NCBI GenBank assembly: GCA_017540505.1
Contig: JAFYAW010000013.1
Location: forward strand, 1 to 37,361
Direction of reading: 5' to 3'
Length of the DNA: 37,361 nt
Source of the DNA: Bacteroidales bacterium
GTDB lineage: Bacteria > Bacteroidota > Bacteroidia > Bacteroidales > WCHB1-69
Under the pieces are notes generated by a model. That model did no database searches. It was not told where the DNA came from and saw nothing but the letters and a program-made list of their open reading frames with translations. Below, in pieces: positions 1-37,361 of the stretch. The stretch's first letter is position 1; each line of letters opens with the position of its first letter. Position numbers and translations under genes: made by a program.

Positions 1-984
1 GTGCCAGCCCTCCTTGGACTCGCAAATGGCAGTGTCGGTGTGATTGTCGATGACAATGGAAGGATACCTTGGCTTGTTGTTCATCAAAAAGATCTCCCGG
101 GACCAGGCCGCGAGACTGTCTGTGTATAAGTCGCTTACCAATTGGGCGGTTTCCGAATTTACCATGGTGTCAAAAAGAACTTCCAATCTCATACAGTTGT
201 CTCCGCTTAATTCGCAATGCCAGGGCCCTTTGTCGCCCGAGGATCTCGATACCCAAGACGGCTGGAAATAACGATTCGGGTATTCTTGTTTGAATTCTTT
301 CGTCAGTGTTCTGCACAATTCCACTTGCTGCTTCAACACTGTCGTGTCCTGGTGTTCCACAGCGTAACAAAGTCTGTTAGCTATGCTTGTCAGTCTTGCG
401 GTGCGTCCTCCTTGTGGTACCCATACCGAAGCGAGTTGTCCGCTATAGTTGAAATAATGGGTGGTGCCGTCATGGCCAAGACTCAAACTCTGGAGGTGAG
501 TGGCTGTCTTGGTGGCATGTTCAAACAGTTCGGCTATACATTGGGATTGTTCTTCAGAAATATTCAGTGTGAATCGGTCAACAGGGTTTGTGTTGAACCT
601 GTTTGCCAGTGAGTGTATTTGTTTTTGCTGCTCTTTGTCGCGTTTGCGGAAATCCTTTGCTTGGGCATAATCAACCGCCGTTATGTAATGCCAAACGCTT
701 TCTTTCGCTTTGTTCAAAATCAACTGATTCTTGCCAACTATAAGGGCATATTCCGGGGAAAAGCTCGGGGCACAGAGGTAGTATGTGCTAAAATTTGCCA
801 TATATGTATAGCTTATCCCTTCTGGCTTTTCGCTTGTAACTAACAGACGGAATAACGTTTCGTTTCCGTTCTCATAATAATCATATATCCCGTATGACTC
901 AGGAGTGAGGAAGTCCTGCGCCCTTCCGCTCAACGCAACGGCCAGGAACGCGAGAATCAGGGTAATTTTGCGTATGGTCATCAT
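1..984 (-). CDS. Secreted protein of unknown function, C-terminus cut by window edge
   Basis: An open frame runs on the minus strand from ATG at 984 to the window start without a stop, giving 328 codons of an incomplete protein. Residues 1-23 look like a signal peptide: a short basic N-terminus (MMTIRK), a hydrophobic core and an AxA-like site ending in SGRAQ, so the protein is probably exported to the periplasm or beyond. The mature part is mixed alpha/beta in character, rich in Tyr, Gln and Thr, with several Cys residues. I recognise no domain. A second ATG directly follows the first, so the start may be 981. The gene is divergent from the lipoprotein gene at 1099. A TATCTTCG box at 1005-1012 on the minus strand is one base from the Bacteroidetes -7 consensus and could be its promoter. 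Confidence 0.75.
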   Translation of the reverse strand, partial: MMTIRKITLILAFLAVALSGRAQDFLTPESYGIYDYYENGNETLFRLLVTSEKPEGISYTYMANFSTYYLCAPSFSPEYALIVGKNQLILNKAKESVWHYITAVDYAQAKDFRKRDKEQQKQIHSLANRFNTNPVDRFTLNISEEQSQCIAELFEHATKTATHLQSLSLGHDGTTHYFNYSGQLASVWVPQGGRTARLTSIANRLCYAVEHQDTTVLKQQVELCRTLTKEFKQEYPNRYFQPSWVSRSSGDKGPWHCELSGDNCMRLEVLFDTMVNSETAQLVSDLYTDSLAAWSREIFLMNNKPRYPSIVIDNHTDTAICESKEGWH

Positions 985-1054
985 AGTCCGGTTGTTTTAC
1001 GCCGCGAAGATACATTTTTTTATCTCCGCGTATTATTCGTATGCATTATTTTTC

Positions 1055-1062
1055 TATTTTTG
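1055..1062 (+). promoter_or_regulatory. Putative -7 promoter box (TATTTTTG) for the lipoprotein gene
   Basis: TATTTTTG matches the Bacteroidetes -7 consensus TAnnTTTG and lies 36 bases before the ATG at 1099. No clear TTTG -33 element is seen 19-21 bases upstream. Confidence 0.45.
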
Positions 1063-1098
1063 CTGGATAGTTTTGAAATCACTAAATCGTAAAAATAC

Positions 1099-1953
1099 AT
1101 GAAAAAGACAATGCTGTGGATGGCTTGCGGTGTTGCGGTGGCGATGCTCTTCTCGTGCTCCACAACCCGAAACAGCGCAAAAATGAGTGGATTGGACCGG
1201 CTTCCGCCGCCTTCGGAACTCTTTGCCACCCTCGACAGCATTGTGAACGAGGGATGGCAACTCTACTATTCGGAACGCGTGAATTGGATTGCCTCAGACC
1301 TCGTTCTGGAAAAATTCGACATGGACGCGATTGGCGGCTCGGTGACTTGGAAACCGAACGACAGTGTCTGGGCGGCAGTCGTTTATGATAGTGGCGCTAA
1401 AAACTGTATTTTCGAATACCGCTACAATTTTGTTTCGAATCAGGAGGAATCCATGGATGTGCCACGCCCGATCTCGTCTTTGGAACAGACCGAGATAAAT
1501 CGGAAAAAGCGGATGATTGAGCAGGCGGTGGACAAGTATGCCGACAGCCTCTATTTCGCCAACCAGTCGTTCGGCTCCCCGAATATTGACATTGTCCGTA
1601 TCAACAGCAAGCTGACGCGGCTCTATTTTCTGCAGGGCACTATCAAGCCCGATGTCATTCCATTCGGCAACGACTATTCGATAGACTTTGACGAAAAACT
1701 GGAACCGGTGGCTTTCCGCAAGTACCATCGTTCGCTTATCGCAACGCAGACGAAAACTGAAGATGGTGGAAAAGTCGAGACCATTATGCACTCGCACCTG
1801 AAAGACAATCCGTTTATCACCCCGACAGACATCTGCAACTTCCTGCTCTACCGCCCGGAAGACTTGACTATGTTCTTCGTGTACAGCACGGCCTACAAGT
1901 GCAAGTTCGCCTATTCCTATTCCTTGAATCAGATTATCACCGTCACGGATTGA
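1099..1953 (+). CDS. Putative lipoprotein of unknown function
   Basis: This 284-residue protein starts with a lipoprotein signal peptide. The lipobox LFSC places the lipidated cysteine at residue 20, followed by a polar stretch (STTRNSAK). It should therefore be anchored to a membrane facing the periplasm or to the cell surface. The rest is a soluble, acidic domain without membrane segments. I recognise no family. A long minus-strand frame overlaps it (1294-2052), but the lipoprotein signal, a normal start and a fitting upstream -7 box favour the plus strand. It is followed 76 bases later by a cupin gene on the same strand, so the two may be co-transcribed. No function is inferred. Confidence 0.8.
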   Translation: MKKTMLWMACGVAVAMLFSCSTTRNSAKMSGLDRLPPPSELFATLDSIVNEGWQLYYSERVNWIASDLVLEKFDMDAIGGSVTWKPNDSVWAAVVYDSGAKNCIFEYRYNFVSNQEESMDVPRPISSLEQTEINRKKRMIEQAVDKYADSLYFANQSFGSPNIDIVRINSKLTRLYFLQGTIKPDVIPFGNDYSIDFDEKLEPVAFRKYHRSLIATQTKTEDGGKVETIMHSHLKDNPFITPTDICNFLLYRPEDLTMFFVYSTAYKCKFAYSYSLNQIITVTD

Positions 1954-2029
1954 CCGCGGGTACCACAATATGACATACCTGCAATTCCCTCTGTTCCCTA
2001 TTGCCTTTTGCCTTAAAAAATAAACTACA

Positions 2030-2377
2030 ATGATCAAAAACAAGCAAGACATTCAGACTGAAATCGTGGAGAACAGCGGCAACATTGAAGGCCGTATCAG
2101 CAAGGACATCATCCTCACGCCGGCGGAGATGCTGGAGCGTGCGTCAATGTTCAACATCATCACCCTTCCGTCTGGCAGCCGCATCAAGGAGCACCCGCAC
2201 ATCGAAGATGCCGAAATTTACTACATTCTGGAGGGGGAGGCGGAAGTCACCGACAATGACCGGACCGCCATTATGCGCGCCGGCGACGTGATGTTCACCG
2301 GCAACGGCGCTCGCCACAGCATAGCCAACCACAGCGGGAAAGATGTGCGGTTTCTGGCGTGCATATTAAAACAGTAG
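2030..2377 (+). CDS. Small single-domain cupin protein
   Basis: This 115-residue protein is almost entirely one cupin_2 beta-barrel. The metal-binding cupin motif 1 is visible as a GSRIKEHPHIEDAEIYYILEG-type segment at about residues 49-69, with His and Glu ligands. Motif 2 appears as GDVMFTGNGARHSIAN at about residues 85-100. Such stand-alone cupins bind a divalent metal and act as small-molecule dioxygenases, isomerases or sensors, and the substrate cannot be read from the sequence. The stop codon (2375-2377) lies inside a 28-bp perfect palindrome. The gene converges on kamA. Confidence 0.85.
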   Translation: MIKNKQDIQTEIVENSGNIEGRISKDIILTPAEMLERASMFNIITLPSGSRIKEHPHIEDAEIYYILEGEAEVTDNDRTAIMRAGDVMFTGNGARHSIANHSGKDVRFLACILKQ

Positions 2378-2401
2378 AGACGTTCCATGGAACGTCTCTA
2401 C
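2374..2401. repeat. Perfect 28-bp palindrome between convergent genes
   Basis: The half-site GTAGAGACGTTCCA is followed directly by its exact reverse complement, with no spacer. It overlaps the cupin stop codon and lies 18 bases beyond the 3' end of kamA on the other strand. It could fold as a hairpin in either transcript, but neither side has a strong U-tract. The GTAGAGACG...CGTCTCTAC type resembles repetitive extragenic palindromes dispersed in some bacterial genomes; only one copy occurs in this window. Confidence 0.8.
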
Positions 2402-2418
2402 ATATTGGTATCGCAATA

Positions 2419-3657
2419 TTATTTTCTGTGGCGTTTCTTTCTCGCCAGCTCGTTGGGCTCCAACGCCATCTGCTCGCCGTGGAGGAGGGAGGCCACGCCC
2501 TCGACGTGCTTCTTGTCGGGCAGCGGGCTGCAGGTGTTCTCCTGATAATCCTCGGGCTCGGTGTAGGTGGTGATGACGCCTTCGTAGTTGCGGAGGATCA
2601 CCTTGTGCGGGCTCTGGGAGATGACGTACTGAGGCATTACGGGAATCTTGCCGCCGCCGCCAGGAGCGTCCACCACGAAGGTCGGCACGCAGTAGCCGGA
2701 GGTGTGTCCGCGCAGGTTCTCAATGATCTCAATGCCCTTGGAGACGGGCGTGCGGAAATGCTCCAGACCCATCGAGAGGTCGCATTGGTAGATGTAGTAC
2801 GGACGCACGCGCATACGTACGAGGTCATGCACGAGCTGCTTCATGATCTCGGTGTCGTCGTTCACGCCGCGCAAGAGCACAGTCTGGTTGCCGAGCGGGA
2901 TGCCGGCGTCAGCAAGACGGGCACAAGCGGCCATAGACTCTTCGGTCACCTCGTTCGGGTGGTTGAAGTGCGTGTTGAGCCAGATGGGATGGTATTTCTT
3001 GAGCATGTTGACGAGGTCGTCGGTGATGCGCTGCGGGCAGACCACAGGGGTACGCGAGCCGAGACGGATGATCTCCACATGCGGGATGGCGCGCAGGCGT
3101 TGGATGATGGATTCGAGCATCTTGTCGCCCACCATCAAAGCGTCACCGCCGGAGAGCAACACGTCACGCACTTGCGGCGTACGGGCGATGTAGTCGATGG
3201 CGGCCTGGATGCGGTCCTGCGTGGACTCACAGTCGTGCTGGCCGGCGAATCTTCGGCGCGTGCAGTGGCGGCAGTACATGGAGCACATGTCGGTAATCAG
3301 GAAAAGAACCCTGTCCGGATAGCGGTGCGTGAGACCGGGAACGGGAGAATCCTCATCCTCGTGCAGCGGGTCCAGCAGGTCGGCGGGCGACTGGTGCACC
3401 TCGGCGGCGGTGGGGATAGCCTGGCGGCGGATCGGACACTTGGGGTTATTCGGGTCAATGAGGCTCAGATAGTACGGCGTGATGGCCATACGGAGGGTGG
3501 CTAATGATTTCTTCACACCCTCTTCCTCCGCCGGAGTCAGTTCAATGTATTTCTTCAGTTCGTCTAAGGTCTCCACACGGTTGCGGACCTGCCATCTCCA
3601 ATCGTTCCATTCGGCATCGGTAACGTTGGGGAACAATTCTTTTCTTCTACTTGGCAT
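2419..3657 (-). CDS. kamA: Lysine 2,3-aminomutase
   Basis: This radical SAM/PLP enzyme interconverts L-lysine and L-beta-lysine, the first step of anaerobic lysine fermentation. The radical SAM cluster motif CxxxCxxC is present as CSMYCRHC, with cysteines at 125, 129 and 132. The PLP lysine lies in PGGGGK at residue 337, and the substrate-binding aspartates are at 293 (QCDLSMG) and 330 (VVDAPGG). These numbers coincide with the well-studied Clostridium subterminale enzyme, which supports the start at 3657 (MPSRRKEL). A longer frame begins at 3696 but adds only a poorly structured leader. The length of 412 residues is normal for the family. It lies downstream of kdd but behind a terminator and its own -7 box, so it is probably transcribed separately. 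A role in making beta-lysine as an osmolyte is a less likely alternative given the kdd neighbour. Confidence 0.95.
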   Translation of the reverse strand: MPSRRKELFPNVTDAEWNDWRWQVRNRVETLDELKKYIELTPAEEEGVKKSLATLRMAITPYYLSLIDPNNPKCPIRRQAIPTAAEVHQSPADLLDPLHEDEDSPVPGLTHRYPDRVLFLITDMCSMYCRHCTRRRFAGQHDCESTQDRIQAAIDYIARTPQVRDVLLSGGDALMVGDKMLESIIQRLRAIPHVEIIRLGSRTPVVCPQRITDDLVNMLKKYHPIWLNTHFNHPNEVTEESMAACARLADAGIPLGNQTVLLRGVNDDTEIMKQLVHDLVRMRVRPYYIYQCDLSMGLEHFRTPVSKGIEIIENLRGHTSGYCVPTFVVDAPGGGGKIPVMPQYVISQSPHKVILRNYEGVITTYTEPEDYQENTCSPLPDKKHVEGVASLLHGEQMALEPNELARKKRHRK

Positions 3658-3711
3658 ATTTGTTAGATTAATGTATAAAAACCTATGATTTGTCATTTTT
3701 CAGACGGCGTG

Positions 3712-3719
3712 CAAAAATA
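3712..3719 (-). promoter_or_regulatory. Putative -7 promoter box (TATTTTTG) for kamA
   Basis: On the minus strand this reads TATTTTTG, a match to TAnnTTTG. It lies 54 bases upstream of the chosen kamA start and just downstream of the kdd terminator, supporting an independent kamA transcript. The -33 element is not convincing. Confidence 0.5.
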
Positions 3720-3756
3720 CAAAAAAATAGAATAGCCGCATGCCAAAAACAGCAGA

Positions 3757-3794
3757 CACAAAAAAGAAAGCGGGACTCGTTCAGTCCCGCTTTC
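3757..3794 (-). terminator. Rho-independent terminator after kdd
   Basis: An 11-bp perfect stem (3766-3776 paired with 3784-3794, containing GCGGGAC/GTCCCGC) with a 7-base loop is followed on the minus strand by a U-rich tract. It begins 33 bases after the kdd stop and separates kdd from kamA. Confidence 0.85.
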
Positions 3795-3826
3795 ATCGTC
3801 AAAAAATTATTACTATATGGGATAGG

Positions 3827-4900
3827 TTATGCGTACAACTCTGTGAAGATGTCGCGCAGCGCTTTGCACTCGCGCAACTCTTGCAGCGTGAATTCCGCAT
3901 GGCCTTTCGTATAGCCATTGCCCATGATCATGTTCACATCGCTGCCGATGCCCTCAGCACCGAGACTAGCTTTTGTGAAACTGGTGGCCATGGAGAAGAA
4001 ATAGACGATACCATCGTCCTTGGTGCAGAGCACGGCGGTCATCTCCTGGTCAGGAACGTTGACACAGTTGATGGTAACATCCGCCATCTTGCCGTCGGTG
4101 AGCTTCTCAACGAGCTCATACACCTGCACGGGGGTCATGCCGGCAGCAGACTCCACCACATCGCAGAAGCCGAGGTCCTTGATACGCTGGGTGCTCTTCG
4201 GGCTGTTGGCGATGCCGATGACCTTACCGGTGACACCGACGCGCTTCTTGGCCTCGTAGCAGCAGAGCATACCGGACTTGCCACCTGCGCCAAGGATAAC
4301 GACCGTCTGACCGTATTGGCACAATTTGGCAGTTTGGGCCGGAGCGCCGGCAACGTCCAGAGCACTCAAGGCGAGTTTCTCCGGCATGTCGGTCGGGATC
4401 TTAGCGTAGATACCGCTCTCAAAAAGGATGGCCTTGCCCTTGATGTCCACCTGATCCACCTCCGGACGGATCTCCAGGATCTCGTCAATGCGGAGAGGGG
4501 TGAGGCTGAGGCTGACAAGGGTAGCGATACGGTCGCCCTCTTTCAGGTCGATCTTGCCCTTCAAGGCGTCACCGATCTTCTCCACGCGACCGAGGAGCAT
4601 ACCGCCAGAGCCGGTACGGCGATTGCGGTGCTTGCCCTGGAGCTCCACATTCAGGAACATCTCCTTCTTCACCTCTTCCATGATGGCTTCCTGGCTTGCG
4701 CCTTCGCCAGCCTGCTGTTTGGCATAATTATGAATATCGGTAAAAGATGCGGAGTCAATATTCAGCGTCTGCACATCGATGAGGATCTCATTGTCGTAGA
4801 TTTCATCCATGTTGTTGTCAATCTTATTGGCCGGCTGCGGGAGAACACCCTTGGGCTCGATCACACGGTGGGTACCGTATTTGTTACCTTTTTTCTGCAT
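3827..4900 (-). CDS. kdd: L-erythro-3,5-diaminohexanoate dehydrogenase
   Basis: This 357-residue protein matches Kdd, the NAD(P)-dependent enzyme that oxidatively deaminates L-erythro-3,5-diaminohexanoate to 5-amino-3-oxohexanoate in lysine fermentation. The N-terminus (GTHRVIEPKGVLPQPA) is characteristic of the family. A Rossmann dinucleotide-binding segment is seen at VVILGAGGKSGML, followed by GKVIGIANS. A GroES-like zinc-free medium-chain fold is suggested by the RTGSGGMLLGRV region. Start ATG is at 4900, 57 bases downstream of a TATTTTTG box. The other pathway genes (lysine 5,6-aminomutase kamDE, kce, kal) are absent here, so the pathway must be split across the genome or incomplete. Adjacency to kamA strongly supports the assignment. 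Confidence 0.92.
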   Translation of the reverse strand: MQKKGNKYGTHRVIEPKGVLPQPANKIDNNMDEIYDNEILIDVQTLNIDSASFTDIHNYAKQQAGEGASQEAIMEEVKKEMFLNVELQGKHRNRRTGSGGMLLGRVEKIGDALKGKIDLKEGDRIATLVSLSLTPLRIDEILEIRPEVDQVDIKGKAILFESGIYAKIPTDMPEKLALSALDVAGAPAQTAKLCQYGQTVVILGAGGKSGMLCCYEAKKRVGVTGKVIGIANSPKSTQRIKDLGFCDVVESAAGMTPVQVYELVEKLTDGKMADVTINCVNVPDQEMTAVLCTKDDGIVYFFSMATSFTKASLGAEGIGSDVNMIMGNGYTKGHAEFTLQELRECKALRDIFTELYA

Positions 4901-4956
4901 AGTTCGTTGATTTATAAAATTATATTGAAAATACCGTTTTGTATTATCAAGGGTTG

Positions 4957-4964
4957 CAAAAATA
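4957..4964 (-). promoter_or_regulatory. Putative -7 promoter box (TATTTTTG) for kdd
   Basis: The minus strand reads TATTTTTGC, matching TAnnTTTG, 56 bases before the kdd start. No TTTG is found at the usual 19-21 base spacing. Confidence 0.5.
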
Positions 4965-5145
4965 AGTTTTTTTTCGACTAAACGGCACTTTTCTCAAAAA
5001 AAATTAATCCACAATACAACGTTAGCAATCTTTTCCGGGATTTAACATGCAGAGGCTCAACTCGGAAAACGTCCATCGCGATATAAGGAAACTTTTTTTG
5101 CAACAAATGAAGACGAGAATCGTTATATAGAAGTTATGTGATCCC

Positions 5146-5700
5146 ATGACAGAAGAAGAAAAACAGATAATCAAAGGGTGTATTGCTGGTAAAACACACA
5201 GCCAAAAACAGTTATACCTCCAATACGGTCCGATGATAAAAGGTATCTGCGAGCGGTACGCCGCTGACAAGCAGGATGCCGAAGACCTGTTCCACGACAC
5301 GTTTGTGTTCATTCTGACGCATTTCAAGGATTACAAAAACATCAGTTCTTTGAGCGGATGGCTTCGCACCATCACCATCAACAAGGCCATCGACCACTAC
5401 CGGTGCCAGCAACGGAGGCAAACCACCGACATTGAATCGGCAGACTACGCAGACCCGGTCGCACCCACCATGGGCAACGAGACGCTGACCATGCCGCAAC
5501 TGGTCTGCTTCATCAACGAGCTGCCCGACAAGTACCGGACCGCCTTCAACCTGTATGTCATCGACGGCATCAGCCAGAGCGAGATTGTGATGATGATGAA
5601 CGAGAGCGCGAGCAATGTGCGGTCGCTCATCTCCCGAGCCAAAAGCATGTTACGGAAAAAAATTCAAAACTATCTCAACAACGAGGAATTCCAATTTTGA
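5146..5700 (+). CDS. ECF (sigma-70 family) RNA polymerase sigma factor
   Basis: This 184-residue protein has the two-domain layout of extracytoplasmic-function sigma factors. Sigma region 2 spans about residues 20-90, with the core-binding/-10 recognition signature DAEDLFHDTFVFIL and the region 2.4-like GWLRTITINKAIDHYR. Region 4 (residues 120-178) carries the helix-turn-helix in LPDKYRTAFNLYVIDGISQSEI and MMNESASNVRSLISRAK. It is the first gene of an apparent four-gene operon. The next gene starts 17 bases downstream and encodes a single-pass membrane protein in the position normally held by an anti-sigma factor. Target genes are unknown; autoregulation of this operon is a plausible inference. 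Confidence 0.93.
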   Translation: MTEEEKQIIKGCIAGKTHSQKQLYLQYGPMIKGICERYAADKQDAEDLFHDTFVFILTHFKDYKNISSLSGWLRTITINKAIDHYRCQQRRQTTDIESADYADPVAPTMGNETLTMPQLVCFINELPDKYRTAFNLYVIDGISQSEIVMMMNESASNVRSLISRAKSMLRKKIQNYLNNEEFQF

Positions 5701-5717
5701 ACCCATTATATAATAAT

Positions 5718-6641
5718 ATGAAAGATCTGAAAACGCAGTTTGAGCAATACCAGTCCCCCACCGACGAAGCCGGCTGGGAAGCCGTTTCCCAAGACTCCAA
5801 GGTGGTAAGATATAACAAAGGCCGCCTCGTGCGCCGTATTGCGGGCTACACCCTCGGCGGACTGACCACTGCTGCCGCCATTACCGCCGTCGTATTGGTG
5901 GGCACCATAGGCAACCGCCACACCGACATGGCCTCAACACCGTCAGAACCGGCAGCCGTCACCCAGGAGATCACTCCCGCCACGCCGGCACAAGAGGTCC
6001 GGGTTGCACAACATGCGCAATTCCGCGAGGCCAGCACCGCACCCGTGGCACCGGCAATACAAACAGAAAACACCAACACCCCTGTGGTTGCTGTCGTTAA
6101 TGCTCCGGAGGTGGAACCGGTTTTCGCTGCTGTTCCCGCCAATAACATCCCCACCGCCCCCGTCTCCTTCAACATGCAACCGAAATCGGGCAGCGGCACT
6201 GTCCAACCTGTCCTGCCGACCAGCACCGAGATTCCCAACATCAGCAGACCGGTTCAACATTCTGAAGAAATGGTTGCAGACATTGCCACGGAGAATGCCC
6301 CGACCGAACCGGTGAAGAATGCCAAGGACAACGAAATCCCCTACTCTTTCTGGGCCCCGAACGCCTTCACTCCGAACGGCGATGGAAAGAATGAAAAATT
6401 TTACGTGTTCCCTGACACGGTCACGCACACCAAGATCGATGTTACCACCTACGAACTGAACGTATTCTCCCGCAACGGGCAACTAGTGTTCCGTACCCGC
6501 GATTTGAGCGAGGGTTGGAACGGGACCATCCAAAACACGGGTGCCATATTGCCTCCAGGCGTTTACATCTACACCATCCGTTTCAAGTTGAAAGACGGTT
6601 CTCCCAAATACCAAAAGGGTACTGTCACGCTTCTCAAATAA
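5718..6641 (+). CDS. Single-pass membrane protein with T9SS type B C-terminal domain (anti-sigma-position gene)
   Basis: The chosen ATG (5718) gives 307 residues; a TTG seven codons upstream overlaps the sigma-factor stop and is less likely. Residues 1-40 are polar with a basic stretch before the membrane segment, and residues 41-63 form one hydrophobic helix. Residues 65-205 are a low-complexity Pro/Ala/Thr/Val linker. Residues 210-307 form a CHU_C/gliding-motility-associated C-terminal domain: FWAPNAFTPNGDGKNE, then YELNVFSRNGQLVF, WNGT and PGVYIYTI. There is no cleavable signal peptide. The N-terminal half resembles an anti-sigma factor in size, topology and position, though I see no clear ZAS or FecR domain. 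The C-terminal domain is normally the type IX secretion signal of exported proteins. Its presence behind an uncleaved inner-membrane anchor is unusual. Confidence 0.85.
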   Translation: MKDLKTQFEQYQSPTDEAGWEAVSQDSKVVRYNKGRLVRRIAGYTLGGLTTAAAITAVVLVGTIGNRHTDMASTPSEPAAVTQEITPATPAQEVRVAQHAQFREASTAPVAPAIQTENTNTPVVAVVNAPEVEPVFAAVPANNIPTAPVSFNMQPKSGSGTVQPVLPTSTEIPNISRPVQHSEEMVADIATENAPTEPVKNAKDNEIPYSFWAPNAFTPNGDGKNEKFYVFPDTVTHTKIDVTTYELNVFSRNGQLVFRTRDLSEGWNGTIQNTGAILPPGVYIYTIRFKLKDGSPKYQKGTVTLLK

Positions 6642-6647
6642 TCACCC

Positions 6648-7925
6648 ATGTCCACACCCGACAGGTCCACGCCACCCGTCATCCGGCCTATTGACCAGAT
6701 CAGGCTTCAGTCACCCACACTCCAACATCTGACGAATCGGATCCCCCTTTATATTTTCCCTAACGAGCAGCTGAACCTCATCCACCTGCTCATTCGTGTG
6801 AAAGCGGGCACCCTTTACGAACGGCAAAAGCATCTGGCCCAGTTCACCTATTCGCTGTTGAAAGAGAGTTCCCCGCGACACACGGCCAACGAGATTGCCG
6901 GCCTGCTGGACTTTCATGGCACATACTACACCGTCTCGCAGACGCTGGAGTGGGTTAACATTTCCGTTTCCGTTCCTAAATACAAGATGGCGGACATACT
7001 GCCTGTCATCTTTGAATTCCTTTCCGCCCCCGAGTACCGCGACGAGAACCTGTCCCTATTTCGGAACATACGCATCAAGGACCTGGAATACAACGGGCAG
7101 AAGACGGAATTCCGGGCCACCCAGCTGCTGCTGCACGCTATGTTCGGGGACAGCGTCACCGCCGGCCAGATATCCACCAAGGAGCTTTTGTCCGCCATCA
7201 CCACCCCTCAGATGAAAGCCTATCACCAGGAGACCTTCGTAGCCGAGAACATCACGCTTTTCGCCACCGGGAATCTGGACAACGGGCTGAAGCAACTTAT
7301 CAGCGACTTATTCTCCCAGATCCCTTCGGGGAAAGCTGTCCCCCCATTCGGACCTCTCGTGTTGCCTGCTGACAGCACACCGCTCATTCAAGGGACCATC
7401 CCCACCGCCGTGCAGGCCTCCATCAACCTCGGGATGCCCAATATCGGCTATCTGGCCTCCGACAAGCGCGATTTCTCCATCCTCTCCACCCTATTGGGCG
7501 GCTATTTCGGTTCCCGACTGATGCAACGGTTGCGCGAGAAAGAGGGCTACACGTACGGTGTGTCGTCCGGCAGTGTCTATTTCGGAAGCCAGTCGCTCTT
7601 CATCATCGACAGCAACGTCAACGCGCCCGATGCCGAAGCCGCCATACAAGCCTGCTTTGAGGAGATGCAGCGGATGCAGGATGAGCCCATGCCGGCGGCA
7701 GAGCTGGATGCGGCCCGGAGCTATATCATCGGCGATATGCTGCGCGATGTGGAGAATTCGGTCTCCTACATGAAGAAATACGCCTTCTGGCAGTCGTTCG
7801 GCCTTTCGGAGGAGGAGTTTCCGACTATGATGCGCCACGTGCGCGAAATCACGCCCGAACGCATCCAAACATTGGCAAAAAAATATTTTTCCTACAATAA
7901 TTTCACACAGATTATCGTTAAGTGA
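6648..7925 (+). CDS. M16 peptidase-like protein lacking the zinc-binding motif
   Basis: This 425-residue protein has the two-repeat layout of an M16B half-enzyme: N-terminal M16 domain at about 25-190, peptidase M16_C at about 190-375. Aligning the N-terminus with active members (GLAHFLEHML), the equivalent segment is HLAQFTYSLL at residues 62-71. The HxxEH zinc ligands are thus replaced by Gln, Tyr and Ser, and the protein should be catalytically inactive. The C-terminal R/Y substrate-binding motif is kept (RLREKEGYTYGVSS, about residues 293-306), as in non-catalytic M16 subunits. Such subunits normally pair with an active partner, which is not in this window. There is no signal peptide, so it is probably cytoplasmic. 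It begins 6 bases after the preceding stop, implying co-transcription with the sigma factor. Confidence 0.88.
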   Translation: MSTPDRSTPPVIRPIDQIRLQSPTLQHLTNRIPLYIFPNEQLNLIHLLIRVKAGTLYERQKHLAQFTYSLLKESSPRHTANEIAGLLDFHGTYYTVSQTLEWVNISVSVPKYKMADILPVIFEFLSAPEYRDENLSLFRNIRIKDLEYNGQKTEFRATQLLLHAMFGDSVTAGQISTKELLSAITTPQMKAYHQETFVAENITLFATGNLDNGLKQLISDLFSQIPSGKAVPPFGPLVLPADSTPLIQGTIPTAVQASINLGMPNIGYLASDKRDFSILSTLLGGYFGSRLMQRLREKEGYTYGVSSGSVYFGSQSLFIIDSNVNAPDAEAAIQACFEEMQRMQDEPMPAAELDAARSYIIGDMLRDVENSVSYMKKYAFWQSFGLSEEEFPTMMRHVREITPERIQTLAKKYFSYNNFTQIIVK

Positions 7926-7946
7926 GGTTGTATTGATTTCAGGCAG

Positions 7947-10010
7947 ATGAGAACATTTGTATGCACAATCCTATTCCTATGTCTGGCGTTTGTCGGTTTT
8001 GCCTTCGAGCCGCCCGCCATGCAGTGCATCACCATCCTCGACAACACCCATCTGAAAGTCTTCTGGAAAAACCCTGCCAACGCCGCCAGCCTCCAAATCA
8101 AGACCTATTATTTTTATTGCAATAATATACGGGTGGATTCCATCGTGACCACCGCCACCTATCATCCGTACGATTTCGGCGACAAGGTCATCAATATGGC
8201 CGGCAGCACCAACTCTTTCGCCTGCTTCATCGTAGCCAAAAACGCCGCTGGCGAACAGGCCAACTCCGACACCATCCGCACTTTGGAGCTGCAAATCACC
8301 CCAAGACCCGATCTTCAAACGGGCGGAATTGATGCAGAACTCAACTGGCAGAGTCCCATGGCGCAGTTAGACAACAACTGGGGATCAAAATACTATATTT
8401 ACAAACGACGGGCTTTTGAAAATTCCTTCACCATCTCCGACTCGGTACCCAACACCACAAACACCTACTTAGACCTGGCTGACGTGTGCGAGAACACCAT
8501 TGACTACGCCATCGGCATTGACCACAAATACTACATCCCGCTCATCGACGGGTCGCAATCACAGCGCAACTGCCAGTTCATGTCTTCCCCCAAACAGGCC
8601 ACCGTCATCGACCACACACAGCCGCGCATGCCCATCTTGGATAGCGTCAGTTATTTGGAAGACAATCAGATACAATTGGGATTCCACTCACAAGACCCCT
8701 ACATGAAGGGATACATCGTCTATATCAACGATCCGCATGTGGAGTTGGCCACCGTTTACGACCAGACCTACTACATTGACCCCAACGGAGCCGGGCGTGA
8801 CTACTACCTCAGTGTGTTCGACTCCTGTTTTCCCCGCTCCAACGCCTCCATCATCACCAGCGATCCCCAAAGCGGGATGCAGCTCTCCGTCACGCCGGAC
8901 GCCTGCCTGCGCAAGGCCAAGCTGTCGTGGACAGCGTATCGGAATCTGGCCGACGGAATCGACCGTTATGACGTATGGCTGAGCTCCGACAACGGGTCCA
9001 CCTACCAGCTGGCCGGCACTAGCACCACCAACTCCCATACGGTTGAAAACCTCTCCCTCAACCAGCCCTATCGGGTGTTTGTCCGTGTCACCAACCAGAC
9101 GGGCACCATCACGGCCAGCAGCGAACGAGTGAACTTCAACCTGCAGGCCGACGAATCCATCGATTTCTCCTACATCCGGTCGGTGACCATCAAAGACAAC
9201 CACCACATAGAGGTGCGCGTGCATACCAGCGGCGACACATTAGCATTCCAGAAAATCACCCTCCAGCGCAGCGACGACGGCATCAACTTCACACCCATAG
9301 AGACAAAACCCTATCAGACATCCGTGGCCGCCTACCAGTTTGAGGATATGACCGCCAATTTCAACAAGAACACCTACTATTATCAGACATACGTCACCAA
9401 CAGCTGCGGGTTAGAGGCTGGGTATTCCAACATCGCCCACAACATCCTGCTCACCGGCAAGGCCTCCCATCTGGAAAACATTCTCAACTGGAACAACTAC
9501 GGAATCTGGGACGGCGGCGTATCACAATACCGCATCAACCGCCGTATCGAAGGGGAATCCCTCTTCAGCGAGATTGACAATACCGCCGGCACCAGCTATT
9601 TCGACGATGTGTCCACCCTGTACGAGTTGGGCTCCAAGTTCACCTACTATGTGATTGCCGAGGAGAACCCAAACGACTACGGGTTCCAAGACACCTCCGC
9701 CTCCAACCGCGTCACCGTGGAGCAGCAGCCTGGGTACTACATCCCCAACGCATTCACTCCGTTAGGCATACAGAACACCATTTTCAAACCGCTGAACAGC
9801 TTCATGCCCACCGATGGCACCTATCGTTTCTCCATCTTCTCACGGCAAGGGCAGCTGATGTTCCACACCAGCGACCCCAACGCGGGATGGGACGGGCGCC
9901 TGAACGGCAAAATCTGCCCCGCGGGCGTGTATGTGTATAAGATCTCATACTACATCCCGGGAGAATCCAGTCCGATTATTAAAGAAGGTACGGTGACGTT
10001 GTTGCACTAA
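7947..10010 (+). CDS. Secreted fibronectin-like protein with T9SS type B sorting domain
   Basis: A 687-residue exported protein. Residues 1-19 are a signal peptide (MRTFVCTILFLCLAFVGFA). The body contains several fibronectin type III-like modules; one is clear around residues 310-405 (RKAKLSWTAY, YDVWLSSDNG, TYQLAGTS, VRVTNQTG). The final 90 residues are a CHU_C/type B gliding-motility C-terminal domain: YIPNAFTPLG, RFSIFSRQGQLMF, GWDGRLNGK and PAGVYVYKI. That domain directs export by the type IX secretion system and retention at, or release from, the cell surface. It is last in the sigma-factor operon, 21 bases after the M16 gene. Together with the domain on the gene at 5718 it suggests the operon serves a T9SS-linked envelope function. 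No catalytic domain is seen; adhesion or structure is possible. Confidence 0.88.
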   Translation: MRTFVCTILFLCLAFVGFAFEPPAMQCITILDNTHLKVFWKNPANAASLQIKTYYFYCNNIRVDSIVTTATYHPYDFGDKVINMAGSTNSFACFIVAKNAAGEQANSDTIRTLELQITPRPDLQTGGIDAELNWQSPMAQLDNNWGSKYYIYKRRAFENSFTISDSVPNTTNTYLDLADVCENTIDYAIGIDHKYYIPLIDGSQSQRNCQFMSSPKQATVIDHTQPRMPILDSVSYLEDNQIQLGFHSQDPYMKGYIVYINDPHVELATVYDQTYYIDPNGAGRDYYLSVFDSCFPRSNASIITSDPQSGMQLSVTPDACLRKAKLSWTAYRNLADGIDRYDVWLSSDNGSTYQLAGTSTTNSHTVENLSLNQPYRVFVRVTNQTGTITASSERVNFNLQADESIDFSYIRSVTIKDNHHIEVRVHTSGDTLAFQKITLQRSDDGINFTPIETKPYQTSVAAYQFEDMTANFNKNTYYYQTYVTNSCGLEAGYSNIAHNILLTGKASHLENILNWNNYGIWDGGVSQYRINRRIEGESLFSEIDNTAGTSYFDDVSTLYELGSKFTYYVIAEENPNDYGFQDTSASNRVTVEQQPGYYIPNAFTPLGIQNTIFKPLNSFMPTDGTYRFSIFSRQGQLMFHTSDPNAGWDGRLNGKICPAGVYVYKISYYIPGESSPIIKEGTVTLLH

Positions 10011-10039
10011 GTCTGTCTATCGCCCGACAAAAATCCGAG

Positions 10040-11077
10040 TTATTCTTTCGGCTTTTCCGTATTGAAAAGAGCTTTCACCATCTGGGCCTCCAAGCCCTCA
10101 GCATAAACCTCCTCCGAAGGGGTCGGCCTCAACTTCACGATGATCGCACCATCGGAATCTTCAACCTCCTTGTAGCCTGCGATGGCCCGATTGGCGGCCA
10201 GAATACGGGGCGACACCCGCGTAAAATTCAGAAAATCAACCCATAAGGCCACATCGTTCAAATCCTCATCCTGTGCGAGAACATTCCCGTTGCGAAGCAC
10301 AAGGCTTGTCTTATCCTCTTTTTTTATAAAATAGGCGATAAGATCCTGGTTCAATTTCTGCGGAGCACCATGACGATATATATATATGTACGTCTTCTGC
10401 ACCCGTCCATTGGCATACTCCTCTGTGGTGCGTATCTTCCCGTTGATGTCGTGGTAATCCCAATCCCCGATGCGTTTCCCTTTCAGATAGTTGCCCGTGC
10501 AGGAGACAACCTTTTTCGGCAGGTAGGAGGTGGACTTGCCATTCAGAAGGCCATCCACATAGTGTTCCTCCAAACAAGGGTTCCCGTCTGTATAATAGGT
10601 GATATGGGCACCGCTCTTTTTATCATCCACATAATGCGTGATTTCCAACAAGGTCCCATCCTCCTGCGAAAACGTCTTCCATTCGCCCGTCTTTTTGCCC
10701 ATTGCATAATTTTCCACGGTTATCAGCCTGCCGTTCGAGGCATAATAGTTCCACAGACCATCCTTAATCTGATCCACAAAAACGCCTTCCGAGGCTTTTT
10801 TCCCATTCGGATGATAGATGATGGTCTTCACCTTGTGAACGCCCTGCTGGAATTCGGAGACACTCTTCAGTTTGCCATCCGGGAAATAGTAGCGGAAGGT
10901 GCCGACGGGTACATTATCCTTGAAGTTTCCCTCATAAAACAGTTTCCCGTTCTGATATTTCTTCCACGGGCCCTGCTTACGTCCCTGTTTGTCGGTCGCG
11001 TTAAAGCCGACCGTATCCACCTGGGCATACAGCGACGTCGCCAGCAGGCATAGCACGAAGAGAATCCATTTTTTCAT
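10040..11077 (-). CDS. Exported MORN/YwqK-like repeat protein
   Basis: A 345-residue protein with an N-terminal signal peptide (MKKWILFVLCLLATSLYAQ). From about residue 28 to 235 it has repeated MORN-like units of the form G-x-W-x-x-Y-x-x-G-x-x, for example KQGPWKKYQNGKLFYEGNF, GTFRYYFPDGKL, DGLWNYYASNGRL and GDWDYHDINGKIR. The C-terminal 100 residues are non-repetitive. Databases often label this repeat type 'YwqK family antitoxin', but the signal peptide and lack of a toxin partner make an envelope role more likely. It starts 5 bases downstream of lepB and probably ends the par-dapB-lepB transcript. Confidence 0.85.
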   Translation of the reverse strand: MKKWILFVLCLLATSLYAQVDTVGFNATDKQGRKQGPWKKYQNGKLFYEGNFKDNVPVGTFRYYFPDGKLKSVSEFQQGVHKVKTIIYHPNGKKASEGVFVDQIKDGLWNYYASNGRLITVENYAMGKKTGEWKTFSQEDGTLLEITHYVDDKKSGAHITYYTDGNPCLEEHYVDGLLNGKSTSYLPKKVVSCTGNYLKGKRIGDWDYHDINGKIRTTEEYANGRVQKTYIYIYRHGAPQKLNQDLIAYFIKKEDKTSLVLRNGNVLAQDEDLNDVALWVDFLNFTRVSPRILAANRAIAGYKEVEDSDGAIIVKLRPTPSEEVYAEGLEAQMVKALFNTEKPKE

Positions 11078-11082
11078 ATCCG

Positions 11083-12723
11083 TTACATTTTAATCTTTTT
11101 AAACATCCGGTTCCAACGAATCTTACCCTTTTCGCCCCACTCCTTGAACTTGTCCACCGACAGCCACACGACAGAGGCTTTCCCCACGATGTGGTCCTCC
11201 GGCACAAAGCCCCAGAAACGGGAGTCCGCCGAATTGTGGCGGTTGTCACCCATCATAAAATAATAGTCCATTTTGAAGGTATAGGAGGTGGCTTCCTTAT
11301 CATTGATATAGACCTTCCCGTTCTTCACCTCCAGCTTATTGCCTTCGTACTGGTGGATAATCTGCTCATACAGAACGATATTCTGCTCGTCGATATTCAC
11401 CGTCATTCCCTTGGAGGGAACGACCAGCGGGCCGAAATGATCCTTATTCCACGGATAATTCGGCGAATGGGGGAATACGGAGGGATCGTAGCCGCCGAGC
11501 GTGTCCGTTATCAGCTTGACCACATAGCCCATCTTTTCGATTTTCGAACGCTGTTCCTCATTCAACCGGTAGAGAGCCGTATATTGGTCAAAACGTTGGG
11601 CATCCTCCTCGTTGATGTTCAGTTCGTGCCGTTTTCTGGCCGACAGCTGCATTCCGGTCGGATGATACACCAGATACGAATATTGGATGCGTTTGGGGTT
11701 GATGGCGGCTTTCCCGTTGATCATCACTTGACGGTCCACAATCTGCAACTCATCACCGGGGATGGCAATACAGCGCTTGACATAGTTCTCGCGCTTGTCC
11801 ACCGGACGGGCCACCACATGATACTCCTTCTTCACCACATCGCGTCCCTTGCCCGGATAGTAGGTGCCGGGGTATTTTGCCTGATAGCCGGCAATGGCTT
11901 CCGGCGAATAACGGTAGTAGTTGTTCTGTTTCTCCGCCGGCGACGCATTCGGGTTGAACATTGCCTCAAACTCACGCACGATGGCGTAGTAACTTTCCGC
12001 CTGGCGTTCCAGAGCCACCGTGTCGCCATCCGGATAATTGAAGACCACCACATCGTTGTTCTTCACCTTGTGAATCGGCTTAGTACGCAGATAGGGCAAC
12101 TTGATGATCTCGGAATAGGATTTGGCGTACTTCGTGCCCGGCAGCTTATTATGGACAAACGGCACCGCGATGGGCGTGTTGGGCACGCGCACCCCATACG
12201 CAAGCTTGCTGACAGAAAGGAAATCACCCACCATGAGGGAACTCTCCATGGAGGACGTGGGAATCGTATATAGCTCAAACCAACAGGCCCGGATGATGTA
12301 AGCGGCGGCCACAGCGAAAATAAGCGCATCCGCCCACGAACGCGCACTGCTTTTCTGCACCTCCGGCAAATCCGACCTCGGAATAAACGTCTCCTTCTTG
12401 GAAAAGCCCAGATAAGGCATATAGAGGAAGAAAAACAGCGTTCCGAAAATCAGAGGCAGATACCCGTTCTTCCTGAATTGGTGGATGGTTTCCCACACCA
12501 TGTAAAAGAACATGAAGATGCCGAGATAGGGAATCAGAAACAGCAGCATCCACCACCATGGACGCTCAATCACCTTGCTGATCCACAGCCATATATTATA
12601 AAATGGTATAACAGACAACCATGGTTTGAGACCCGCCTTCTGAAAAATCTTCCACAAGCCGATCTGCCAACCGATGAAGGCGATGACAAGGATAACGATA
12701 AGGGCTGTTGTTGATATAAACAT
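11083..12723 (-). CDS. lepB: Signal peptidase I, long Bacteroidetes form
   Basis: This membrane serine protease removes signal peptides from exported proteins. It has 546 residues, much longer than E. coli LepB (324). Residues 1-105 form a multi-pass hydrophobic N-terminal domain with several membrane segments (DUF5684-like). A further membrane helix at 130-148 precedes the catalytic S26 domain. Catalytic Ser158 lies in IPTSSME and the general base Lys316 in [11 protein letters not shown]. The C-terminal box is [19 protein letters not shown] at about residues 490-510. Roughly 100 residues are inserted between the Ser and Lys boxes, as in other Bacteroidetes enzymes. The gene sits 36 bases downstream of dapB in a conserved cluster. 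Confidence 0.94.
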
Positions 12724-12759
12724 ACGAATATGAAATTACGTTATTAAAAAGTTTTTAGC

Positions 12760-13485
12760 TTACAAATTCATGGCAATGTCGGCAAAGTCGTACACGCCGG
12801 GATGCCCCTTGAGCCATACCGCCGCCTTCACCGCTCCAAGGGCGAACCCCTGACGGCTGTGTGCCTGGTGGATGATGACGATGTCGTCCTCCTCCGAATG
12901 CCAGCGCACCTGATGGATGCCGGTCACCGAACCCTCGCGATGGGCCATGACGGGAATGGCATCCTCCGGCACGGGCGTACCATCGGCGAGCTGCCACCGC
13001 TGATAGCGCGACACCTCCGACAGCAGGCCCTTGGCCAACGTGACCGCCGTGCCGCTGGGCGCATCCTTCTTGGTCACATGATGCGTCTCCTCAATGCCGG
13101 CCTCGTACTGGGGCTCCTTGTCCATCCAAGCGGCCAGTTGCCGGTTGAGCTGCATGAAGATATTGGCCCCCACGCTGAAATTGGACCCGTACACTAACGA
13201 GCCGCCATGCTCACGGCACAACGCCTCCACCTCCGGCAGATGCTCCTGCCATCCGGTGGTGCCAACCACCACGGGGACATGGTTCTCGAAACAGCGGCTC
13301 ATATTGCGCACCGCCACCGACGGCATGGAGAAGTCAATGGCCACATCCGCTGTGAGGAATGCCGGCCAGCGGGCCGACCACTCCGCCTCATTGTCTATAA
13401 TGGCCACAATCTCATGGCCGTCGCGACGCAGCAGTGCCTCAATCTGACGGCCCATTTTACCATATCCTAACAGAGCGAATTTCAT
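12760..13485 (-). CDS. dapB: 4-hydroxy-tetrahydrodipicolinate reductase
   Basis: DapB reduces 4-hydroxy-tetrahydrodipicolinate with NAD(P)H in the diaminopimelate/lysine pathway in the cytoplasm. The N-terminal Rossmann motif is seen in MKFALLGYGKMGRQIE. The family signature with the catalytic His and the substrate-binding Lys is visible as EETHHVTKKDAPSGTA at about residues 144-159. At about 241 residues it is slightly shorter than the E. coli enzyme, as is usual in this phylum. The start is 13485 or the adjacent ATG at 13488; a TTG at 13494 is less likely. It is flanked by DUF5683 and lepB in the usual Bacteroidetes order. Confidence 0.94.
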   Translation of the reverse strand: MKFALLGYGKMGRQIEALLRRDGHEIVAIIDNEAEWSARWPAFLTADVAIDFSMPSVAVRNMSRCFENHVPVVVGTTGWQEHLPEVEALCREHGGSLVYGSNFSVGANIFMQLNRQLAAWMDKEPQYEAGIEETHHVTKKDAPSGTAVTLAKGLLSEVSRYQRWQLADGTPVPEDAIPVMAHREGSVTGIHQVRWHSEEDDIVIIHQAHSRQGFALGAVKAAVWLKGHPGVYDFADIAMNL

Positions 13486-13511
13486 CATTTCCAAAATTTA
13501 TCATTAAAATT

Positions 13512-14090
13512 TCACCAACGCAGCTGGAAGCTGACGCCATAATACATCGTATTCCGCGCCAGACAGGGCATCACAGAGGGTGTCCACCGCAACGAAAGGT
13601 CATCGGAAACATCGAAATAGTAGAGATGCGCATCCACCATGGCGTCAATGATATTCAACGTGTATAAGATGGCCGTGATGCCGATGGCGATTTCCAGATT
13701 ACGCCGGTAATCGTTTTTCAGCTGGATGATGTTCTCATTCTCATAGTGGGCATAATCAGGGTTGAGCAGCTCCGTATTGCCGTCTCGCCGGTTGATATAC
13801 TCATTCCGGAACGAGAGCATCTTATCCGCCGAATAGTAAACAAAATAGCCGGATGCGGCCAGCGTGCCATACACGATGGGCAGTTTCCAGTACTTGCGAT
13901 TGTAAATCTGCCCGCCACCAGGGATGATGGACAACAGCATGGCCGTAGTAGGACTGTGTTTGGCCACCTTGACCGAATCTTCCGACTTCACCTTCCCGAC
14001 CGGTTTCCGGGACGTAAGCGTATCCTGCGCATCCAGGCACTGGAACGCCGTCACCAACAAAACCAGGAATAAAGCCGTTTTCCGAAACAT
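13512..14090 (-). CDS. DUF5683 family membrane protein
   Basis: About 192 residues from the ATG at 14090; a GTG four codons upstream is possible. It has an N-terminal signal peptide (MFRKTALFLVLLVTAFQCLDA), a polar linker, then the DUF5683 domain with the signature SPTTAMLLSIIPGGGQIYNRKYWKLPIVYG. At least two further membrane helices follow (about 70-90 and 133-150). The family is common in Bacteroidetes next to parB and dapB, but its function is not established. Here it is in exactly that position, 26 bases upstream of dapB and 40 bases downstream of parB. Confidence 0.88.
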   Translation of the reverse strand: MFRKTALFLVLLVTAFQCLDAQDTLTSRKPVGKVKSEDSVKVAKHSPTTAMLLSIIPGGGQIYNRKYWKLPIVYGTLAASGYFVYYSADKMLSFRNEYINRRDGNTELLNPDYAHYENENIIQLKNDYRRNLEIAIGITAILYTLNIIDAMVDAHLYYFDVSDDLSLRWTPSVMPCLARNTMYYGVSFQLRW

Positions 14091-14130
14091 GGGTCCTAAC
14101 ACTTGGATAAGAAACGCTGATTTCGGGGTA

Positions 14131-15006
14131 TTATTGTAGGATATCTATTATATGCTTCAACTCCTCATCGGAAGCGAACGGGATCGTAATAACACCTTTG
14201 CCGGAAATATCCTTTTTGATGTTTACTTTGGTTTTGAGTTTCTTGGAAATATCGGTTTGGAAGTTCCGGACTTCATCCGAAAGGGTGATTTTCACCTTTG
14301 TTTTCGGGGTTTTGTCTTCGGAAAGGAGTTTCTTCACTAAGGATTCAGTCTGCCGTACCGACAGGGATTCCTGGATAATCTGCTTCACGATGCGGTTTTG
14401 CAGCAGCTCGTCCTCCACCATCACCAAGGCGCGGGCGTGCCCCGTGGAGATGAGATTGTCGCGCACGGCAATCTGCACGTCCGTGGAGAGCTTGAGCAGG
14501 CGCAGATAGTTGGAGACCGTGCTCCTGTCCTTGCCCACCTTCTCGCTGAGTTCCTCCTGACTGAGGTGGCACTCCTCTATCAGCTGCTGATAGCAAACGG
14601 CGATTTCAATGGCGTTCAGATCCGAACGCTGGATGTTCTCCACCAGCGCCATCTGGATGGAGCGGGCATCGTCCACCGTGCGCACGAATGCGGGGATCTC
14701 CGTGAGCCCCGCCAGCTTGGCGGCACGGAAACGGCGTTCGCCGGAGATGAGCTGGTACTTGCCGTTCTCAATGGGCCGGACGGTCACCGGCTGAATCAGG
14801 CCATACGTCTTGATGGAGGCCGCCAGCTCCGCTAACTCCGCCTCGTCGAACTTGGTCCGAGGCTGGTAGGGGTTGGCCTCTATGGAGTCGATCCGTATAA
14901 AGCTGTTACTACCGGACACGTGCTGGTTGGAAGACCCTTTGGGGATTTCGGCACCGCCCAACAGGGCTCCCAGACCGCGCCCGAGGGGTTTGTCGTTCTT
15001 GGTCAT
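14131..15006 (-). CDS. parB: Chromosome-partitioning protein ParB
   Basis: ParB/Spo0J is a CTP-dependent clamp that loads at parS sites near the origin and acts with ParA in chromosome segregation. The 291-residue protein has the N-terminal GRGLGALLGG segment that contacts ParA. The ParB/Srx CTPase domain spans about 36-130, with box motif NPYQPR at 45-50 and GERRFRAA at 89-96. A helix-turn-helix parS reader lies in SQEELSEKVGKDRSTVSNY (about 148-166), followed by a C-terminal dimerisation domain. It starts 12 bases after parA. No parS palindrome was found in the window. Confidence 0.95.
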   Translation of the reverse strand: MTKNDKPLGRGLGALLGGAEIPKGSSNQHVSGSNSFIRIDSIEANPYQPRTKFDEAELAELAASIKTYGLIQPVTVRPIENGKYQLISGERRFRAAKLAGLTEIPAFVRTVDDARSIQMALVENIQRSDLNAIEIAVCYQQLIEECHLSQEELSEKVGKDRSTVSNYLRLLKLSTDVQIAVRDNLISTGHARALVMVEDELLQNRIVKQIIQESLSVRQTESLVKKLLSEDKTPKTKVKITLSDEVRNFQTDISKKLKTKVNIKKDISGKGVITIPFASDEELKHIIDILQ

Positions 15007-15018
15007 AATCGTGTTTGT

Positions 15019-15792
15019 TTAAATAGTATAACCGTTCTTCAGAAGGAACTCCTTGGCCAGATTCAGATAGTTGATGTTGCCTCTCGACTGCACATCGTAC
15101 AGCACGATGGGCTTCCCGAAGCTGGGAGCCTCGCTCAGGCGCACGTTACGGGAGATCACCGTCTCGAACACAATGCCTTTGCAATGCTGTTTCACATCGT
15201 CCACCACCGCATTCGAAGACTTGTACCGCGAGGTGTACATCGTGAGCAGGATGCCCTCGATGGCCAGGTCGGGGTTCATATTCGACTGGATCAGGCGGAT
15301 GGTGTTCAGCAGTTTGCCGAGGCCCTCCAAAGCGAAATACTCGCACTGGACGGGAATGATGACCGAGTCGGCGGCCACCAGCGCGTTCAAGGTGATGAGG
15401 CCGAGCGACGGGGCACAGTCGATGAAGATGAAATCATAGTCGCCCTTGAGAGCATACACCGCGTCTTTCATACGATACTCCCGACGGTCGAACGAGATCA
15501 TCTCGATTTCCGCACCCACCAGGTCGATGGTGGCGGGCAACAGGTCCAAATGCGGGATCTTCGTCTTCTGTATGGCTTCCGTCGCCATACGGTTGCCGAT
15601 CATGCAGTCATAAACGCTGACACTCTCCTCGTCGGGTTCGAAACCCACACTGCTGGACGCATTTGACTGGGGGTCCGCGTCAATCAGCAGAACATGGAAG
15701 TCCAGCACCGCCAGCGAGGCGGCCAGGTTGACGGCGGTGGTCGTCTTGCCCACCCCACCCTTCTGATTCACTATGGCGACAATCTTACCCAT
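15019..15792 (-). CDS. parA: Chromosome-partitioning ATPase ParA
   Basis: This 257-residue ParA/Soj-type ATPase drives origin segregation together with ParB. The deviant Walker A motif KGGVGKTT is at residues 11-18 and the Walker A' segment LLIDADPQSNAS at about 35-46. Walker B is FIFIDCAPSLGL. The short form without an N-terminal DNA-binding domain is the chromosomal type. The start codon overlaps the stop of the upstream PUR gene by one base (TAATG), indicating translational coupling. It is followed by parB after 12 bases. Confidence 0.95.
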   Translation of the reverse strand: MGKIVAIVNQKGGVGKTTTAVNLAASLAVLDFHVLLIDADPQSNASSSVGFEPDEESVSVYDCMIGNRMATEAIQKTKIPHLDLLPATIDLVGAEIEMISFDRREYRMKDAVYALKGDYDFIFIDCAPSLGLITLNALVAADSVIIPVQCEYFALEGLGKLLNTIRLIQSNMNPDLAIEGILLTMYTSRYKSSNAVVDDVKQHCKGIVFETVISRNVRLSEAPSFGKPIVLYDVQSRGNINYLNLAKEFLLKNGYTI

Positions 15793-16130
15793 TATAATGT
15801 AAGGTCTAAATCGTCAAAATTCACGTCCACCTTCTCGTTATCGTCACGCATCTCGGGATCGAACATCGTCTCCTCGGGGACTTTGCCCGTGCGGATGAAG
15901 TCGATCACCCCAGCCAAGGCGTTCTGGAACTTGTCAAAATCCTCCTTATAAAGGAACACCTTGTGTTTTTCATAAAAGAAACCACCCGTATCCGCATTGA
16001 ACTTGCGCTTGCTCTCCGTAATGGTCAAATACAACTCTTCCGTTCTCGTACTTTTCACATCGAAAAAATACGTTCTCTTACCGGCCTTCACGGCGCGCGA
16101 TAAGACTTCATTCTTCTCTTGATTTTCCAT
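15792..16130 (-). CDS. PUR-domain (DUF3276) nucleic-acid-binding protein
   Basis: A 112-residue Bacteroidetes PUR/DUF3276 protein. The recognisable segments are GKRTYFFDVKSTRTEELYLT (about 17-36) and the KHKVFLYKEDFDKF region, consistent with a single PUR repeat that binds single-stranded DNA or RNA as a dimer. Its stop overlaps the parA start by one base, so it heads the par transcript. An acidic C-terminal tail (about residues 85-112) follows the fold. Cellular role in this phylum is not well established. Confidence 0.9.
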   Translation of the reverse strand: MENQEKNEVLSRAVKAGKRTYFFDVKSTRTEELYLTITESKRKFNADTGGFFYEKHKVFLYKEDFDKFQNALAGVIDFIRTGKVPEETMFDPEMRDDNEKVDVNFDDLDLTL

Positions 16131-16170
16131 TTTTTTATGTTTTTAAGTGTTCTGTCTAAAATAATTATAC

Positions 16171-18099
16171 CTATTTTCTTCTGTTCTGCTGCTCCTTCAG
16201 CATCTTGGCCTGCTGTTTCTGCATCTCCTCCATCTTAAGCTGCCATTTGGACTTCTTCACCGGTTTCTTCATGTTCTCCTGCAACTGCGCACGCAGTTTG
16301 TCCTCATTCACCGCAAAGCGGAAGATGAACATCTGTAGGAAGGTGGCCAAGTTGAACAGGAGATAGTAATAGGTCAGTGCGGAAGAGAAATTGTTGAACA
16401 TGAAGAGGAACATGATCGGCATCATGTACATCATAATGTTCATCATCCGCTGCTGGTCCTTGTTGCCCTGAGCGGGACTCATCAGCTTGTTGTTCAACCA
16501 GGTGTAAACAATGGTGGCGATAGTCATGAGGATGGTGAAAAGGCTCATGTGGTCGCCGTACAGCGGCACCCTGTGGCCGAAATCCCAGATGGAGTCATAC
16601 GTGGAGAGGTCCTCCGCCCAGAGGAACGACTTCTGCCGCAGCTCGTATGCCGCCGGGAAGAAGCGGTACATGGCAATCAGGATGGGCATCTGGAGCAGCA
16701 TGGGCAGACATCCGCCGGCAGGGCTCACGCCCGCGCTCTTGTAAAGACTCATGGTGGCCTGCTGCTTCTTCATCATGTCCTCCTCCTTGGGATAACGGGC
16801 GTTGATGGCCTCAATCTCCGGCTTCAAGGCACGCATCTTGGCCGACGACATGTACGTCTTGTAACTGACCGGCAATACCACTATTTTTATAAAGATAGTC
16901 AGAATCAAAATAATGAGGCCGTAATTCAAGCCGTAAGCCTCCAACCAGTTGAAAATCGGGATAATGATGAACCGGTTGATCCAGTGCAACAGGAAGAAGC
17001 CCCAACCCAGAGGCACCTGACGCTCCAGTTTCATGTTATAGCCCTTCAGCAGACGGTACTGGTTCGGGCCCACATACATCGACATGCCAAAAGATCCCTT
17101 GTTCAGGTCGGGCATCTCGAAATCCAGCGTGGCCGAGCAGTTTTTCAGCACCGATGTCTCCGACTTGTCCGGTGACGAGACCTGCAGCGTGGCTGAGCTG
17201 AACGGTCTGTCGTCCACAATCAGACAGGTGGTGAAGAACTGCTGCTTGAACGAGACCCACTTCAACGGGGAGGTGAAATCCTGCTGGGCATCCTTGCGCT
17301 CGTCCAGATTGGACACATCGTCCGTATTATCCATATAATAAATGGACGTGAGGTTCTTTTCCGTCTCATAATTTTTCTCCACCGTCCGGGGTTGGGCGGT
17401 CCACTCCAGCGTATAGTCGTGCTTGCTCGCATAGAGGTATTTCTCCATGTTCACAAAACGGATCTTATAGGAAAAACGGTAGTCGTCGGGAGTGAACGTG
17501 TATAAGTACTCGATATAGGAAGTGGCATCCTGTGTCTGGCAGGCAACCGCATCGCCTGTAATATTGGGATAGATGCGCAGCGACAGCGTATTGTTCTTGT
17601 CGTCCACCACCAATGTGTCCGCCTCCTCCGACAGAAAATAGCAGTCGCGGGTATTGAGCTCCGTCTGGTCGTGGAGCATCAGCTGGATGCCCATGTCATT
17701 CGAGCCGTCCTCGAAGAGCACCAGCGGCAACTTGGCCGAATCCTTCGGCGTATAACGGTAAACGTCTTTCAGCATGGCCTTGCGAAGGCATCCGCCCTTC
17801 TTGCTGAAATAATAGATTGCCTTGTTGGTCTCCACCACATAGTCACCCGTATCGGCAATTTGGGGATTGGAAAACTGTTGTACGGCTGTTAGGGCCGGGT
17901 CGGAGGCGGCTGTTGCTGTTGCCGCCGTGTCTGTCGTCAAGGATAGTGCAGTCGTGTCTTCAGCCTGTCTCGCAACCTGCTCTGCCAACTGTTTCTCCTG
18001 CGCCTCTCTGATCTTCTGATTCCGATTCGTCTGATAAAAGCTAAAGCCCAAAAACAAAAGGAAAATCAAAAGTAATCCAATGACTGTATTCTTATCCAT
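16171..18099 (-). CDS. yidC: Membrane protein insertase YidC
   Basis: YidC inserts and folds inner-membrane proteins with or without the Sec translocon. The protein has about 642 residues from the ATG at 18099 (MDKNTVIGLLLIFLLFLGFSFYQ), which is the first membrane helix; an in-frame TTG at 18123 falls inside the promoter box and is rejected. A large periplasmic P1 beta-domain spans roughly residues 60-360. It is followed by the conserved insertase core with five hydrophobic segments, including WGFFLLHWINRF, YGLIILILTI and the SAGVSPAGGCLPMLLQMPILIAMY region. The C-terminal tail is Lys/Gln-rich and likely binds ribosomes. A TATCTTTG box lies at 18121-18128. Confidence 0.96.
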   Translation of the reverse strand: MDKNTVIGLLLIFLLFLGFSFYQTNRNQKIREAQEKQLAEQVARQAEDTTALSLTTDTAATATAASDPALTAVQQFSNPQIADTGDYVVETNKAIYYFSKKGGCLRKAMLKDVYRYTPKDSAKLPLVLFEDGSNDMGIQLMLHDQTELNTRDCYFLSEEADTLVVDDKNNTLSLRIYPNITGDAVACQTQDATSYIEYLYTFTPDDYRFSYKIRFVNMEKYLYASKHDYTLEWTAQPRTVEKNYETEKNLTSIYYMDNTDDVSNLDERKDAQQDFTSPLKWVSFKQQFFTTCLIVDDRPFSSATLQVSSPDKSETSVLKNCSATLDFEMPDLNKGSFGMSMYVGPNQYRLLKGYNMKLERQVPLGWGFFLLHWINRFIIIPIFNWLEAYGLNYGLIILILTIFIKIVVLPVSYKTYMSSAKMRALKPEIEAINARYPKEEDMMKKQQATMSLYKSAGVSPAGGCLPMLLQMPILIAMYRFFPAAYELRQKSFLWAEDLSTYDSIWDFGHRVPLYGDHMSLFTILMTIATIVYTWLNNKLMSPAQGNKDQQRMMNIMMYMMPIMFLFMFNNFSSALTYYYLLFNLATFLQMFIFRFAVNEDKLRAQLQENMKKPVKKSKWQLKMEEMQKQQAKMLKEQQNRRK

Positions 18100-18120
18100 C
18101 TTTGCAATTTTAATCGGGTG

Positions 18121-18128
18121 CAAAGATA
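18121..18128 (-). promoter_or_regulatory. Putative -7 promoter box (TATCTTTG) for yidC
   Basis: The minus strand reads TATCTTTGC, an excellent TAnnTTTG match, 22 bases before the yidC start. The region upstream is a T-rich tract without a clear spaced TTTG. Confidence 0.6.
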
Positions 18129-18175
18129 CAAAAAAAAGAAAAATATTTTTGGTGTCCCTATTATTATTACAACCG

Positions 18176-18886
18176 TCACAAATCCTCCCGCACTAACAGC
18201 GGGCTTTCGGGAACCTGGTCGGGACGGAGAAAGCTGAAGAAGTAATTGGCGTCCGGGATGGATTTCACGGGACCGAGGCGGCTTTGGAGAGTGTCACGGA
18301 CCCTTTCGCGCTGGGAGATGCCCAAGGCCACGCACATAGTCTTGAGGAAAGTCTGCGCCTCTTCGGAAGACTCCTCCCCCAGCAAGCCGGAAATGTCACG
18401 GACCGACAAACGGGCCTCCCCGGCGAGCACATCCAGCACATCCGACACGTCCACGCCGCGGTTGCAGGAGAGCAGCAGCAGGTAATCATAATCCGCATAG
18501 TCGCAGGGGAACAGACGGGAGCCCTGTTTGTTGAACAGATAGAAATCCTCCTCAAACATGGAAAAGCCCAGCAGCGGGAAACGGATAGCCTGGTCGTCAT
18601 TGGCCTCCGACACCTTGTTCGGCATGAAGAGCATACGCACATCCCCTAAGCTGTTCAGACAAGCGTCGAACACAGGGAACATCTTGTCCGGTTGGTCAGC
18701 GATGGGGCTGTGGTTCTCCAAAAACACAAAATCCCGATGGAACAGATGTGTCAGCGTGTCAGCGAACTGCAACGGGGCCTGGTCCGACAGTGCCAGCAGG
18801 AGATAGTAATCCCGCGACTTGCCGAAATCATCCAGCCAGCCCACCTTGGTTTCCTTCGGGACATTCAGTTTTATCAGTTTGGCCAT
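18176..18886 (-). CDS. Uncharacterised cytoplasmic protein
   Basis: A 236-residue protein with no signal peptide or membrane segment. It is acidic and rich in Leu, Asp and Phe. An N-terminal region (KETKVGWLDDFGKSRDYYLLLALSD) is followed by alternating strands and helices. Similar IPF_1986-type hypothetical proteins exist in Bacteroidetes, but I cannot assign a domain. A TATCTTTG box ends only 9 bases before the start codon, so either the transcript is nearly leaderless or translation begins at a later codon. Upstream lies a run of ten G and a heptamer-repeat spacer. It lies upstream of yidC on the same strand, 76 bases away, with the yidC promoter between them. Confidence 0.8.
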   Translation of the reverse strand: MAKLIKLNVPKETKVGWLDDFGKSRDYYLLLALSDQAPLQFADTLTHLFHRDFVFLENHSPIADQPDKMFPVFDACLNSLGDVRMLFMPNKVSEANDDQAIRFPLLGFSMFEEDFYLFNKQGSRLFPCDYADYDYLLLLSCNRGVDVSDVLDVLAGEARLSVRDISGLLGEESSEEAQTFLKTMCVALGISQRERVRDTLQSRLGPVKSIPDANYFFSFLRPDQVPESPLLVREDL

Positions 18887-18894
18887 TACGGCGG

Positions 18895-18902
18895 CAAAGA
18901 TA
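18895..18902 (-). promoter_or_regulatory. Putative -7 promoter box (TATCTTTG) very close to a start codon
   Basis: The minus strand reads TATCTTTGC, a good TAnnTTTG match, ending 9 bases before the ATG at 18886. Transcription would begin about two bases from the start codon. Confidence 0.5.
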
Positions 18903-18929
18903 CGGAATTTTCAATTAACAGGTGCTGGA

Positions 18930-18939
18930 GGGGGGGGGG
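18930..18939 (+). repeat. Homopolymer run of ten G
   Basis: Ten consecutive G lie 28-37 bases upstream of the -7 box of the gene at 18176-18886. Such tracts are prone to slippage; the length could also be a sequencing artefact. Confidence 0.8.
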
Positions 18940-19083
18940 CGATTTGCGATTCGCGATTTTCGATTTACGATTTGGGGATTAGGATTTTGTTCTTTGTTCT
19001 TCGGTCTTTGGTCTTCGGTCCTTAAACTTTCACCAAACAAATCACAAAGCGCAAACCGTAAACCGCAAATCGTAAATCGCAAC
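18939..19083. repeat. Degenerate heptamer arrays in inverted arrangement
   Basis: 18939-18974 consists of about five tandem 7-base words (GCGATTT, ACGATTT and variants). 19038-19080 holds about six words of the complementary family (AAATCGC, AAATCGT, AAACCGT and variants). The two arrays could pair as a long imperfect hairpin. The segment between them also has a 7-base period, with words such as GTCTTTG and GTCTTCG. It fills the gap between two minus-strand genes and shows no coding potential. Confidence 0.8.
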
Positions 19084-19084
19084 A

Positions 19085-19648
19085 CTATAACGTAATCAGA
19101 TTGTCGTTTTTTGAAGAATCGAGGGAGAAAATGTTGTCGGGCGTGGCACGCACCACGAGCAGACCCTGCTGATGCGCATAGTCGTCGCTCCCTTTCTCGT
19201 ACTTGATGGCAGCAATCGCCAGAAAGATCCTTTTGCTCGCAAACTCCGGGAACAAATCCTTGAAGTCATCCATTTTGGTGATGAAGCGGTCGATGTCCCT
19301 TTTTGAGCAGGCTGTCTTGACCTCCACCGCGATGGCCGTGTCGCCATCCACCATGAACTGGTCGATTTCCATCTCCACGTTCGAATCCTTTCTCTTCTTC
19401 CACATGTTGGGGAAGAAGCGGTTAACATTGAATCCCGCATCTTGGAAAAGTTTCAGCGTAGCGGGATCCAAAAGTCCCTCCGTGAGGTTTCCAATAGTAG
19501 TGGTGAAACGGGTGGAAAGTTCTTTCAGTTTCCGGTCGGTCTCTTTCATCTGTGCGGATGTTTCTTTGATTTGATCCGATACGGCGAACACGATATTCTC
19601 GAGTTCGGTCCAAGTAAGGTCCTGGGGTTTGATGGTTTGTGTTTGCAT
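19085..19648 (-). CDS. PD-(D/E)XK nuclease-like protein (DUF3782 type)
   Basis: This 187-residue protein has an N-terminal coiled coil (about residues 25-55, with Lys/Glu/Thr heptads such as KETSAQMKETDRKLKEL). A compact alpha/beta domain follows whose core reads NVEMEIDQFMVDGDTAIAVEVKTA. The Asp of EIDQF and the ExK of VEVKT fit the PD-(D/E)XK nuclease superfamily active site. DUF3782-like proteins with this layout are widespread and mostly uncharacterised. The gene is alone, with its own TATTTTTG box at 19674-19681. DNA cleavage is plausible but unproven; a structural or regulatory role is possible. Confidence 0.8.
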   Translation of the reverse strand: MQTQTIKPQDLTWTELENIVFAVSDQIKETSAQMKETDRKLKELSTRFTTTIGNLTEGLLDPATLKLFQDAGFNVNRFFPNMWKKRKDSNVEMEIDQFMVDGDTAIAVEVKTACSKRDIDRFITKMDDFKDLFPEFASKRIFLAIAAIKYEKGSDDYAHQQGLLVVRATPDNIFSLDSSKNDNLITL

Positions 19649-19673
19649 GTTTGCTTCTGTTTTTTAACGCTGC

Positions 19674-19681
19674 AAAAATAA
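19674..19681 (-). promoter_or_regulatory. Putative -7 promoter box (TATTTTTG) for the nuclease-like gene
   Basis: The minus strand reads TATTTTTGC, matching TAnnTTTG, 26 bases upstream of the ATG at 19648. No good -33 element is seen. Confidence 0.5.
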
Positions 19682-19932
19682 TAAATATTTTAATACAATC
19701 ACAATAAAAATAAAATTATTTTGCATTTTAACAATCAATTGTTAAAATTGCATATTCTGCCGCGATATTGTGTGCGTAGGCCCATTTCAACCCACCACGG
19801 CAGGCCGCTGGCTTGTCAACAGCCACGCCGCAAAACACACGATCTATATTCTGGGAAAACAACCTTAACTTCTTAACTCCTTAAAAACCAACGGCTAACA
19901 GCTAATGTAACGTTGCAAGCCCAAACTCCGCC
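19682..19932. other. Intergenic spacer with AT-rich part and an octamer-word tract
   Basis: About 250 bases without a gene. The left part is very AT-rich. Around 19863-19890 there is a short 8-base periodic tract (CTTAACTT, CTTAACTC, CTTAAAAA), the same style of degenerate tandem words seen at 18939, 21197 and 21980. No terminator or RNA gene is recognised. Confidence 0.6.
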
Positions 19933-21039
19933 CTACCCTCGCACGTCCATCGCATTACGCAAAGCACTGCCAATCAGCATAAAGGAGAGCACTAACAGCA
20001 TAATGGCCGCACCGGGCACCAGGGCAAGGTAGGCTTTGTCAAGCACGATATAGGCGTAGTTTTCTTTCATCATCATGCCCCACGAAGGAGTCGGGGGCTG
20101 CACGCCAAGACCCAAGAAGCTGAGGCCTGCCTCGGTGAGGATGGCGGAGGAGAAGTTGGAGGCCGCGATGACGATGATGGTGCCAGTGATATTGGGTAAA
20201 ATGTGCTTGAAGATGATCCGTAAATTGGAGTAGCCTAATGCCCTACCCGACTCAACGAACTCCTGCTCGCGGAGGCTGATGACCTGCCCGCGCACCACAC
20301 GCGCGATATCCACCCACATGGTCAGTCCAATGGCGATGAAAATCTGCCAGAAACCCTTGCCGAGGGCGAAACTGATGGCGATGACGAGCAGCAGCGTCGG
20401 GATGGACCATACCACATTTATTATAAACATCAGCACGTCATCCACCCGTCCGCGGTAATAGCCGGCCACCGCCCCCACGATGATACCGATGATAAGAGCG
20501 ATGAAAATGGACAGGAAACCCACGGAAAGGCTGACGCGGGTGCCTAACATCAGCTGGCTGAGCACATCGCGCCCATAGCGGTCGGTGCCTAACAGAAAAC
20601 GCTTGGTAATGACTGGTTTGGGGGCTACCTCCTGACGGGAGAAGGCCATCCACTCGTCCTGCTCCAACGGGCGCACCCAGACGGAATCCTCCGACAGGCG
20701 GACATCACTGACCGGAATGGTGCGGTACTGCGCCGGCTGTCCGAAGAGCATCTTGCGCACGAAACCCACTTTCGGCACGTCGTGTTCCGGACGCACCTGC
20801 AACTCCTGAACGGTGAAGCCGGGACTCCGCAGCGCAATTTCCAATTGCTGGTGGTTGCAGTACGGTGTGCTGTCGGGCGTGATAAGATAGCCCAGCACAG
20901 CCACTAACGTGACCAGAAGGATGAATCCCAGGGATACCATGCCCTCCCACTCCTTCTTGAAACGCTGCCATGTCAGCTCGGTAAGGGATGTCGCCTTGTA
21001 TTCCGTTTGTTTTTTTTTCTTGAAAAGATTCATCGCCAT
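19933..21039 (-). CDS. Oligopeptide-type ABC transporter permease (OppC/DppC family)
   Basis: This inner-membrane permease has about 368 residues from the ATG at 21039 (21033 is the alternative). The first membrane helix is near residues 35-54, followed by a periplasmic insert of about 100 residues, longer than in E. coli OppC. The BPD_transp_1 domain has five more helices, beginning after the OppC signature HLLGTDRYGRDVLSQL-like segment (FLLGTDRYGRDVLSQLMLG). The EAA loop that contacts the ATPase is EQEFVESGRALGYSNLRIIF. The partner permease, ATPases and binding protein are not in the window. It is preceded by a TATTTTTG box at 21052-21059. Confidence 0.92.
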   Translation of the reverse strand: MAMNLFKKKKQTEYKATSLTELTWQRFKKEWEGMVSLGFILLVTLVAVLGYLITPDSTPYCNHQQLEIALRSPGFTVQELQVRPEHDVPKVGFVRKMLFGQPAQYRTIPVSDVRLSEDSVWVRPLEQDEWMAFSRQEVAPKPVITKRFLLGTDRYGRDVLSQLMLGTRVSLSVGFLSIFIALIIGIIVGAVAGYYRGRVDDVLMFIINVVWSIPTLLLVIAISFALGKGFWQIFIAIGLTMWVDIARVVRGQVISLREQEFVESGRALGYSNLRIIFKHILPNITGTIIVIAASNFSSAILTEAGLSFLGLGVQPPTPSWGMMMKENYAYIVLDKAYLALVPGAAIMLLVLSFMLIGSALRNAMDVRG

Positions 21040-21051
21040 TTGTTCGGGCTG

Positions 21052-21059
21052 CAAAAATA
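21052..21059 (-). promoter_or_regulatory. Putative -7 promoter box (TATTTTTG) for the permease gene
   Basis: The minus strand reads TATTTTTGC, a TAnnTTTG match, 13 bases before the ATG at 21039 and 19 before 21033. It argues against the longer frame beginning at 21096. It is divergent from the yebC promoter. Confidence 0.55.
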
Positions 21060-21123
21060 CAATTAAATTCGGCTTGTGACATTTTTTTAGTATCACGGTG
21101 TGTGTGTGCTACATCTTTTTTCG

Positions 21124-21131
21124 TATTTTTG
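21124..21131 (+). promoter_or_regulatory. Putative -7 promoter box (TATTTTTG) for yebC
   Basis: TATTTTTGC matches TAnnTTTG, 111 bases before the yebC start, predicting an untranslated leader of about 100 bases. That leader ends in an octamer-word tract (21197-21236). Confidence 0.5.
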
Positions 21132-21196
21132 CGGCGTGAAATGGAAGAAGTGGGAAAGTGTGGACATTCGCCATCACCTTTCAAGCACTATCACTT

Positions 21197-21236
21197 TCAC
21201 ATTTTGAGACTTTGTAACTTTATAACTTTTAAACTA
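21197..21236 (+). repeat. Degenerate octamer tandem tract in the yebC leader
   Basis: Consecutive 8-base words such as ACTTTGTA, ACTTTATA and ACTTTTAA repeat about five times immediately before the yebC start codon. Confidence 0.65.
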
Positions 21237-21242
21237 AAAAAA

Positions 21243-21968
21243 ATGGGAAGAGCTTTTGAATACCGCAAAGCAAGAATTTTTAAACGCAACGCATACCTGG
21301 CCAAGACTTTCACCCGCATCGGCAAGGAAATCACCATGGCCGCCAAGGCCGGCGGTCCCGATCCCGACCAGAACTCGAAGCTCCGTCTGCTGATCCAGAC
21401 GGCGAGAAACGAGAACATGCCGAAGGACAACATCGACCGCGCCATCAAGCGGGCCTTCGAAAAGGACGTGTCCGACTACAAGGAGATGGTCTATGAAGGC
21501 CGCGGACCCCATGGCATCGCCATCCTCATTGAGGCGGCCACCGACAACAACCAGCGCACCGTCGCCAACGTGCGCAGCTACTTCAACAAGTTCGGCGGCT
21601 CGCTCGGCACTTCCGGCATGCTCGACTTCCTGTTCGACCACAAGTGCATCTTCACCGTGGCCCGCACCCCGGAAATCGATATCGAGGAGTTTGAGCTTTC
21701 CATGATGGACTTCGACGCCGAAATCGACGCCGACGACGAGGAGATTATCGTCATGGCCGAATACAAGGCCTTCGGACCCATCCAGAAATACTTGGAGGAC
21801 AACAAGTACGAAATCAAGAGCTTCAAGATGGACCGCATCCCCAAGGAACTGAAAGCCCTTAACGACGAGGAACGCGCCGAGGTCAACGTCCTGTTAGACA
21901 AAATCAACGAGGACGAGGATGTGACCAATGTTTACCATAATATGGAGGAGCCTGTAGAGGAGGAATAG
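21243..21968 (+). CDS. YebC/PmpR family protein
   Basis: This 241-residue protein belongs to the YebC/TACO1 family, known as transcriptional regulators in some bacteria and more recently linked to translation through polyproline-rich stretches. The conserved N-terminus is clear: a KRNAYLAKTFTRIGKEITMAAKAGG segment and DPDQNSKLRLLIQTARNENMPKDNIDRAIKRA. The middle contains YEGRGPHGIAILIEAATDNNQRTVANVRSYFNKFGGSLGTSG. The acidic C-terminus is usual for Bacteroidetes members. The start MGRAFEYRKARIF is the family's; the upstream in-frame extension to 21102 is untranslated leader. It is followed by a low-complexity spacer and a pRiA4b-like gene. Confidence 0.94.
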   Translation: MGRAFEYRKARIFKRNAYLAKTFTRIGKEITMAAKAGGPDPDQNSKLRLLIQTARNENMPKDNIDRAIKRAFEKDVSDYKEMVYEGRGPHGIAILIEAATDNNQRTVANVRSYFNKFGGSLGTSGMLDFLFDHKCIFTVARTPEIDIEEFELSMMDFDAEIDADDEEIIVMAEYKAFGPIQKYLEDNKYEIKSFKMDRIPKELKALNDEERAEVNVLLDKINEDEDVTNVYHNMEEPVEEE

Positions 21969-21979
21969 GACGCTGGCTT

Positions 21980-22066
21980 TAAAAGTTTAGGGTTTAGAGT
22001 TTAGAGATTAGAGTTTTAATTTTTAATTCTCGACACCCCAAAAACCAAATACCAACCCCCAAATCA
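21980..22066 (+). repeat. Degenerate heptamer-word spacer
   Basis: The spacer after yebC reads as 7-base words: first a GTTTAGG/GTTTAGA/GATTAGA series (about 21986-22015), then a C/A-rich series (CCCCAAA, AACCAAA, TACCAAC) to about 22070. There is no coding potential and no recognised regulatory site. Confidence 0.7.
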
Positions 22067-22073
22067 AACCATT

Positions 22074-22673
22074 ATGTACTACTACAAATTCAGAGTCTAT
22101 TTTGATGAAGTGGAGGATTTCGTTCGCGATGTGGAGATCTCCGCTTCCGACAATTTCGAGTCGCTGCATCATCTGCTCTATGAATGCATCGGTCTGAAGG
22201 GCAACGAGTTCGCCGCCTTCTCCATCTGCGACCCCAAGTGGAACAAGCAGAAGGAGATCACGCTGCTGGATACGTCGGACGAGGACGACATGGTGGATGA
22301 GGAGCCCGAATATGATGACGAGGACCAGTACAGCACCAAGACGCGTCTGCCCAAGTTCATCATGAAGGACGCCATCCTCAAGGATTTCATCTCCGACCCG
22401 CACCAGCACATCCTGTACGAGTACGACTTCATGAACCCCAAGACCTTCTACTTGGAGTTGCAGAAGGTGGCTCAGACGGATAACGGCGACGACCTGCCGC
22501 GTTGCACCTACAAGGTGATGGAGCTGCCCGTCCAGCTGACGGCCGCCGATGTTCCGGACCCGGAGGATGTGGACTTTGAAGAGGAAATAGACGAAGAGGA
22601 CGACGATCTGTTCGACGACAACGGCTTCAACGACGAGGATTTCAGCAGCTTGAATGAGTTCACCGACTTCTGA
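22074..22673 (+). CDS. Plasmid pRiA4b ORF-3-like ('IS1096 passenger TnpR') family protein
   Basis: This 199-residue protein matches PF07929-type proteins, often misleadingly annotated as an IS1096 passenger resolvase. The N-terminus (YYYKFRVYFDEVEDFVRDVEISASDNFESLHHLLYECIG) and the HQHILYEYDFMN segment at about 120-131 are typical. No recombinase catalytic residues are seen. The C-terminal 40 residues are extremely acidic (repeated Glu/Asp). In Bacteroidetes this gene is often beside miaA, as here, where its last 20 bases overlap the miaA start. Function is unknown. Confidence 0.85.
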   Translation: MYYYKFRVYFDEVEDFVRDVEISASDNFESLHHLLYECIGLKGNEFAAFSICDPKWNKQKEITLLDTSDEDDMVDEEPEYDDEDQYSTKTRLPKFIMKDAILKDFISDPHQHILYEYDFMNPKTFYLELQKVAQTDNGDDLPRCTYKVMELPVQLTAADVPDPEDVDFEEEIDEEDDDLFDDNGFNDEDFSSLNEFTDF

Positions 22674-23526
22674 CAAGACGCTGCTGGTCATCAGCGGGCC
22701 CACGGCCGTAGGCAAGACCGAATACACCATCGCGCTGGCGCAACGGTTGGATGCTCCTATCCTATCTGCCGACTCACGCCAATTCTACCGCGAGATGAGA
22801 ATCGGCACCGCCTACCCTTCCAATGCGGAGCTGGCCCGTGCGGAGCATCACTTTGTGGGAATGCTCTCCATCCACGACTACTACAACGTCTCCATGTTCG
22901 AGCAGGCGGCCCTGAGGCTCCTTGACACGCTCTTTGAAAAACACGACACCGTCATCATGACGGGCGGCAGTCCGCAGTACATCCAGGCGGTGTGCGACGG
23001 CATCGACGAGATTCCCGACCCCGACCCGCACATCCGGCAATACGTCAACAACCTCTATCTCAACAACGGACTGGAAGCCATACGCGCCCAAGTGCAGCTG
23101 TTAGACCCCGACTTCGCCGCAACCGTCAACCCCAACGACCACAAACGCCTGATCCGGGCGGTGGAGGTAAGTCTGCAAACCGGGAAGCCATACTCGCAGT
23201 TCCTGCACAAGACCAAACGCGAACGGCCGTTCCGCATCGACAAGAACTACCTCAACAGGCCCCGGGAGGTGCTCTTCGACCGCATCAACCGGCGCGTGGA
23301 CAAGATGATGGAGATGGGTCTCCTCGAAGAGGTACGCTCCCTCCTGCCCTACCGGCACTTGAACGCCCTCAACACCGTGGGCTACAAGGAGCTGTTCCGC
23401 TATTTAGACGGGGATTGCACGCTGGAGGAAACCGTCGCCGACATCAAGACGCACACCCGCCGATACGCCAAACGCCAGATCACCTGGTTCAAGCGCGACT
23501 TCAACGAAATCCTGTTGACCGACTGA
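22654..23526 (+). CDS. miaA: tRNA dimethylallyltransferase
   Basis: MiaA transfers a dimethylallyl group from DMAPP to N6 of A37 in tRNAs reading codons that start with U. The 290-residue protein has the P-loop GPTAVGKT at residues 15-22. The family signatures APILSADSRQFYREMRIGTA (about 31-50) and VIMTGGSPQYIQAVCDG follow, and the C-terminal segment NTVGYKELFRYLDG and YAKRQITWFKRD are typical. Its start lies within the last 20 bases of the upstream pRiA4b-like gene, in another frame, suggesting translational coupling. Confidence 0.95.
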   Translation: MSSPTSDKTLLVISGPTAVGKTEYTIALAQRLDAPILSADSRQFYREMRIGTAYPSNAELARAEHHFVGMLSIHDYYNVSMFEQAALRLLDTLFEKHDTVIMTGGSPQYIQAVCDGIDEIPDPDPHIRQYVNNLYLNNGLEAIRAQVQLLDPDFAATVNPNDHKRLIRAVEVSLQTGKPYSQFLHKTKRERPFRIDKNYLNRPREVLFDRINRRVDKMMEMGLLEEVRSLLPYRHLNALNTVGYKELFRYLDGDCTLEETVADIKTHTRRYAKRQITWFKRDFNEILLTD

Positions 23527-23594
23527 ATTTGTAACAAAAACGACATAACATACGACATTCAAATATTCATCACATTCATCAAAAACATCAAACA

Positions 23595-24167
23595 ATGAAA
23601 AAAGTATTAGTATTGGCCCTCGTAGCCATCGCACTCTGTTTCAGTGCCTGCAAAGAGCCCCATGTAACCCCTATTAACCCTCTGGCTAAAGCCCTGTTCG
23701 CCCCCGGCGGCAACGACTCCAAATGGGACTACACAGACCTTCGCGCCACCAATCCGGATGACCGTGTCTTCTCCGTTACCGTATCCGATTACGAAGAGTA
23801 TCAGAACGAGTGCGAAGAAAAGAAAGTCTCTTCCGAAGCCATTTCATACAAACTGGGCGGAACTCCCTGTAATGTTTATTCCAATTCCTGCGTTGAAGAC
23901 AACACCGCCTACATCAAAGTGGCCATCCCGCATACCGATCCGCTCGTGTTGAAATGCGATGCCAACGGCAAATTCGACTGCAAGGCTTACGAATATCTGG
24001 AGACCTACGATCTTCTCGGCATCACCTACAACAAGGTCCATCATTTCACCGTGGAACTGGCTTCCGCAGAAGTGGAATACTGGTTTGCCGAAAACATCGG
24101 TCTGGTCTATGCACAGGATAACCAAGGCAAGGTTTGCCTCAAGCTCACCGGCCACACCATTTACTAA
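23595..24167 (+). CDS. Putative lipoprotein of unknown function
   Basis: This 190-residue protein has a lipoprotein signal peptide; the lipobox FSAC places the lipidated cysteine at residue 19, followed by KEPHVTP. The mature domain has several further cysteines and beta-rich character (KVAIPHTDPLVLKCDANGKFDC, KVHHFTVELASAEVEYWFAENIGLVYAQD). The last segment resembles the closing part of secreted beta-proteins found in the phylum. No catalytic motif is recognised. The gene is followed by a strong terminator. Confidence 0.8.
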   Translation: MKKVLVLALVAIALCFSACKEPHVTPINPLAKALFAPGGNDSKWDYTDLRATNPDDRVFSVTVSDYEEYQNECEEKKVSSEAISYKLGGTPCNVYSNSCVEDNTAYIKVAIPHTDPLVLKCDANGKFDCKAYEYLETYDLLGITYNKVHHFTVELASAEVEYWFAENIGLVYAQDNQGKVCLKLTGHTIY

Positions 24168-24215
24168 AATTTGGTAAAAAAGACATCATGGTTCGTCGTT
24201 TTGCGACGGCCTCGG

Positions 24216-24248
24216 ACCCCACACAGCGTTTGTGTGGGGTTTTTATTT
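24216..24248 (+). terminator. Rho-independent terminator after the lipoprotein gene
   Basis: A 10-bp perfect stem (ACCCCACACA, 24216-24225, with TGTGTGGGGT, 24231-24240) and a 5-base loop are followed by a T-rich tract. It lies about 50 bases after the lipoprotein stop and touches the 3' end of the convergent tcdA gene. Confidence 0.88.
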
Positions 24249-24987
24249 ATACCCTCTTCTCCGTGCTTTCCCCCAACAACTCCCGTATAACAGCGGCGGC
24301 GGCGAAACAGCCAAAGGCCGCCGGCATATAGGAGATGGTTCCAACCGTGGACAACTTGTTGATTTCCTCATCTTTATCGATAACCACCGCATGCTCCGGC
24401 ACATGCTCGGAGGAATAGACCACCAGAAAACCTCTTCTCACCCCCAAACGGTACAAGCGTTTCCGCACCGTCTTGGCCAGATGGCAGTACGACGATTTGG
24501 AAATATCAGCCACCCGGATTAACGAGGGGTCCATCTTACCACCCGCACCCATCACGGAAAGCACCTTCAGATTGCGTTGCAAGGCCTGGTATATCAGATA
24601 GACCTTCGGGGACAGGGAGTCGATGGCATCCAGCACATAATCATACGGAGCGGCATCCAACAGGGCCTCCGTGCGCTCGTCGCGGATAAAGGCCTCCACC
24701 ACATGCAGTTTCAGTTGGGGATTGATATCCAGCAAGCGGTCGGCCATCACCTGTGCCTTGCTTTTTCCAAGGGTGGAATGCAGAGCTGGCAGCTGGCGGT
24801 TGAGATTGGACTCGGACACATTGTCCGCATCCACGATCGTCATCTCCCCAACGCCGGCACGGCAGAGCATCTCCGCTGAAAAGGCACCCACGCCACCCAG
24901 GCCCACCTGCAACACGTGCATGCGGGAAAGCTTGTCAGCCCCTTCCTGACCAATCAGCAATTCCGTTCGGGTTTTCCAAGTTTCCAT
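24247..24987 (-). CDS. tcdA: tRNA threonylcarbamoyladenosine dehydratase (TcdA/CsdL)
   Basis: TcdA is an E1-like enzyme that uses ATP to cyclise t6A37 in tRNA to ct6A. The 246-residue protein has the ThiF/MoeB nucleotide-binding motif QVGLGGVGAFSAEML (about residues 27-41). The acidic MTIVDADNVSESNLNRQLPA segment with the Asp and Arg used for adenylation follows, and the family motif YDYVLDAIDSLSPK is also present. The C-terminus lacks the extra zinc domain of ThiF/MoeB, which favours TcdA. It is convergent with the lipoprotein gene. Confidence 0.92.
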   Translation of the reverse strand: METWKTRTELLIGQEGADKLSRMHVLQVGLGGVGAFSAEMLCRAGVGEMTIVDADNVSESNLNRQLPALHSTLGKSKAQVMADRLLDINPQLKLHVVEAFIRDERTEALLDAAPYDYVLDAIDSLSPKVYLIYQALQRNLKVLSVMGAGGKMDPSLIRVADISKSSYCHLAKTVRKRLYRLGVRRGFLVVYSSEHVPEHAVVIDKDEEINKLSTVGTISYMPAAFGCFAAAAVIRELLGESTEKRV

Positions 24988-25034
24988 ATCATTCTTTAAA
25001 AAATAGAATACACCTTATCCTATATTCCTGTTCT

Positions 25035-25976
25035 TCAGGATTTTCTTACATCATACACGCGGAGATACTGTCGGTAGATCTCATCCCAATTGAAGGGATG
25101 CAGCGGATGAAGGTCGGCAATATGCTGCTCCACCGTAGCATAGCGTTCGCTGATTAACAGTATTTTCTCCGCCAGATCATGAGCGTTGTGCGGCATCACG
25201 GAGAATCCCGCAGTCCCATCAGGGAAGATGCCGTCGAAGCAGCCCTGGCGCGCATACAGCACCGGCAGGCCCTGCGACAACGCCTCCGCGTACAGGGTTG
25301 TGGACCCATTGACAGGCGTGGGCTGCACCAGCATGTCATGGCGGCGGTACATCTCCATGCGTTCCGCCTCGCCAAGGGCATTCGGCTCAAAAGTGGTGAC
25401 ATCCACGGACAGATTCTGTTTGCGGAGCAATTTCGCCGCCTTCTCCACCATTTCCAGAGTCGTGTCGCGACCCATGTTCAACGCCGTCAGCAGGCGTATA
25501 TGAATCAGGGAGACAGGCTTCGAACGGCGCAGATTCTGAAACCAGAAGGGGCTGATGCCGTCATAAATCACCAAGGAGCGGCTGAAAACCGCATCAGCTA
25601 ACTTGTCGGACAGCTTGTCGGCCAATGCATATTGGAAATGCTGGTTGGGAAACACCACCTTCTCGGCATTCTCCAGCACATCATAGCGTTTGGACTTCAG
25701 GGAGAACGCTTCCAGATGCCTCAAATCCTCCGACGTAAGGGTGAGCACGTACGGGATGCCGTGTTCTTGCCTCAGGCGCAGTGCGTCAGGCCCGTCCTGA
25801 TACCAGCTGTGCGCGTGGGTCAAAGATATAGTCTCCCCTGTCGGCATTTCCGCCGGCATTTCCGCCGCCGTTTCAGCGATCAGATTACGCACATAGGAGC
25901 CTAACCGTTCCAACAGGAGCGGAAATCCGGCATCATTCCGGTAATCTTTATAAAGGTGTAATACAGAGATATTCAT
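25035..25976 (-). CDS. Glycosyltransferase, GT4-like
   Basis: A 313-residue cytoplasmic GT-B protein. The N-terminus MNISVLHLYKDYRNDAGFP and the HAHSWYQDGP region fit the acceptor half. The donor-binding half has HDMLVQPTPVNGSTTLYAEALSQGLPVLYAR (split here as NGSTTLYAEALSQGLPVL), resembling the GT4 E-x7-E segment. Short in-frame duplications are visible (AEMPAEMP, and DKLSDKLAD). The start overlaps the stop of the upstream deacetylase-like gene by 4 bases (ATGA), so the pair is translationally coupled and probably acts on one surface polysaccharide. The sugar is unknown. Confidence 0.85.
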   Translation of the reverse strand: MNISVLHLYKDYRNDAGFPLLLERLGSYVRNLIAETAAEMPAEMPTGETISLTHAHSWYQDGPDALRLRQEHGIPYVLTLTSEDLRHLEAFSLKSKRYDVLENAEKVVFPNQHFQYALADKLSDKLADAVFSRSLVIYDGISPFWFQNLRRSKPVSLIHIRLLTALNMGRDTTLEMVEKAAKLLRKQNLSVDVTTFEPNALGEAERMEMYRRHDMLVQPTPVNGSTTLYAEALSQGLPVLYARQGCFDGIFPDGTAGFSVMPHNAHDLAEKILLISERYATVEQHIADLHPLHPFNWDEIYRQYLRVYDVRKS

Positions 25977-27307
25977 ATTTGTCGTAGGTAAATGGTCTTA
26001 TAAGCATCGCTATAATTGCGACCCAGCAGATGGTTGTGCCAAAGGATCACGAAATCGCCCTCCACGGCGACGCAGCGGTGGCGCAGGCGGGCAATCAGCT
26101 CATTACTTTGTTCTACGGATAAGTTCATATAATCCCAGAGGGTGCCATCCATCACAATCAGAGGATGTTCCATCACCGTGCTGGGCTCGTCCTTTTCCAA
26201 ATCGTACAACGGATAGGGGTGGCAGGTGCCGCAACGGAAGCCCGCCATTTCGGCGAAGCCGAGGGTATAGTCATCCTTGATCCCATTTTGTTCCCACACC
26301 CGGAGCGTGCCTGTCCGCACGGTGTGTTCCGTCGGAGGCGGGCCGGCAGGCGTGTCACAGGCGAAGCGCAGATAGTGCTGCCGGCCCGCCGTCACCTCCT
26401 GACGCAGGATCTGGTTCAGACGCGACTTCTCCACCGCGAAGCGTTCCGGATCCGCGTAACTCTCATAGCTTCCGTGGATTCCCACTTCCATGCCCGCCTG
26501 AAGGATACGCTCCACGCACCCGCGCACCACCGAATCCCCGACGTTGTAGGTGCAGTCCGACTCCAAAAAATGCAACGCCTTGAAGAAAAACACCGACTTC
26601 AAGTTCCGCGCCTTCGATTGTTCTATCAGCTCATCAATGGCTAAAACGTATGGGTCCTTTGAGGAATCGCGGCGGCAGGCCCTGTATTCGCGCCACGACG
26701 TGCGCACATCCGACAACCGGCGGTTGATGAGCAGATCGCGACCGACGATGGACCTGAACGCCTGCCACCCGCCGTGGAAGCGGAACAGATGGTCCACATC
26801 ATGGGTGGGGATCACCTGCGGCTGACGGGGCACTAACGGATATTCGGGCAGCAGATTTTCCAGAATCCACTGCCGAAGCAACATGGCATATTCGTCCACC
26901 AAAGGGGTGTTTAAGAAGCGGTAACGGCGAGCGAGGCTGTCCCTCCACGGGAAACGGCCATGCGGATCACGTTCCCGGCTGAAAATCTCCTCCTGACGGG
27001 AAAGCAGCATAAAGCTCGGCGTGATAATATCATACGGCAACGGATAATGCTCATCGCCAGCGGGAAAGAGCGGAATCAGCTCCTCCTCGTCCGCAGTGTC
27101 CACCCATTGGCACTCGGCGGTGCCATCCAGGAAAGCCTTCTGCTGCTTTTCGGAGAAAAGTGGCAGCGCGAGGGCTTTTCCCTCATCAAAAAGAATAACA
27201 ACCTCCTCGCGCGTGATGCCGACCGCGTAGCGCAGAACCTCATCTGCGGGCAAGGCCACAGCAAGCAGGTGATTCAGCGTATATCGGACAGCATTATTGG
27301 ACAACAT
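25973..27307 (-). CDS. Polysaccharide deacetylase-like protein (NodB-type fold)
   Basis: A 444-residue protein of the Bacteroidetes polysaccharide-deacetylase-like group with an N-terminal DUF7033-type domain (about 1-150). The NodB-like part shows VIPTHDVDHLFRFHGG (metal-binding Asp-x-Asp-His; about residues 164-179) and MEVGIHGSYES (His). No signal peptide is seen, so it probably acts in the cytoplasm or at the inner membrane face. It heads a two-gene unit with the glycosyltransferase. Whether it is an active deacetylase is uncertain, since not all catalytic loops can be matched by eye. Confidence 0.85.
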   Translation of the reverse strand: MLSNNAVRYTLNHLLAVALPADEVLRYAVGITREEVVILFDEGKALALPLFSEKQQKAFLDGTAECQWVDTADEEELIPLFPAGDEHYPLPYDIITPSFMLLSRQEEIFSRERDPHGRFPWRDSLARRYRFLNTPLVDEYAMLLRQWILENLLPEYPLVPRQPQVIPTHDVDHLFRFHGGWQAFRSIVGRDLLINRRLSDVRTSWREYRACRRDSSKDPYVLAIDELIEQSKARNLKSVFFFKALHFLESDCTYNVGDSVVRGCVERILQAGMEVGIHGSYESYADPERFAVEKSRLNQILRQEVTAGRQHYLRFACDTPAGPPPTEHTVRTGTLRVWEQNGIKDDYTLGFAEMAGFRCGTCHPYPLYDLEKDEPSTVMEHPLIVMDGTLWDYMNLSVEQSNELIARLRHRCVAVEGDFVILWHNHLLGRNYSDAYKTIYLRQI

Positions 27308-27326
27308 TATCCCAAATTTGGAAATG

Positions 27327-27334
27327 CAAAGATA
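27327..27334 (-). promoter_or_regulatory. Putative -7 promoter box (TATCTTTG) for the deacetylase/glycosyltransferase pair
   Basis: The minus strand reads TATCTTTGC, a TAnnTTTG match, 20 bases before the ATG at 27307. Confidence 0.55.
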
Positions 27335-27377
27335 CTAAAAAACATTCATTCTGATGCTCGGTATGCGCAACCCAACA

Positions 27378-27412
27378 ATGCCACACATTGGCATACCCCT
27401 ACCCTATCTTTG
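27378..27412 (+). promoter_or_regulatory. Promoter with inverted repeat and -7 box for the DnaB-like gene
   Basis: An inverted repeat ATGCCA-N5-TGGCAT (27378-27394) is followed after 10 bases by TATCTTTG (27405-27412). Counted from the core TGCCA-N5-TGGCA, the spacing to the box is 11 bases, identical to the arrangement at 34903-34936. The repeat covers the place where a -33 element would lie, so it is either a special -33 element or an operator. Confidence 0.6.
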
Positions 27413-27485
27413 CCGCCACGTCTGCGAGTAGCAAAAATCCATTCCACCCGCTGACAACCGCTATTTTTGCAAAAAATTCAAGAGT

Positions 27486-28841
27486 ATGACAATCGACAAA
27501 AACCAACGCGCCCTGGCCCAACTGTCCGCCATCTACCGGCCCGGCACGCTCAACCTCATCGGCGGACGCCCCGGAATGGGCAAGACCACCCTGGCTTTCT
27601 ATCTTGCGACGGAAGCACATCTGCCCACCGTCTATTTCTCCCTCGAAATGAGCAGCGACCAACTGCTGCTGCACCACGTGACCGGGAAATGCCCCGAATG
27701 GATTCACCTAGACGACACCGTGCCGATGACCGTGGAACTGATTCGCACGAAAGTGCACCAGCTGCAGAAAACCCAGAAAATCCGCTGGGTAGTTGTCGAC
27801 TACTTGCAATTGATGAGCTCGTCGCAGCCGTATTCGAACCGCACAGACGAGATCGTTCTTATCATCAATGAGTTGAAGAAGATGGCCGGAGAACTCCAGG
27901 TGGCGGTCATCGTACTCACGCAGCTGATGCGCACGGTGGAGATGCGCGATGACCGCCGTCCCACCCTGCAGGACGTGTACAATTGGGACCGTATCGGAGA
28001 ATGGGTGGACGACGTGCGCCTGCTCCACCGCGACGAATACTACCATATTGTCGGTGGCAAAAAGAATCTGTTGGAGGTGCTGGCCACCGAGCGCGGGCAG
28101 GGCGGCGTCCCTGACCTGCAGCTGAAGTATCTGGGGTGGGACGCTTCGTTGACACTGAAACAGAACTTACAGGGGATATCGGACACGGACAAGCTCCGCA
28201 CGATGCTTGCCACTACCGAGGGCGAAATCCTCCGCATGGCCAAGCCCTTTGATGGCGACTTAGACTGGGACACGTACACCGGGAAGATTCTTGACCGAAT
28301 GTTAGAAGAGCGTGCCAGCATCCTCAACCGGATGTTTGAGTTGCACTGCACCGAGGCCGAGGTGCGCCGCTTCGAGCACGTGAACGATGCGCTGTTGAAG
28401 ATGATGAACCGATTCCACGAGGAGCAGCAACAGCTTCAGAAACAGTTGGATATGCTTCCCGACATCGGCGAGCACGGTGCCAACCGCTTATATCTGATCG
28501 GGGAAATCAACTATTGTCACGACCACGAGGACCCGAAGATCTTCCCGATGGAGGAGGATGCGTTTTACGGGTCGCACTGGAACGAGATGTTGTGGGCGGT
28601 GTCGTCGATCTCGCGGATGGACGCGCACACCATCCACAACGGCGAGTCCAACCACCTCGATGACGGCCAGACCTGGGCGGAGGGCCCGCTGTGCATCCCG
28701 CAGTTCGAGCATATCTGCGTCTGCTACCTTGCCCACGCCCTCTGCACGCACCTGCGCTACAGCATCCCCGACCTTCTTCGGATGACCACCTACACCTGCG
28801 AGCGCTCGATGTGGGAGATGTCGGAGGGAAAGGTTGATTAG
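27486..28841 (+). CDS. DnaB-like RecA-fold ATPase fused to an unknown C-terminal domain
   Basis: A 451-residue protein. Residues 1-225 match the C-terminal motor domain of replicative helicase DnaB: Walker A GGRPGMGKTT (26-35), FSLEMS (51-56), Walker B VVVDYLQLM (102-110), and VIVLTQLMRTVEMRDDRRPT with the sensor Gln. The DnaB N-terminal domain that binds primase is absent. Residues 226-451 are not DnaB. A helical, possibly coiled-coil part (about 280-330, rich in Glu/Gln/Leu) leads to a compact His/Trp/Cys-rich domain (SHWNEMLWAVSSISRMDAH, GPLCIPQFEHICVCYLAHAL) that I do not recognise. It is therefore an orphan DnaB-type ATPase, not the main replicative helicase. A -7 box lies 73 bases upstream. 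Confidence 0.85.
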   Translation: MTIDKNQRALAQLSAIYRPGTLNLIGGRPGMGKTTLAFYLATEAHLPTVYFSLEMSSDQLLLHHVTGKCPEWIHLDDTVPMTVELIRTKVHQLQKTQKIRWVVVDYLQLMSSSQPYSNRTDEIVLIINELKKMAGELQVAVIVLTQLMRTVEMRDDRRPTLQDVYNWDRIGEWVDDVRLLHRDEYYHIVGGKKNLLEVLATERGQGGVPDLQLKYLGWDASLTLKQNLQGISDTDKLRTMLATTEGEILRMAKPFDGDLDWDTYTGKILDRMLEERASILNRMFELHCTEAEVRRFEHVNDALLKMMNRFHEEQQQLQKQLDMLPDIGEHGANRLYLIGEINYCHDHEDPKIFPMEEDAFYGSHWNEMLWAVSSISRMDAHTIHNGESNHLDDGQTWAEGPLCIPQFEHICVCYLAHALCTHLRYSIPDLLRMTTYTCERSMWEMSEGKVD

Positions 28842-28862
28842 TGCATTTTACTGATATGAAGA

Positions 28863-28899
28863 GGATTCCGCCCGGCATTGTTGAGTCGTGGCGGAATCC
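28863..28899. repeat. 10-bp inverted repeat after the DnaB-like gene
   Basis: GGATTCCGCC (28863-28872) and GGCGGAATCC (28890-28899) form a perfect stem with a 17-base loop, 22 bases after the stop. No T-tract follows, so it is at most a weak or factor-dependent terminator; it could also be a remnant of the degenerate gene it overlaps. Confidence 0.6.
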
Positions 28900-28983
28900 A
28901 GCCTCGCCAGAGCAGGCATCTACGACACCCTCGCCTGCATCAACGGCAGCATCGCCGAAGCGTACTACCAAGAGATCCCCGAG
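28885..28983 (+). pseudogene. Remnant of an ADP-ribosylglycohydrolase C-terminus (left copy)
   Basis: In one frame this short stretch encodes SLARAGIYDTLACINGSIAEAYYQEIPE, clearly homologous to the C-terminal active-site region of DraG/ARH-type ADP-ribosylglycohydrolases (SLGGDSDTLACITGGIAEAYY). The metal-binding GGDSDT is corrupted to AGIYDT, and no N-terminal part exists upstream. The last 61 bases are about 90% identical to the right copy at 30338-30398, with the ATPase gene between. It is a non-functional fragment. Confidence 0.7.
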
Positions 28984-29045
28984 GTGTCGGAGAGCAGAAA
29001 AAGTAAAATATTCCCCATTTCTGTTTCGCAAAATCAAAAAAAATG

Positions 29046-29053
29046 TATTTTTG
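29046..29053 (+). promoter_or_regulatory. Putative -7 promoter box (TATTTTTG) for the DUF4143 ATPase gene
   Basis: TATTTTTGC matches TAnnTTTG, 31 bases before the ATG at 29085. A near -33 element TTTC lies 18 bases upstream. Confidence 0.5.
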
Positions 29054-29084
29054 CGAAATAGAAACACTTTAACCATTGATTATT

Positions 29085-30287
29085 ATGAAGTTAATAGAAA
29101 GACCATCTTATCAGAAACGCATACAGCGAGTAAAAGGAACTCCCGACATCAAAGTGATTACGGGTGTGCGACGTTGCGGCAAATCAAAACTGATGGAGGA
29201 ATTTGCCAAAAGCATACGGGTTTCTGAGACTAATGCAAATATCATTCACATCAATTTCAACCTGCTGGAGTTTGAACCGTTGCTGGAATACCACAAATTA
29301 CATCAGTATGTGGAGAATGCCTATCAAAACGGTAAACACAATTACGTGCTGATTGACGAAATTCAGATGTGTGAGTCTTTTGAAAAAGCCATCAACAGCT
29401 TGCACGCCACAGAAAAATACGACATTTATCTGACCGGTTCTAACGCATTCCTGTTGAGCAGCGATCTCGCCACATTATTCACTGGCAGAACCTTTGAAAT
29501 AAAAGCATTTCCATTTTCTTTCCAAGAGTATCTGCAATATTTCGAATATGAGGACATTGAGAAAGCATTTTCGTTGTACACGGAAGAGGGAGGTATGGCG
29601 GGTTCCTATCTCTATTCAACCCCAAAAGAAAAGTACAGTTATATCAACGACGAAGTGTTCAATGCGCTTATCGTCAGGGATATCATTGCCAAATACAAGA
29701 TCCGGAATATCCCACTGTTGCACCGTCTTATAGACTTTATGATGGACAATATCGGCAACATCACATCTATCAGGAATATCGCCAACGCATTGATATCAAA
29801 CAAGATAAACACCAATGACAAAACCATAGGAACTTACATCGACTATCTTTGCAAGGCGTTTGCGTTTTACAGAATCCGCAGATATGACATTGCCGGGAAA
29901 CGCTATCTGACCAATGACGACAAGTATTACCTCGCCGACCACTCCTTCAGATATGCCCGCTTGGGTATGAAGAACCTTGACCGGGGACGGATTCTGGAGA
30001 ACATCGTTGCCATTGAACTGCTTCGACGGGGGTATGAGGTATATGTGGGCATTATGCACCGCAGTGAGATAGATTTTGTGGCCATGAAGCAGCACGAGAA
30101 GGTGTATTTCCAGGTGGCGGACGACATCTCAAACCCTGAGACTTTCAAAAGGGAAACCGATTCATTGCTGAAAATCAGAGATGCCTACCCAAAGGTTCTG
30201 CTTGCCCGTACCCGACAGCCTAATTTCACGCACGAGGGCATTCTCGTCTGCAACATTGCAGATTGGCTTCGGAGCGAAATAGGGTGA
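29085..30287 (+). CDS. AAA_14/DUF4143 ATP-binding protein
   Basis: A 400-residue protein of the large AAA_14-DUF4143 family; the ATG at 29085 is preferred over an in-frame TTG at 29076. Walker A is GVRRCGKS (27-34), Walker B VLIDEIQ (88-94), followed by the sensor segment YLTGSNAFLLSSDLATLFTGR. The C-terminal DUF4143 domain (about 200-360) contains HRSEIDFVAMK and YFQVADD, reminiscent of a PD-(D/E)XK nuclease core with Gln replacing Glu. The family is very common in Bacteroidetes and has no well-established function. Here it lies between two ADP-ribosylglycohydrolase scraps, and its stop is directly followed, in frame, by the right scrap. Confidence 0.92.
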   Translation: MKLIERPSYQKRIQRVKGTPDIKVITGVRRCGKSKLMEEFAKSIRVSETNANIIHINFNLLEFEPLLEYHKLHQYVENAYQNGKHNYVLIDEIQMCESFEKAINSLHATEKYDIYLTGSNAFLLSSDLATLFTGRTFEIKAFPFSFQEYLQYFEYEDIEKAFSLYTEEGGMAGSYLYSTPKEKYSYINDEVFNALIVRDIIAKYKIRNIPLLHRLIDFMMDNIGNITSIRNIANALISNKINTNDKTIGTYIDYLCKAFAFYRIRRYDIAGKRYLTNDDKYYLADHSFRYARLGMKNLDRGRILENIVAIELLRRGYEVYVGIMHRSEIDFVAMKQHEKVYFQVADDISNPETFKRETDSLLKIRDAYPKVLLARTRQPNFTHEGILVCNIADWLRSEIG

Positions 30288-30497
30288 CCTGCAGCGGAGA
30301 GTGCCGTCCGCTTAGCCGTCTCGCTCGGCGGCGACAGCGACACCCTCGCCTGCATCACCGGCGGCATCGCCGAAGCCTACTACAAAGAAATCCCCGAAGA
30401 GATCGCCCGCCAGATGTGGTCCCGCTTGCCGGAGACCTTCCGAGAGATTTTGCGGGAGATGAGGGGAAGGTTCGGGGGGACGTTGGGGGATTTGTAA
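30288..30497 (+). pseudogene. ADP-ribosylglycohydrolase C-terminal fragment (right copy)
   Basis: Sixty-nine codons in frame directly after the ATPase stop encode AVRLAVSLGGDSDTLACITG, then GIAEAYYKEIPEEIARQMW and about 30 more residues to a TAA at 30495. This is the C-terminus of an ARH/DraG ADP-ribosylglycohydrolase, with the binuclear-metal motif GGDSDT intact. There is no start codon in context and no N-terminal two-thirds, so it is a remnant. Such enzymes remove ADP-ribose from proteins or nucleic acids and are frequent partners of ADP-ribosylating toxins. Confidence 0.82.
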
Positions 30498-30526
30498 GAA
30501 GGAGGTGGAAGAAAAGGGGAAAGTTG

Positions 30527-30534
30527 TAGTTTTG
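30527..30534 (+). promoter_or_regulatory. Putative -7 promoter box (TAGTTTTG) for the DUF262 pair
   Basis: TAGTTTTGC matches TAnnTTTG, 48 bases before the ATG at 30583 and just after the pseudogene stop. No -33 match at correct spacing. Confidence 0.5.
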
Positions 30535-30582
30535 CGGCGGAGAAAACACGTCAACAATAGTTAAGAAATAAATAGTAATTAT

Positions 30583-32424
30583 ATGGCAGAGAATAAGGCA
30601 GAAAATAAAATTGAATTGAAATCGGTAAGCGAACTTCTTGGGATGAAGTTCTTTATACCAAGTTACCAACGAGGGTACCGTTGGACAGAACAGCAGGTGA
30701 AGGACTTGCTGGAAGACATTTGGGATTTTTCAAAAAAGAAAAAGCAGGAATATGTGTTTTATTGCTTGCAGCCATTAGTTGTTAAACGAAAGAATGAAGA
30801 TGTCTTAAATAGCATTAAAGCTGCGACTTCGATTGAAGAAGTTGAAATATTGTTAAAGGGTTCTTGGGAAGTCATTGATGGTCAGCAACGATTAACGACT
30901 CTATTCATAATACTTTCTGTGCTAGAAGAAAAATCTTTATATTCTATAGAATACGAAACTAGAAATGACAGTAAAGATTTTCTAAAAAATATTGACGAAA
31001 GCAAGAAGAATGAAAATATTGATTATTATCATATTTACCAGTCAAAACAAACCATATCATCTTGGTTCAACAATGATGAAGAAAAGAAAGCAAAATTCAA
31101 GAATATTCTTCTAAATAGTGTGAAATTCATCTGGTATGAATCAGTTGATGAAGACCCCATAAAAGTTTTCACCCGCCTCAATATTGGCAAAATTTCATTG
31201 ACAAACGCTGAACTTATCAAAGCATTGTTTCTAAACCGCTCAAACTTTGGAGAGAATGATTCTGAACATTTGAAACTGCGCCAACAGGAAATTGCCAGCG
31301 AATGGGATAAGATTGAATACACATTGCAAAACGACGAATTCTGGCTGTTCTTGCACGAAAAAGGCTATGACCGCCCTACAAGAATCGACTTTATATTCGA
31401 TTTGATTTGCGAGCAGAAACCTTTAGGGACATTTGACAACATCGGTACTGATGATTACAAAACTTTCCGCTATTTCTACGAGTATTTCAAATCAGACTCG
31501 TCGAACATTGAAGACTGCTGGAAAGAAGTAAAAAAATATTTCCAGACATTCAAAGAGTGGTTTGATGACTTGGAGCTATATCATTACATAGGGTATTTAG
31601 TCGAATATAAGCACTCAATATCGGGGCTCGTTTCTGAATGGCACAGCTCTAAGGACAAAGACTCGTTTGTAAGCTTTTTAAAAGCTGAAATAAAAAAGAA
31701 AATCAAAGGATGCCCTGCGCTTGATTTTCAATACAAAGAAGATGGTAGTGATAAAGGAAAATGCAAACCCATACTGCTTTTCCAAAACATTCAAACTATT
31801 ATCAATCAAAACAAAAACAATCTAAGCAACGAAGACTATAAATTGGGAGTGTTTTACAAATTCCCATTCCATTTATACAAACTTGAAAATTGGGATGTGG
31901 AACATATCAACTCTAACACCACAAACGACGAGGAAGATGCCGATATACAGAAAGAATGGCTATTGAATGTATATCTTAGTGCAGATGACGACACACAAAA
32001 AATAATACGGTCATTTTTTGAATCTTCAGAGGATGAAAAAGGGAAATTGTTTGAGAAAGTCAAGCAAATTATTCCGCAAAACGAAGAATGGACTTCCGCT
32101 GAGAAAAATAGGATATGGAATTACACTCTATTAGACTCTTCTACCAATCGCAGTTATGGGAATGCCATTTTTCCTGGAAAACGTCGCGTGATTATTGGTA
32201 AAGACAAAGGTTTGTCAATAGCCATACCCAAAATCAGCAAAGATGGAAAACTACAATTAGGAGAGGAACAGAAAGCTAAATCGTCTTTCGTTCCGCCTTG
32301 TACAAAACAAGTGTTTATGAAGTATTACTCTGCAACAATGAGTGACGCTAACTATTGGACAAAGATTGATTCGGACGGCTATTTGAAAGATATAGATGAT
32401 TGTATAAAAAAACTAGAGGAATAG
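30583..32424 (+). CDS. DUF262-DUF1524 protein, GmrSD-like
   Basis: A 613-residue protein. The N-terminal DUF262 domain shows FIPSYQRGYRWT (24-35) and the hallmark VIDGQQRLTT (97-106). DUF262 is a ParB/Srx-like nucleotide-binding fold. A second family motif, VFTRLNIGKISLTNAELIK, is at about 195-213. The C-terminus fits DUF1524, an HNH-type nuclease: WDVEHI with His441, then WNYTLLDSSTNRSYGN (512-527) and F530/K533. This is the GmrS-GmrD order found in type IV restriction of modified phage DNA and in related BrxU and SspE proteins. The gene is markedly more AT-rich than the genes before 28 kb. It ends three bases before the second DUF262 gene, so the two are one operon. Substrate preference is unknown. 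Confidence 0.88.
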   Translation: MAENKAENKIELKSVSELLGMKFFIPSYQRGYRWTEQQVKDLLEDIWDFSKKKKQEYVFYCLQPLVVKRKNEDVLNSIKAATSIEEVEILLKGSWEVIDGQQRLTTLFIILSVLEEKSLYSIEYETRNDSKDFLKNIDESKKNENIDYYHIYQSKQTISSWFNNDEEKKAKFKNILLNSVKFIWYESVDEDPIKVFTRLNIGKISLTNAELIKALFLNRSNFGENDSEHLKLRQQEIASEWDKIEYTLQNDEFWLFLHEKGYDRPTRIDFIFDLICEQKPLGTFDNIGTDDYKTFRYFYEYFKSDSSNIEDCWKEVKKYFQTFKEWFDDLELYHYIGYLVEYKHSISGLVSEWHSSKDKDSFVSFLKAEIKKKIKGCPALDFQYKEDGSDKGKCKPILLFQNIQTIINQNKNNLSNEDYKLGVFYKFPFHLYKLENWDVEHINSNTTNDEEDADIQKEWLLNVYLSADDDTQKIIRSFFESSEDEKGKLFEKVKQIIPQNEEWTSAEKNRIWNYTLLDSSTNRSYGNAIFPGKRRVIIGKDKGLSIAIPKISKDGKLQLGEEQKAKSSFVPPCTKQVFMKYYSATMSDANYWTKIDSDGYLKDIDDCIKKLEE

Positions 32425-32427
32425 ATT

Positions 32428-34830
32428 ATGAGCAACAATACAAAAGCAATATCTTTTTGGAATTTCTTGAAAGAAAGCACGATAGAAATTCCCATCATAC
32501 AACGCGACTATGCGCAAGGTCGATTAGGGAAGGAAAATTTACGCAAAACTTTTTTGGCCGATTTGAAAAAGGCTTTGGACAATGAGCACCCATACAAGGA
32601 CACACCCATGAAGTTGGACTTTGTTTATGGCTCAGCTGAAAACGGTAAACTGAATCCTCTGGACGGTCAACAACGCCTAACCACGCTTTGGTTATTGCAT
32701 TGGTATATCGCATTGCGTGCTGGAGAACTGAGCGAAGATGGTTGCAAGATTTTCAGAAAATTTACATACGAGACACGAATCTCTTCCCGTGAGTTTTGCC
32801 AGAATTTATGCGTCCCCGAATACTTTAAGGATTTTGACGGCAAAGACATTGTCGGTTTTATTGCCAAGCAGACCTGGCTCTATTCTGCTTGGAAGCAGGA
32901 TCCGACCATTCAATCAATGCTAAGAATGTTGGGCGGTACCAGAATTTCCGACAAAAAAGGAGAAGATATTGTTGATGGGATAGAAGAGATTTTCCAAGAA
33001 ACAAACGAAGACGGTTTCAAATCATATTGGGAAAAGTTAACCCAAAAAGAAACCATTGTGTTCTATCATCTTCCTCTCAAAGATTTCGGCTTGTCTGATG
33101 ACTTGTACATCAAAATGAACGCCCGTGGTAAGCAATTGACTAGTTTCGAGAATTTCAAGGCTGACTTGATTGGGTACATTACAAAACAGGCTGAAGATAA
33201 TCCGGAATCAGAATGGAAGAATCTTTTAGATGCTGAAAATGGAATTCCAATAAAGCTGGACACAGACTGGACTGATATATTTTGGAAGAACAAGTCCAAA
33301 GAAAGCAAAATAGATGAAATCTACTTCGCATTTATTAATAGATATTTCCTTCAGGAGTTAATCTGCGCCAAGAAAGAAGATAAAACAGACTTTTATTCTG
33401 CGGACAACCTTGAAAAGGAGAATGTTGCATTCAGACATCTGTATGGAGAAAAAAGTGATGATTCTCGGTTGCAATATTCCGGATTGGATAAATACCTGTT
33501 TAGTGACGGTAAAGCAATTCCACTTAATTTCTTCACTTCGCTTAGTGAAACATTTAATAATTTAAAACCAAATTTATTTGGTTGCAAGTTTTTTGGGGGA
33601 TGCTGTATTAATAATTATTTCCCAACTTGGGTTGACTCAAAATTTGAGTTTATTCCCCAATACGACGAAACAGGTAATATTACAACTTTAGGACAAAAAG
33701 AAAGAGTTGTTTTTCTCGCTATTTGCATGTATTTTGAAAAAGACAGCTTTGACGAAACTTCATTTAAGCAGTGGATACGAGTCGTTTGGAACATTGTGGA
33801 AAATTCTGGTATAGAAACAATTTCTGCAATGATTGGTGCAATGCGCTTAATTGATGGATTATCAGAGGGGGCGCACGATATTTATAATTTCTTATCAAAT
33901 TCACAACTACAAGTCAAATCCAATTTCGCCAAAGAACAAGTAGCAGAAGAAATTGCCAAAGCCAAGCAAATCCTATACGGAGCGCCTCGTTCAGATGGAA
34001 AATCTTGGGAAGAAATAATCATTGAGGCTGAGAAATACGCTTTCTTCAAAGGTTCGATACGATTCTTGTTTACTGATGGCGAAGGATACATCAATTGGTG
34101 TGACTTTGACAAGAAATGGACAAATGTAAAGAAGTATTTTGATAAGGATGGAGAAATAGTCGAAGAATATAAAACCAACGCCATATTATTGAGAGCGTTA
34201 TTAAGCCGAATCAATATTGGAGAAAATTGGTTTGGATATTATAGAGAGTTCTGGTACACATCTTTGTTGAAGAACGACTATCAAAGTGCCATCCATTACT
34301 TGCTAACCACGCTTCAATTAGATATAGACAATACATGTCCTCACGATTGGATAACCCACGATTCATTGCTTCAAAAACTTTTATGTTGTTACAATTCTTG
34401 GCACATTTTAACTAATTGGAATAATTACGATGTGTTAACTCGGTATTCTCAACGCAGGTCTGATGCAACTTCGCACAACGAAATTGTTGTGCTTAATGAT
34501 TTGCGCAACAGATTGCTTGCACATAAAGATATTGTAATATCACAAGTAAAGAAAGTGGAGGGGACCACTTATCTATACGGCTTGAATATCAATTTTTCAT
34601 ACAACAACCATTTCTTCCAATGGTATGGATCCTCAAATGATATAGAACTCGATATTTACCTTATGGAAAATGATTGGGCAGATTATAAAAAACGTCCCAA
34701 TCCTACATTCGACAAGAACACAGACGAAGACAAGTACTATTGTTTCAAGGTGGATGCGGCAGCGACACCAGATTCTTTCATAAAAGAGCTCGACAGCCTC
34801 ATAAAACAGGCAGAATCCGATCTGAGCTAA
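32428..34830 (+). CDS. Large DUF262 protein, second member of the pair
   Basis: An 800-residue protein with a distinct DUF262 variant at the N-terminus: EIPIIQRDYAQGR (20-32), LDGQQRLTTLWLLHW (78-92), and YIKMNARGKQLTSFENFKADL at about 226-246. The remaining 550 residues contain no DUF1524/HNH motif that I can see. They include aromatic-rich alpha-helical stretches and a late segment SHNEIVVLNDLRNRLLAHKD that may be a small helical module. It probably acts with the upstream GmrSD-like protein: the spacing is 3 bases and both share the same AT-rich composition, while a strong terminator follows directly. Whether it is a sensor, specificity subunit or second effector cannot be told from the sequence. 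Confidence 0.87.
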   Translation: MSNNTKAISFWNFLKESTIEIPIIQRDYAQGRLGKENLRKTFLADLKKALDNEHPYKDTPMKLDFVYGSAENGKLNPLDGQQRLTTLWLLHWYIALRAGELSEDGCKIFRKFTYETRISSREFCQNLCVPEYFKDFDGKDIVGFIAKQTWLYSAWKQDPTIQSMLRMLGGTRISDKKGEDIVDGIEEIFQETNEDGFKSYWEKLTQKETIVFYHLPLKDFGLSDDLYIKMNARGKQLTSFENFKADLIGYITKQAEDNPESEWKNLLDAENGIPIKLDTDWTDIFWKNKSKESKIDEIYFAFINRYFLQELICAKKEDKTDFYSADNLEKENVAFRHLYGEKSDDSRLQYSGLDKYLFSDGKAIPLNFFTSLSETFNNLKPNLFGCKFFGGCCINNYFPTWVDSKFEFIPQYDETGNITTLGQKERVVFLAICMYFEKDSFDETSFKQWIRVVWNIVENSGIETISAMIGAMRLIDGLSEGAHDIYNFLSNSQLQVKSNFAKEQVAEEIAKAKQILYGAPRSDGKSWEEIIIEAEKYAFFKGSIRFLFTDGEGYINWCDFDKKWTNVKKYFDKDGEIVEEYKTNAILLRALLSRINIGENWFGYYREFWYTSLLKNDYQSAIHYLLTTLQLDIDNTCPHDWITHDSLLQKLLCCYNSWHILTNWNNYDVLTRYSQRRSDATSHNEIVVLNDLRNRLLAHKDIVISQVKKVEGTTYLYGLNINFSYNNHFFQWYGSSNDIELDIYLMENDWADYKKRPNPTFDKNTDEDKYYCFKVDAAATPDSFIKELDSLIKQAESDLS

Positions 34831-34858
34831 CATTTCAAATCCGTTTCTTTCACCTCAT

Positions 34859-34887
34859 AGGTGCGTCATCACGGCGCACCTTTTTTT
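34859..34887 (+). terminator. Rho-independent terminator after the DUF262 pair
   Basis: A 7-bp perfect stem (AGGTGCG, 34859-34865, with CGCACCT, 34875-34881) and a 9-base loop run directly into seven T. It closes the DUF262 operon 28 bases after the stop. Confidence 0.88.
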
Positions 34888-34900
34888 ATGGAAAGGTTCC

Positions 34901-34960
34901 TGTGCCACCAAATGGCACACCTCCGTCGTATCTTTGCAATATACGTAATGGATACGTATA
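34901..34960 (+). promoter_or_regulatory. Promoter region with two inverted repeats around a -7 box
   Basis: TGTGCCA-N5-TGGCACA (34901-34919) covers the -33 position. TATCTTTG (34929-34936) is the -7 box. TATACGT-N7-ACGTATA (34940-34960) spans the expected transcription start. The upstream repeat core and its 11-base spacing to the box are identical to those at 27379-27412. Two repressor or activator sites are the simplest reading. Confidence 0.6.
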
Positions 34961-35020
34961 AACAATTGTAATTATTTAAAATACAAAAGGTTGTGCCCGA
35001 CACGTACAAGGGTAGCCAAT

Positions 35021-35254
35021 ATGCCTCAGATGGTTGTAAAAGACAGAGAACTCATTAGAATTTCCCCAAAGGATGCAAGACGAATTGAAGTTTCTACAAA
35101 CAATGGTGGGTCGTGGATGACTCGATACACTGGCTCGTCCACTCAAGGCGCATTCCTTGATCTCACGGTCAATGGTTATGAGCTCTTAGCCATAACCGAA
35201 AACGGCTTGTTCGCATCAAGGAACAACGGAGGAAACTGGATTAGAAGAAGTTAA
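35021..35254 (+). CDS. Small Asp-box (BNR-like) repeat protein
   Basis: From the ATG at 35021 this is a 77-residue protein; an in-frame GTG at 34991 is possible. It contains two Asp-box-like motifs, STNNGGSW and SRNNGGNW, each of the S-x-(D/N)-x-G-x-x-W form typical of BNR/sialidase-type beta-propeller blades, about 40 residues apart. Two blades are too few for a propeller, so it would need to oligomerise or be a fragment of a longer protein. No signal peptide is seen. It is probably first in an operon with the SH3 and ion-channel genes (28-base gap). Confidence 0.72.
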   Translation: MPQMVVKDRELIRISPKDARRIEVSTNNGGSWMTRYTGSSTQGAFLDLTVNGYELLAITENGLFASRNNGGNWIRRS

Positions 35255-35282
35255 TGATTAATCACTTTAAAACACAAAAACA

Positions 35283-35774
35283 ATGAAAGAAATCAAAAAT
35301 TACGCATTGTTCACCCTAATGAACATTTTTTGTCTATTGGCCAATGCGGAAACATTTATTGTGACCGCTGACAAACTGAATGTCAGGAGCGAAGCCTCCA
35401 AAACAGGTGACATTATCGGAACATTCCAACAAGGCGACGCTGTTACTGTTGAGGAAATTAGTGGCGATTGGGCAACAGTGGACATCAATGGCGAGAAAGG
35501 GTATGTTAGTACACAATATCTTGCTTCGTCCGAATCAGGTCAGAAATCAAAAGAAACGAAGAAAAAATCTACTATGGATACCATCGGTGAATACGTCTTC
35601 GGCATTGCTATTATTTTGTTCTTTGTCGCAACAACAATTATGGTACCCATTCGAAAACTCAGACGAAAAGTTCATAATTTCAAGACTGACGTGAAAGATG
35701 GTGGTTTCAGCGAGGCCACTATGAGTCGTTTGGAAGATTGGGTGGACGAGTCACTAAAGAAACACAATCGCTAA
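35283..35774 (+). CDS. SH3b-domain membrane protein
   Basis: A 163-residue protein with a signal peptide (residues 1-22, ending LLANA), a bacterial SH3 (SH3_3) domain at about 24-82, a charged linker, one membrane helix (about 106-124) and a basic/acidic cytoplasmic tail. The SH3 core includes DKLNVRSEASKTGDIIGTFQQGD and WATVDINGEKGYVSTQYL. The arrangement resembles E. coli YgiM: periplasmic SH3b followed by a C-terminal membrane anchor. SH3b domains often bind peptidoglycan. The gene lies 15 bases before the voltage-gated channel gene, suggesting they function together. Confidence 0.85.
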   Translation: MKEIKNYALFTLMNIFCLLANAETFIVTADKLNVRSEASKTGDIIGTFQQGDAVTVEEISGDWATVDINGEKGYVSTQYLASSESGQKSKETKKKSTMDTIGEYVFGIAIILFFVATTIMVPIRKLRRKVHNFKTDVKDGGFSEATMSRLEDWVDESLKKHNR

Positions 35775-35789
35775 TAAAGCCATCTTCCC

Positions 35790-36623
35790 ATGAATCTCAA
35801 GGATTCCTTTAGGGCAATTGTCTCGAACCGCTATTTCGAATGGATGATAACAGCCATCATTTGGGTCAATGCCATCCTTATTGGCATTGAACTCAATGTG
35901 CGCAACCCCACCATCGAGCTGATACAGAAAATCATTTTGCTGATTTTCACTATTGAAATCCTGCTGCGCTTTATGGCCCGCGATAGTGTGAAAGCCTTTT
36001 TCTCTACCGGATGGAACATTTTCGATCTATCGCTCGTGCTTATCGGCTTCATCCCAGAAACGCTTTTTGCCAACGCTTCCGCCATGATGGCCATCAGGGT
36101 GTTGCGTGTGCTTCGTGTTTTACGGTTACTCCGAGCAGGTAAAGAAATCAAAATGATCACCTCTGTATTAGCCAAATCCATAAGCTCTATGCTTTGGTAT
36201 GTGGTTCTTTTCATCATTTTCATCTATCTGTTCGCCATCATCGGGGTTGGTCTGTTTAAACTCCCTGATCCTGCACGGCTTTCGGCTATGGAAAAGGTCA
36301 GGTTCGAAGAGTTTGAGCATGTGGCACACCACGCACCCGCAAACTCACCCGACCCTTTCGGCTCCCTGCCTGAAGCCATGTTCACCCTCTTCCGTGAACT
36401 CACCGGAGAAGATTGGACCGACCTACGCTACAATCTCATCACGGCGTACGAATATGGATTTGTGAAAGTCCCCCCGACGATCATCACCACCTACCACGTG
36501 CTCTGGTTCTCGCTTTCCGTTTTCCTTCTCCTTAACCTCGTCACCGGCTCCATCATCAACAACTACCAGAACATCCGGGAAGAACAGCAGAAGGCGAAAG
36601 AATCATCCTCCTCGGCGGGCTGA
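35790..36623 (+). CDS. Voltage-gated cation channel, one-domain six-helix type
   Basis: This 277-residue protein has the full six-helix layout of a bacterial voltage-gated Na+/Ca2+ channel that works as a tetramer: S1 about 17-35, S2 44-62, S3 74-90, S4 97-115, S5 134-157, S6 232-256. S4 has five arginines at every third position (103, 106, 109, 112, 115). The pore loop contains TGEDWTD at residues 205-211, aligning with TLESWSM in NavAb and resembling the TGEDW of eukaryotic Cav domains. Acidic residues at the second and last pore positions match those introduced to make CavAb Ca2+-selective. An insert of about 35 residues (157-190) before the pore helix is rich in His and Pro. The C-terminal tail is short and Gln/Glu/Lys-rich. 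Ca2+ selectivity is inferred, not shown. Confidence 0.92.
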   Translation: MNLKDSFRAIVSNRYFEWMITAIIWVNAILIGIELNVRNPTIELIQKIILLIFTIEILLRFMARDSVKAFFSTGWNIFDLSLVLIGFIPETLFANASAMMAIRVLRVLRVLRLLRAGKEIKMITSVLAKSISSMLWYVVLFIIFIYLFAIIGVGLFKLPDPARLSAMEKVRFEEFEHVAHHAPANSPDPFGSLPEAMFTLFRELTGEDWTDLRYNLITAYEYGFVKVPPTIITTYHVLWFSLSVFLLLNLVTGSIINNYQNIREEQQKAKESSSSAG

Positions 36624-36656
36624 TGAGTTTCGAGGAGTGATGTTGCAAAATACCTT

Positions 36657-36710
36657 TTACACCTTTTGTGTTACACCTTTTGTGTAATTTTGAAAAATTG
36701 TGTATCTTTG
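36657..36710 (+). promoter_or_regulatory. Near-consensus promoter with tandem repeat and inverted repeat
   Basis: TTTG (36679-36682), a 20-base spacer and TATCTTTG (36703-36710) form a full Bacteroidetes promoter, 23 bases before the ATG at 36734. The -33 element lies within a perfect 14-base tandem duplication, TTACACCTTTTGTG (36657-36670 and 36671-36684). The second copy is part of the inverted repeat TTACAC-N5-GTGTAA (36671-36687), a candidate operator. Confidence 0.75.
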
Positions 36711-36733
36711 CAGCCGTTATAAAATGAATCGTC

Positions 36734-37361
36734 ATGGATAACCCATTCATTATCAAATCGTACGAGTCAAAAGAACTGTTCTGCGACCGTGAAGAAGAAC
36801 TCCAACAGCTGCTTCACAACACCACTGGTCACACCGACACCACCCTCATCTCCCAAAGACGTATCGGTAAAACCGGCCTGACTCTGCGGCTGTTTGACGA
36901 ACTGTCATCCACACATCCCGATATCCAGACTATCTATATGGATATTTTCGCCTCCCAAAGTTTGGACGATTTCATCAAGATGATGGCGGAAGCGGCTATG
37001 CGGGCTTTTCGTCCCAAAAGCTCCCTATTGGACAAACTCATGGTATTCATTAAAACACTTCGTCCACAAATCTCGTTCGACCCCATTACGGGCGAGCCAC
37101 AACTGCAGATTTCCTACCAGACAACCCACGAAAAAGAGTACACCCTGCGTGGCCTGTTCGAGTTTTTGGACGGCCAAAACACCCCCATCGTGATGGCTAT
37201 TGACGAGTTCCAGCAAATCCGCGAATACCCGGAACAAAATATGGAGGCGCTGTTGCGCACCTACATACAGCAGACAAAGAACATCACGTTTATCTTTTGC
37301 GGTAGCAAAAAGCATATAATGACTGACATTTTTGCCAACGCACGCAAACCGTTTTACTCCA
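36734..37361 (+). CDS. ATP-binding protein of the archaeal-ATPase type, C-terminus cut by window edge
   Basis: An open frame from ATG at 36734 runs to the window end (209 codons). It begins MDNPFIIKSYESKELFCDREEE, a typical start of AAA_16/archaeal-ATPase family proteins. Walker A is SQRRIGKTGL (40-49), a variant of GxxxxGKT with Ser for the first Gly. Walker B is VMAIDEFQQI. A segment FIFCGSKKHIM further on is sensor-like. The family is widespread in Bacteroidetes accessory regions and functionally undefined. The usual C-terminal winged helix or DUF lies outside the window. Confidence 0.85.
   Translation, partial: MDNPFIIKSYESKELFCDREEELQQLLHNTTGHTDTTLISQRRIGKTGLTLRLFDELSSTHPDIQTIYMDIFASQSLDDFIKMMAEAAMRAFRPKSSLLDKLMVFIKTLRPQISFDPITGEPQLQISYQTTHEKEYTLRGLFEFLDGQNTPIVMAIDEFQQIREYPEQNMEALLRTYIQQTKNITFIFCGSKKHIMTDIFANARKPFYS

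Follow-up and report, generated by a model that had tools for sequence, protein, structure and literature searches.

A tandem pair of DUF262 genes in a Bacteroidales bacterium, probably a GrwAB-like restriction system, follows the 3' end of an ADP-ribosylglycohydrolase gene

The two adjacent genes A and B probably encode a GrwAB-like type IV (modification-dependent) restriction system composed of two proteins. They are carried by a 37,361-nucleotide stretch of Bacteroidales DNA (the window, meaning the whole stretch analyzed) and are inherited together; NTPase-type motifs are conserved in both proteins and a His-Me nuclease signature is present in A (Table 1). The operon directly follows a 3' fragment of an ADP-ribosylglycohydrolase (ARH) gene, a position that is occupied elsewhere in the genus by other genes, several of restriction type.

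Table 1. Features of the A–B operon and its 5' surroundings (window coordinates)
Feature	Position	Strand	Description
Gene A	30583..32424	+	613 aa; DUF262 followed by a putative His-Me/DUF1524-type nuclease end
Gene B	32428..34830	+	800 aa; DUF262, then about 500 residues without a Pfam family
Terminator-like hairpin and T run, 3' of B	34859..34888	+	hairpin itself 34859-34881
-7 box TAGTTTTGC, 5' of A	30527..30535	+	within the repeated ARH 3' segment
ARH 3' fragment and downstream region	30297..30537	+	directly 5' of A; the slot
AAA_14/DUF4143 ATPase (PADLOC PDC-S01)	29076..30287	+	between the two ARH fragments; neighbor outside the A–B system
Second, shorter ARH 3' fragment	28903..28986	+	5' of the DUF4143 gene

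The layout of the operon agrees in most respects with the original prediction, which was made from the letters of the window. Three bases separate the A stop codon from the B ATG, a terminator-like hairpin and T run stand where a strong terminator had been proposed, and the unit is AT-rich as described, with a G+C content of 36.6% vs 51.8% in the remaining window; its flanks are likewise low in G+C (43.6% for the DUF4143 gene and 44.9% downstream). The operon had also been credited with a -7 box of its own. The word is present, but it belongs to the repeated ARH 3' segment and is not exclusive to the operon, and words of this type are frequent (18 in the window vs 8.75 expected).

Protein A matches the Pfam GmrSD_N/DUF262 family (E 3.7e-31). 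Its QR (29-30; Q29R30), DGQQR (99-103) and F196xxxN200 motifs are each invariant in the 69 aligned A proteins, as are E440-H441, N513, N522 and N527. The Pfam GmrSD_C model scores 17.3 bits on the window protein, below the Pfam cut-off of 23, and is matched at E<=0.01 by 30 of 66 A homologues. Of 112 A frames, including some truncated at contig ends, 107 carry an H...N..LL....N signature, vs one (strict pattern) or two (loose pattern) of 115 B frames, with one frame (L141, described below) counted in both sets. Searched against known structures, the A profile matched SspE (6jiv, E 4.6e-12), a DUF262 protein (9jfl, E 4.8e-14) and 7p9k (E 0.0049), which we take to be BrxU; SspE and 9jfl also gave weak matches at their C-terminal ends. 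The DUF262 match and the invariant histidine and asparagine residues support the proposed layout of a GmrSD-like DUF262 domain followed by an HNH/DUF1524 end, with GmrSD_C itself remaining below threshold. A carries a conserved His-Me nuclease signature, which marks a putative nuclease end.

Protein B also matches GmrSD_N/DUF262 (E 7.1e-20), and the mutual alignment of A and B is limited to the DUF262 part (157 columns in hhalign), consistent with their assignment to different subtypes. Its motifs are QR (25-26; Q25R26), DGQQR (79-83) and MNARGKQLT (230-238). DGQQR is kept in 69/69 aligned homologues and the third motif takes the form Y227xxxN231 in all 69. We found no Pfam family at E<=1 in residues 301-800 and no His-Me signature in window B, in agreement with the earlier description of a protein with its own motifs and no visible nuclease; B could hold a nuclease of another, unrecognised family. 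Searches of PHROGs and NCBIfam with whole B returned nothing informative, and in the PDB a sequence search gave no match to B alone and the best profile match had an E-value of 0.17. The part of B from about residue 600 onward is poorly conserved, and the stretch 326-400 is about equally variable. We considered a HEPN-like RNase motif in the C-terminus (RNRLLAH, 693-699) and rejected it, as the pattern occurs in only 10 of 69 homologues and its histidine is unconserved.

A B-based scan of bacterial and archaeal genomes returned 386 relatives, of which we kept the best 80. In 77 of these the gene immediately 5' of B, in the same orientation, is A; the other three begin at a contig end. The A-to-B gap across the 77 ranges from -104 to +16 (median -1). 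To counter the B-based selection of this set, we drew 295 genomes evenly from the order (threshold E<=1e-40). B was present in 20 of them and A stood beside it in all 20: upstream in 19, including G136, where A is a piece at a contig end placed from coordinates only, and in the same frame in one (G303), where A is incomplete. The prediction that the pairing would be conserved in other genomes is thus borne out by both sets. A was detected in 23 genomes of the order sample, and the three without B at this threshold comprise two fragments and one contig-end match.

The pair is also found in plasmid and viral sequences. Sixteen plasmid records, some nearly identical, carry B; 14 have an A match at most about 330 bases before it, one (NZ_CP136442.1) has 1.5 kb between A and B, and another has a DUF262 gene before B by annotation only. 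Twelve of 13 viral-contig loci hold the pair, the thirteenth (L140) being weak on both profiles and showing a TgvAB-like gene order, and neither A nor B had a match in annotated phage genomes. The distances between A proteins increase along with those between B proteins (r 0.82 over 66 pairs; null maximum 0.22). A resembles the window copy more closely than B does in 63 of 65 pairs, and the two exceptions (L005 and L012) hint at partner exchange. In the same-frame case (L141; contig C152 of G303), one frame of 1233 residues at a contig end covers the C-terminal portion of A together with the whole of B; it may be a fusion or a damaged gene. We set it aside as evidence of a natural A–B fusion: positions 1-147 of the A model are missing, and the contig ends there.

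Because the pairing is conserved and the slot elsewhere in the genus holds restriction-type genes, A and B very probably constitute, as originally suggested, a defense operon whose two proteins work together.

Systems with two DUF262 proteins in which both genes are needed have been published, namely TgvAB in 2024 (PMC11411939), GrwAB in 2025 (PMC12137116) and GmrSD-ECOR17 in 2025 (PMC12373910). Since these systems exist, the original prediction is out of date in holding that known DUF262 defense proteins work alone or with partners of other kinds, and the tandem pair, which it had put forward as a new arrangement, has precedents.

The closest of these by description is GrwAB of the Vibrio cholerae WASA lineage, in which GrwA is a DUF262-DUF1524 protein and GrwB a DUF262 domain followed by several unknown domains. 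GrwA and GrwB are both required, and the system restricts phages carrying modified DNA, targeting Queuovirinae, Tevenvirinae and some Markadamsvirinae; its activity is lost when GrwA R81, H431, N521 or N530, or GrwB R86, is altered (PMC12137116). Our comparison uses published gene order, motifs and residue numbers. As far as these published details go, both systems consist of two adjacent same-strand genes with the DUF262-DUF1524 protein encoded first, and DGQQR is found in both proteins of each, GrwA R81 corresponding to A R103 and GrwB R86 to B R83. Both nuclease-type proteins have a histidine and two asparagines nine residues apart, and H431, N521 and N530 of GrwA would correspond, by spacing, to H441, N513 and N522 of A. 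GrwB, like window B, has a long C-terminus without assigned domains or nuclease signature. The systems differ in that B has YxxxN where the published GrwAB motif is FxxxN, in the distance from the histidine to the first asparagine (90 in GrwA vs 72 in window A), and in host group and genomic slot. One homologue (L026) comes near the GrwA residues, with R85, H431, N522 and N531 and a histidine-to-asparagine distance of 91; none of the homologues has all of the exact GrwA and GrwB residue numbers.

TgvAB, encoded on V. cholerae VPI-2 and also treated in a review (PMC12409362), likewise comprises two DUF262 proteins, one of them with DUF1524. It is embedded in a type I restriction-modification (R-M) operon, and its nuclease-free gene comes first, the reverse of the order in the window (PMC11411939). 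A TgvA-like stand-in from a Vibrio aerogenes plasmid (L159) aligned with B over 43 columns only, which does not mark B as a TgvA-type partner and agrees with the description of GrwB and TgvA as distinct (PMC12137116). GmrSD-ECOR17 (GmrS1 and GmrSD2), which we compared by description only, is also a two-gene type IV enzyme with one partner lacking a nuclease, but here the nuclease-free protein is encoded first (PMC12373910). By these comparisons of order and motifs, the A–B operon is most likely a further member of the described GrwAB-like kind, the tandem arrangement itself being already known.

Another locus (L096; own genome, C40:62000-81000) contains further DUF262 genes. At 12768-18993, genes that we take from their sequence to be DpnII-like R-M genes lie beside two frames judged in the same way, one DUF262 (13964-15064) and one DUF1524-like (13389-13949), and this group is flanked by two 3' fragments of what we take to be a pyruvate:ferredoxin oxidoreductase-like gene. 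Elsewhere in the same genome, 6453-8129 encodes a GmrSD-like, single-chain DUF262 protein of 558 residues with an EHILPQ motif.

In the literature, DUF262 is described as sensing modified DNA and using NTP for control of DUF1524. In a GrwAB-like system, A and B would form a complex in which the variable C-terminal part of B would read the DNA modification or gate A, and A would cut the DNA. The operon would be one of several exchangeable cargoes, acquired at a position that follows an ARH 3' end, and the region downstream of ARH probably supplies its promoter. The earlier suggestion of a two-component sensor/effector arrangement survives insofar as the proteins likely work together. A plain division of roles is nevertheless too simple, because B keeps its DGQQR in all aligned homologues and the GrwB arginine matching that of this motif is essential (PMC12137116).

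Alternatively, A could act by itself as a conventional type IV enzyme of the GmrSD type, with B dispensable for DNA recognition and serving only to regulate or guard it, perhaps from phage-encoded inhibitors. A has the complete layout of a single-chain GmrSD, and its domain order equals that of single-chain GmrSD, BrxU and SspE. A guarding role would also accord with the suggestion that TgvA may counter a phage inhibitor (PMC11411939) and with the finding that certain GmrSD enzymes are inhibited by internal proteins of T4 (PMC12373910). The single-chain enzymes, however, act as one protein, whereas A comes with B: the partner is adjacent in 20 of the 23 genomes with A in the order sample, the rest being fragments or contig ends, and we saw no complete A without B in that sample. 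In the published systems, moreover, GrwA and GrwB are reported to be both required (PMC12137116), as are TgvA and TgvB (PMC11411939). We therefore regard an A that works alone as unlikely and favor the two-protein restriction system.

The genomic slot of the operon recurs within the genus. B matches (E<=0.001) occur in four of 40 genus genomes, and in all four the feature immediately 5' of A, in the same orientation and at a distance of 64-141 bases, is an ARH gene or ARH 3' end. The pairs in these genomes differ considerably: in the three other than the window pair, the A profile scores 349.9, 339.5 and 51.5 bits. ARH itself gave 29 matches in 18 of the 40 genomes, several of them 3'-terminal fragments. 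The ARH subtype, which we define as copies at >=78% identity together with fragments, a cut chosen after seeing the data, contributes 19 3' ends in 12 of 40 genomes, often as tandem fragments (window; L262-L269, L277, L278 and L280). The next gene at these 19 ends is an A–B-like pair in four cases, another two-DUF262 pair in one, McrBC in one and a PD-(D/E)XK_4-type gene in three, with one more behind a 209-aa gene. The remaining ends are followed by a DUF4143-type ATPase (six), a small gene and kinase (one), a DEDDh 3'-5' exonuclease that we call X (one) and an unknown 829-aa frame (one); likeness to scanned genes was the basis for naming four ATPases and one PD-(D/E)XK gene. None of eight more distant ARH copies, a set that leaves out the match in G009 C12, has a recognised restriction gene directly next to it; one of them (L273) has a 210-aa gene, then an unscanned 372-aa gene, then X, and another (L276) is cut by a contig end. 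The ARH slot thus looks like a local docking site for defense genes, and it is the more novel and the less certain part of our analysis.

Several observations bear on the surroundings of this slot. The other two-DUF262 pair (L268:4714-8371, in G015) has the TgvAB order, and its first protein consists of DUF262 followed by DUF7834. In the window, a protein with a DnaB-like helicase C-terminal domain is encoded at 27486-28841, 5' of the ARH fragments; related proteins are encoded close to ARH in L268 and close to X in L244, L245 and L246. An empty-site comparison through the downstream ion-channel gene found one close copy among the genus genomes searched (G021, 67%), with nothing else of the window in the surrounding 19.5 kb. 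A literature search returned, among the matches listed, no title on this slot, which is no proof of absence.

The immediate neighbors of the pair across its relatives are less telling. We took the 110 nearest ORFs of 214 collected, after dropping four near-identical loci, and found 16 copies of X, eight WYL, eight PLD-like and seven AAA proteins; six ORFs match IetA, four TRIP13, and HsdS and ThsA were each found once. PADLOC tallies did not separate these neighbors (134 families over 110 ORFs) from control ORFs of genus relatives (81 families over 68), and a type II R-M system is also present among the 68 controls. The expected enrichment near defense genes is therefore upheld by the restriction-type genes in the genus slot but not by nearest-neighbor tallies.

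The frequency of X raises the question of whether it is a third member of the system that processes cut ends. A same-strand copy of X is present at most 250 bases from the pair in 24 of 116 loci (5' of A in 19 and 3' of B in 5, with L084 and L149 being one place counted twice), an opposite-strand copy occurs in one more, and X is directly adjacent in four of the 20 order-sample genomes with the pair. When 102 A proteins, 22 of them with X adjacent, are placed on a quick tree, at least 19 changes are required, although 31 of its forks are weakly supported, so the X neighborhood has been gained or lost repeatedly. X was not found in the window, however, and the majority of pair loci lack it. It is also common elsewhere (129 of 295 order genomes), has mixed neighbors around 20 copies without the pair, and occurs directly behind ARH as well. 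A role for X as a component of the restriction system is accordingly quite doubtful, and X may be a docking gene instead.

The breakpoints of the ARH fragments allow a tentative reading of how the slot is filled. Eleven ARH 3' fragments start at ARH nucleotides 604-620 (seven), 635-651 (three) or 513 (one); some junctions are shared by descent, so that independent events are fewer than copies. The word GATTTYGAGAnYGCC is present at ARH nucleotide 604, or its equivalent, in seven of 11 copies when the pattern is slightly loosened, and all eight X genes checked have a similar word close to their 5' end. Three fragments are chimeras of an X 5' end and an ARH 3' end joined at the shared word, and because their flanks are alike they are probably of one origin; in each (L262:6531, L264:2757 and L265:5684), the first codons of X run into the ARH 3' end at GATTTTGAGACCGCC. 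The -7 box of A sits in the repeated downstream part of ARH, and seven of the 19 ARH loci examined each contain a single copy of the exact word GTTGTA[GA]TTTTGC[GA]G.

It is conceivable, though we hold this only tentatively, that the pair belongs, as one exchangeable module among others, to a cassette system that has so far escaped notice. Defense genes would dock behind the ARH 3' end, each module bringing or leaving the last ~200 bases of ARH with the downstream promoter, and the breakpoint would fall at or just after the 15-base word (encoding DFETA or DFESA) shared with X, which would serve as a second docking gene. We saw no recombinase gene in the modules read, so that the modules would be moved in trans. 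Insertion with long target duplication is reportedly a precedent for restriction genes. The shared word presumably codes for part of a catalytic motif in X, so its presence in both genes may be due to chance and exploited by ordinary recombination.

The pair might instead be a toxin-like or housekeeping DUF262 pair cutting DNA in a non-defense role, and the toxicity reported for induced co-expression of the two-gene GmrSD-ECOR17 (PMC12373910) speaks for this reading. It is nevertheless highly improbable in view of the patchy presence of the pair in the genus (4/40 genomes) and the order (20/295). Copies of the pair also occur in plasmid and viral-contig sequences, and its slot is one that McrBC and nuclease-type genes occupy as well.

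GrwAB-like pairs are not rare in the order, being found in 20 of the 295 sampled genomes, and they are strictly paired. The family is for these reasons a good subject for asking why such enzymes need a second DUF262 protein, with the variable C-terminal part of B as an obvious candidate for recognizing the DNA modification. The ARH slot would offer a way to find further defense genes by position in poorly studied bacteria.
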